A stretch of DNA of 44,328 nt, from the NCBI GenBank assembly GCA_001873185.1, contig MNYQ01000045.1, positions 1 through 44,328 on the forward strand. Reading direction: 5' to 3'. Shown here piece by piece: positions 1 to 44,328 of this stretch (its first letter is position 1; the number at the start of each line of letters is the position of its first letter). Below the pieces are notes generated by a model, which ran no database searches, was not told the DNA's origin, and worked only from the letters and a program-made list of their open reading frames with translations. Made by a program: the position numbers and the translations under genes. The stretch comes from Ignavibacteria bacterium CG2_30_36_16 (GTDB taxonomy: Bacteria > Bacteroidota > Ignavibacteria > Ignavibacteriales > Ignavibacteriaceae).

Positions 1-1
1 C

Positions 2-355
2 GCCGCCTCTGCCGAATTGCCTTCGGAAATTGTTATGGGATTAACTTATCAAAGACAACTTGATGCGGATAATTCAATATCTTTATCCACTTCGTTCCAA
101 AACAATAATTATACTTATGATGATTACAAAGTTGGTATAGAATATTCTTTCAAAGAGTTACTCTATGTGAGAGGTGGATATCTCTTCTCTCCTCAATCTA
201 CTGACAACACACCGAACATTTTTCAAAACTATGCACTCGGCTTCGGTGTGAATTTTAAAGAATTTAGTAATCTCGATCTATCTGTAGATTACGCTTACGT
301 ACCGGTAAAATATTTCGACGCAAATCACGTGTTCTCAATTTCGCTCGGTTTCTAA
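2..355 (+). CDS. PorV/PorQ-like outer-membrane beta-barrel protein, C-terminal part (5' end outside window)
   Basis: The frame is open to the left edge, so this is the last ~117 residues of a longer protein. The visible part consists of alternating polar/hydrophobic strands with a YVRGGYLF segment and a final aromatic residue after a short strand, as expected for an outer-membrane barrel. It matches in layout the end of the complete PorV-like protein at 34776-35753 (FYIRGGYKF, then a ...DYAF strand and a ...HRFSI end). PorV/PorQ proteins in T9SS bacteria help release or attach secreted cargo. That role is inferred from family and context only. The gene ends with TAA and is followed by a strong hairpin terminator. 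Confidence 0.75.
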   Translation, partial: AASAELPSEIVMGLTYQRQLDADNSISLSTSFQNNNYTYDDYKVGIEYSFKELLYVRGGYLFSPQSTDNTPNIFQNYALGFGVNFKEFSNLDLSVDYAYVPVKYFDANHVFSISLGF

Positions 356-374
356 AAATAGGTTAACTTAAAAT

Positions 375-412
375 AGCCCGCGCAGTTTATTCTTAACTGC
401 GCGGCTTTTTTT
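375..412 (+). terminator. Rho-independent terminator after the PorV-like gene
   Basis: A GC-rich 10-bp stem (378-387 pairing with 395-404, CCGCGCAGTT with AACTGCGCGG) with a 7-nt loop is followed by seven T residues. It lies 20 bp after the stop codon at 353-355. A single bulged C allows two further pairs at the base. Confidence 0.9.
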
Positions 413-534
413 GCAATCTCATTTCTATTTTCTTCCTTCCGTTAAAGCCAAATGTTGTACTATAAAAAGTGTAAGAGTTTATGTGTTTTCCGATTAGAAG
501 GATGTAATAGGTGGCTTTCAAATGGACAAAAATT

Positions 535-1635
535 TCACGCAGGTTGTTCACGCGTTAAACAGTGAATTGTACCAAGCCCCCAAACCAAATCAACAGCATG
601 AATACCAACCACTTCCCTGTCTGTAAAAAGTTCAGCTAAAACTCCGAGGGCAATTCTATCTTTTGGGTCATTAAAGGTCGGTACCAAAACAGCTGTATTA
701 GCTATATAAAAATTAGCATAACTTGCCGGAAGTCTTTCACCCTTAAAATACAAAGGCGCCGGCATCGGAAGTTTAACCACGTTTATTTTAGAACCATCTT
801 CTATTTTTGCATCCTGAAGACGTTCGATATTTTCTTTTAGCGAGGAATAATTTTCATCCTTTGGATTTTTTTCATCTACAATAACAACAGTATTTTTATT
901 TACAAACCTGCACAGGTCATCAACATGCCCGTGTGTATCATCACCCGCAATTCCTTTACCAAGCCAGATTACATTTGAGACGCCCAAATATTTATTAAAA
1001 ACTCCGGCATAATCTGATTTAGTAAATCCCCGATTACGAACTTGCGTAGTTTGATCCATCAAACACTCTTCAGTAGTAATTAAAGTTCCGTTGCCATTAC
1101 AGTCTATGCTGCCGCCTTCGAGTACTACAGGTTTTTTCTTGTAAAAAGCAGCATAACGATCTATCTCTAATTTTTTAGAAATTAAGTTCGGAAGTTTTTC
1201 ATCTTTTTTGAAGTTGGGATATTTTGCCCAGGCATTAAACCTAAAATTTACAATGGCTATTTTATTTTCTTTTTTTACAAAAACCGGAGCGCTGTCGCGC
1301 ATCCAGCCGCGGTCTGATTTAAATTTATAAAACTCAATATTTACTTCATCAATTCCGACGGCTTTTAAAACTTTGTTTGCGAGTTTTTGCTGCTCCTTAG
1401 TTTCAACTAAGATTCTCACTTTTTCGCCTGCGGAAATTTTTCTTACAATCTCCCCGTACACCCACGGAATCGTAGTTATCTTACCGGGCCAATCTTCGAT
1501 ATTGTGGGGCCAGCCAAGCCAAGTTGCTTCATGCTTTTCCCACTCTGCGGAAAGTCTAAAACCGGATGGAAGCTCGGTTTGTATTCCTTTTATAAACAAA
1601 GTCTTTTTTAACGATTCTTTATTTGGCAGTTTCAT
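535..1635 (-). CDS. aguA: Agmatine deiminase
   Basis: This protein hydrolyses agmatine to N-carbamoylputrescine and ammonia, the first step of the deiminase route to putrescine. It is 366 aa, normal for the family. Visible family signatures are the N-terminal WLGWPHN, RDSAPVF, the LEGGS block, HGHVDD near residue 234 (active-site His and Asp), and the C-terminal GxxHCLT block, where Cys359 is the expected nucleophile. The start codon is 2 bp after the stop of the N-carbamoylputrescine amidase gene, so the two enzymes form an operon and act consecutively. No arginine decarboxylase to supply agmatine is present in this window. Confidence 0.95.
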   Translation of the reverse strand: MKLPNKESLKKTLFIKGIQTELPSGFRLSAEWEKHEATWLGWPHNIEDWPGKITTIPWVYGEIVRKISAGEKVRILVETKEQQKLANKVLKAVGIDEVNIEFYKFKSDRGWMRDSAPVFVKKENKIAIVNFRFNAWAKYPNFKKDEKLPNLISKKLEIDRYAAFYKKKPVVLEGGSIDCNGNGTLITTEECLMDQTTQVRNRGFTKSDYAGVFNKYLGVSNVIWLGKGIAGDDTHGHVDDLCRFVNKNTVVIVDEKNPKDENYSSLKENIERLQDAKIEDGSKINVVKLPMPAPLYFKGERLPASYANFYIANTAVLVPTFNDPKDRIALGVLAELFTDREVVGIHAVDLVWGLGTIHCLTREQPA

Positions 1636-1637
1636 TT

Positions 1638-2522
1638 TTATTCCAAAAATCTTTTGTTAATTTCTGAGTATGAATCAATTCTTCGATCGCGCAGGAAGGG
1701 CCAATTGCGTCGAATGTACTCAATTCTCGAAATATCAATTTCAGCTATAACAATTTCTTCCTTGTCGTGCGATGCTTCCGCAATTATTACCCCCTGAGGG
1801 TCGGCAACAAAAGATGAACCCCAGAACTCAATTCCGGCATCATCTATTTTTTCTTTTTCGTGTCCGATGCGATTTACTGCTGCAACATAAACTCCGTTTG
1901 CAATCGCATGCCCGCGCTGCACTGTTCGCCAGCTATCGAATTGCTGTTTTCCGTGTTCCTCTTTTTCATTAGGATGCCAGCCAATTGCCGTTGGGTAAAA
2001 AATAACATTCGCTCCTTTTAATGCTGTAATGCGGGCAGCTTCCGGATACCACTGATCCCAGCAGATTAATGTGCCAACGTTTCCAAATTCGGTTTTAAAA
2101 TTCTGATAACCGAGATCGCCGGGAGTAAAATAAAATTTTTCGTAGTATGATGGATCATCCGGAATGTGCATCTTCCTGTAAATTCCAGATACTTCTCCCT
2201 TTGGATTCAGCAATGCAACTGTGTTGTGGTAAATACCCGCAGTTCGTTTTTCAAACAGTGAGGCAACAATAACCACTCCATATTTTTTTGCCGCTTTTCC
2301 GAGAATCTTTGTTGAATTACCCGGAATCGGTTCTGCAAGGTCAAAATATTTTGTGTCTTCACTCTGACAAAAATACGGCGAGCAAAAAAGTTCAGGAAGG
2401 CATATCACTTTGGCGCCTTGTTTGGCTGCTTTTCCAATCCAGTCTACCGCTTTTTTTAAGTTGTCTTTCCGGTTTTTACCGGCTGACATTTGAAGTAATG
2501 CTATTTTAAATTTCTGTTTCAT
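1638..2522 (-). CDS. aguB: N-carbamoylputrescine amidase (nitrilase superfamily)
   Basis: This enzyme hydrolyses N-carbamoylputrescine to putrescine, CO2 and ammonia. It has the nitrilase-superfamily triad Glu44 (LPELF), Lys117 (YRKMH) and Cys154 (LICWDQWYPE), the last block being typical of the AguB clade. I place the start at the ATG at 2522 (294 aa) because the family begins with a ...FKIALLQM strand. An in-frame ATG at 2585 would add 21 residues with no family match and would put a 5' hairpin (2584-2611) at the start codon. No clear Shine-Dalgarno site is visible. It is immediately upstream of aguA. Confidence 0.95.
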   Translation of the reverse strand: MKQKFKIALLQMSAGKNRKDNLKKAVDWIGKAAKQGAKVICLPELFCSPYFCQSEDTKYFDLAEPIPGNSTKILGKAAKKYGVVIVASLFEKRTAGIYHNTVALLNPKGEVSGIYRKMHIPDDPSYYEKFYFTPGDLGYQNFKTEFGNVGTLICWDQWYPEAARITALKGANVIFYPTAIGWHPNEKEEHGKQQFDSWRTVQRGHAIANGVYVAAVNRIGHEKEKIDDAGIEFWGSSFVADPQGVIIAEASHDKEEIVIAEIDISRIEYIRRNWPFLRDRRIDSYSEINKRFLE

Positions 2523-2583
2523 AGTGTCGCATATTTTTTTTGAGCAGACAAGAACTTCTGATAGATAAAATTTTTTTCTCAAC

Positions 2584-2611
2584 ATCCTCTCTAAGCATTA
2601 GAGGAGAGGAT
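2584..2611. other. Perfect hairpin in the gap between the YwqK genes and aguB
   Basis: The 8-bp arms ATCCTCTC (2584-2591) and GAGAGGAT (2604-2611) are complementary. An alternative inner stem, CTCTAA/TTAGAG, also fits. On the minus strand there is no immediate T-run, so it is a weak terminator candidate. It could instead be an operator or mRNA-stability element in the aguB leader. Confidence 0.35.
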
Positions 2612-2674
2612 TAATAAAAAGAAATATTTTTCAAATGTTCGTCTTACTAAAAGTAATTTATGATTTCTGCAAAG

Positions 2675-3589
2675 TCAATTAATCTTTTTTAATATTTCTT
2701 CTTTAATAATTTCGCCCGATTCTGAAAATTCTTTTGTCGAAATAATCTCGCCATTGGCATAAGTTTCAATATACCACAATGAACCATTTTTTCTGAATAT
2801 TTTTGTTTCGCCGTTTATCTTATCCTTGTCATAATTCTGTTCTGTCCATGGAGTGCCGTTATCATAAAAAGAGCGCGTAATTCCGAAACGCATTCCCTGG
2901 CTGTAATTACTTTCTGATTTTATATTTCCATTTTCGGAGAACAGCGTTACAAGTCCATCAAGTTTTCCATAAGCATAATTTTTAATATAAACAGGTACTC
3001 CTTCAGCAGTAAACTCTCTTCCTTCACCATGAAGGTTGCCTTGACGAAAATTCCATTCACCTTTTAAACTTCCATCCTCGTAATACCATTTTGTTATTCC
3101 ATTCTGCAAATCATCTTCATAGTAAGCTTCAGCTTTAAGTTTGCCGTTTTTATAATATTCGGAAACAATCCCCTGTTTCTTTGCGTTTTTAAAAGTTGAT
3201 GTAGATAATAATTCACCCGAATCAAAAAATCCTTTGAAGCTGCCGTCTGTTACTCCATCTGAATATGTTCCCTTTTCTTTAAGGTTTCCGGTAGGATAAA
3301 ATGCGAGGTACTCTCCGTTGTACTTATCATTTAGAAAAGTTATTTTTTCTTTAAGTACACCGCTTTCGTAATAATAGTAGCATTCGCCGTTTAATTTTCC
3401 ATTTTCATAATTTAGCACTTCTTTAATTACGCCTTCGCTTGTATAATATCTGCATACGCCGTCAAGTTTACCCGACTGATAATTTTCAATTTTTTTTAGC
3501 GCGCCATTATCGTACGATTCTTTCAATTTTCCTTGCTGTGCAAATAGTGAAACGTATAAAAGTAATGAGAGAAAAAATATTGTTTTCAT
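2675..3589 (-). CDS. Secreted MORN/YwqK-type repeat protein (304 aa)
   Basis: The N-terminal signal peptide ends ...SLFA with QQGK following. The rest is about a dozen ~23-residue units of the form Y-x-N-G-x-L-K-x-E-x-x-Y-x-x-G-K-x-x-G (MORN_2 / YwqK family, COG2849). Such repeats form an extended beta-solenoid and the molecular role is unknown. The YwqK name comes from a B. subtilis toxin-antitoxin annotation that cannot be transferred here. The ATG overlaps the stop of the upstream paralogue as TAATG, which implies translational coupling. The envelope location is inferred from the signal peptide. Confidence 0.85.
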   Translation of the reverse strand: MKTIFFLSLLLYVSLFAQQGKLKESYDNGALKKIENYQSGKLDGVCRYYTSEGVIKEVLNYENGKLNGECYYYYESGVLKEKITFLNDKYNGEYLAFYPTGNLKEKGTYSDGVTDGSFKGFFDSGELLSTSTFKNAKKQGIVSEYYKNGKLKAEAYYEDDLQNGITKWYYEDGSLKGEWNFRQGNLHGEGREFTAEGVPVYIKNYAYGKLDGLVTLFSENGNIKSESNYSQGMRFGITRSFYDNGTPWTEQNYDKDKINGETKIFRKNGSLWYIETYANGEIISTKEFSESGEIIKEEILKKIN

Positions 3590-4923
3590 TAGTTATTCCC
3601 GTAAGTTGAAATTAAATCGCCAAGTTTATTGTATTCTTTACTACGTTCAAGTTTTTCATTTTTATAGAAGACTTCTTTTTTAAGAATACCGTTCTCAAAA
3701 TACTCACGTTTCCAGCCGTTAAGTTTTCCGGCGGAAAAAGTTTCTTCAGCTCTTATGGCGCCGTTACCATAAAACCATTTTTTTGTACCTGCAGGATCTC
3801 CATCAATATATTCAACTTCAGATTCAATTAGTCCGTTCTCATAATAAGTTTTGCTTATGCCGGAAAGAATATCGTCCTTATAAAATTCAACCGAAGCCAT
3901 TACTCCATTTGGATGATATGTTAAAGCAATTCCATTCTTATTGTTGTTCCGGTACATATACTCCCCTTTTAATGTGCCGTCTTTATAAAATACTTTTGCT
4001 AAACCTTTTCGGATCCCTTTTACATATTCAATTTCCGATTCCACAACGCCGTTTTCGTACATGATATAACTTTTACCGTTCAACGTGTCGTTTTCGTAAT
4101 TCCATTCTTCTTTAAGAAATCCACCGGCATAATAAATTTTGGTCGAATTTTCTCTTCTGCCATCTCGCTTAAAAATTTCTTCTTTGATGATGCCGTTATC
4201 AAAAAAATTTCTAACGTTTTCTTCTTCCGCTTCAACTTTGCCTTTGAAATCAAAACGCACGCGGTTTATTAATTCGCCTTCTTTATAATCATCCTTTACG
4301 CGCAATGTACCGCCGGAATCATAAACCCTCACAATTCCTTCCATCCTATCTTCTTTAAAGTTAGCTTCAACTGCCGTTCGCTGATTACTTTCATAAAGCA
4401 CTTTTGTAATTCCATTTTGTTTACCATCCACATAAGAGCGTTCGACTTCAACGGCGCCGGATTTGTAAAATGTTTTCGATATTCCCTGCAGCATCCCGTT
4501 TATGTAATTCCATTCCCCCTGCTTCTCGCCGGTTTTATAATATGTAAAAGTTAAACCATCGAGTTTTCCGTCAACATAATACTGTTCACTCCAAAGTTCG
4601 CCTGTTTCATAATACCATTTTGAAATTCCCTGCCGCAAACCGCTGATATAATTCCATTCGATGCTTACTTTTCCGTCTTCAAAGTACCAGGTAGAAATTC
4701 CGTTTTCTTTACCATATTCATAGTGCCAGACCTTCCAAAGTTTTGCGTTCGGGTAAAATTCTTTGTAAGAACCATGCAACTCATCATACCGGTATTCACC
4801 CTCGGTTTTAAGCACACCGTTCGGGTAGAATGTTTTCTTCACCTCAATTTTTGCTGCATCCTGAGCAAAAGCTGAAGAGAAAACTAAACTAATAAGTAAT
4901 ATTTGTGAGAAGAGAATCTTCAT
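3589..4923 (-). CDS. Secreted MORN/YwqK-type repeat protein (444 aa), tandem paralogue
   Basis: The signal peptide ends ...SSAFA with QDAAK following. It is followed by roughly 17-18 MORN_2/YwqK units covering the whole mature protein (examples: YYETGELWSEQYYVDGK, FYKSGAVEVERSYVDGK). One unit in the middle (residues ~215-235) is degenerate. It is the first gene of a two-gene unit with the 304-aa paralogue, sharing one base (TAATG). The two probably arose by duplication and differ in repeat number. No catalytic motif is visible, so the function is unknown; a surface scaffold or binding role is only a guess. Confidence 0.85.
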   Translation of the reverse strand: MKILFSQILLISLVFSSAFAQDAAKIEVKKTFYPNGVLKTEGEYRYDELHGSYKEFYPNAKLWKVWHYEYGKENGISTWYFEDGKVSIEWNYISGLRQGISKWYYETGELWSEQYYVDGKLDGLTFTYYKTGEKQGEWNYINGMLQGISKTFYKSGAVEVERSYVDGKQNGITKVLYESNQRTAVEANFKEDRMEGIVRVYDSGGTLRVKDDYKEGELINRVRFDFKGKVEAEEENVRNFFDNGIIKEEIFKRDGRRENSTKIYYAGGFLKEEWNYENDTLNGKSYIMYENGVVESEIEYVKGIRKGLAKVFYKDGTLKGEYMYRNNNKNGIALTYHPNGVMASVEFYKDDILSGISKTYYENGLIESEVEYIDGDPAGTKKWFYGNGAIRAEETFSAGKLNGWKREYFENGILKKEVFYKNEKLERSKEYNKLGDLISTYGNN

Positions 4924-5006
4924 TAATTTCTGTAATATTATATTATAAATTTGCGGTAAAATTAAAATTATTCCCGCTGAGATGAAATCTATTAACCTTT
5001 CACTCT

Positions 5007-6098
5007 TTAACTGCTGCTTGTAATTTTATAACCCAATTTAATAATCACTAAAGCGGCTCTTGTTTTTTCGTTCGGGTACTCAAAAGATAAACGGAATGTG
5101 CCTCCGGTACCTTCACGAATTTTCAATAACTCGATATCTTTAATGTTTATTCCCTCCTCAAATAGCGCATTTGTAAGTTTAGCAAGAACGCCAGGTTCAT
5201 CATTCACATAAACCAGCAAATCGTAAAGCTGGCGAATAAATCCTTTCGAGTTTTTCGGAATTTCATCACGAACGGCAGCGGCATTTTCAAATGCTTCTTG
5301 AAGCGCTTTTACATCATCATTAATTATTGCAGTTTTAATTGTTTTTATTTGATGTTCAAATCTTTCGAGAGCATTTAGAATTTCAATTTTATTATTTTGA
5401 ATTACCGGTTCCCAAATATTAAAAGCACTTGATGCAATTCGTGTAATATCCCTAAATCCACCGGCAGCAAGGTGAATTGTCTGTTCTTCGGGTAGAGAGT
5501 TTATTAACGATACTGCTATAAGCTGGGGAAGATGACTTACGGAGGCGACAACTCTGTCGTGTTCTTCAGGTGTTAAAAAAATAATTCTTGCGCCTAATGA
5601 TTCAAGCAAAGAAATCAAAATATCAATATTAGAAGTTTTTTCTTTGCGAGTTAAAATATAAACTGCATTTTCAAAAAGAAGTTGATCGGAATTAGCATAT
5701 CCGCCATTCTCTTTGCCTGTCATCGGGTGCCCGCCGATAAAAATACCTTTTTGTTTTACTTCATCCCACCTTTGATGGAATACAGATTTCACGCCGGAAA
5801 CATCCGTAAGGATTGTGCTTTCTTTCAACGCGGGCGCAAGAGTTGATAAAGCTTTTAACGATAGGTTCGTTGGCAAAGCTAAAAAAATAATATCCGCATC
5901 TGCCGTCATTTCTATTTCAGATAAAGCAGAATTTATCACTCCTTCAGAAAGCGCTTTCTCAAATACTTCGGGAATATCGAAAGCGGAAATTTCGATTGAT
6001 GGAAAATTCTGCTTAATTGATTTTGCAATTGAGCCGCCAATCAGCCCCAAGCCAATGATAGATATTTTAAGAGAAGATAAATTCTTTCTATTTGTCAC
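5007..6098 (-). CDS. tyrA: Prephenate dehydrogenase with C-terminal ACT domain
   Basis: This enzyme oxidatively decarboxylates prephenate to 4-hydroxyphenylpyruvate in tyrosine synthesis. The N-terminal Rossmann motif is IIGLGLIGGSIAKSI (residues ~13-27). It is followed by GGHPMTGKENGG and VASVSHLPQL, which are family blocks of the prephenate-binding region. Residues ~290-363 form an ACT domain (VYVNDEPGVLAKLTNALFEE), which usually mediates feedback control by tyrosine. The start overlaps the DAHP synthase stop by 4 bp (ATGA), giving tight coupling with the first enzyme of the shikimate pathway. Confidence 0.93.
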   Translation of the reverse strand: MTNRKNLSSLKISIIGLGLIGGSIAKSIKQNFPSIEISAFDIPEVFEKALSEGVINSALSEIEMTADADIIFLALPTNLSLKALSTLAPALKESTILTDVSGVKSVFHQRWDEVKQKGIFIGGHPMTGKENGGYANSDQLLFENAVYILTRKEKTSNIDILISLLESLGARIIFLTPEEHDRVVASVSHLPQLIAVSLINSLPEEQTIHLAAGGFRDITRIASSAFNIWEPVIQNNKIEILNALERFEHQIKTIKTAIINDDVKALQEAFENAAAVRDEIPKNSKGFIRQLYDLLVYVNDEPGVLAKLTNALFEEGINIKDIELLKIREGTGGTFRLSFEYPNEKTRAALVIIKLGYKITSSS

Positions 6099-7108
6099 AT
6101 CGTACGCCCGATTACTTCGGCAATAGCTTTTAGTTGTTTCATCATATCTTCAAATTGTTTTGGTAATAATGCCTGAGGTCCGTCGCTCAAAGCTTTTTCG
6201 GGGTCGTGATGCACTTCCACCATTATAGCATCGGCGCCGGCAGCTACGGCGGCTCTTGCCATTGGGACTACTTTATCTCTCAAGCCCGTAGCGTGTGATG
6301 GATCGGCGGCAACGGGAAGATGGCTGCGTTTGTGAACGACGGGAATTGCAGATACATCAAATGTATTACGCGTGTAGGTTTCAAATGTCCTGATGCCGCG
6401 CTCGCATAAAAATACGTGTTTGTTTCCGCTTGCAAGAATATATTCGGCGGACATCAACCAATCTTCTACAGTAGCCGCCATACCTCTTTTTAGCATTATA
6501 GGTTTTTGAGTTTTTCCAAGCTCGCGCAGAAGAGAAAAGTTTTGCATGTTGCGTGCGCCAATTTGAATAATGTCAGAATATTTTTCTACTATTTCAATTT
6601 GTCCCGATTCCATCACTTCGGTTACAACGGCAAGTTCATATTCATCGCCGGCTTTCCTGAGTAATTTTAATCCTTCTTCACCCAAGCCCTGGAAAGAATA
6701 TGGTGAAGTTCTCGGTTTAAATGCGCCGCCCCGCAAAATTTTGGCGCCTGCATTTTTGACTATTTCCGCAATGGTCATCATCTGCTCTTCGCTTTCAACA
6801 GAGCATGGACCCGCAATTACCGGTATTGCAACGCCGCCAAGTTCAACGTTTTTTATTTTTAAAACAGAGTTTTCTTTTTGAAACGTCCGGCTGGCAAGTT
6901 TAAAAGGTTCGGTTATTCTATGTACCTGAAGTACACCATCGATTATGGAAATTTTTCTTGAATCAAAATTAGGCTGTACGCCAATTGCACCGAGTACAAT
7001 CTGCTCAACGCCTGTAGATTTGTGAACTGAAAATCCATAATCTTCAAGATGTTTAATTACATTTTCAATTTGTTTTTCAGTTGCATTTCGTTCAAGTACT
7101 ATTACCAC
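6095..7108 (-). CDS. aroF: 3-deoxy-7-phosphoheptulonate (DAHP) synthase, type I-beta
   Basis: This enzyme condenses phosphoenolpyruvate with erythrose 4-phosphate, the first step to aromatic amino acids. It has an N-terminal ferredoxin-like regulatory domain of ~70 residues and then the barrel with IAGPCSVE, RGGAFKPRTSPYSFQGLG, IQIGARNMQN, LCERGIRTFE and DPSHATG. This layout is the one known from Thermotoga-type, feedback-regulated enzymes. I choose the GTG at 7108: it has GGAG 7 bp upstream (7116-7119) and gives M-V-I-V-L, aligning with the usual N-terminus. The alternative ATG at 7147 adds 13 residues and overlaps the upstream gene by 20 bp. It is coupled to tyrA by an ATGA overlap. Confidence 0.93.
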   Translation of the reverse strand: MVIVLERNATEKQIENVIKHLEDYGFSVHKSTGVEQIVLGAIGVQPNFDSRKISIIDGVLQVHRITEPFKLASRTFQKENSVLKIKNVELGGVAIPVIAGPCSVESEEQMMTIAEIVKNAGAKILRGGAFKPRTSPYSFQGLGEEGLKLLRKAGDEYELAVVTEVMESGQIEIVEKYSDIIQIGARNMQNFSLLRELGKTQKPIMLKRGMAATVEDWLMSAEYILASGNKHVFLCERGIRTFETYTRNTFDVSAIPVVHKRSHLPVAADPSHATGLRDKVVPMARAAVAAGADAIMVEVHHDPEKALSDGPQALLPKQFEDMMKQLKAIAEVIGRTM

Positions 7109-7127
7109 TACTTCACTCCAATCTTCA

Positions 7128-7757
7128 TTAATGAAATCTTTTTTCACCGGCTGTAATAGCCATGTTTATGTAATCTTCTTTTGTAGGAATTGCGCATGAA
7201 TACCTTGCGCTGTAGGCACAGTAAGGATTATAAGCTTTGTTAAAATCGATAGTGTATTCATATTCCGGGTCAGCGTTCAATTCAAAATCTAAATATCTTC
7301 CAACTCCGTAAGTTTCTTCTCCGGTAGTGTTGTCCGTAAACCAGATGCTGAAATATTCATCTCCATTTTTAGAAAATCCTTTATACATGTTTAATTTATA
7401 ATAGGCGCCGGAATAATTGAATTTAAGATAACCATATTTAACAGCTTTTCTTTCCTCTCCCTTAGTGCCGAATACTTTTACCGTATCTTTGTTTCTGTAT
7501 TCAGTCAATCTACTTTTGAAAACAAACCCGGGATTTACATCATAGTAAACAAGCCGATGAAACTTTGCATTCGAATCTCCTGCAAAGGGGGAATCTGACG
7601 TTTGTCCAAATATAGAATCTTTTTCCGCTCTTTCTTTTTCAATCGATTTTATATATCGATCATATTCGGGTGAATATTTTTTCCCGCAAGAAATCAACAG
7701 AAATGCCGAAGTAAAGATTAGAATATAAATTGTGAATTTGGAAACGATACCCATCAT
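7128..7757 (-). CDS. DUF1684-family lipoprotein
   Basis: A lipoprotein signal ends at L-I-S-C-G-K (Cys24), so the protein is probably membrane-anchored on the periplasmic side. The C-terminal half carries the hallmarks of DUF1684: GxGRYLDFE, YTIDFNKAYNPYCAYS and YSCAIPTKEDYI, ending AGEKRF. The biochemical function of DUF1684 is not established. The gene lies between mutS (4-bp ATGA overlap) and aroF, so it is co-transcribed with both. The double ATG at 7757/7754 leaves the exact start ambiguous by one codon. Confidence 0.88.
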   Translation of the reverse strand: MMGIVSKFTIYILIFTSAFLLISCGKKYSPEYDRYIKSIEKERAEKDSIFGQTSDSPFAGDSNAKFHRLVYYDVNPGFVFKSRLTEYRNKDTVKVFGTKGEERKAVKYGYLKFNYSGAYYKLNMYKGFSKNGDEYFSIWFTDNTTGEETYGVGRYLDFELNADPEYEYTIDFNKAYNPYCAYSARYSCAIPTKEDYINMAITAGEKRFH

Positions 7758-10381
7758 TCTATATTATCCTTTAACTGCTTTTTGAGCTGACTAAGTTTGT
7801 TTAATGCTTCAAGCGGAGTAAGATTATTTATCTCAATTCCGTCAATCTCTTTGCGAATTTTGTCATCCTGAAATTCAAATAAACTTATTTGATTGCTTTC
7901 TTCACTATTAATTTTTTTAAGTTTTTCTTTCTTAATTTCGTAAGGCGTCAACTCTTTTCCTTCTAAATTCTCAAGTATTTCTTTAGCGCGGTTGGTTACG
8001 AACCTTGGCAGACCCGCCATTTGAGCAACCTGGATGCCGTAACTATGATCAGCTTTTCCTGGATTTACATTATGCAGAAAGATCACTTTATCATCATACT
8101 CCCGAACTTCAACTTTATAATTTTTTATCCTCGGAAAAATCTCTGCCATTTCATTTAGTTCGTGATAATGAGTAGCAAATAAAGTCTTTGCCGCAACGGC
8201 AGGGTTATCATGAAGATATTCGGTGATAGCCCACGCAATTGAAATACCATCAAAGGTGCTTGTTCCCCTACCTATTTCATCAAGAAGAACAAGGCTTTTT
8301 GATGTAGCATTGTTTAAAATGTTAGCCGCTTCCTGCATCTCAACCAAAAATGTTGATTCACCAGCGGCAATGTTATCACTTGCGCCAACTCGTGTAAAAA
8401 TTCTATCAACCAAACCGATCGTCGCTTTTTTTGCCGGTACAAAAGAACCAATCTGCGCCAAAAGAATGATCAACCCGACCTGCCTAAGAAATACAGATTT
8501 TCCCGCCATGTTTGGTCCGGTTAAAATAATGATTTGCGTGTCGTTATTATTTAAGTGACAACTATTAGCAGTATATTTTTCACCGGGCGGCAATATCCGT
8601 TCAACTACCGGATGCCGTCCATCAGTGATTTCTATTCCTTCATTGTCGTTCAAAACGGGTTTGGAGTAGCTGTATTGTTCTGCGCATTCGGCAAAAGAAA
8701 TTAAACAATCCAGTATTGCAATATAATGTGCGTTTTGCTGAATAGCTTCCGCTTCGGCAGCTACTGTTAATCGGAGTTCGTTAAAGAGTTCCGATTCCAG
8801 ATCATAAATTTTTTCTTCGGCGTGAAGAATTTTATCTTCGTACGTTTTTAGTTCGGGAGTTATAAACCGTTCGGAGTTAACAAGGGTCTGTTTACGAATA
8901 TAATCAGCAGGCACTTTATCTTTATGTGTATTGCTTATATCGATATAGTATCCAAATATTTTATTATAATTTACCTTCAAAGATGAGATACCGGTTTTCT
9001 CACGTTCGCTTTTTTGAAGATTGGCGATCCAGTCTTTTCCATTCAATGAAATATCGCGGAGTTCGTCTAATTCGGGGCTGTATCCGGCTTTTATAACGCC
9101 TCCGTCTGCAACACTCAAAGGCGGATTATCTACAAGAGATCTTTCAATTCTCTCAATAAGTCTGTCAAGTGAAAGAAGATTGCTGTTTATTGTAACAAGC
9201 AATTCGGAATAAAAAGGCAGCAGTGTTTCTTTAAGTAAAGGTATTTTTTTTAATGAAGTTTTAACCGCATTAATTTCGCGGGGATTTGCTCTGCCGGTGC
9301 ATACTTTTGAAATTAATCTTTCAAGATCGCCTATTTCTTTAAGATGCTGAATTATTTTTTTTCTAAAACTTCCTTCCGTTAAAAGTTCTTCAACGCCGTT
9401 AAGCCGTTTTTGAATAATGTTTAACTTTTTTAACGGAGCCGATATCCACTTCTTCAAAAGCCTGCCGCCCATAGCAGTTTCGGTTTTATCCATAATCGCA
9501 ATGAGCGAGCCTTCTCTTCCGCCGTCGTGCATGGAAAAAGTTATCTCAAGATTTCTCTTGGTTGAAAAATCAAGCGACATGTAATCAGATGGATTATAAG
9601 CCGATATTTTTGTGATATGCGAAAGATTTGCCTTTTGTGTTTCCTGAAGGTAATTTAAAACTACACCCGAAGAAATTATTCCGGCGTGGAGTAAATCAAC
9701 TCCGAAACCTTTTAAATTAACAGTCTTAAATTGCATTATAAGCAGGTCTTTTGCATACTCAAAGCTAAAGATCCAATCATCTACTTTGGTAATTCGAATG
9801 TTTGGATTCAGTTTATGAATTATAGCCGTCAGTTTGTCTTTATCTTTTTTTTGAACGAGAATTTCGGAAGGGTTGATCGACTCAATCTGTTGAACAAAAA
9901 CATTTTCCGGAACTTCAAATGAATAAAACTCACCGGTTGATATATCGCAGAAAGAAATCCCCACAATTTCTTCTTTTAAACAAACGGCAAGAAGATAATT
10001 GTTTTTTTTATGGTCGAGCAGTTTATCCGAAAAAGCAACTCCGGGAGTTACAACTTCAACTACTTCACGTTTTACAATTCCTTTTGCAAATTTTGGATTT
10101 TCCATCTGCTCGCAGACAGCAACACGGTAACCAGCCCTAACAAGTTTAGGCAAATAAGTGTCAATTGCGTGATGTGGAAAACCTGCAAGCGGGATGTCTT
10201 CTCCATTATTTGTTCCCCGTTTAGTTAAAGTAATCCCAAGAACTTTTGAGGCAAGTTTTGCATCTTCATCAAAGGTTTCAAAAAAGTCGCCAACCCTAAA
10301 AAGTAATACTGTATCCGGGTGCTGCTCTTTCACTTTAAAGTACTGTGCCATTAAAGGCGTTTGCTGCATATTAGCTTTCAT
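7754..10381 (-). CDS. mutS: DNA mismatch repair protein MutS
   Basis: MutS recognises base mismatches and small loops and recruits MutL. The N-terminal mismatch-binding domain has TPLMAQYFKVKEQHPD and the Phe-X-Glu wedge in GDFFETF. The C-terminal ATPase has Walker A TGPNMAGKS, a Walker B block LVLLDEIGRGTSTFDG, and FATHYHEL. I start at the ATG at 10381 (875 aa). A start at 10420 would add 13 residues not expected ahead of the conserved domain, and neither has a clear ribosome-binding site. MutL is not in the window. It heads the unit mutS - DUF1684 - DAHP synthase - tyrA with 4-bp overlaps, and is divergent from the plus-strand esterase-like gene. Confidence 0.96.
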   Translation of the reverse strand: MKANMQQTPLMAQYFKVKEQHPDTVLLFRVGDFFETFDEDAKLASKVLGITLTKRGTNNGEDIPLAGFPHHAIDTYLPKLVRAGYRVAVCEQMENPKFAKGIVKREVVEVVTPGVAFSDKLLDHKKNNYLLAVCLKEEIVGISFCDISTGEFYSFEVPENVFVQQIESINPSEILVQKKDKDKLTAIIHKLNPNIRITKVDDWIFSFEYAKDLLIMQFKTVNLKGFGVDLLHAGIISSGVVLNYLQETQKANLSHITKISAYNPSDYMSLDFSTKRNLEITFSMHDGGREGSLIAIMDKTETAMGGRLLKKWISAPLKKLNIIQKRLNGVEELLTEGSFRKKIIQHLKEIGDLERLISKVCTGRANPREINAVKTSLKKIPLLKETLLPFYSELLVTINSNLLSLDRLIERIERSLVDNPPLSVADGGVIKAGYSPELDELRDISLNGKDWIANLQKSEREKTGISSLKVNYNKIFGYYIDISNTHKDKVPADYIRKQTLVNSERFITPELKTYEDKILHAEEKIYDLESELFNELRLTVAAEAEAIQQNAHYIAILDCLISFAECAEQYSYSKPVLNDNEGIEITDGRHPVVERILPPGEKYTANSCHLNNNDTQIIILTGPNMAGKSVFLRQVGLIILLAQIGSFVPAKKATIGLVDRIFTRVGASDNIAAGESTFLVEMQEAANILNNATSKSLVLLDEIGRGTSTFDGISIAWAITEYLHDNPAVAAKTLFATHYHELNEMAEIFPRIKNYKVEVREYDDKVIFLHNVNPGKADHSYGIQVAQMAGLPRFVTNRAKEILENLEGKELTPYEIKKEKLKKINSEESNQISLFEFQDDKIRKEIDGIEINNLTPLEALNKLSQLKKQLKDNIE

Positions 10382-10585
10382 AAGAGGAACAAAAATACCG
10401 TAATGAGTTAATAATATCAATTAAGATGCATATGAATATAAACTAAAGTTTAGCTCCAAATGAGTGAGTTAGTCGAAAAAATTAATAATTTTAGATCTTT
10501 TCTTTCTAAAATAATTTTCATTAATCAAATGATTATATTTGCCAGTGCTGTAACTAACGAATTTTATTTTACCTATCGGAGGATT

Positions 10586-11308
10586 GTGAAAGAAGAATAC
10601 CACAAATGGTTTACCGAATACCTTGAACGCGAATTTGAGATGTTAGTTTTCGGGCACGGAGGTTATCCGTTACTATTGTTTCCGGATGCAAAAGGCAAAT
10701 TTTATCAAGCAAAAGATGAAGGCTTGATTTCATCAGCAGCTAATCTTATTGAAGAGGGTAAAATAAAAGTTTATTGCCCCGATTCTATTGACGCCGATAG
10801 CTGGTATAATTGGTCAATTCATCCTGCTGACCGTGTGAAAACACATATCGGTTACGAAAACGTTATTCTTAATGATATTATTGAATTTATAAAATACGAC
10901 TCTGCGAAAGAAAAAATTGCAGTGGCAGGATGCGGCATGGGCGGATATCATGCTGCAAACCTTACATTTAGGCACCCAGATCTTTTCAGCCATTTAATTT
11001 CCATTAACGGATTTTTTTTTATCAAACAATTTATATTCGGTCATTACGATGATAACTGTTATTTCAACAACCCACCGGATTATCTGCCCGGTTTAAATGA
11101 TAATTGGTATCTAGATAAAATCAGGCAGATTGGAATTTTACTTTGCACCGGTGAACATGACCTCGCACTTGAAGAGAATATAAATCTTTCAAACATATTA
11201 TCATTAAAAAATATAAACCATTTTCTTAACGTTAAACCGGGTTTCGGCAGCAGCTGGGATGAAAGGCGCGCCATCTTTTCGGAATGTTTAGAAAGGATGA
11301 TATACTGA
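10586..11308 (+). CDS. Esterase-family alpha/beta-hydrolase fold protein with degenerate catalytic triad
   Basis: The fold and sequence follow the COG4947-type esterase family (N-terminal EYHKWxTxxLEREFEMLVFGH, then P-x-L-L-F-P, WYNWSIHPADR, GYHAANLTFRHPDLF). The nucleophile elbow, normally G-C-S-M-G-G in this family, reads G-C-G-M-G-G, so Gly117 replaces the Ser. The region expected to carry the catalytic His (usually H-D-W) reads S222-S223-W224. The Asp (D192, GEHD) is retained. It is therefore probably not a hydrolase of the usual kind. I choose the GTG at 10586 because GGAGG precedes it (10578-10582, 3-bp spacer) and it matches the family N-terminus. An ATG at 10460 would add 42 unrelated residues. 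Confidence 0.8.
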   Translation: MKEEYHKWFTEYLEREFEMLVFGHGGYPLLLFPDAKGKFYQAKDEGLISSAANLIEEGKIKVYCPDSIDADSWYNWSIHPADRVKTHIGYENVILNDIIEFIKYDSAKEKIAVAGCGMGGYHAANLTFRHPDLFSHLISINGFFFIKQFIFGHYDDNCYFNNPPDYLPGLNDNWYLDKIRQIGILLCTGEHDLALEENINLSNILSLKNINHFLNVKPGFGSSWDERRAIFSECLERMIY

Positions 11309-11482
11309 CTTACTAAATCATGTTACGCAGATTGGCGGCTGCCGGATGAAGTAATCTTAATTTTGAATTAAAAACAAAAGATTGCTTCACTCGAAGACTC
11401 GTTCGCAATGACTTTTTCAATTTTTAGGACAGCCCCCGACAAAATTTGAATATCATATTGCGTAAGGTGACTTACTAAATCA
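11306..11482. repeat. 15-bp direct repeats flanking a degenerate palindromic repeat
   Basis: TGACTTACTAAATCA occurs exactly at 11306-11320 and 11468-11482. The first copy contains the TGA stop of the esterase-like gene. Just inside lie a TTACGCA / TGCGTAA inverted pair (11323-11329, 11459-11465). The interior (11380-11412, GATTGCTTC...TTCGCAATGAC) resembles half of the 140-150 bp elements at 28.7, 31.3 and 40.3 kb. The 253-bp gap to the next gene holds nothing else that I recognise. Confidence 0.6.
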
Positions 11483-11561
11483 GCCGTTTAAAATTTCTTC
11501 CGGCAAGATTTATTATATTATACCCGTTTAATAAATTCTTCAAAAATAAAATGTATTAAGT

Positions 11562-14500
11562 ATGAATTATTACGAATTTCACATTTCAAAAAACGCCAGG
11601 ATAAAATTTGATTTCGATAAAAATTTATTTGCCTTAAATGGTGATTTGATAATCGCTGATTTTAAGCAAGCAAGATTATTATCGGACAAAATAAATAATA
11701 TTAGAAAAAATGAAAATCATCCCGAACTTCAAATAACCGCAGGGCAATTAAATGCGCTCGGATTGTTGCATGAGATTTACCATCACATTATCAGCTTTTA
11801 TAACGAGAACGAAAATAAAGGTGCTATTTCTAAAAGTATAGATCACCTTCGGCAGCAGCTCGGGGAAAAGGAATTAAACGATGTTCTCATTGAATATCTC
11901 CACGAATTTCCGCCGCAGAAAGTTTATAAAGGAATTCAATCCGCCAAAGAATTTCTTGAGGATACAACGTACGACAAACCAAACCGGGAGCTTGTACTTG
12001 AAGAATTAATTCTCCTTAATCTTGAAAACTATAACCCTGCCGTTGTGAGTTTTAAAGAATTTTTCAGCGATGCTGCATTATCAAAAAAAGTAAAATATAT
12101 CGAAGTTATTGATGCAGCCGAGCAGTTCTTTGTAAACGAAAAAACTATCGGAAAAGATAATCTTCATCTCTTCAAGTTTTTACGTAAGCCTATTATGGCT
12201 TCACCTAATAATATTGAAGAACAATTAGATTTTATCCTTGAAAATTGGAGCGTGTATGTTTACGATAAATTCCACAACAGGATTTTATCAAGCAAAGATT
12301 TGATTTATGAAGACGTAAAACTTTTTATACAGCACGGCGGCGGCGAAATGGGAACGCCCCCTGTTCCAAATTATTTGTGGGAAAAAGAATTTCTCGCACG
12401 GGTGCGGGCTAAAATTGCGTCGGGCAAGGAACTTAGTAAAGAAGAATTAAATTTTTATTACACCGAGCCGGAACGGTTTACCGAGGATACAGATTGGATG
12501 CCGCAGGTTGTAATGATAGCCAAAAATGCTTATGTATGGTTAGATCAGTTATCAAAAAAGTACCGGCGTTCTATAAGCCGCCTTGACGAAATTCCTGATG
12601 AAGAACTCGACCTGCTGGCAAAATGGAATTTCACAGCGCTCTGGTTGATTGGTTTATGGGAAAGAAGTTCCGCTTCAAAAAAAATAAAACAATACACCGG
12701 CAATCCCGAAGCAGCATCTTCTGCATACTCACTTTATGATTATGTTATTGCAAACGATTTAGGCGGCGAAACGGCTTTTGAAAATTTAAAACAACGCGCA
12801 TGGCAAAGAGGAATTAGAATGGCTTCCGATATGGTACCTAACCACACGGGCATTTTTTCAAAGTGGATTATAGAAAAACCGGATTATTTTATTCAACGAA
12901 ATGATCCTCCATATCCGGCGTATAGTTTCCGTGGACCAAATCTTTCAGACGATGAGAGGGTTGAGGTTAGAATTGAAGATAAATATTATTCAAAGGAGGA
13001 TGCTGCCGTTGTTTTCCAAAGATACGATAATCATACAGGCGAAGTGAAATATATTTATCACGGTAACGACGGCACAAACATGCCCTGGAATGATACCGCT
13101 CAACTTAATCTTCTGCTGCCGGAAGTCCGTGAATCACTTATTCAAACAATCATGCACGTTGCACGTAAAACCCCGATCATCCGTTTTGATGCAGCGATGA
13201 CGCTCGCTAAAAAACATTTTCAGCGTTTATGGTTTCCTCAGCCAGGCACTGGCGGGGCAATTCCGTCGCGTTCTGATTTTTCATTAACCCGCGAAGAATT
13301 TGAGAACGCCTTCCCCGAAGAGTTTTGGCGTGAAGTAGTTGATAGAATGAATGCGGAAATGCCGCAAACATTACTGCTTGCCGAAGCCTTTTGGCTTATG
13401 GAAGGTTATTTTGTTAGAACCCTTGGAATGCATCGTGTTTACAACAGCGCTTTTATGCACATGATGATGAAGGAGGAAAATAATAAGTACAGAGAGTTGA
13501 TTAAAAACACTCTCGACTTCAATCCGGAAATATTAAAACGTTATGTTAATTTCATGAGTAACCCGGATGAAGAAACTGCCGTCAATCAATTTGGCAAAGG
13601 CGATAAATATTTTGGTATAGCAGTTATGATGATTACTTTGCCCGGCTTGCCAATGTTTGGGCACGGACAGGTTGAAGGATTCGCCGAAAAGTATGGTATG
13701 GAATACAAGCGCGCCTACTATGATGAATATGTGGATGAAAATTTAGTGCGTCGTCATGAGACGGAAATATTCCCCATGATTCGTAAACGTTATTTGTTCT
13801 CACAGGTAAATAATTTTGAATTTTATAATTTTATAGATGAATTTGGAAATTTGAATGAAAATGTATTCGCATTTTCTAATAAAGCTGCAAGTGAGAAAAC
13901 GATTGTTCTTTTCAACAACTCATACAATGAGGTAAAAGGAACTATCAAGCATTCAGTTCCGAAGGTTAGAAATTCAAACGACGTTCAGTCAACAACTTTG
14001 GCGAATTCGTTAGGTTTTAAAAATGAAAACAAATATTTCTATATTTTGTTTGACCATAAAACTAAACTTGAATTTCTTTTCAACGGGAGTGAAATTAATC
14101 AACAAGGCGCTTTTTTCTCACTGAGTGGTTATGAATATCATGTCTTTTTTAATTTTACAGAAGTGTTCGACGCAATAGGTGAATATCAAAAGCTCTACAA
14201 ATTTCTGCATGGCAGAGGCGTTCACTCCGTCCTGTTTGCGTTGAAAGAATTAAATCTTGCAGGAGTTCATAAAGAAATTGAACAGATGGTTAACGCACAT
14301 AATTTCGATTTGATGGAAAACTTCTGTTTTGAAAATGAACCAATCGACTTAAAAAAAGAAAAAGAATATATTTACAACATCCAACCGCTTCCGGATGATG
14401 TTCAAAACAATTTAAACGCCCTCTTGTTTGAAATCAATTATATTCAAACACCGCCGGCAGATGCAAAAAGATTTTTTGAGAACGTTACTGAAAGATATAA

Positions 14501-15308
14501 TGCTATAAAAGTTTTTCACTCATTAATAGTAAAAGAATCTGCAAAGCGAACGAGCAAAAAATGGACTGATTTTGTAATAACTAGGTTAACTTCAGGAAAA
14601 GCAAAACATCAAAACGATAAAACTCTGTTTCTTCTTCAATTTACATCAGGATTTTTAGATGTTTATTCTTGCAATTTTAAAGAAAATCAAGAAATTTTTG
14701 ATAAACTTTTACTCGAAAAAGCTATTTGGAATGCTCTAAAATTAAATAATGGTAATGATGTAAGTAGAAATGTACTGCTTATTAAAATCTTATCCTCTTC
14801 TCAGTTTTGTAAAAGTGTAATGGAATTATTCAGTTCAGTATCGAACAAATCTACAAAATTCAAATCTGCGGTATTGCTGTTTTTGACTGAACTTTTCGAA
14901 GAAGAAAATTTGAAAAAATACCTCAATGTAAATGTTCATGAAGGTGTAGAATATTTCGGAAAAGAAAATTTTTCTACTCTTTGGAACTGGATATTCACAA
15001 TTTATTGTTACGATAAAAGCCGATCACATTTTTTGAAAGAAAGTAAAATTGCAAAAAGAAAAACAGCGAATTCTGCTTCTGAGGCTAAAAAAGTTTTTAT
15101 AGATGAGATAAGGAGAGCCGCTGAATTTTTGGAGTTTATAAATATAGGCGCTGAGGAATCGGGCTTCAAAACAAGTGAAATTAAAAAATTAATTGAAATA
15201 AAAACTGTCGCTCGTCAAAAAGATAGCATGACAAAAACTTCTAAAACCAAAACAAAGATAAAAACCGAATTGCCCGGCAAATTTTCTATCCGTAAAAAAA
15301 ACATTTAG
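11562..15308 (+). CDS. Very large GH13 (alpha-amylase superfamily) protein, 1248 aa
   Basis: A GH13 barrel spans roughly residues 355-740. Region I is D423-MVPNH, region II has R541-F-D543 (nucleophile), region III has E608 (LLLAEAF, acid/base), and region IV is N667-P668-D669. The catalytic Asp/Glu/Asp trio is intact but the usual NHD histidine is Pro. About 350 residues precede the barrel and about 500 follow it, mostly helical-looking and unlike standard starch-binding modules. No signal peptide is present, so it is probably cytoplasmic. The substrate cannot be read from sequence; a glucan or storage-polysaccharide role is inferred. The C-terminus is Lys/Thr-rich and low complexity. Confidence 0.85.
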   Translation: MNYYEFHISKNARIKFDFDKNLFALNGDLIIADFKQARLLSDKINNIRKNENHPELQITAGQLNALGLLHEIYHHIISFYNENENKGAISKSIDHLRQQLGEKELNDVLIEYLHEFPPQKVYKGIQSAKEFLEDTTYDKPNRELVLEELILLNLENYNPAVVSFKEFFSDAALSKKVKYIEVIDAAEQFFVNEKTIGKDNLHLFKFLRKPIMASPNNIEEQLDFILENWSVYVYDKFHNRILSSKDLIYEDVKLFIQHGGGEMGTPPVPNYLWEKEFLARVRAKIASGKELSKEELNFYYTEPERFTEDTDWMPQVVMIAKNAYVWLDQLSKKYRRSISRLDEIPDEELDLLAKWNFTALWLIGLWERSSASKKIKQYTGNPEAASSAYSLYDYVIANDLGGETAFENLKQRAWQRGIRMASDMVPNHTGIFSKWIIEKPDYFIQRNDPPYPAYSFRGPNLSDDERVEVRIEDKYYSKEDAAVVFQRYDNHTGEVKYIYHGNDGTNMPWNDTAQLNLLLPEVRESLIQTIMHVARKTPIIRFDAAMTLAKKHFQRLWFPQPGTGGAIPSRSDFSLTREEFENAFPEEFWREVVDRMNAEMPQTLLLAEAFWLMEGYFVRTLGMHRVYNSAFMHMMMKEENNKYRELIKNTLDFNPEILKRYVNFMSNPDEETAVNQFGKGDKYFGIAVMMITLPGLPMFGHGQVEGFAEKYGMEYKRAYYDEYVDENLVRRHETEIFPMIRKRYLFSQVNNFEFYNFIDEFGNLNENVFAFSNKAASEKTIVLFNNSYNEVKGTIKHSVPKVRNSNDVQSTTLANSLGFKNENKYFYILFDHKTKLEFLFNGSEINQQGAFFSLSGYEYHVFFNFTEVFDAIGEYQKLYKFLHGRGVHSVLFALKELNLAGVHKEIEQMVNAHNFDLMENFCFENEPIDLKKEKEYIYNIQPLPDDVQNNLNALLFEINYIQTPPADAKRFFENVTERYNAIKVFHSLIVKESAKRTSKKWTDFVITRLTSGKAKHQNDKTLFLLQFTSGFLDVYSCNFKENQEIFDKLLLEKAIWNALKLNNGNDVSRNVLLIKILSSSQFCKSVMELFSSVSNKSTKFKSAVLLFLTELFEEENLKKYLNVNVHEGVEYFGKENFSTLWNWIFTIYCYDKSRSHFLKESKIAKRKTANSASEAKKVFIDEIRRAAEFLEFINIGAEESGFKTSEIKKLIEIKTVARQKDSMTKTSKTKTKIKTELPGKFSIRKKNI

Positions 15309-15314
15309 AGAAAT

Positions 15315-15337
15315 GAGCCGGATTATACCGGCTCTTT
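15315..15337 (+). terminator. Hairpin after the GH13 gene
   Basis: GAGCCGG (15315-15321) pairs perfectly with CCGGCTC (15328-15334) around a 6-nt loop and is followed by only TTTG. It begins 6 bp after the stop. The stem is good but the T-run is short, so termination may be partial, with some read-through into the sugar dehydrogenase gene. Confidence 0.5.
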
Positions 15338-15369
15338 GTAACAATTAATATAAATAACGAGGAAGTAAT

Positions 15370-17361
15370 TTGAGAGTAATAATTTCACTTCTAATTTTAT
15401 TCACATCTGTTATCCCGGCACAGGTGCAGGTTGAAGTTGCATTCCCCAACCTTGTTTTTAGCAGTCCGGTCGATCTTCAAAATGCAGGCGACGGAACAGA
15501 TAGAATTTTTGTTGTAGAGCAGCAGGGAAAAATAAAAGTCTTTAGTAACGATCAAGCTGTCGCACAATCGCAAACTTTTTTGGACATAACCGACAGAGTT
15601 TCAAGCGGCGGTGAAATGGGATTGCTCGGGCTTGCATTCCATCCCGCATACGAGAGTAACGGTTATTTTTACGTTAACTATACAGCCTCCAATCCAAGGC
15701 GAACTCATATTTCAAGATTTTCAGCGAGCGCGTCAAATCCAAATCAGGCTGATCCAAACAGCGAGTTAATTTTAATGTCTATAAATCAACCTTATTCAAA
15801 CCATAATGGCGGGCAGGTTGCTTTTGGAGCGGACGGTTGTCTTTATATCGCTCTCGGCGACGGAGGTTCTGGCGGGGACCCGCAAAACAATGCGCAAAAT
15901 AAAACCTCGCTGCTTGGAAAAATATTGCGTATAGATGTAGATAATATTCAGCCTCCATTGAACTATGCTATTCCGCCGGATAATCCTTTTGCCGGAAATA
16001 CGCAAGGCTATCTTGAAGAAATTTATGCCTTCGGTTTGCGTAATACCTGGCGTTTTAGTTTTGATCGGGAAACCAATCAATTGTGGGCTGGAGATGTTGG
16101 GCAGGGGCAATGGGAAGAAATTAATATTATTCAAAACGGCGGTAATTATGGCTGGCGTTGTTACGAAGGCAATCACGAATACAATACATCATTGTGTAAT
16201 GCTGGAGATTACCTTTTTCCAATTCATGAATACGGACATAATGCACAGGGCGGTTATTCGATAACCGGGGGTTTAGTTTATCGGGGCTCCACGGTTCCTT
16301 TTTTAAGCGGAAAATATGTTTACGCCGATTACGTCTCTAAAAGAATATGGGCTTTGGAATACGACAGCATAAACGGCGCTCAAAATCGCTACTTGCTCAC
16401 TGCCCCTGCAAACATAACTTCATTCGGAGTTGATGCCAACGATGAATTATATTTTGTTTCTTTCGATGGAAAGATTTACAAATTTGTTTCAGCGGCTTTA
16501 ATTAATGCACCCACAAATTTAATTGCGCAGCCTTCATCTTCAGGCGAAGATAATTTTATATCGCTTAACTGGCAGGATAATTCAAGCAGCGAAACAGGTT
16601 TTAAAATTGAAAGAAAAAATGAAGGAGGTATTTTTTTGCTTATTGACTCCGCTTCCGCCAACTCAGTTTCGTACGAAGATTATTCTATCGAAAATAATCA
16701 GTCTTACATCTACAGAATTTATGCGTTTAATGAAATTGGGACGTCAATATATTCTAACCAATCACCTATAGTAACTTCTGTTCCTGTTGAGTTTGAAGCA
16801 TTCTCTGCAATTGTGGAGAATGAAAAAGTAATCTTAAATTGGACAACATCAACAGAAACAAACAACAGGCTTTTTGAAATTGAGCGATACATAAATGACG
16901 GATGGGTGATTATAGGCAGTCTATCGGGAAACGGAACCACGACTTTACGAAATAGCTACTCTTTCATAGATGATCTCAAAGGTTCGCATATAAACGGAAT
17001 TGTAAAATACCGGATTAATCAGATTGATTACGACGGTTCTTCAACTTATTCAAACATCCAGCAGGTAGAATTTGGCAGAGTTGATGTTTTTTTTTTGCAT
17101 CCCAATTATCCTAATCCTTTTAATCCTGTTACTACTATTGATTTTCAAATACATGAAAAAAGCAAAATAAAATTAGAAATATTCAATGCGCTCGGCGCGC
17201 TGGTTGATGTGCTGATCGATGAAGAAGTTTTTGCAGGCTATCATAGCGTCAGATGGAACGCTCCTTCTTTTCCGTCGGGCGTTTATTTTGCTTTGTTAAG
17301 CGCATCGTCATCAACTGGCAAAATGCATAGAAGCACCGCTAAGTTGATACTAATAAAGTAA
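15370..17361 (+). CDS. Secreted PQQ-dependent sugar dehydrogenase-like protein with FN3 and T9SS sorting domain
   Basis: It starts at TTG, supported by GAGGAAG at 15359-15365 and by a signal peptide (...SVIPA, then QVQV). Residues ~25-370 are a soluble glucose dehydrogenase-type beta-propeller with NHNGG (H145, the expected catalytic base), ALGDGGSGGDP, LLGKILRIDVD, GLRNTWRFSFD and DVGQGQWEEIN. A fibronectin type III domain follows (~380-470), then a linker, and a C-terminal sorting domain begins at YPNPFNPVTTI (~residue 577). The family oxidises aldose sugars with PQQ, but the exact substrate and acceptor are unknown. The sorting domain implies export across the outer membrane. Confidence 0.9.
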   Translation: MRVIISLLILFTSVIPAQVQVEVAFPNLVFSSPVDLQNAGDGTDRIFVVEQQGKIKVFSNDQAVAQSQTFLDITDRVSSGGEMGLLGLAFHPAYESNGYFYVNYTASNPRRTHISRFSASASNPNQADPNSELILMSINQPYSNHNGGQVAFGADGCLYIALGDGGSGGDPQNNAQNKTSLLGKILRIDVDNIQPPLNYAIPPDNPFAGNTQGYLEEIYAFGLRNTWRFSFDRETNQLWAGDVGQGQWEEINIIQNGGNYGWRCYEGNHEYNTSLCNAGDYLFPIHEYGHNAQGGYSITGGLVYRGSTVPFLSGKYVYADYVSKRIWALEYDSINGAQNRYLLTAPANITSFGVDANDELYFVSFDGKIYKFVSAALINAPTNLIAQPSSSGEDNFISLNWQDNSSSETGFKIERKNEGGIFLLIDSASANSVSYEDYSIENNQSYIYRIYAFNEIGTSIYSNQSPIVTSVPVEFEAFSAIVENEKVILNWTTSTETNNRLFEIERYINDGWVIIGSLSGNGTTTLRNSYSFIDDLKGSHINGIVKYRINQIDYDGSSTYSNIQQVEFGRVDVFFLHPNYPNPFNPVTTIDFQIHEKSKIKLEIFNALGALVDVLIDEEVFAGYHSVRWNAPSFPSGVYFALLSASSSTGKMHRSTAKLILIK

Positions 17362-17481
17362 CGCGCAGCAAAACGTTCCCCGTTAAGTAATTTATTTATA
17401 GAAATGTGAAATAAATTGCGATGTTGAACTTGATTAAGAAGTGGAATAATAATAATTTGCACGAAAAATTTTAGGAAAGTG

Positions 17482-18150
17482 ATGCGCTTTATTTTATTCG
17501 GTGCGCCGGGTGTTGGGAAAGGTACTCAGGCAAAAATTCTAAGCTTAAGACTTAATATTCCACACATTTCAACCGGTGATATTTTAAGACAGGCTGTTAA
17601 AGATCAAACTCCTATGGGGGTTGAAGCGAAGAAAATCATGGACGCCGGTGAACTTGTTTCAGATGATATTATGATCGGAATGATAAAAGATACCCTCGAT
17701 TCGGCAAAGTGTAAAAATGGTTTTATACTCGACGGATTTCCGCGCACGATTGCACAGGCAAAAGCAATAGACCTATTATTAAACGAACTTTCAATCAATC
17801 ATATTTCTCTTGTAGCTATTACTGCTAATGAAGAAGAAATTGTAAATAGATTAACAAACAGGCGTGAATGCAGAAATTGCAAAAATATTTTCAATTATAG
17901 AGAGATACAGGATCTTGAATCCTGCCCGAATTGCGGAGCAGTAAACAGTTTCAGACAGCGGGATGATGACAAAGAGGATGTTATTAGACACCGCCTAAAG
18001 GTTTATCAGGAAAATACAAAACCGGTTCTAAAATATTATGAGGATCAGAATAAACTTGTCTTTGTAAACGGATTAGATTCAATTGAGAGAGTTGCAGAAA
18101 ACATTTTAAGAGCTACTACTATTAAGAATAAATTGACTACTTCTGCTTAA
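17482..18150 (+). CDS. adk: Adenylate kinase, zinc-type long form
   Basis: This enzyme interconverts ATP + AMP and 2 ADP. It has the P-loop GAPGVGKGT (residues 7-15), the AMP-binding DGFPRT (84-89), and a long LID with four cysteines (C130, C133, C148, C151) in a C-X2-C...C-X2-C arrangement typical of zinc-binding adenylate kinases. The ATG at 17482 is preceded by AGGAAAG; a GTG one codon earlier is less likely. Its 3' end overlaps the convergent ftsE-like gene by 14 bp, with no terminator between them. Confidence 0.97.
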   Translation: MRFILFGAPGVGKGTQAKILSLRLNIPHISTGDILRQAVKDQTPMGVEAKKIMDAGELVSDDIMIGMIKDTLDSAKCKNGFILDGFPRTIAQAKAIDLLLNELSINHISLVAITANEEEIVNRLTNRRECRNCKNIFNYREIQDLESCPNCGAVNSFRQRDDDKEDVIRHRLKVYQENTKPVLKYYEDQNKLVFVNGLDSIERVAENILRATTIKNKLTTSA

Positions 18151-18805
18151 TAACAGCGCGGTATGCTTTTCCATTTTCAAGTTTTAATATTCTCTCATTT
18201 AATTTTTTTACAATTTCATAATTATGAGTAGCGAATAGAATTGCCGTACCCCGGCTGTTTATACGCTTCAGCAATTCCAAAATTTCGCTTGACGTTTCGG
18301 GATCGAGATTTCCGGTAGGTTCATCAGCCAAAATTAAAAGCGGTTCATTAATGATTGCACGGGCAATTGCGATCCTCTGTTTTTCACCACCCGACAATTC
18401 ATCAGGCATACTATTTCTTCTGTGTACCAAACCAACATCTGTAAGCACATTATTTACTTTTTTCTTTATTTCTCTTCGCGGAGTATTGGTTACCTCGAGA
18501 ACGAACGCAAGATTATCGTAAATATTTCTGTCTTTCAAAAGTTTGTAGTCTTGAAATACAACTCCAATTTTTCTTCTTAAATATGGCAAGTCGTGCGGTT
18601 TTATTGTCTGCGAATCGTATTCACCCACTTGCACATAACCGCTCTGAGGCAGCAGGTTCATGTAAATAAGCTGAGATAAAGTTGTTTTACCTGCTCCGCT
18701 CTTCCCTATGAGAAAAACGAATTCGCCTTGCTCGACGTGAAAATTTAAGTCTGTAAAAACCGGTTGAGTGGGATAAGCAAAAGAAACATTATTAAAAATT
18801 AGCAT
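18137..18805 (-). CDS. ftsE: FtsE-like ABC transporter ATP-binding protein
   Basis: This is a 222-aa ABC ATPase with Walker A GKSGAGKT (~34-41), Q-loop VFQDYKLL, signature LSGGEKQR, Walker B LLILADEP and H-loop ATHNYE. The short length, the QDYKLLxDRxxYDN block and the IGxVFQ context match FtsE, which pairs with FtsX to control peptidoglycan hydrolases at the septum. No ftsX is adjacent. The gene overlaps the methyltransferase by 7 bp upstream and runs 14 bp into the 3' end of adk. A generic LolD/MacB-type exporter ATPase is the main alternative. Confidence 0.85.
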
Positions 18806-19539
18806 ACTTGTTTTTTCCTTTTTACTATAAATTGAATCCGCTCGGAATTTGCAGTTCCCTCTTTATATTTAAACGCATCATAACACTCAACTACGTATAA
18901 TCCAGCTCTATCAAGAAGTTCAAAATATGTTTCGAACGGGTAAATTTTTTGTCTGTGAATTTCACGAAATACAATTTTATCATCAGCATAAATTTCAAAA
19001 GAATTTTTGTGAATTAGAGATTTTAAAAAGTATTCGCTTTTTTGAGTATAATGGTAACCATTGCACACGCCCTTTTTATTCCCTTCTCTTACGTGTTTTA
19101 AACTGTTTTTTTCAAGGCTTGCGTCAAATGCAAAAATTCCTTCAACGGTTAAACATCTATTCACTTCCATAAAATGTTGAAGTAATTTTTTCTTGCTCGT
19201 TAAATAATTTACGCTGTCGAAAGTAGAATAGATTAAATCGAACTCCATAAAAAATGGTAAATGAACCATGTTACAACAAACTTTTGGAAAGAGATTTTTT
19301 TTATCCGACTTTATCATATCGCTGGACAAATCAGTTGCAATGATATCCTGCAGGTAATTATGAAAACAATTTGTAAAATTTAGATTGCCTGCCCCAAGCT
19401 CAAGAGCAATATACTCATCTGGAATATAAGGTTCGATAATCGAGAATAAATAATCAGCCCATAAATCATACTTTACACGTTTCATTATATGATTATAAAT
19501 GTTCGTTAGTACACTGTAGGAAGAAGTTTTTAACGGCAT
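18799..19539 (-). CDS. Class I SAM-dependent methyltransferase
   Basis: Motif I appears as ALELGAGNLNF (~44-54), then IIATDLSSDMI (motif II acidic residue) and a post-I block FDLIYSTFDSVNYL, followed by the usual Rossmann tail with FAFDAS. This is a small-molecule-type methyltransferase of the Methyltransf_25/11 group, and the substrate is unknown. It sits in a compact run: the ATG shares one base with the pdxA stop (TAATG) and its end overlaps ftsE. Co-transcription with pdxA is likely, but no functional link is evident. Confidence 0.82.
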   Translation of the reverse strand: MPLKTSSYSVLTNIYNHIMKRVKYDLWADYLFSIIEPYIPDEYIALELGAGNLNFTNCFHNYLQDIIATDLSSDMIKSDKKNLFPKVCCNMVHLPFFMEFDLIYSTFDSVNYLTSKKKLLQHFMEVNRCLTVEGIFAFDASLEKNSLKHVREGNKKGVCNGYHYTQKSEYFLKSLIHKNSFEIYADDKIVFREIHRQKIYPFETYFELLDRAGLYVVECYDAFKYKEGTANSERIQFIVKRKKQVC

Positions 19540-20516
19540 TATTTAATGTTCCTGTTTTGAACAATTTTTTTTGCGTACTTGTACGCTTGTATCATACTCG
19601 ATTCATCGGCAATGCCCTTCCAGGCAATATCAAATGCTGTTCCGTGATCGGGGGAAGTGCGGACTATCGGCAGTCCGGCGGTAAAGTTAACTCCACTGTT
19701 GAAATTGAGCAGTTTAAAGGGAATTAAAATTTGATCATGATACATTCCAAGGACGAGATCAAATTTTTTCTCCATTCTATTTGCGAAGAATGCATCAGGC
19801 GGGAATGGTCCGGCAACATAAAATTTATTTTTAATTTCTTCTATCGCCGGTTTGATAATATTTTCTTCTTCACTACCTATTACTCCTTCTTCACCGGCAT
19901 GTGGATTTACACCCAAAACCGCAATTGTTGGCGAGTCGATCCGAAGATCTACTTGAAGCATTTTATTAAGCACATTCAGAGTTTGGGTTATGCTTTTTTC
20001 TGTGATACTCTTAGAAACTTCTTTTAATGAGATATGTATTGTTTGAAGAGCGACGTTCATTTTTGAAGAAAGAAAAGTCATCACATAAGATTTTACACCA
20101 CACCAGCCTGCAAACATTTCAGTGTGCCCGCGAAAACTTATTCCGGCAAGATTAATCGCTGTTTTGGAAATAGGAGCAGTTATTACCGCATCAGCATATC
20201 CTTTTTTAAGAAATGCGAAAGATGTTTCTATAGCAGAAAAAGAAATCTCTCCTGATTCTTTTGACGGCGCTCCGGGTTTTGCCGGGTAGTTACCCAAATC
20301 TATAATAGATACTTTTTTCTTCCTTTTATCATCCGGGTTCCGGAGTAATTGATAGTCGAGTTCACCGAATTGTTTGCTAAGTTTATTTAAAACTCTGAGC
20401 GGAACAATAAATATAAATTCATCATTACTTCTAACCGAAAATTTTTGTAAGACTTTATACGTTATTTCCGGACCTATACCGTTTACATCGCCGCAAGTAA
20501 AAATAAAAGCTGCCAT
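19539..20516 (-). CDS. pdxA: 4-hydroxythreonine-4-phosphate dehydrogenase
   Basis: PdxA oxidises 4-phosphohydroxy-L-threonine in the DXP-dependent route to pyridoxal phosphate. Family blocks are GDVNGIGPEIT at the N-terminus, APISKTAI, FRGHTEMFA (metal/substrate His), NPHAGEEGVIGSEE, GPFPPDAFF, MYHDQILIPFK and TSPDHGTAFDIAWKG. The length of 325 aa is normal. The preceding GWxTD gene ends directly against its ATG (no gap). PdxJ is not in this window. Confidence 0.96.
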   Translation of the reverse strand: MAAFIFTCGDVNGIGPEITYKVLQKFSVRSNDEFIFIVPLRVLNKLSKQFGELDYQLLRNPDDKRKKKVSIIDLGNYPAKPGAPSKESGEISFSAIETSFAFLKKGYADAVITAPISKTAINLAGISFRGHTEMFAGWCGVKSYVMTFLSSKMNVALQTIHISLKEVSKSITEKSITQTLNVLNKMLQVDLRIDSPTIAVLGVNPHAGEEGVIGSEEENIIKPAIEEIKNKFYVAGPFPPDAFFANRMEKKFDLVLGMYHDQILIPFKLLNFNSGVNFTAGLPIVRTSPDHGTAFDIAWKGIADESSMIQAYKYAKKIVQNRNIK

Positions 20517-21749
20517 TTAACCATTCTGTAAAATATAATTTCCTGTGCCTTCTTTATCTACAAAAATAAATTTTCTACCGGGGTTTTCATAATGCCACGT
20601 CTCAACAACTTTTCCGCTGCCGTTTGAATAACGCTCAACTTTTAAAGGCTTTCCATATTTAATGTATGTTTTTGCCCTGTCTGTGTTAATTCCGGTTGGT
20701 TGGTCAATAGGTTTAAAATTCTTAGCAGCATAATCAACGCGCCCATAATATTCCCCCATCAAAGGATTGAATTTGGTTGATGGAGTCGGGTCATATTTTT
20801 TCCAGTACTCTTTAAGGATTGATGAATACATTTCTTCATCGTTATCTAGCATTTTATCAATCGCTTTTTTGTCTTCAATATATTTTAATGATTTTATTGC
20901 CGATTCCGTGTTGGTAAGTGAAAATGGTTTGTTTAACCAAACTACATACTGACTAAATATTTTCTTTTCGCCGCCTGCTTCAACTGTTAATTGAACCATC
21001 CCTTCACCCAATTTTTCATTTATATTTTTTACGATGAAGTTTGTTGTCTTCAAGTGTTTATCGGTAGTTTTGACTATTATCTCTTCGTTACAAAGTTCCA
21101 GTGTCAAAGTTGAAACAAATTTATCTTTTACTTCCGAGTGATATACTTCTTCACCGTTGTTTAGCACAGCAACTTTTATTGTTTCAATTCCATTGCCGAG
21201 AATAGGAATTATCAAATCAATTGGATCATCAGTAAAAGGAACACTGCCGCCTAAATTTATAAATCCGGGGTATTTTGTTTGACCGCACTCAATAGATTTA
21301 CCAATAACAAGCGGCTGAAATATTTTTCCTCTTTTTATAACAACGCTGTCCGGTCTCGGTTTTAATTCCCTTTTGGAATTTAAGTCGGTGATTATAGTTT
21401 GAATACTATATTTCCCTTCGGGCAGTTGGAAATTGATGAGACCGTTTATTTGTTTTGAAGCGTCATTTGTTTCTTCGTAATTTTTTACGGTCAATTGTTT
21501 CGAATCAAAAAGACGTTTAACCAAAGAGTTTTTATCATCCAAAATCTCTAAAGAAATGTTTAATGCAGCGTAGTATGATTCATCTTTTTTTTCAAAAACA
21601 AGCTGATTATACCCAATTGAATAAGCGTAGAAAACAGTAAAAGAAGAATCCGAGGGGAGAAATGTGGCGCTGCTAAAAAATATTTTTTGCTGAACCTGAG
21701 CGGTTAATGAGGACACTAATAGTAACGATGTCAAAAGTAATTTCTTCAA
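20517..21749 (-). CDS. GWxTD domain-containing secreted protein
   Basis: The signal peptide ends ...VSSLTA, followed by QVQQK. The C-terminal part (~residues 290-405) has the shape of the GWxTD domain: a YWKKYDPTP segment, then EYYGRVDYAAKNF, GINTDRAKTYIKYGKP, and VETWHYENPGRKFIFVD. The domain occurs in FCB-group and acidobacterial envelope proteins and its role is unknown. The middle section is predicted beta-rich. The stop codon abuts the pdxA start, so the two are co-transcribed. Confidence 0.85.
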   Translation of the reverse strand: MKKLLLTSLLLVSSLTAQVQQKIFFSSATFLPSDSSFTVFYAYSIGYNQLVFEKKDESYYAALNISLEILDDKNSLVKRLFDSKQLTVKNYEETNDASKQINGLINFQLPEGKYSIQTIITDLNSKRELKPRPDSVVIKRGKIFQPLVIGKSIECGQTKYPGFINLGGSVPFTDDPIDLIIPILGNGIETIKVAVLNNGEEVYHSEVKDKFVSTLTLELCNEEIIVKTTDKHLKTTNFIVKNINEKLGEGMVQLTVEAGGEKKIFSQYVVWLNKPFSLTNTESAIKSLKYIEDKKAIDKMLDNDEEMYSSILKEYWKKYDPTPSTKFNPLMGEYYGRVDYAAKNFKPIDQPTGINTDRAKTYIKYGKPLKVERYSNGSGKVVETWHYENPGRKFIFVDKEGTGNYILQNG

Positions 21750-21825
21750 TTAAGCCCTAACATTTTTTGAGAAACAAATTCACTATTTAACCTTTCATTT
21801 GCAAGGTAAAGAGAAGGGACATTTT

Positions 21826-24117
21826 TCAGCGTAAAAGGATCATCTTTTTGGTTGCCGTATAACCGGCAGAACGGATAGTATAAAAATATATTCCGCTCGA
21901 TAATCCGCTTAGAACAGAAGTGTCAAAATTTATTTTGTGGTTGCCGGCTTGCTTCACTTCATTAACCAATACGGCAACTTTTCTGCCAAGGGGATCGTAC
22001 ACTATCAAATTCACATGCGATTGAATAGGAACAGAATATTCGATAGTCGTACTTGGATTAAATGGATTCGGATAATTTTGTTCCAACGAATAAACAGAAG
22101 GAAATACGGCTTGTTCACCTTCAACAAAGTCCGGATTAATCATCCCAAAATATTTTAAAGAAGCTGTCATCAACTGATTGCGCGCCTCCGCCAGTCCGAT
22201 AGTTTCAAAAGGGAAAGCAAGAAATACAATCTGTCCAGCGCTCGAAGAATTTCCGAAAGTGCCAGTGTATGCAACTCCGGCGCCGGCAAGCCCGTTATAT
22301 TTAAGTACTTCGGTACTACCTCCAAAGGCTTCAATGATGTCTGGATAATCTTCAATATAAGGCGAACCCTGGCTTTGAATTCCGTAGCTAAATCCGAGTC
22401 CGGCAAATTCCGTAGAATCAGTTCCAAGAACACCGTAGATATTGGAATCATCCGAAACGAATTTTGCTTTGAAATATGAATGCAGAAATTCAGTATCAGC
22501 GGAAGTTGCAGAAGATGCGCCTTCCAAATCCCACGCTATTTCCGAACCGCTTACAAAAAGTTTACCTCCATTTTCAAGATAGGATTTGACTTTGCTCATT
22601 TCGGCTGTCGAAAAAGTTTCATCCGCCGTTGATTCATCGCCGCAAATCCAGATAACAAGCTGGTAATCATTTAGATTAAACCCGCCGTCAATTACTTTTT
22701 CATTAGTGCAGCTTTCAAAACTTAGATTGAATGATTGAGCGTGAGAAACAACAAAATCATGAAATGGATTTGCCCAGCTTCCGCTGCCGCCATAACGGTC
22801 AAATCCATCTACAATTAAAATCTTTTTGTCGTCATCCAGCATTCTGATTCCATAAACATCCGACTGCTCGCTGACATTTGTTACTACTGCCGAATCAACT
22901 GCAAATAACTTTAGATATAAAGGATTCATTTGGTTGTATGAATATTGAAAGCCGTTTAACGAATTTGTTAAAACGGATTCGTTATCTTTCAACTGGTAAG
23001 TTGAACCATTCAAGCTGTAAAATAAACGAAAACCTTTCAAGTCAGGGTCGGGCGGTATATTCCATCCAAAAGAAAAATGGTTTACATCATCCCTTTTTAC
23101 GAAGTTCATTTGAGGAGCTTGCGGAGGTATCAGGTCAACATCAGTTGTTGTTATAGGAATAAAAACCGTATCGGCATTGCCGCGCGTATCTTCAGAAAAA
23201 ACCATAACTACATAATTACTGTAGGGATGATTATTTACATTCCAAAAATTGTTTGTCACTGCCTGTGTTGCAGTAACATTCGAGGCTCCACTTCCATTGG
23301 TTACAATATACACATGTTGACTTGTACTTGATTCCGGTTTATAATAATTAATATTCACATAGTTATTACCGGGCAGATTATAATACTCAAAACGTAAACC
23401 ATTATCTGCAGGATTGTAAATCACCGTTTGTGAATCAGCGGATAATATTTTATAACCAATCCTATATGTTCCATTGTTCATAGCTGAAGAACTTGTTCCG
23501 TTCTGTTCTTCAACATGAACGATTATATCAATTTTGCTTCCGAGTGAGTTCGAAGGGAGGAATGTGTTTGTTCCATCGAGTAAAAATTTTACGTATCGGA
23601 TTCGAGGTTTCCATGTATCGTTGTAATTTGATAACCCGCCGTTAGGACGAATGGAATTAATCTGTTTGCCGGAAATTGTGCCGCCTAATTTGTATTCAAT
23701 TAGATGAACATGGTCTATCGCAACTGTAGAAATTTGCTGCCCGAGCGTAACTTGCTGCCCTACCGATACGGAAGGAATTGTGTGGTAATAAGTAATATTT
23801 TTAGATTGCCCGTTTACTTGCGAAGTTACCCTGACATAGGAATCATAACCGGTAGAGCCGTCGTGGTATGCAACAGCAACAACTCCCGGCAAAACAGCAA
23901 GAATTGGGGTTCCTGCTGTATTGGGAATATCCGAGCCATTGTGATAATGTCCTTCAACAGAAGTGCTTCTATACTCACCGAACGTACCGGTGATTGGACG
24001 TTGAAGTGTCATCGGCGAATAAGGCCAGAGGTACTTTGTTGTGTCGTACTGAGAAAAAAGATTTACCGTTGAGGCAAGAAGTATAATTAATAGTGTTAGA
24101 GATTTTATACTCTTCAT
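21826..24117 (-). CDS. Secreted M23-type peptidase with GATase-like domain and T9SS sorting domain
   Basis: The signal peptide ends ...TVNLFS, followed by QYDT. Residues ~35-145 are an M23/LytM domain with both zinc motifs (HYHNGSD near 57-62 and HVH near 134), so peptidoglycan or peptide cleavage is plausible. Next is an Ig/FN3-like region with NIPPDPDLKGFRLFYS. Around 430-665 lies a domain starting KKILIVDGFDRYGG with LVIWICGDES and GGKLFVSGSEIAWDL, resembling the non-catalytic glutamine-amidotransferase-like fold. The end is YPNPFNPSTTIEY... (from ~674), a sorting domain for outer-membrane export. The combination of domains is unusual. Confidence 0.88.
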   Translation of the reverse strand: MKSIKSLTLLIILLASTVNLFSQYDTTKYLWPYSPMTLQRPITGTFGEYRSTSVEGHYHNGSDIPNTAGTPILAVLPGVVAVAYHDGSTGYDSYVRVTSQVNGQSKNITYYHTIPSVSVGQQVTLGQQISTVAIDHVHLIEYKLGGTISGKQINSIRPNGGLSNYNDTWKPRIRYVKFLLDGTNTFLPSNSLGSKIDIIVHVEEQNGTSSSAMNNGTYRIGYKILSADSQTVIYNPADNGLRFEYYNLPGNNYVNINYYKPESSTSQHVYIVTNGSGASNVTATQAVTNNFWNVNNHPYSNYVVMVFSEDTRGNADTVFIPITTTDVDLIPPQAPQMNFVKRDDVNHFSFGWNIPPDPDLKGFRLFYSLNGSTYQLKDNESVLTNSLNGFQYSYNQMNPLYLKLFAVDSAVVTNVSEQSDVYGIRMLDDDKKILIVDGFDRYGGSGSWANPFHDFVVSHAQSFNLSFESCTNEKVIDGGFNLNDYQLVIWICGDESTADETFSTAEMSKVKSYLENGGKLFVSGSEIAWDLEGASSATSADTEFLHSYFKAKFVSDDSNIYGVLGTDSTEFAGLGFSYGIQSQGSPYIEDYPDIIEAFGGSTEVLKYNGLAGAGVAYTGTFGNSSSAGQIVFLAFPFETIGLAEARNQLMTASLKYFGMINPDFVEGEQAVFPSVYSLEQNYPNPFNPSTTIEYSVPIQSHVNLIVYDPLGRKVAVLVNEVKQAGNHKINFDTSVLSGLSSGIYFYTIRSAGYTATKKMILLR

Positions 24118-24132
24118 GCCTGTAACCTTTTT

Positions 24133-25380
24133 TTAACTGTTCATATTGTTTAAGAAATCCTTGTTGTTCTTGGTTCCTCTCATTTTATCGAGCAGAAATT
24201 CCATAGCTTCAACAGGACTGAAATCGCTAAGAATTTTTCTGAGTATCCAAACTTTAGCAAGTTCATCTTCTTTCATTAATAAGTCTTCACGTCGTGTTCC
24301 GGAACGATTGACATCAATAGCCGGGAATATTCGTCTATCGCTGAGGTCGCGGTTTAGAACAAGTTCCATATTACCCGTGCCTTTAAATTCTTCAAATATA
24401 ACATCATCCATCCGGCTGCCGGTATCAATGAGGGCGGTTGCAATAATTGTTAAGCTGCCGCCGTCTTCGGTATTACGTGCTGCTCCGAAAAAACGTTTCG
24501 GTTTGTGGAGCGCATTCGAATCAACGCCACCCGAAAGTATTCTACCGGAATGAGGAACAACTATGTTGTGCGCTCTTGCAAGACGCGTAATTGAGTCGAG
24601 AAGAATAATCACATCTTCTTTTGCTTCAACCATTCTTTTTGCTTTTTCAATAACCATGTCCGCCACTTGAACGTGTCTTTCAGCCGGTTCATCAAATGTA
24701 GAACTTATTACTTCAGCTTTGACAGAGCGTTCCATATCGGTCACTTCTTCGGGGCGTTCGTCAATTAAAAGAATTATAAGTTTTACTTCGGGATGATTTC
24801 TGGTAATGGAGTTTGCAATTTTTTGAAGAAGAATAGTCTTACCGCTTTTTGGTGGAGATACGATGAGACCTCTTTGCCCTTTTCCGATGGGTGAAAGAAG
24901 ATCCATAATCCTCATAGCATATTCTCCCGGCACGGATTCGAGCATTAATCTTCTTGTGGGATAAACCGGAACAAGATTGTCGAACAATGTACGTTCTCTA
25001 ATTCCTTCCGGATCGAGACCGTTAACCGCTTCAACACGTAGAAGTGCAAAAAACCTCTCGCCCTCTTTCGGCGGTCTTACCTGTCCGCTTACAAAATCAC
25101 CGGTTCTTAAACTGAACTTTTTAATTTGAGACGGCGAAACATAAATATCATCCGGCGAAGGAAGGTAATTATAATCGGACGAACGCAGAAAACCATAACC
25201 GTCGGGGAGCACTTCTAACACGCCCCGCGAGAAGCTAAGCCCATCTTTTGATGTTTGCGCTTCTAAAATTTTAAAAATTAATTCTTGTTTTCTCAAATCG
25301 CTGTAGCCCGAAATATCCAAATCTCTTGCTATGGCATTTAGTTCAACTATTTTTTTTGATTTGAGTTCGGAAATATCCAT
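24133..25380 (-). CDS. rho: Transcription termination factor Rho
   Basis: This is a hexameric RNA helicase that terminates transcripts. Visible are the N-terminal helical region ([20 protein letters not shown]), the cold-shock-type RNA-binding domain ([22 protein letters not shown]), the P-loop [15 protein letters not shown], Walker [15 protein letters not shown], and the Q/R-loop region [21 protein letters not shown]. The length of 415 aa is typical. The 175-bp leader to folC holds no gene. A TTGACA at 25554-25559 (minus), 17 bp from TAAGTT, overlaps the folC stop and is a weak promoter candidate that would leave a long rho leader. Confidence 0.97.
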
Positions 25381-25555
25381 TTGACACTATCCTGGTTAAT
25401 GATGAATAAAGTTTTGATTAATTATTTGAAAGAAAATCTATTTTTCACTTAACGGTAAATTCCGGAAAAGATAACGGGGTTGATTTACTTGTTACTTACA
25501 CCTTTAGAAAGGAACAAGAGGTTCAGTCGAAACTTACTTCTATTCGATAAAAATG

Positions 25556-26821
25556 TCAAGCAATTTGTTTTTTGCTAATCGAACTTTTTATTTCGCCAAG
25601 AAGATACATACTTCCGAGAACCACAAGGCATGCATCCCTTTCCTCAGACTCAAAGGACTGAACAAATTCTGCGGGTTTTTTAACCACCGCTACATTAATT
25701 CCCAATCCGCTAGCAATTGTAAATAAGTCTTCCGCTGTTGCCGCTCTTTCATAGTCAATTGAAGTTACAAATATACTATCGAAATGCGAAGCCGTTTTTT
25801 TTAGCATCTCCGGAATAGCTTTATCTCTCATTGCAGCAAAAAGCAGAACTCTCTTTGAATAATTTTTAGAGTCTTTTTGAAACTCAAATAGAAATTTTTC
25901 GATACCATCTGCATTATGTGCAGAGTCCAATATTATTGTGGGGTTTTTTCTATAAAATTCGTACCTGCCTTGAAAACCCGTATTTGCAATAACGTTTTTT
26001 ATACCTGAACGAATCTGATTTGAGTCATTAACATCAAGCGTTTTTATTAATGTAAGTGCGGCAAGCGCTGCGTTGTACTTTTGGTAGTTACCTTTTAAGG
26101 GCATTGTCCACTCATCAAATTCAATTTCTTCGGTATATAGCTCTAAAGTCGATTCTTTAATATTTATGTAGTCCTCTATCCTGTAAAGTTCACTCCCGGT
26201 CTGATCAATTTTTTTAGAAACAACTTTTTCTGCCTCAACCGGAAGCCTGCCGCAAAATACTTTAATTCCATCTTTTATTATAGCGCTTTTTTCTGATGTT
26301 ATTTCCTCGATAGTTTTGCCAAGTACATTTGTATGTTCGAGACTTATTGAAGTTAAAATTACGGAAAGTGGATTCAACACATTTGTAGCATCAAGTCTTC
26401 CGCCGAGACCGGTTTCTATAACTGCATAATCAACTTTTTCATCGGCGAAATATTGAAAGGCAATTGCGGTTGTAACTTCGAAAAAAGTAAGTTTATTTTC
26501 ATCTATGTAGTTTTCATGTTCTTCGATGAATGCAGCCACAAACTCATCAGGTACATCAAGTCCGTTTACTTTTATTCTTTCGTTAAATTTTATAAAATGT
26601 GGTGAAGTATACATTCCAACGTTGTATCCGAATTCATACAACATACTTGCAAGAAAAGCCGCAGTACTCCCCTTGCCGTTCGATCCAGCCACGTGAAAAC
26701 ATTTTAACTTTTTTTGAGGATTGCCAATTACAGCAAGAAAATTTGTTATGTTCTCTAATCCTAATTTAACTCCGAAAGTGTGCAGAGAAAAAAGTTTATC
26801 TAATGATTTTTGCAAATCCAT
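25556..26821 (-). CDS. folC: Bifunctional folylpolyglutamate synthase / dihydrofolate synthase
   Basis: FolC adds glutamate to dihydropteroate and to folates. It is 421 aa, as expected. The P-loop is AGSNGKGST (~44-52), followed by MYTSPHFIKFNERI, TFFEVTTAIAFQYF, VIETGLGGRLDATN, ISLEHTNVLGKTIEEI, and the C-terminal ILDSAHNADG. The gene is separated by 115 bp from pyrD, with a short heptamer repeat between them. No strong ribosome-binding site is visible. Confidence 0.95.
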   Translation of the reverse strand: MDLQKSLDKLFSLHTFGVKLGLENITNFLAVIGNPQKKLKCFHVAGSNGKGSTAAFLASMLYEFGYNVGMYTSPHFIKFNERIKVNGLDVPDEFVAAFIEEHENYIDENKLTFFEVTTAIAFQYFADEKVDYAVIETGLGGRLDATNVLNPLSVILTSISLEHTNVLGKTIEEITSEKSAIIKDGIKVFCGRLPVEAEKVVSKKIDQTGSELYRIEDYINIKESTLELYTEEIEFDEWTMPLKGNYQKYNAALAALTLIKTLDVNDSNQIRSGIKNVIANTGFQGRYEFYRKNPTIILDSAHNADGIEKFLFEFQKDSKNYSKRVLLFAAMRDKAIPEMLKKTASHFDSIFVTSIDYERAATAEDLFTIASGLGINVAVVKKPAEFVQSFESEERDACLVVLGSMYLLGEIKSSISKKQIA

Positions 26822-26900
26822 TGTTTCAATTACTACTATTTATTTTTTTATTATTTAAATCTAAATTAATAAAACCTGCCACTGCAAGCCGAAATTATAA

Positions 26901-26941
26901 ATTGTCATTGTACATTATACATTGTACATTTTACATTTATA
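26901..26941. repeat. Short tandem heptamer repeat (ATTGTAC-type)
   Basis: Five consecutive 7-bp units with small variations are present from 26907: ATTGTAC, ATTATAC, ATTGTAC, ATTTTAC, ATTTATA. They are preceded by a partial unit, ATTGTC. The array runs into the 3' end of pyrD and lies upstream of folC. This could be a slippage-prone site or a repeat family; no function is visible. Confidence 0.6.
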
Positions 26942-27854
26942 AAATATACGAACCGGTTAATTCACTAATTTTATCGATCCCAATTTGAAGACAATATTTT
27001 TCAAGTTCACCTACAATTCTTTGTGAGGCGTATGGGTCTATAAAGTTGAGCGTGCCAATCTGTACCGCTGAAGCTCCTGCAATCATAAACTCAACAACAT
27101 CTTTCCAATTCATTATTCCCCCGATACCTATGATTGGAATATCTACCTTTTGTTTTATCTCCAACACTTTTGCAAGTGCAACAGGTTTTATTGCTGGACC
27201 GGAAAGTCCGCCGGTCACATTTTTTAATTTCGGTCTCCTTGTAAAAATATCGAACGCTGCACCCACCAATGTATTAATTGCCGATACAGCATCGCCGCCT
27301 TCATCTTTTACTGCTTTCGCAAATTCAGAAATATTAGAAACGTTTGGTGATAATTTAATAATTATTGGTTTATCCGTCACTGCTTTTACTTTAGCCGTAA
27401 TTTCGGAAACCATCGCGCACGAATTACCAAATTGCAGTCCGCCTTCTTTTACGTTTGGGCATGAAACATTTATTTCGAACGCTTTAATTGTTTCTTCGGA
27501 TGTAAGGATACGTGTGCATTCAACATATTCATCAACAGAACTGGCTGCGATATTACATATTATCGGAACATCATACTTACTTAAAAATGGAATTTTTTCT
27601 TTTAGAAATTGTTCGACACCAACATTGGCAAGACCGATTGCATTTAGCATACCTGCCGGAGTTTCCACTATTCTTTGTGGTGGATTGCCTTTGCGTGGTT
27701 TTAAACTTATCGATTTTGTAACAATACCGCCAATTTTATTTAAGTCAATAAATTCAGCAATTTCATTTCCATAACCTACAGTGCCGGAAGCAAGCATGAT
27801 CGGGTTTCTTAACTTTAACGAACCGATTTGTAAAGAGAGGTCTACCTTCGTCAT
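26937..27854 (-). CDS. pyrD: Dihydroorotate dehydrogenase, class 1B catalytic subunit
   Basis: This subunit oxidises dihydroorotate to orotate in pyrimidine synthesis. FMN-barrel blocks include NPIMLASGT, KSISLKPRKGNPPQR, FEINVSCPNVKEGG (the catalytic Cys, the class-1 base), IIIKLSPNV, INTLVGAA and IIGIGGIMNWKD. The Cys base and the adjacent pyrK identify the NAD-linked heterotetrameric class 1B. The start overlaps the pyrK stop by 4 bp (ATGA), so the subunits are co-translated. Confidence 0.96.
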   Translation of the reverse strand: MTKVDLSLQIGSLKLRNPIMLASGTVGYGNEIAEFIDLNKIGGIVTKSISLKPRKGNPPQRIVETPAGMLNAIGLANVGVEQFLKEKIPFLSKYDVPIICNIAASSVDEYVECTRILTSEETIKAFEINVSCPNVKEGGLQFGNSCAMVSEITAKVKAVTDKPIIIKLSPNVSNISEFAKAVKDEGGDAVSAINTLVGAAFDIFTRRPKLKNVTGGLSGPAIKPVALAKVLEIKQKVDIPIIGIGGIMNWKDVVEFMIAGASAVQIGTLNFIDPYASQRIVGELEKYCLQIGIDKISELTGSYIL

Positions 27855-28612
27855 ATCACAACATCCTTTACATTAAACACCGGACCATCTTTACAAACTA
27901 ATAAATACTTTTCAGGATGATCGGTTGATTCAATCGGACAGCCCTGACAAATTCCGAAACCGCAAGCCATAGCACATTCCGTTGAAACTTCGCAATCAAA
28001 GTTATTATCTAAAGCAAATGTTTTTAGAGCACGTAACATTGCATTAGGACCGCAGCTAAATATTTTTACTTTTTGATTTTTAAACTTTTCGATATTTTCT
28101 TTGAGAAGGTCAATCACTGTTCCCTTAAATCCTAAAGAACCATCATCTGTTGCAACGGAGGTATTCTTCATTCCGTAAGTTATTATATCTTTCAAAGTTC
28201 TGCCGCCAATAAAAGAAAGAATTTCTTTTCGAGAGTTTATCATTCTTGTAAAAAATGGAAATGGCGCCGCTCCAAGCCCGCCGGCAACTATTATTGCAGT
28301 TTTATAATCACCATCAAGATTAAATCCATTTCCGAGTGGTCCTATTACATCAATAGTTTCGCCTTTCCCTTTTCTTGAAAGAATTTTTGTCCCTTCCCCA
28401 AAAATATTGAACATCAAATAAAAATATTCACCATCAACATCGCACACACTAAATGGGCGGCGAAGCAGAGGATACAAAGACCGAGAAACACGAACATTAA
28501 GAAACTGCCCAGGTTTTATATTTGAAGTAATTTCCGGAGAATAAACTTTTAATAAAAATATTTGATTTTCTATTTCTATTGATTCATCAACTACAGCATC
28601 AAGTAAAAGCAA
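27851..28612 (-). CDS. pyrK: Dihydroorotate dehydrogenase electron-transfer subunit
   Basis: This FAD and [2Fe-2S] subunit passes electrons from PyrD to NAD+. The N-terminal flavin domain has RRPFSVCDVDG and a VAGGLGAAPFPFF nucleotide-binding block. The C-terminal cluster ligands are in ECAMACGFGICQGC plus VCKDGPVF, four cysteines in the PyrK spacing. The length of 253 aa is normal. It is first in the pyrK-pyrD pair. A mobile-element-like repeat lies 44 bp upstream of its start codon. Confidence 0.95.
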   Translation of the reverse strand: MLLLDAVVDESIEIENQIFLLKVYSPEITSNIKPGQFLNVRVSRSLYPLLRRPFSVCDVDGEYFYLMFNIFGEGTKILSRKGKGETIDVIGPLGNGFNLDGDYKTAIIVAGGLGAAPFPFFTRMINSRKEILSFIGGRTLKDIITYGMKNTSVATDDGSLGFKGTVIDLLKENIEKFKNQKVKIFSCGPNAMLRALKTFALDNNFDCEVSTECAMACGFGICQGCPIESTDHPEKYLLVCKDGPVFNVKDVVI

Positions 28613-28656
28613 ATTAAACCCACCGTGCGGTTAGCCGCCATTAAAAATTATAAATT

Positions 28657-28817
28657 ATGAATGAGTCTACTCTAAAAAGGTATTCCACGTCATTGCGAGG
28701 AACGGAGTGACGAAGCAATCTTTTGATTTTACGCTAAATTCGGCAGATTGCTTCTCCCGCAATGCGGGATCGCAATGACATTATTCAATAGAACCTTTTT
28801 AAACCAGACTCATGAAT
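28657..28817 (+). mobile_element. MITE-like element, copy A
   Basis: A 149-bp non-coding element (28663-28811) is bounded by exact 6-bp direct repeats ATGAAT (28657-28662, 28812-28817). The termini are inverted repeats: GAGTCTACTCTAAAAAGGT at the left and the complement of GAGTCTGGTTTAAAAAGGT at the right, with 3 mismatches. Inside is a second inverted pair, GTCATTGCGA ... TCGCAATGAC, each arm with its own small hairpin (CCCGC/GCGGG). It differs from copy C (inverted) at 13 of 149 positions by my hand alignment, with no gaps. There is no open reading frame, so it would need a transposase in trans. Confidence 0.8.
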
Positions 28818-29107
28818 TAAAAAAAATTAGTTATTTAATTTCGTATGTAAATCTAAGTAAAGTTTGAATTATCCCAAATCGTTTTTTTAATAATACAACT
28901 CGCATTTGTGATTGCTGTTCAGGCTTTCGAAAGAAATAAGTTCGAATAAAAAATGTTCTATATCCATAACTAATAATTTTTCACTCTCAATATCCAGAGT
29001 ATCAGATTTTCAGCAGCTGCCGGAGTTCAGAAAACCGGAAAATCTTTAATCTTTGGAGCGCTGGCACAATGTCACATATACAGAAACAGAAAAATGTTAA
29101 AAGTTAT
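28818..29107 (-). other. Non-coding stretch between pyrK and prmA, possible decayed gene remnant
   Basis: I find no confident gene in this 290-bp stretch. On the minus strand, two overlapping frames are open without a start codon. One runs 28834-28980 (49 codons, ending FTYEIK then TAA at 28831-28833), just after a TGA. The other runs from about 29095 to 28880 and ends CELYY then TAA. They could be halves of a frameshifted remnant or chance. Neither resembles a family that I recognise. Confidence 0.25.
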
Positions 29108-29959
29108 CTACAACTTTTCAAATTTTATGGCTATCCAATCATCCATTTTTTCTAAATGCAGTTTAGTAAAACCAAAAATGGAATATTCGCGAACAATCTC
29201 TTCTTCGTCATTTTCCAGCAGCCCGGAAAGAATTAATATGCCGTTGGTTTTTATTCTTGCTGCAATTTCTGATTTTAAAGACAATAAAACATTCTTCTGA
29301 ATATTGGCAAGAACCACTTCGAAGTCTTTTATTTCCACATCTGTGATCTCCCCCAACAAAACTTCAACTTCATCTGTACAATTATTAAGCTGGCAGTTTT
29401 CATGCGCATTATCAAGACACCATTCGTCATTATCAACCGCAACGGCATAAGAGGCGCCTAATTTAATAGCAGCTATGGCAAGCACGCCTGTACCGCTCCC
29501 TACATCTAAAACTTTTTTGTTTTGAAGATCAATATCTTCAAGCATGGTAAGTACAAGCTTTGTTGTTTGGTGCTCGCCTGTCCCGAAAGACATTTTAGGA
29601 TCGATGGTTATAACAATTTGTTCGGGCTTGTTTTCATATTCTCTAAAAGTCGGTTTGATAACAATTCGGTCCGAAACTTCTATAACATTTATACTTTTTT
29701 CCCACTCTTCGTTCCAATTTTTGTTTTCAACTATATTTTCTTCGATGTTAAAACTGCGCAATAATTTTTCATAAAGTGCAGAATCTAATATTTTGCTTAT
29801 ATCATTAATCGAAACAGCGCTTTCACTTTCTACAAATACTTTCAAACAGTTCACTTCTTCAGATATTCCATTGAGGTCAAGCTGCCATAAAAGTCCGCTC
29901 AATATTTCTTCATTAAACGGATCGGCTGTTATTAAAAACTCTTTATACTTTTTCATCAC
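29108..29959 (-). CDS. prmA: Ribosomal protein L11 methyltransferase
   Basis: PrmA trimethylates ribosomal protein L11. The N-terminal substrate-recognition domain (~1-95) is short and divergent, as is usual. The methyltransferase domain starts at VIKPTFREYENKP and has MSFGTGEHQTTKLVL, motif I VLDVGSGTGVLAIAAIKLGA, AVDNDEWCLDNAHEN, and VLANIQKNVLLSL, where the N-I/N-P-x motif is typical of PrmA. The length of 283 aa is typical. No partner genes are evident. It follows the peptidase-family lipoprotein gene by 72 bp. Confidence 0.93.
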   Translation of the reverse strand: MMKKYKEFLITADPFNEEILSGLLWQLDLNGISEEVNCLKVFVESESAVSINDISKILDSALYEKLLRSFNIEENIVENKNWNEEWEKSINVIEVSDRIVIKPTFREYENKPEQIVITIDPKMSFGTGEHQTTKLVLTMLEDIDLQNKKVLDVGSGTGVLAIAAIKLGASYAVAVDNDEWCLDNAHENCQLNNCTDEVEVLLGEITDVEIKDFEVVLANIQKNVLLSLKSEIAARIKTNGILILSGLLENDEEEIVREYSIFGFTKLHLEKMDDWIAIKFEKL

Positions 29960-30031
29960 TACATTTGCTTTATATAAGGATAAAATAAAATTATAAAATT
30001 ACATATTTTATTGTAGGAAGTTTTTCAATTA

Positions 30032-31024
30032 CTATATTTTAAATTGAAGCGAGTAAATAAAATGCGTTAAAACATCGCCGACATTTTGTAAAGTTTCTTT
30101 TCCAATATTTTCCATGTTGTCACTCTGTGTGTGCCAATAATTTCTTCTTTTGTTGGGAGAATTCGCACCAACAAGATCTATATCAATAATATCAATTGTA
30201 CGAATTCCCGCCTGGTTTAAAGGAATATGATCATCATAAATTGCCGGACCAACCTGTTGAACAAATTGCGTCACACCCAAACGGGAAGCTATTCCCCAAA
30301 CCATGTTTACAATATCCGGAGCGTATTGATAAGAATAACCTTCCTTCATGAATACAGCTTCTTTATCGCCTACCAGATCGAGAAGTATACCAAATACTGG
30401 GGCGTATCCCTGAGGGAGTTTTGCTGAAAAGTATTTTGAACCGAGACAGAAATTAGACAAATCATTGTGCATGCCATAATCTTCACCATCGAATAAAACA
30501 ATATCAATTCCATAATCAACTTTTTGATTTTTAATCAGGCGGGCAATTTCAAGCAAAACACCGACGCCGCTTCCACCGTCATTTGCTCCAAGAATTGGGA
30601 GGTTCCGTTTTGTCGAGTCTTTATCTTGTTCACTCCGCGGGCGCGAATCCCAATGTGCAGCGAGTATAATTCTGTTCTTTGCAGCCGGATAAAATTTCCC
30701 AATTATATTAGTCAATGCAAGTTTTTCACCATCGTAACCGAGGTATGCAAATGGTTGGAGTTCAACTTCATCGGCATATTTTTTTAATTCGCTTTGCAGA
30801 TATGCTAATGCTTTAGCGTGCCCGGATGAGTTAGGAGTTCGTGATCCAAAAGATACTTGTTTCTCAATTTGTAAATACGCATTTTTTCCATCAAACTCAG
30901 GAAGTTGAGAATTTTCTTTTAACAAATAAAGCGGCTTGCTCACTTGTTCCTCCGGTTTATCTTTTTGGCATGAACTTAATACAACGAAAAAGAATAATGG
31001 AATAAGTACTAAAAAATTTTTCAT
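30032..31024 (-). CDS. Glutaminyl-peptide cyclotransferase-like M28-family lipoprotein
   Basis: The lipobox LSSC puts Cys19 as the lipidated residue. The M28 fold has AAHWDSRP (H124), LGANDGG (D149), FDGED (E181), DDHIPL (D264-H266) and YWHTQSDNMEN (H298). The single-zinc ligand set Asp-Glu-His together with DDHIPL and WHT...DNxEN is that of glutaminyl cyclases rather than aminopeptidases. The likely reaction is cyclisation of N-terminal Gln to pyroglutamate on exported proteins. This fits the Gln that follows nearly every signal peptide in the window. An M28 aminopeptidase activity remains possible. Confidence 0.85.
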   Translation of the reverse strand: MKNFLVLIPLFFFVVLSSCQKDKPEEQVSKPLYLLKENSQLPEFDGKNAYLQIEKQVSFGSRTPNSSGHAKALAYLQSELKKYADEVELQPFAYLGYDGEKLALTNIIGKFYPAAKNRIILAAHWDSRPRSEQDKDSTKRNLPILGANDGGSGVGVLLEIARLIKNQKVDYGIDIVLFDGEDYGMHNDLSNFCLGSKYFSAKLPQGYAPVFGILLDLVGDKEAVFMKEGYSYQYAPDIVNMVWGIASRLGVTQFVQQVGPAIYDDHIPLNQAGIRTIDIIDIDLVGANSPNKRRNYWHTQSDNMENIGKETLQNVGDVLTHFIYSLQFKI

Positions 31025-31245
31025 AGTTAAATCAACTTCTTAAATGATATGCAAAAATATAATAATTACACCATGTCTAAAATTCTTTTTATAGAGCAGT
31101 TATTTTAATGGATAATGAATTAGTACGGACAATAAGTGTATTTTTTTTCCGATATGTGAAATTCACAGTTTTATAATTGTCATTCTCAGAAAAGGAATAA
31201 ATTTTATCACTTCACTAAGAATGACATTACAAATTTTCTTTAATA
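31025..31245. other. Non-coding gap with a degenerate inverted repeat (31178-31226)
   Basis: TGTCATTCT (31178-31186) and AGAATGACA (31218-31226) form a perfect 9-bp inverted pair 31 bp apart, in a sequence reminiscent of common dispersed TGTCATTCTGA...AGAATGACA repeats. The rest of this 221-bp stretch shows no gene, promoter or terminator that I can support. Together with element B it fills the gap between the cyclase-like and phospholipase D-like genes. Confidence 0.45.
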
Positions 31246-31395
31246 ATTATTGAGCCTTGTCTAAAAAGGTCGTTTCTGTCATTGTTTGTGGCTAACGGAA
31301 AGCAATCTCGCGATTGCGAGACAAATTCTAAAGATTGCTTCACTCCGTTCGCAATGACAAATAAAAAAAAACCTTTTTAGAATGGACTCATTATT
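31246..31395 (-). mobile_element. MITE-like element, copy B
   Basis: A 138-bp element (31252-31389) is bounded by exact 6-bp direct repeats ATTATT (31246-31251, 31390-31395). The terminal inverted repeats are GAGCCTTGTCTAAAAAGGT and the complement of GAGTCCATTCTAAAAAGGT. The interior carries GATTGCTTC...TTCGCAATGAC plus a CTCGC/GCGAG hairpin and is more diverged than copies A and C. The right-hand repeat overlaps the TAA stop of the phospholipase D-like gene (31391-31393), so insertion was one base after that stop. It is oriented like copy C relative to its host gene. Confidence 0.75.
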
Positions 31396-33703
31396 TAATT
31401 AATATCAGCTTTTTCGAAGCTGTAAAATTACCTGCTTTAATTCTATAGATGTAAACACCGCTTGTCAAACCGGATGCGTTAAAGTCTACTACAACTATTC
31501 CTTTCGGAGCATAATTATTGTATAATGTTTTTACTTCCCTACCAAGCACATCAAATAATTTAAGTTCAACATTCTGACTAAAAGGAACTTCAAACCGGAT
31601 TGTAGTTACAGGGTTAAACGGATTTGGATAATTTTGATAAAGCATAAAATTAAAATCATTCACTTCAAAATCCTTCACATCAACTACGGGAATTACGAAG
31701 ACGCCTGTTCCGCCTGCTTCATTATATCTCTTCTTAAACTCCTGCATATATTTATTTGCAGTATAAATATCATATATAACAAGTGTGTTTTCATCATTAT
31801 CGTTCTCCGCAGAGTTTGACCAATTATGTGAACCCGTAACTGTAATAGGTTCGCTGTTAAAATATGATGGATCAATTATGGAATATTTATTATGCAAAGT
31901 TGCGCCGCTGTTAGAAAACATTTCGGCATATTGCTGCAGTGTTTGATACTGGCTTCCTATTGAATTAACCTGGTCGATTATTCCCCTAACATTCACTCCC
32001 AAATCATTTCGGTTTTTTATTGCAACCTGTATATCGCTTCTTGTAAAAGTAAAGAGTTCAAAATAAATTTGATAATTAGCCGTATTAACAGCATCTATAA
32101 TTTTTGAAGTCGTACCATCCGATGGGCTAAAATATAAACCAACAGATTTTCCTCCAATCAAAAATGAATGAGGCGTATTATCTGCTTTTTGATTTCCGAA
32201 CTTAGCTGCGGAAGAATTAGGAATATTAGTAACGCTTCCCCACATCTCTTCAAATTCTGTAGTAAATGCCGCCGCTAATGTAGGGTCGTTAATTTCCACA
32301 ACATTATTTTTCCAACCAACTTCTGTGGAGGTAACATTCCATGAACCCGTCCATACCCAATCATTGTTTTGAATCGAATCTTTTGCATCAAAAATAAAAA
32401 ATTTGTTATGCATTATACCATCTAAATAAGACGGACGCTTTTGAACTAATATACCGGCATCCAATAATTGCTGGACAGAATTCTGTGTGGTCCTGCTGTC
32501 GTATACAACGCGCACAGTTACTCCTCTATTTTTAGCGAGTATAATGGCATTAGCAATTTCAGTCATCCCTGCAAAACTGTATAAAGCTAAATCGATGGAA
32601 GATGTTGCTTGATTAATTCTTAAAATAAGTTTCTGAACAAAATCTACATTGCCTGCTGCCGCATTTCCGGGAATCGCAACTGAAGTATCCACCGAAAAAT
32701 TAAAATATACATTTGTTGTCCCCAGAGTAGGGTCGGAAGAACTTGTAGAAACTGTTTTTAGTGTGCTAACCGAGGTACCGACAGAATTTGTTGAAGAAAC
32801 TTTAAAGAAATATTGAGTTGCCGGAAATAAACCATCAACGTGAACGACATGATATGTAGTATCATCGGCAACGTAAACTTCACCTAATTCAAGTGAATCG
32901 GTAAGACCATATATAACTTTGCTATCGCCATTTCTTATTGTGTTAAAGTAAACTGAGAAAGATGATGTGTCTATGTTTGATGCAACCACCGGATTTAATA
33001 TTACAGGTTTGCCGTCATCAAGAACATCTTGAATAAACCTCGGGAGTAATTGATAGCCGCTGTTGAAAGGAGCCGCAAATTTAAATTGACCGAGTATAGC
33101 AATAACATCTACAGGGCTTGAAGGTATTTGTGTTCCAATCAACGAAGCCACATCATTGTCAATTCTAAATCCATCGGTTAAAGTTCCAGAAGCATCGGAA
33201 ATAGTATAATTAGTTCCCGACTGAAAATTTCCAGTTCCCGAAATAGTTACGTTATTTACTCTGATTAATAATGATTCAAATTCTTCAAAACCATTCCACT
33301 GCTGATTTTTAATTTGAGTTAATGTTACAATTCTAGGCTCAATGGGATTATTTTGATTAAGTATAACAACCGATCCGCCGCCGCGATTAAAATCAATTTG
33401 TGTTAGACCTCTGAAGTGTGTAAGTAAACCTGTTACCTGAACAGAATCGCCGATATGAACAGCATTTGCAAAATTACTGCCGTAAACAGAAATGCCTCCA
33501 GTTTCATCCTGAAGTGAACCCGGACCCGAATTGCCGAATTGATTTGATGCGGAAACAATCCCGCGAATTGTAAAGACCTGTCCGGTATCGACAGGTATTC
33601 CGCTGCTGTTATTATTCTTTAAATTTGCAATTGGCACAACAGTCTGCGCACAGATTACTGATGCAAAAAAGAAAAGAATGACGAGTAGATAATTTTTTTT
33701 CAT
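31391..33703 (-). CDS. Secreted phospholipase D-family protein with OB-fold, FN3 and T9SS sorting domain
   Basis: The signal peptide ends ...ASVICA, followed by QTVV. Residues ~20-230 are an OB-fold-like module (VFTIRGIVSASNQFG, GDSVQVTGLLTHFRG), then an FN3-like stretch (~235-325). Two HKD half-sites of the phospholipase D superfamily follow: HNKFFIFD with GSWNVT near residue 430 and HNKYSIID with GSHNWS near 602. Together they make a full active site, and secreted nuclease or phosphodiesterase activity is more likely than lipase activity given the OB-fold. The sorting domain begins at YPNPFNPVTTIRF. It shares one base (TAATG) with the NHL lipoprotein gene upstream. Confidence 0.88.
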   Translation of the reverse strand: MKKNYLLVILFFFASVICAQTVVPIANLKNNNSSGIPVDTGQVFTIRGIVSASNQFGNSGPGSLQDETGGISVYGSNFANAVHIGDSVQVTGLLTHFRGLTQIDFNRGGGSVVILNQNNPIEPRIVTLTQIKNQQWNGFEEFESLLIRVNNVTISGTGNFQSGTNYTISDASGTLTDGFRIDNDVASLIGTQIPSSPVDVIAILGQFKFAAPFNSGYQLLPRFIQDVLDDGKPVILNPVVASNIDTSSFSVYFNTIRNGDSKVIYGLTDSLELGEVYVADDTTYHVVHVDGLFPATQYFFKVSSTNSVGTSVSTLKTVSTSSSDPTLGTTNVYFNFSVDTSVAIPGNAAAGNVDFVQKLILRINQATSSIDLALYSFAGMTEIANAIILAKNRGVTVRVVYDSRTTQNSVQQLLDAGILVQKRPSYLDGIMHNKFFIFDAKDSIQNNDWVWTGSWNVTSTEVGWKNNVVEINDPTLAAAFTTEFEEMWGSVTNIPNSSAAKFGNQKADNTPHSFLIGGKSVGLYFSPSDGTTSKIIDAVNTANYQIYFELFTFTRSDIQVAIKNRNDLGVNVRGIIDQVNSIGSQYQTLQQYAEMFSNSGATLHNKYSIIDPSYFNSEPITVTGSHNWSNSAENDNDENTLVIYDIYTANKYMQEFKKRYNEAGGTGVFVIPVVDVKDFEVNDFNFMLYQNYPNPFNPVTTIRFEVPFSQNVELKLFDVLGREVKTLYNNYAPKGIVVVDFNASGLTSGVYIYRIKAGNFTASKKLILIK

Positions 33704-34773
33704 TATTGAACTTCCGTGGATAAAATGAATCGAACTATTCTATTGTTTCCGGTATCGGTAACATATAGAACTCTATCAAACACTGTAACTCCGTAAGGTT
33801 CTTTTAAGTTATATTTTCTTCCCCCAAAAGATTCTAATTCCTCACCGAATTGATTAAACTTATAAACACTGTCTTTACCCGCATCGGCTATATAAATGTT
33901 TCCGAAGTTATCTACCCATGAACCCTCAGGGCGCAAAAATTTATTTGGTTTCGCAAATTCAACACCGTCATCGGGCGTATAACGGCTAACATATTTTTCG
34001 TCTATTGCAGATACCTGGTAATTATACCATTGTGCTTTAAAATTATTATTACCTGTTAAAGTAGCAAGGAAATCTATATTCCTTTTTCCAATAGATGACA
34101 TGGAACTAATTTGGTTTGCCGATACTAACCCGGAACTTAACGGGTCGATATTTGCAACTCTACCGATTAGTGAATCTTTTTTGTTATTGATAGGATTGAA
34201 AATTAAAATCGAATTATCCGGATCAAAAATGCTTGAATTATTCGGACCGGTGCGGGCAATGTAGAACGAATTATCATAAAAAGTTACAACGCCTGTGTAT
34301 TGTCTATTAGGGAAATTCAAATCAGATGTTCTTGGTAAAAGTCTAACTTCCGCCGCTGTTTCAATATTATGCTTTGAAGATACCAAATCGTATTTGTAAA
34401 CTGCGCTGTATGTTTTTGCCACTCCGTTAATCAATGTATCAAAAGATGCGCAGACAATTAGGTTAAGCCGGAAATCTTGCGAAAGAGCGATTGGTTTTTT
34501 TACAGTCCTTGTTCCAAGAACCGTTCCCGAAAGATTAAGCATAACAATTCTATCGTTATCTGTATCTGCAACATAGATGAAAGGTTCTCTTCCTGCATAA
34601 ATATCCTGCGGGCGATTAAATCCTTCCCATGCAGGCGATAAAGCAATGTACACAGTATCGCCGCCAATGTTTGCTCCGCCGCCGGAATTTTTAGGCTCGG
34701 TTATATTAAACTTCTCCGCACAGCTATAAAGCAGAGGAAATATTAGTATTAAAAATATTTTAAATAATTTCAT
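33703..34773 (-). CDS. NHL-repeat lipoprotein
   Basis: The lipobox LYSC (Cys18) indicates a lipoprotein. Blocks such as RPQDIYA...IYVADTDNDRIVMLN (residues ~56-82), RPEGSWVDNFGNIYIADAGKDSVYKFN (~287-313) and EPYGVTVFDRVLYVTDTGNNRIVRF (~323-347) are NHL units, so the fold is a beta-propeller. Its ligand is unknown. It lies 2 bp from the PorV-like gene and overlaps the phospholipase D-like gene by one base, so all three are probably one transcript. A scaffold or partner role at the outer membrane is inferred. Confidence 0.85.
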   Translation of the reverse strand: MKLFKIFLILIFPLLYSCAEKFNITEPKNSGGGANIGGDTVYIALSPAWEGFNRPQDIYAGREPFIYVADTDNDRIVMLNLSGTVLGTRTVKKPIALSQDFRLNLIVCASFDTLINGVAKTYSAVYKYDLVSSKHNIETAAEVRLLPRTSDLNFPNRQYTGVVTFYDNSFYIARTGPNNSSIFDPDNSILIFNPINNKKDSLIGRVANIDPLSSGLVSANQISSMSSIGKRNIDFLATLTGNNNFKAQWYNYQVSAIDEKYVSRYTPDDGVEFAKPNKFLRPEGSWVDNFGNIYIADAGKDSVYKFNQFGEELESFGGRKYNLKEPYGVTVFDRVLYVTDTGNNRIVRFILSTEVQ

Positions 34774-34775
34774 TT

Positions 34776-35753
34776 TTATAAATCTAATATGATTGAAAAA
34801 CGGTGAGCATTGCCAAGCCGTTCAAAATTTGTAAAAGCATAATCCAATTTAAATTCTGCAATACCAATTGGAGGGTTGATTCCAACGCCGAATGAATAGT
34901 CCTGTTCTTCAACATTGAACTTGTAGCCGCCTCGAATATAAAAAAGGTTTCTCCATGCATACTCCGCGCCTATTGCAAAATTTTCACTATTATCATTCGG
35001 ATGATTTAATTGAATTGAGGTAGTTAAATAATTATCATCATTCTGAATAGGCTCAAATGCAAAACCTATTCTAAAGATAGTAGGCGGAGAAAAAGACTGC
35101 CATCTATCATTAGTTCTTTTTCCAACTAAAAAAACTTCACCGTCAGGCGCTAATTGATTTCCAAAGTTTGAAACAGCGACTGCAAAACGTGTAGTGCCCA
35201 ATCCTGTCCAGTAGTAAGTGCCCAGGTCAACCATTACACCGCGCATTTTTAGTTTATCAAGTGTTTCTTCAATATAACGGATAGTGCCGCCAAAACTAAA
35301 TTGTTCGGTCATTTTTCTTGCATAACTAACTGCAATTCCTAAGTCACTTACGGAAAAATATTCTCCAGTACCAGACGGAGCGAACTCGGTTGTAACTTTC
35401 ATTTTGGGCATACTCAAATAAGTTAACGCCACACCTACAGTATTTGTTTGATCAAAATGATAAACAGCGCCGAGAAAATCGTGGTTAATATCTACGAGCC
35501 ATTTATTATGCGAGACTATTATTTGATTTTCCGAAAATTGAACTAAACCTGCAGGATTCCAATATAGAGCTGAAGCATCATTTGCAACTGCCACAAACGA
35601 TTCGCCGAGAGCAGCGGCTCTGCCGCCTACTCCAATTTTTAAAAATTGCGCTGTTGAGATACCTGCCCGCTGTCCACCCAAAACCGGAAACAGTTGTGCC
35701 TTTGCAATCGAGGAAACCACAATCAGAATTATTGCAGCTAATTTTAATTTCAT
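34776..35753 (-). CDS. PorV/PorQ-like outer-membrane protein
   Basis: The signal peptide ends ...SSIAKA, followed by QLFP. The N-terminal mature part has the family hallmark GVGGRAAALGESFVAVANDASALYWNPAGL, then beta-barrel strands and a C-terminal strand ending in an aromatic/hydrophobic pattern (HRFSIILDL). PorV-family proteins, related to long-chain fatty acid transporter barrels, shuttle or hold T9SS cargo. Here the gene sits with T9SS cargo genes, a TonB receptor and lipoproteins. It resembles the partial gene at the left edge in its C-terminal strands. Confidence 0.88.
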   Translation of the reverse strand: MKLKLAAIILIVVSSIAKAQLFPVLGGQRAGISTAQFLKIGVGGRAAALGESFVAVANDASALYWNPAGLVQFSENQIIVSHNKWLVDINHDFLGAVYHFDQTNTVGVALTYLSMPKMKVTTEFAPSGTGEYFSVSDLGIAVSYARKMTEQFSFGGTIRYIEETLDKLKMRGVMVDLGTYYWTGLGTTRFAVAVSNFGNQLAPDGEVFLVGKRTNDRWQSFSPPTIFRIGFAFEPIQNDDNYLTTSIQLNHPNDNSENFAIGAEYAWRNLFYIRGGYKFNVEEQDYSFGVGINPPIGIAEFKLDYAFTNFERLGNAHRFSIILDL

Positions 35754-35852
35754 ATTAAAGGCACCTTCTGTTATTTGTTGTGCACTCTTTTAGATAATTG
35801 TTTTTCAATTTTTTTATTCTCATCTTTATTTAATTCAGTGTCATTAAAGAAA

Positions 35853-38657
35853 TTAGAATCTAAAACTTAAGCCGAGTTTAATATTCCGCCGGGTTAAATA
35901 TCTTGCCGGATTGTCCGGATATGGATTAAGCGGTGCCTGAAGATCGGGATAAATTGGATCATTCCATGAACTCGGTACAGGGTCACCATACTCGTAAGCC
36001 TTACCCGTAACCGGATTTATAATAGCAGAGTTCTTAGTATCAAGCAAATTATTCACTTCAACAAAAACAGAAAACTTTAGAGAATTTACTGAAAAGTACT
36101 TTTCGAAATTTAAGTCCACCCAAAACCAGTCATCACCGATTTCATTATTTCTATTATTTCGGACACTCTCATACTCCGGTTTTCCGTTTGATTCGTAATT
36201 GCCGGTGAACAATGCGGGTGTATATCGTTTGCCCGATTGATAGAAGAATCTTAAATGAAGATTATAGTCATCTAAAATCCCATTACCAAAACCGAATAAA
36301 GCATTGTCTTTTTCCACATAAAAATTTGTATTTATTGAAGCGGAAAAAGGGCGATCCCATGAAACATATTCTTCTTTAATAGACTCGTCGAGATCGCCTC
36401 TTAAAATCAACACGCCTTCATCTGCCGAGGAGCTTTTGCCGGTAACTATGGAATATGCAAAAGTAGTTGACCCGGAGAACCACTTACCAATTCTTTTTCT
36501 GTACTCAAGTTCTACTCCTCGTGAGCGCGCATAATCTGAATTTACATATGTGATAAAGCGCTGTGTTGCAAATCGTGCCGATGTAATTCTTGCAGTACGC
36601 GTACTAACGTAATCAAAGATATCTTTGTAATAAGCGGTAAAAGTTAAAACATCATCGAGCGAAAATTGCGTCTTTAAACCTAATTCGTACGCTACAGTTG
36701 TTTCAGGGTTCAGGTTTGGATTTCCAAATTTTTGAAATGACGATTGTGCATTCAACGGATCGAGTTTTGCATACACAAACTGCGGCTTTGGCCATTTGCT
36801 GAAATGCCCGTAGGAGAAAAATAAAGTTTGATTATCCGATACCGGATGGGATACACCGAGGCGCGGACTTAAGCGTGCCTTGAATCTTCTCTGACCGAAC
36901 CAGCCAAAAGTATCGTTCCTGTAATTTTCTCTTGTCTGATCGGGAATTGTAATAACGTCCGGATTATTTACTGCATCATCAACATACTTACCGGGGAACC
37001 AGTAATCAAGACGCAGTCCAAAATTTAAAATCATACCGGAAAAGTTGATGTTATCCTGTGCGTAGAATGAGCCGGTGGCGGGATTAACTTTATAGATATC
37101 ATTGTTCAATCCAAGGTTACCAACCCACGGCTTGAATATATCTATCACCTGCATCTCCTGAAGCTGAATATTGAACCCCGCTTTAAATTTATTTTTCTCA
37201 TCGAAGAAACTCGTAATATCTCCGCGAATAGAATATTCTTCAACATAATGATCGCGCCAGGTAAACGGATTTCCCACATCCCAAAAACCATCACCGGGGA
37301 TAATCCCTATTGTATCTCTTTCTAAATTATAATATTCAATCGGGAAATTTGGAATGTCTTTCGGTTCTGTATAATCCTTCCAATTTCGCCCATTTGCATC
37401 CACTCTTAAATTAGTATGGAAATAATTTAGTTTCAGTTCGTAATAAGTGTTGGGATTTAAAGTATGGGTTAATGAAAATGTTTGGTACTTATTAATGTGT
37501 GTAAATGTATTAGCCTGTTCTAAGATATTCTGAAATTCATACTGATATCCCGGACTCGGTTCAACATATTCGAGATTTGATTGGAGAGATTGCGAGTTTT
37601 GATTAATGTTTACAGACTGGTTGAATGAGTATTGGAATTTTATAGTTGGAGAATATTTATAAGTGATTTTGCCAAGCCCGAACCAGCTATTTTCTGCACG
37701 AAGAGCAAAATCGGTTCCTCCGAAGGTCGAAGAGAACAATTGAAAAGGTTCTGGTTTATAATAACCGCCGGTAATTCCGTCTGAAATTCCCATATAAACA
37801 TTTCCGAAGAATGTGAGTTCTCCCGGAATTTGAATACCGATTAAAGGAAGCAGGGAGGAAGTTATCGGTTCGGGTCCGCTAAGGTTTGCTTCAAGAATAT
37901 CTATATTAAAAACATTGTAAGAATTTTTATTGCCAAGGTTATCTCTTTTATAAGATAAATAACCATGATAAACGCCTCCGCCTTCCCGTGTTTTAACATT
38001 TACCACACCGGATGTAGCCTGCCCGAATTCGGCATTATATCCGCCGGTTATTACTTCAACTTCTTCAATCGAATTCGCACTAAGCTGAAGTCCGAAACCA
38101 GTGCCGGCAAGCGGATCTTGTACGGATACTCCATCGAGAAGAAAAGCATTTTCGTACGATCTGCCGCCGCGTATGTGAATTGCATTATCCGATTTTACAA
38201 CACCTGCCTGCTGCACAACAACATCGCCAATATTTTCCACAATGGAATTTTCAATATCTTCTCTTGATATAGTTCTTTTGCTCTGAGTTTCTTCAACATC
38301 AACAAGCGGTTTATCGCCTATAACAATTACATCCTGCTCAAGAGTTAAAACCGATTCTTCTAATTTTACATTTAATAATTTTGTTTTATTCGGTTCAATT
38401 TTGGTTCCGGTAAACTGTAAAGTTTTATAACCAATAAACGAAATTTCAACGTTGTAAGAACCGGGAGAAATATTTTTAATAGAAAAATTTCCATTTAGAT
38501 CTGTGGCTGCACCGTAATAAGTTCCTCTAAGAATAATATTAACGCCCGGCAGCGGTTCGTTTGTTTTGGCATCCAAAATATTACCCGACAATGCACCGGG
38601 CTGCTGCGCGAAGAGATTTAAGGAAATAATAAATAAAAAGCTGAATACTTTTTTCAT
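35853..38657 (-). CDS. TonB-dependent receptor with carboxypeptidase-regulatory-like N-domain
   Basis: The signal peptide ends ...LNLFA, followed by QQPG. The N-domain (~22-110) has LSGNILDAKTNEPLPGVNII and DLNGNFSIKNISPGSY, the CarboxypepD_reg-like fold common in FCB receptors. The plug (~120-235) has IHIRGGRSYENAFLLDGVS and ITGGYNAEFGQATSGVVNV. The rest is a large barrel ending NIKLGLSFRF. The substrate is unknown. It overlaps the preceding lipoprotein gene by 4 bp (ATGA), an arrangement like SusC/SusD pairs, though that lipoprotein does not look like SusD. No TonB is in this window. Confidence 0.93.
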   Translation of the reverse strand: MKKVFSFLFIISLNLFAQQPGALSGNILDAKTNEPLPGVNIILRGTYYGAATDLNGNFSIKNISPGSYNVEISFIGYKTLQFTGTKIEPNKTKLLNVKLEESVLTLEQDVIVIGDKPLVDVEETQSKRTISREDIENSIVENIGDVVVQQAGVVKSDNAIHIRGGRSYENAFLLDGVSVQDPLAGTGFGLQLSANSIEEVEVITGGYNAEFGQATSGVVNVKTREGGGVYHGYLSYKRDNLGNKNSYNVFNIDILEANLSGPEPITSSLLPLIGIQIPGELTFFGNVYMGISDGITGGYYKPEPFQLFSSTFGGTDFALRAENSWFGLGKITYKYSPTIKFQYSFNQSVNINQNSQSLQSNLEYVEPSPGYQYEFQNILEQANTFTHINKYQTFSLTHTLNPNTYYELKLNYFHTNLRVDANGRNWKDYTEPKDIPNFPIEYYNLERDTIGIIPGDGFWDVGNPFTWRDHYVEEYSIRGDITSFFDEKNKFKAGFNIQLQEMQVIDIFKPWVGNLGLNNDIYKVNPATGSFYAQDNINFSGMILNFGLRLDYWFPGKYVDDAVNNPDVITIPDQTRENYRNDTFGWFGQRRFKARLSPRLGVSHPVSDNQTLFFSYGHFSKWPKPQFVYAKLDPLNAQSSFQKFGNPNLNPETTVAYELGLKTQFSLDDVLTFTAYYKDIFDYVSTRTARITSARFATQRFITYVNSDYARSRGVELEYRKRIGKWFSGSTTFAYSIVTGKSSSADEGVLILRGDLDESIKEEYVSWDRPFSASINTNFYVEKDNALFGFGNGILDDYNLHLRFFYQSGKRYTPALFTGNYESNGKPEYESVRNNRNNEIGDDWFWVDLNFEKYFSVNSLKFSVFVEVNNLLDTKNSAIINPVTGKAYEYGDPVPSSWNDPIYPDLQAPLNPYPDNPARYLTRRNIKLGLSFRF

Positions 38658-40168
38658 GGTGTTAAACCGAAATCTTCAAATAAAACTTTGTTCAATAATG
38701 ATTTTACGTTAGCGTTACCGCCGTTTAATCTGTGTAGCGGTAATCCTAAAAAAAAGAGAGACTGACTATTGTTTTCAAATCCGATGAAGCCTTTTAATTC
38801 ATTATTCGGGAAATAATAAATTGGTTTTACGCCTATACTATTTAGATAAAAAGACCGCGGTCTGAAAATATTAAGTGATGTAACAAGATCCGGATATTCC
38901 GGCGCTGTGTTATTTGCGGAAATCAAAACATTACTAAAAATAGTTGACCTTGAAGAACTGCTATCCGAAATTATGGGAAGAAATCCCTGAAGAACTGTGA
39001 GGTCAACGGATGATGGGAACTGCATTGAGAAAAATATTTTGCCGCCGCCGTCTAAAAACTTTTGAACAGTTCCAACCGCTAAATCGAGCGATGGATTAGT
39101 ATCGGAATACCAGAATACATATTTAAACAACTTCACTGTTTCAAGAAATGTCACATTTAAAAATGGGGGAAGGTTTTTCTTAAAATCATATAAATCATGT
39201 TGGTCCTTTAACCCGAGACTGTCGAACATTTTATAATAAAATGATTCAGCATCATCTATTGTTCCATAATCATCAATCAAAATAAAATCGCTCTTGGGCT
39301 TTTTAACATACCAGTTTTTACCTTCACCGGGCAAAGAAATAAACTCTGATTTTGCTCCTGATATATCTACAGCCTGAACATAAAATTTATTATCCGAATC
39401 GAGTAAAATGCCGGATAATTTAACTGCCGCAAGATTATTGGGATTACCGTCTATTAGAATGTCGGCTAATGGATTTAAATAATCCACTACTCTCAGTGTT
39501 ATAGTTCTAACAGCTCCATTAATTGTTACTGAATTGTTAGTATCATTAAGAGCGATATTAATGTGATCAATTGTATTCTCGCCGTCTAAATCGGTTGCAT
39601 CCCATCCAAAAGACATAACCGGGTAAGAAGTATCCGGGACAAAAGATAAAGTATTCCATGAAATTACAGGAGCAGAATTTTTTATGGGCATATTAATCGA
39701 TGCCGGTTGAGGATCAATCAAACCTATATCAGCGAAAGGTTCTCCAGCATCGTAAACGTTATTTCCGTTTTTATCAATGAAAGGTTCATTTCCGAAACTG
39801 ATATTATTCTGAAAAATATTATTATCATAAATACCGTTGCCGCCATTGTCAACAGCCGAAACTTTGAAAGTGTAATTTGTATCAACAGCGCCAATTTGTA
39901 GTGCAAATACACTGTCGTTTTGAGATGTAAATGTCCAGGTTATTCCATCCCAAGAAAAATAGAATCCGATTATAAGTCCATCAGGGTCGTCACCCGTCCA
40001 ATGGAGATGGATTCTGCTGGGCTGGCTGCTTATAGTGCTATCCGGATTCAAAAATACAGAGGTTTTGGGCGGCATATTACCCAGAGGATTTTCTGCCGGA
40101 TTATCATAACATGAGTATAACAATAAAGTTATTATTACAGGAATAAAAAACAGTAAAAATTTTTTCAT
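38654..40168 (-). CDS. Envelope lipoprotein with Ig/FN3-like and Ca-binding-like segments
   Basis: The lipobox LYSC puts Cys20 as the anchor. An Ig/FN3-like module covers ~35-110 (IHLHWTGDDPDGLIIGFYFSWDG). A dockerin/EF-hand-like acidic loop, DKNGNNVYDAGEPFADIG (~135-152), may bind calcium. A second Ig-like module and then a ~200-residue C-terminal domain (FILIDDYGTIDD, FLDGGGKIFFSMQFP) resemble the GATase-like domain of the M23 protein at 21826. Its end overlaps the TonB receptor start by 4 bp, so the two are coupled; it probably acts as the receptor's partner. It does not look like SusD, and the function is otherwise unknown. Confidence 0.75.
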   Translation of the reverse strand: MKKFLLFFIPVIITLLLYSCYDNPAENPLGNMPPKTSVFLNPDSTISSQPSRIHLHWTGDDPDGLIIGFYFSWDGITWTFTSQNDSVFALQIGAVDTNYTFKVSAVDNGGNGIYDNNIFQNNISFGNEPFIDKNGNNVYDAGEPFADIGLIDPQPASINMPIKNSAPVISWNTLSFVPDTSYPVMSFGWDATDLDGENTIDHINIALNDTNNSVTINGAVRTITLRVVDYLNPLADILIDGNPNNLAAVKLSGILLDSDNKFYVQAVDISGAKSEFISLPGEGKNWYVKKPKSDFILIDDYGTIDDAESFYYKMFDSLGLKDQHDLYDFKKNLPPFLNVTFLETVKLFKYVFWYSDTNPSLDLAVGTVQKFLDGGGKIFFSMQFPSSVDLTVLQGFLPIISDSSSSRSTIFSNVLISANNTAPEYPDLVTSLNIFRPRSFYLNSIGVKPIYYFPNNELKGFIGFENNSQSLFFLGLPLHRLNGGNANVKSLLNKVLFEDFGLTP

Positions 40169-40187
40169 TCGTATTAAAAATATATAA

Positions 40188-40214
40188 AGGATGGCTCGAA
40201 AACCAAGCCATCCT
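40188..40214 (-). terminator. Rho-independent terminator of the upstream T9SS-protein transcript
   Basis: On the minus strand a perfect 9-bp stem (40206-40214 with 40188-40196, AGGATGGCT with AGCCATCCT) and a 9-nt loop are followed by TTATATATTTTT. Element C lies between it and the stop of the 40382-42496 gene. With C removed, the stem would begin about 13 bp after the original stop codon. It separates that transcript from the lipoprotein-receptor pair. Confidence 0.75.
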
Positions 40215-40227
40215 ATTTGTTAAAATT

Positions 40228-40390
40228 ATTTTATGAGTCTACCATAAAAAGGTTCAATTGAATAATGTCATTGCGATCCCGCATTGCGGGAGAAGCAATC
40301 TGCCAAATTTAGCGCAAAATCAAAAGATTGCTTCGTCACTTCGTTCCTCGCAATGACGGGAAATACCTTTTTTGAGTGAACTCATTTTAT
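40228..40390 (-). mobile_element. MITE-like element, copy C
   Basis: A 149-bp element (40235-40383) is bounded by exact 7-bp direct repeats ATTTTAT (40228-40234, 40384-40390). It has the same structure as copy A but inverted, with 13 differences in 149 by my alignment. The inner end supplies GA to the stop codon of the 40382-42496 gene (TGA = T from the target plus GA from the element). Removing the element and one direct repeat restores TAA at that place. It interrupts the 3' untranslated region ahead of the terminator at 40188-40214. Confidence 0.8.
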
Positions 40391-42496
40391 TAGTATCATT
40401 TTTTTAACAACAGAAAATCCCTCACTATCTAATTTATAGAAGTAGACTCCTGAAGTTAATTTGCTTGCATCAAAGTGTACTTTGTATATCCCGGGTGATT
40501 GCACCTGGTTTACTAAAGTAGAAACTTGCTGACCAAGAATATTAAAGATTTTCAATTTTACTAATCCGTCTTTCGCTATTGAATATGAAATAGATGTAGA
40601 AGGGTTGAACGGATTTGGATAATTTTGATCTAAGCTGTACTGAACCGGAACGGGCTCAATTTCATTAATACCAACCGGGATGTAGCCCATAAAATCATCG
40701 TCTTTTCTTGGTGTCAGTTTGTAATTACTGAATGAATAGTACATTATACCTTTAAGTTCAGCAAACCTATCGCCTTTTTTTACATATACAAAATTTGGGT
40801 TACTAATAAATGTAGTATCCCAGGCGTTGTGATATTTATGATTACCATCCTGTAATTCTACTCTTGTTTTTCCGGTACCATCATTTACTAGTATCTCGCC
40901 GAAATTTGAACCACCGTCAGCATTTCCACTATCGACCGTTACACTTACAAATTTAACTAACACACTCTCCCACTTTTCTCTAGCAGGCTGATTATTACCA
41001 GCTAATCCCATTTCGCCTGTAGTTATTGTTACTGCTTCAGGTAAGGGATTGACCTGAGAGTTAACAGTTAAAATAGATAAGCTGTCGATTTTTGTAACAT
41101 CAAAACTTTCTAAAATTACACCTTCGGCAGTTATCTGATTTCCTTTGGCTAAGGAAAGCACGTTGGTACCAAGACTTCCTAAAGTACCAATTTGAATTCC
41201 GCTCCACGCTGCACTCTGATCCTGCATATACACTCTTAATGGTGTAGTGGAATAACCCGGAAGATCGGATGTATCCGCTGTTACTATACCGTTAAGTTGA
41301 ATTCTGTAACCGTTATAGCCGCTGAATCCACTTCCGAAAGGACTGTATTGAACATCTGCAATTGTTAACGGTCGATTGAGAACTAAATAAAAATATTTTC
41401 CGGTTGTATAATTGGATGGACCATAAGAAATATTGCCTACATTGTCTTTTGATTTGATATAAAAACTAACCAAAGCCGAATCTGAATTAACTCCTGGAAT
41501 TATGGCAGTCCATCTGGTTGTATCCGAGACAAGCTTTGTCATTGTTAATGAATCTAAAGCTCCGCCGTCAACGCTGTACATAACTTTTGCTTCTGTAACG
41601 AAGCCATCAAGGTCTGTAATTTTGGAAGTTATAGTTACAGCCTGATTTGATGATACTAAAGCATTATTCCTTTTGATATTAGTAATTAACGGAGGTGACT
41701 GAATAACCGGACCAACATCACCGGGATAAACAGGAACTAGATAATAACCGTCTGCTCTTGTTGTCAAAATTCCGCGAACGTAACTTATATATGACCCGTC
41801 CTGCGGTGCCTGCCAATTAGCAAGCCCTGCACTGCCGGTTTTAAAGTAACGGGATTGATTATACATATAAGCAAAATTTCCGTTACTGTCATTCAGTTTG
41901 AACTCACCGTTCGATTCTCTATCCGATGTAATTATATTTCTGAATATGACGTACATATTCTCATATTTTTCCATCTCAAAATTATAAGTGTTGGAGGCTG
42001 TAAAAAGATCGGACAATTCAAGTTCTATAGGGTCGGGTCTTTTTGGTTCTTGCCCAACAATCTGAACCGGAACAGGTTGGGGGTCTAGTAACATCAGTAA
42101 TTCAGTTGTGGTAAAATACTCTGTCACCACGCCTGTGAACTCAACAACCTGCGCTGTATCGACGAGATCAAAAAATGTATTTTGATTTACTATTGAAGTA
42201 TCATTCTGAAGGACATTTAATCCAGTCCATGCGTTGCCATCGGGATCTTGAATATAAGTGACCCATCTTGCCCCGGCGGAGATGATTGTATTTCGATTAG
42301 TATCCGGATCAACAACCGGACGAACTAATATAAGCCCTCTAACCCGGACTGTATCTCCGTTCAATGGAGACGGAGGATCGGAATTTAGCGAATCCAAATT
42401 AAACTGTATATCCCTTATAGTAACTAAGGGGTATTGTTGTGCTTGTATAAAACCGGCGAACAACAATACTGCTACCAGTAAATGTTTTAAGTTCAT
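40382..42496 (-). CDS. T9SS-exported protein with repeated OB-fold-like modules
   Basis: The signal peptide ends ...GFIQA, followed by QQYP. The N-terminal part (~25-265) has OB-fold-like modules (GDTVRVRGLILVRP, VVEFTGVVTEYFTT), an Ig-like domain follows (~270-365, ITSKITDLDGFVTEAKVMY), then another OB-fold pair (~370-600; IQLNGIVTADTSDL, GNQITAEGVILESF). The sorting domain begins YPNPFNPSTSISY and ends KKMILIK. No nuclease motif is visible, unlike the related protein at 31391. GGAG (42502-42505) lies 5 bp upstream of the start and follows the previous gene's stop directly. Confidence 0.85.
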   Translation of the reverse strand: MNLKHLLVAVLLFAGFIQAQQYPLVTIRDIQFNLDSLNSDPPSPLNGDTVRVRGLILVRPVVDPDTNRNTIISAGARWVTYIQDPDGNAWTGLNVLQNDTSIVNQNTFFDLVDTAQVVEFTGVVTEYFTTTELLMLLDPQPVPVQIVGQEPKRPDPIELELSDLFTASNTYNFEMEKYENMYVIFRNIITSDRESNGEFKLNDSNGNFAYMYNQSRYFKTGSAGLANWQAPQDGSYISYVRGILTTRADGYYLVPVYPGDVGPVIQSPPLITNIKRNNALVSSNQAVTITSKITDLDGFVTEAKVMYSVDGGALDSLTMTKLVSDTTRWTAIIPGVNSDSALVSFYIKSKDNVGNISYGPSNYTTGKYFYLVLNRPLTIADVQYSPFGSGFSGYNGYRIQLNGIVTADTSDLPGYSTTPLRVYMQDQSAAWSGIQIGTLGSLGTNVLSLAKGNQITAEGVILESFDVTKIDSLSILTVNSQVNPLPEAVTITTGEMGLAGNNQPAREKWESVLVKFVSVTVDSGNADGGSNFGEILVNDGTGKTRVELQDGNHKYHNAWDTTFISNPNFVYVKKGDRFAELKGIMYYSFSNYKLTPRKDDDFMGYIPVGINEIEPVPVQYSLDQNYPNPFNPSTSISYSIAKDGLVKLKIFNILGQQVSTLVNQVQSPGIYKVHFDASKLTSGVYFYKLDSEGFSVVKKMILIK

Positions 42497-42505
42497 GTTT
42501 ACTCC

Positions 42506-44328
42506 TTATTTAACAATTAAAAACTTACCTGTTTTAATTTTATTATTATTATTATTTTTTACTGTAAAAAGATAAAGCCCGGTGGCAATTGCTTGATCAT
42601 GATCGGTAACAAGATCCCATGCATGTTCGCCGCCGGCAAATTTTTGAGAACTCCCGCTCGAAAAATTTTCAAACCATCTTATATCGCCCCCGCTGTTTTG
42701 CTGATTATGATATAATCTTTTAATTACATCACCTGATAATGTGTAAATTGTAATTTCGCAATCAGCCGGGAGGTTAAAAAAATAAATCTTCCTTAATCTC
42801 TCCGAACTGCCATCCCATATTGCACTTCCGTAATATGGATTCGGATAAACTCCAACTTCAATATAATCATCTTCCGATGCAGGAGTGCCCGGTAAAACTC
42901 TGTTTAGATTTGCAAGTGAACTTGATTCTAAACTGTTTAGATTATTTTCTTCATCACCTTCATCAAAAGCTGTAACGGAAAATAAATATTGCCAGCCGTT
43001 AAGTAAATTATTTACTTCATACTTATAATAATAGTTTGTTGTATCACCCGGAAATGTTACGGGCTGATCAAGCTTAACAAATTCAAATCCTGTGTTATAT
43101 CCTATATCATTTACGCTGTCAACTTCGGTAAGTAAAACTAAAGAAGAAAGAACATCCTGTATGTTTGATAAATCGAATCCCGACTGAGTTCTGTAAATTC
43201 TATATCCTTCGAAATCTCTTTTCCCAGAAATTGGATCAACTGACGATTCTGCTCTTTTATCCCAATAAATTGTTGCTTTATTTTTTTCAGGAATCACTTT
43301 AACTACCGGAACTAACGGAGGCGCTGGCAGAATATATCTTGTTACAGAATTATTGCCGTCAATATCTTCACCGGGATCTAATATTCCGTTTCTGTTTCTA
43401 TCTTCTCCGTAAAATGCTCTTAAAGCCCATTCAGCATTATTAAATAAATTTGTTTTTTGTTCTTTCGTATCCAATGAAGCTGCATCGGTGCCATATTTTT
43501 TTGCGCAGACTATTGCATAAACAACATTAATACTGTCACCCGGCGCAATATTCTTGTAGTAACCAGATGTAATCAAAAGAGATCTGTTAGATGGCTGGCG
43601 CAAAACTTCTGGACTTACGCCGCTATTGTATCTGTTCTGACCACCAAAATAGCCCTGCATTTTTCTATATCGGTCAAAATCATTATTTGGAGCAAAAAAG
43701 TTAGGATCATCAGTGTTTCTAAATTGCCACGAAACATAATTAACCGAAGGTAGAGTTTCGGTTCCGTTTGTAAAAATCGAATCTAAACTTGGTGTAGAAC
43801 CTAAAAATTGAACACCGAGATAACTATCTGTAAAACCTATGTCGCCGGCGGCATCAAATTCGTAGGCAATATTCATTGAATCGCTGAATCCGTTTCCGCC
43901 TTTGTTAAAAAAAGAACTGCCCGTTCGCGGTGAAGTTATTTTTGTATTTCTTACAACTCCGTCTGTCCATAAACCAACATAAACACTGTCTAAATATTTT
44001 CCGGAAACATTTTTAATGGTGAAGTTTAGGATTACAAAAAAATCTGCGAAAGGAAAATTCCAGGCATAAGTTTCCTGGTGAACAACTACTCCGAGGGGGT
44101 TGTGGTTTTCAATCAATTCACCATTCGAATAAGTTGTATTAGTGTCTGTATAATCCATTAAAAAGTCTTGATGCGAAATTGCCTTCGGGTCATAAACGCG
44201 CGAATCTAATAATGATGAACGTTCAATTATAAAACTTCCGGGATTATTTGTGTATTCAAATCCGCCGCCTTTTGATGAAACTGAAGCGGCATCAACGGCG
44301 CCGGTTGTTACTAAGGGTGTGGAAGGTG
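42506..44328 (-). CDS. Large secreted protein with variant T9SS-type C-terminus, 5' end outside window
   Basis: The frame is open to the right edge, so at least 606 C-terminal residues are visible and no start can be assigned. An ATG at 44158 is internal. A Lys/Gly-rich segment and a beta-sandwich region (YAWNFPFADFFVILNFTIKNVSGKYLDSV...) are followed by a dockerin-like acidic loop DRNRNGILDPGEDIDGNN and an FN3-like segment. The C-terminal domain begins VYPNPYYGSAIWDG rather than YPNPFNP and ends TGLYLFTVKNNNNNKIKTGKFLIVK, a related sorting-domain variant common in this group. It is co-transcribed with the downstream gene (9-bp gap). Confidence 0.82.
   Translation of the reverse strand, partial: PSTPLVTTGAVDAASVSSKGGGFEYTNNPGSFIIERSSLLDSRVYDPKAISHQDFLMDYTDTNTTYSNGELIENHNPLGVVVHQETYAWNFPFADFFVILNFTIKNVSGKYLDSVYVGLWTDGVVRNTKITSPRTGSSFFNKGGNGFSDSMNIAYEFDAAGDIGFTDSYLGVQFLGSTPSLDSIFTNGTETLPSVNYVSWQFRNTDDPNFFAPNNDFDRYRKMQGYFGGQNRYNSGVSPEVLRQPSNRSLLITSGYYKNIAPGDSINVVYAIVCAKKYGTDAASLDTKEQKTNLFNNAEWALRAFYGEDRNRNGILDPGEDIDGNNSVTRYILPAPPLVPVVKVIPEKNKATIYWDKRAESSVDPISGKRDFEGYRIYRTQSGFDLSNIQDVLSSLVLLTEVDSVNDIGYNTGFEFVKLDQPVTFPGDTTNYYYKYEVNNLLNGWQYLFSVTAFDEGDEENNLNSLESSSLANLNRVLPGTPASEDDYIEVGVYPNPYYGSAIWDGSSERLRKIYFFNLPADCEITIYTLSGDVIKRLYHNQQNSGGDIRWFENFSSGSSQKFAGGEHAWDLVTDHDQAIATGLYLFTVKNNNNNKIKTGKFLIVK

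Follow-up and report, generated by a model that had tools for sequence, protein, structure and literature searches.

The closest described relatives of the protein studied here are feruloyl and other CE1-type esterases and S-formylglutathione hydrolases (Esterase D-like, PF00756; PDB 5vol, 7l0a, 3ls2, and 4rgy), which share with it a common fold, the nucleophile elbow, and the positions of the catalytic Asp and His, and which Foldseek returns as its nearest solved folds (E about 1e-14 to 1e-11, TM about 0.7–0.8). However, identity to these esterases is just 12–18%, and the protein lacks both the nucleophile Ser and the catalytic His. In this it resembles pseudoenzymes and dead paralogues generally (reviewed in PMC5106787; for the prozyme case, PMC5201418), where catalytic residues have been lost and the fold and purifying selection are kept; unlike pseudoenzymes generally, the loss here has recurred within a single bacterial order, in part linked to the loss of operon partners. 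Pseudoenzymes are usually found singly, which makes it hard to test why catalysis goes and in what order its components are lost. The one small family considered here shows repeated nucleophile loss in a single order and also offers catalytic sisters, an operon context that can be identified, and a fixed order of loss (Ser before His). This makes it possible to test both whether losing pathway partners triggers the loss of catalysis and which role the protein has beyond it.

The gene lies between mutS and a GH13-like gene in the window (the whole stretch of 44,328 nucleotides that was analysed), where we distinguish the following features:

7754–10420, minus strand: mutS, the divergent upstream neighbour, which anchors the locus across genera (NCBIfam PRK05399, TIGR01070; synteny)
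10586–11308, plus strand: pseudo-esterase of 240 aa with an alpha/beta-hydrolase fold, lacking the catalytic Ser and His (translation, PF00756, AlphaFold, Foldseek)
10934–10936, plus strand: GGC, Gly117, at the nucleophile position (codon reading; homologue alignment)
11159–11161, plus strand: GAC, Asp192, the acid that is kept (codon reading; homologue alignment)
11249–11257, plus strand: AGC AGC TGG, Ser222-Ser223-Trp224, replacing His-Asp-Trp (translation, codons, alignment)
11306–11482, no strand assigned: repeat element bearing terminal inverted repeats, each end marked by a 15-bp direct repeat, inserted at the stop codon of the esterase gene
11309–11561, plus strand: site where four operon genes are missing (no remnant detected)
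11562–15308, plus strand: GH13-like gene, which in intact relatives follows the ATP-grasp, GCS2, GATase, and ligase-like genes (PF00128, E=2e-8; synteny)

The open reading frame runs without interruption from V1 to Y240, and we take the GTG at 10586 as its right start, despite an in-frame ATG at 10460, because homologues, including that of the same-genus relative L032, begin at the M-K-E-E-Y-H-K-W position. The initial annotation had read Gly117 (GGC) where the family carries Ser, and S222-S223-W224 in place of H-D-W. Comparison with relatives bears out both readings: all 46 Ser-containing Ignavibacteria homologues have an AGT or AGC codon at this position, one transition from Gly or Asn, and S117 and H222 are present together in 46/46. 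Its statements that Asp192 is retained in an intact frame and that a large GH13 gene follows likewise agree with the translation and with the GH13-like frame found next downstream. It had not mentioned two further changes, in the oxyanion-side loop (T34-S35 to D-A) and at W227 and M230 (to R and I).

Membership in the esterase family is indicated by a PF00756 profile score of 25.7 bits, against a curated cut-off of 22, and an AlphaFold model built from an input of 62 homologues has the alpha/beta-hydrolase fold (mean pLDDT 96.8, pTM 0.93). In this model, strand 111–116 is followed by G117 and then by helix 118–129, the position of a nucleophile elbow; D192 comes after strand 183–189, and S222 lies in the loop past the last strand, which are the usual positions of the Asp and the His. 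The elbow itself reads A114-G-C-G117-M-G-G-Y (G-C-G-M-G-G being residues 115–120), and AGCGMGGY aligns with AGLSMGGY of the solved esterase 4rgy; near the C-terminus, G221 precedes the changed residues to give G-S-S-W at 221–224. Set against what a serine hydrolase needs, the Ser of the G-x-S-x-G elbow is replaced (Gly117), as is the catalytic His of the loop after the last strand (Ser222), and the catalytic Asp after strand 7 is in place (Asp192). COG4947, the family label used in the initial annotation, was mentioned only in passing, in two papers of the literature searched, a search that had most subscription journals outside its scope.

Loss of the nucleophile is widespread among relatives. 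Ser117 is absent from 28 of 104 distinct homologues, all 28 of them in Ignavibacteriales, and is replaced by Gly, Asn, Asp, or Glu; the copy in L032, 72% identical to that of the window, reads C-G-L-G-G and C-G-Y at the two sites (Gly/Cys). The catalytic His is kept in 76/76 Ser-containing copies versus 9/26 full-length Ser-less copies, and Ser was therefore lost first. With the catalytic columns left out, the tree requires at least 11 changes of Ser state, a rough figure given its poorly resolved backbone, and the hypothesis that all Ser-less copies arose once, forming one clade, is rejected (AU p=0.008). Seventy-eight sites are conserved in at least 90% of Ser-containing copies, and 21 of those are invariant in 26/26 Ser-less copies; several of the sites most often lost (S117, S35, T34, H222, D223, W227, and M230) belong to the active site or adjoin one of its residues in the sequence. 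No substitute Ser/His pair emerged from the homologue alignment; H212, the remaining conserved His, shows conservation in catalytic copies too. We rejected Cys116 as an alternative nucleophile, its frequency being 0.91 in Ser-containing and 0.62 in Ser-less copies. Asp (GAT or GAC) occupies the nucleophile position in five homologues (L077, L080, L081, L189, and L209), and in L077 and L081, where the His is kept, the arrangement recalls alpha/beta hydrolases that use Asp as their nucleophile. Several related Ignavibacteriaceae genomes lack the gene with no remnant, and the gene is therefore dispensable.

Synteny among relatives places the esterase gene in a conserved order, ancestrally mutS / esterase – ATP-grasp – GCS2 ligase – GATase – second ligase-like gene – GH13, an arrangement that we describe here as new; a literature search with most subscription journals outside its scope found no work joining ATP-grasp and YbdK or GCS2-type ligases with this esterase. 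The gene after the esterase is an ATP-grasp ligase by structure and fold, and the GCS2 and GATase genes were identified by Pfam. The second ligase-like gene (about 392 aa) had no Pfam match, and profile searches against PDB sequences returned no match for either it or the ATP-grasp gene. At the window locus neither an ATP-grasp nor a GCS2 gene adjoins the esterase, and no remnants of the operon genes were found in the gap at 11309–11561. At 1248 aa, the GH13-like protein encoded next is of unusual length, and its match to alpha-amylase is weak and confined to residues 347–710.

The window, L032, and a five-species group in another genus all combine a Ser-less esterase with loss of the partner genes from the locus. 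Among mutS-linked copies, an ATP-grasp gene adjoins the esterase in 12/12 that have the Ser, and is absent from 7/7 that lack it, with GH13 directly next in 6/7; in one of the seven, L192, the contig ends 665 bp past the gene, and its genome has no ATP-grasp gene. On a tree of mutS and GH13 the operon-less loci fall into two clades, a single clade being rejected (AU p=0.006); operon loss is thus shown to have been paired with Ser loss at the mutS locus at least two times independently. Across genomes, the ATP-grasp gene is missing from 18/27 with a Ser-less copy only versus 9/42 with a Ser-containing copy (Fisher p=0.0003), counts that were tallied by hand, include related species, and are neither independent nor corrected for kinship. 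When the association between losing the Ser and losing the operon was put to an independent-pairs test on the esterase tree, just 2 pairs were supported. Exceptions occur in both directions, with 11 Ser-containing orphans that keep the triad and 7 Ser-less copies within intact operons, and in some lineages catalysis was therefore lost while the operon stayed. The two losses tend to go together but are not strictly coupled. Relatives from the order with a Ser-less esterase inside an intact ATP-grasp/GCS2 operon include L081, L105, and L212–L215; just upstream of the esterase, these operons carry a gene for a protein that by its sequence appears secreted and thioredoxin-fold-like. We considered this extra gene as a replacement hydrolase and rejected it, since its product looks like a secreted thioredoxin-fold protein and not a hydrolase.

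The window genome itself has a complete operon on another contig, C220, including adjacent ATP-grasp and GCS2 genes and an esterase paralogue, 55% identical to the window copy, that retains both Ser and His; this genome is an Ignavibacteria MAG, 88% complete, and C220 could be mis-binned. In the L032 genome (85% complete), one esterase copy was found and no operon was detected. Catalytic esterases of this Ignavibacteria operon family (for example those of C220, L033, and L053) are 55–62% identical to the window copy, equal in length, and have most family-invariant residues in common with it. Their G-x-S-x-G-G and H-D-W motifs are intact, and most of them open an ATP-grasp/GCS2/GATase operon, whereas the window copy stands alone before GH13.

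Our preferred reading, to which we assign a probability of roughly two in three, is that the window protein is an operon esterase orphaned by the loss of its partner genes, freed from catalysis, and kept as a non-catalytic protein. Its ancestor would have been a Ser-His-Asp hydrolase encoded by the first gene of a biosynthetic operon between mutS and GH13. The ligase families in the operon suggest a glutathione-like compound or a peptide as its product, and the operon context together with the S-formylglutathione-hydrolase-like fold suggests that the ancestral esterase hydrolysed a derivative of that product. In the window's lineage the partner genes would have been removed from this locus, the complete operon and its catalytic paralogue being on the other contig; catalysis would have become dispensable because the copy left behind had no substrate. 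Ser117 would then have changed to Gly by one transition, with the oxyanion loop and His222 also changing, and the fold and most family-wide residues would have stayed under purifying selection. Operon loss probably came before Ser loss in this sequence of events, and the retained role is presumably that of a binding protein, whose target would be a small ligand held in the former active-site pocket or another protein.

That the gene is instead a slowly disappearing relic, whose conservation reflects no more than the short time elapsed or the toxicity of a misfolded product, is an unlikely explanation. It would fit the complete absence of the gene from several related genomes and the faster evolution of Ser-less copies: relative to mutS in the same genomes, dN(esterase)/dN(mutS) is 2.9–4.5 in Ser-less pairs versus 0.9–2.1 in Ser-containing pairs, and constraint is clearly relaxed in Ser-less copies compared with their catalytic relatives. 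Yet a pairwise codon model gives an omega of 0.067 for the window and L032 (likelihood ratio 150 against omega = 1), at a dS of 2.7 that is near synonymous saturation, and the other Ser-less pairs agree, with 0.041 for L190–L191, 0.062 for L080–L209 (dS 1.4), and 0.059 for the unsaturated pair L212–L215 (dS 0.40). Values for Ser-less pairs span 0.04–0.08 overall; those for catalytic pairs run from about 0.001 to 0.04, the smallest reflecting saturated dS. Further evidence against decay comes from the 21 family-conserved sites kept without exception in the 26 Ser-less proteins, and from the close homologues, among which no frameshifted or stop-broken copy was seen; under neutral simulation, 0.5% of copies are stop-free at 0.2 substitutions per site. 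Loss of catalytic residues is thus combined with continuing purifying selection, as expected of a pseudoenzyme, and the view of the initial annotation that this is a maintained non-catalytic or re-purposed protein and not a decaying gene, for which it had proposed measuring dN/dS across close relatives, is upheld by omega well below 1 in every Ser-less pair.

Other readings would retain the protein for a different reason. Dead paralogues of other enzymes provide a precedent (PMC5201418) for a prozyme-type regulator that binds the catalytic C220 paralogue and either activates or stabilises it, and the presence of both copies in the window genome fits such an arrangement; but most Ser-less genomes lack a close catalytic paralogue, L032 among them as far as its incomplete assembly goes, which rules such regulation out as the general cause of retention, and we regard it as very doubtful for the window as well. 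Retained enzymatic activity by another mechanism, whether with a different nucleophile or as a reaction of the lyase or dehydratase kind that employs the retained Asp192 and pocket residues, could draw on the presence of Asp192 in 96% of Ser-less proteins and on some copies in which Asp or Asn replaces the nucleophile and the His persists. Against it, that position varies among G, N, D, and E; the neighbouring active-site residues S35, Y74, H222, D223, and W227 erode together; C116 is not selectively kept; and the window residue is Gly, which has no side chain, all of which makes this reading highly improbable. The likelihood of an assembly or sequencing error at residue 117 is close to nil: the one-base difference between GGC and AGC and the origin of the genome as a MAG would allow for one, but L032 has GGC independently, both genomes lack His222, and 26 further copies lack the Ser, so that the relatives refute an error at this codon.

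We put forward tentatively, at somewhat less than even odds, that the esterase has two functions, hydrolysis for the ATP-grasp/GCS2 pathway and an older or separate non-catalytic role, and that lineages dropping the pathway repeatedly strip the catalytic residues and keep the second role. If this were true, Ignavibacteriales would amount to a natural, replicated experiment on how pseudoenzymes form, one that extends to copies gone dead inside intact operons.

The interval between the esterase and the GH13-like gene contains two further elements. The repeat element at 11306–11482, about 160 bp with the direct repeat TGACTTACTAAATCA, is matched, in full or in part, 52 times in the genome and looks like a MITE. 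It is absent at this place in L032, and we rejected it as the cause of the operon deletion, L032 lacking both the operon and the element. Beyond it, at 11505–11520 and before the GH13 gene, stands the string AAGATTTATTATATTA; a near-identical string lies upstream of GH13 in L032, L189, L190, and L191, with partial versions in L052 and L067, and it is possibly a promoter element of the GH13 gene.
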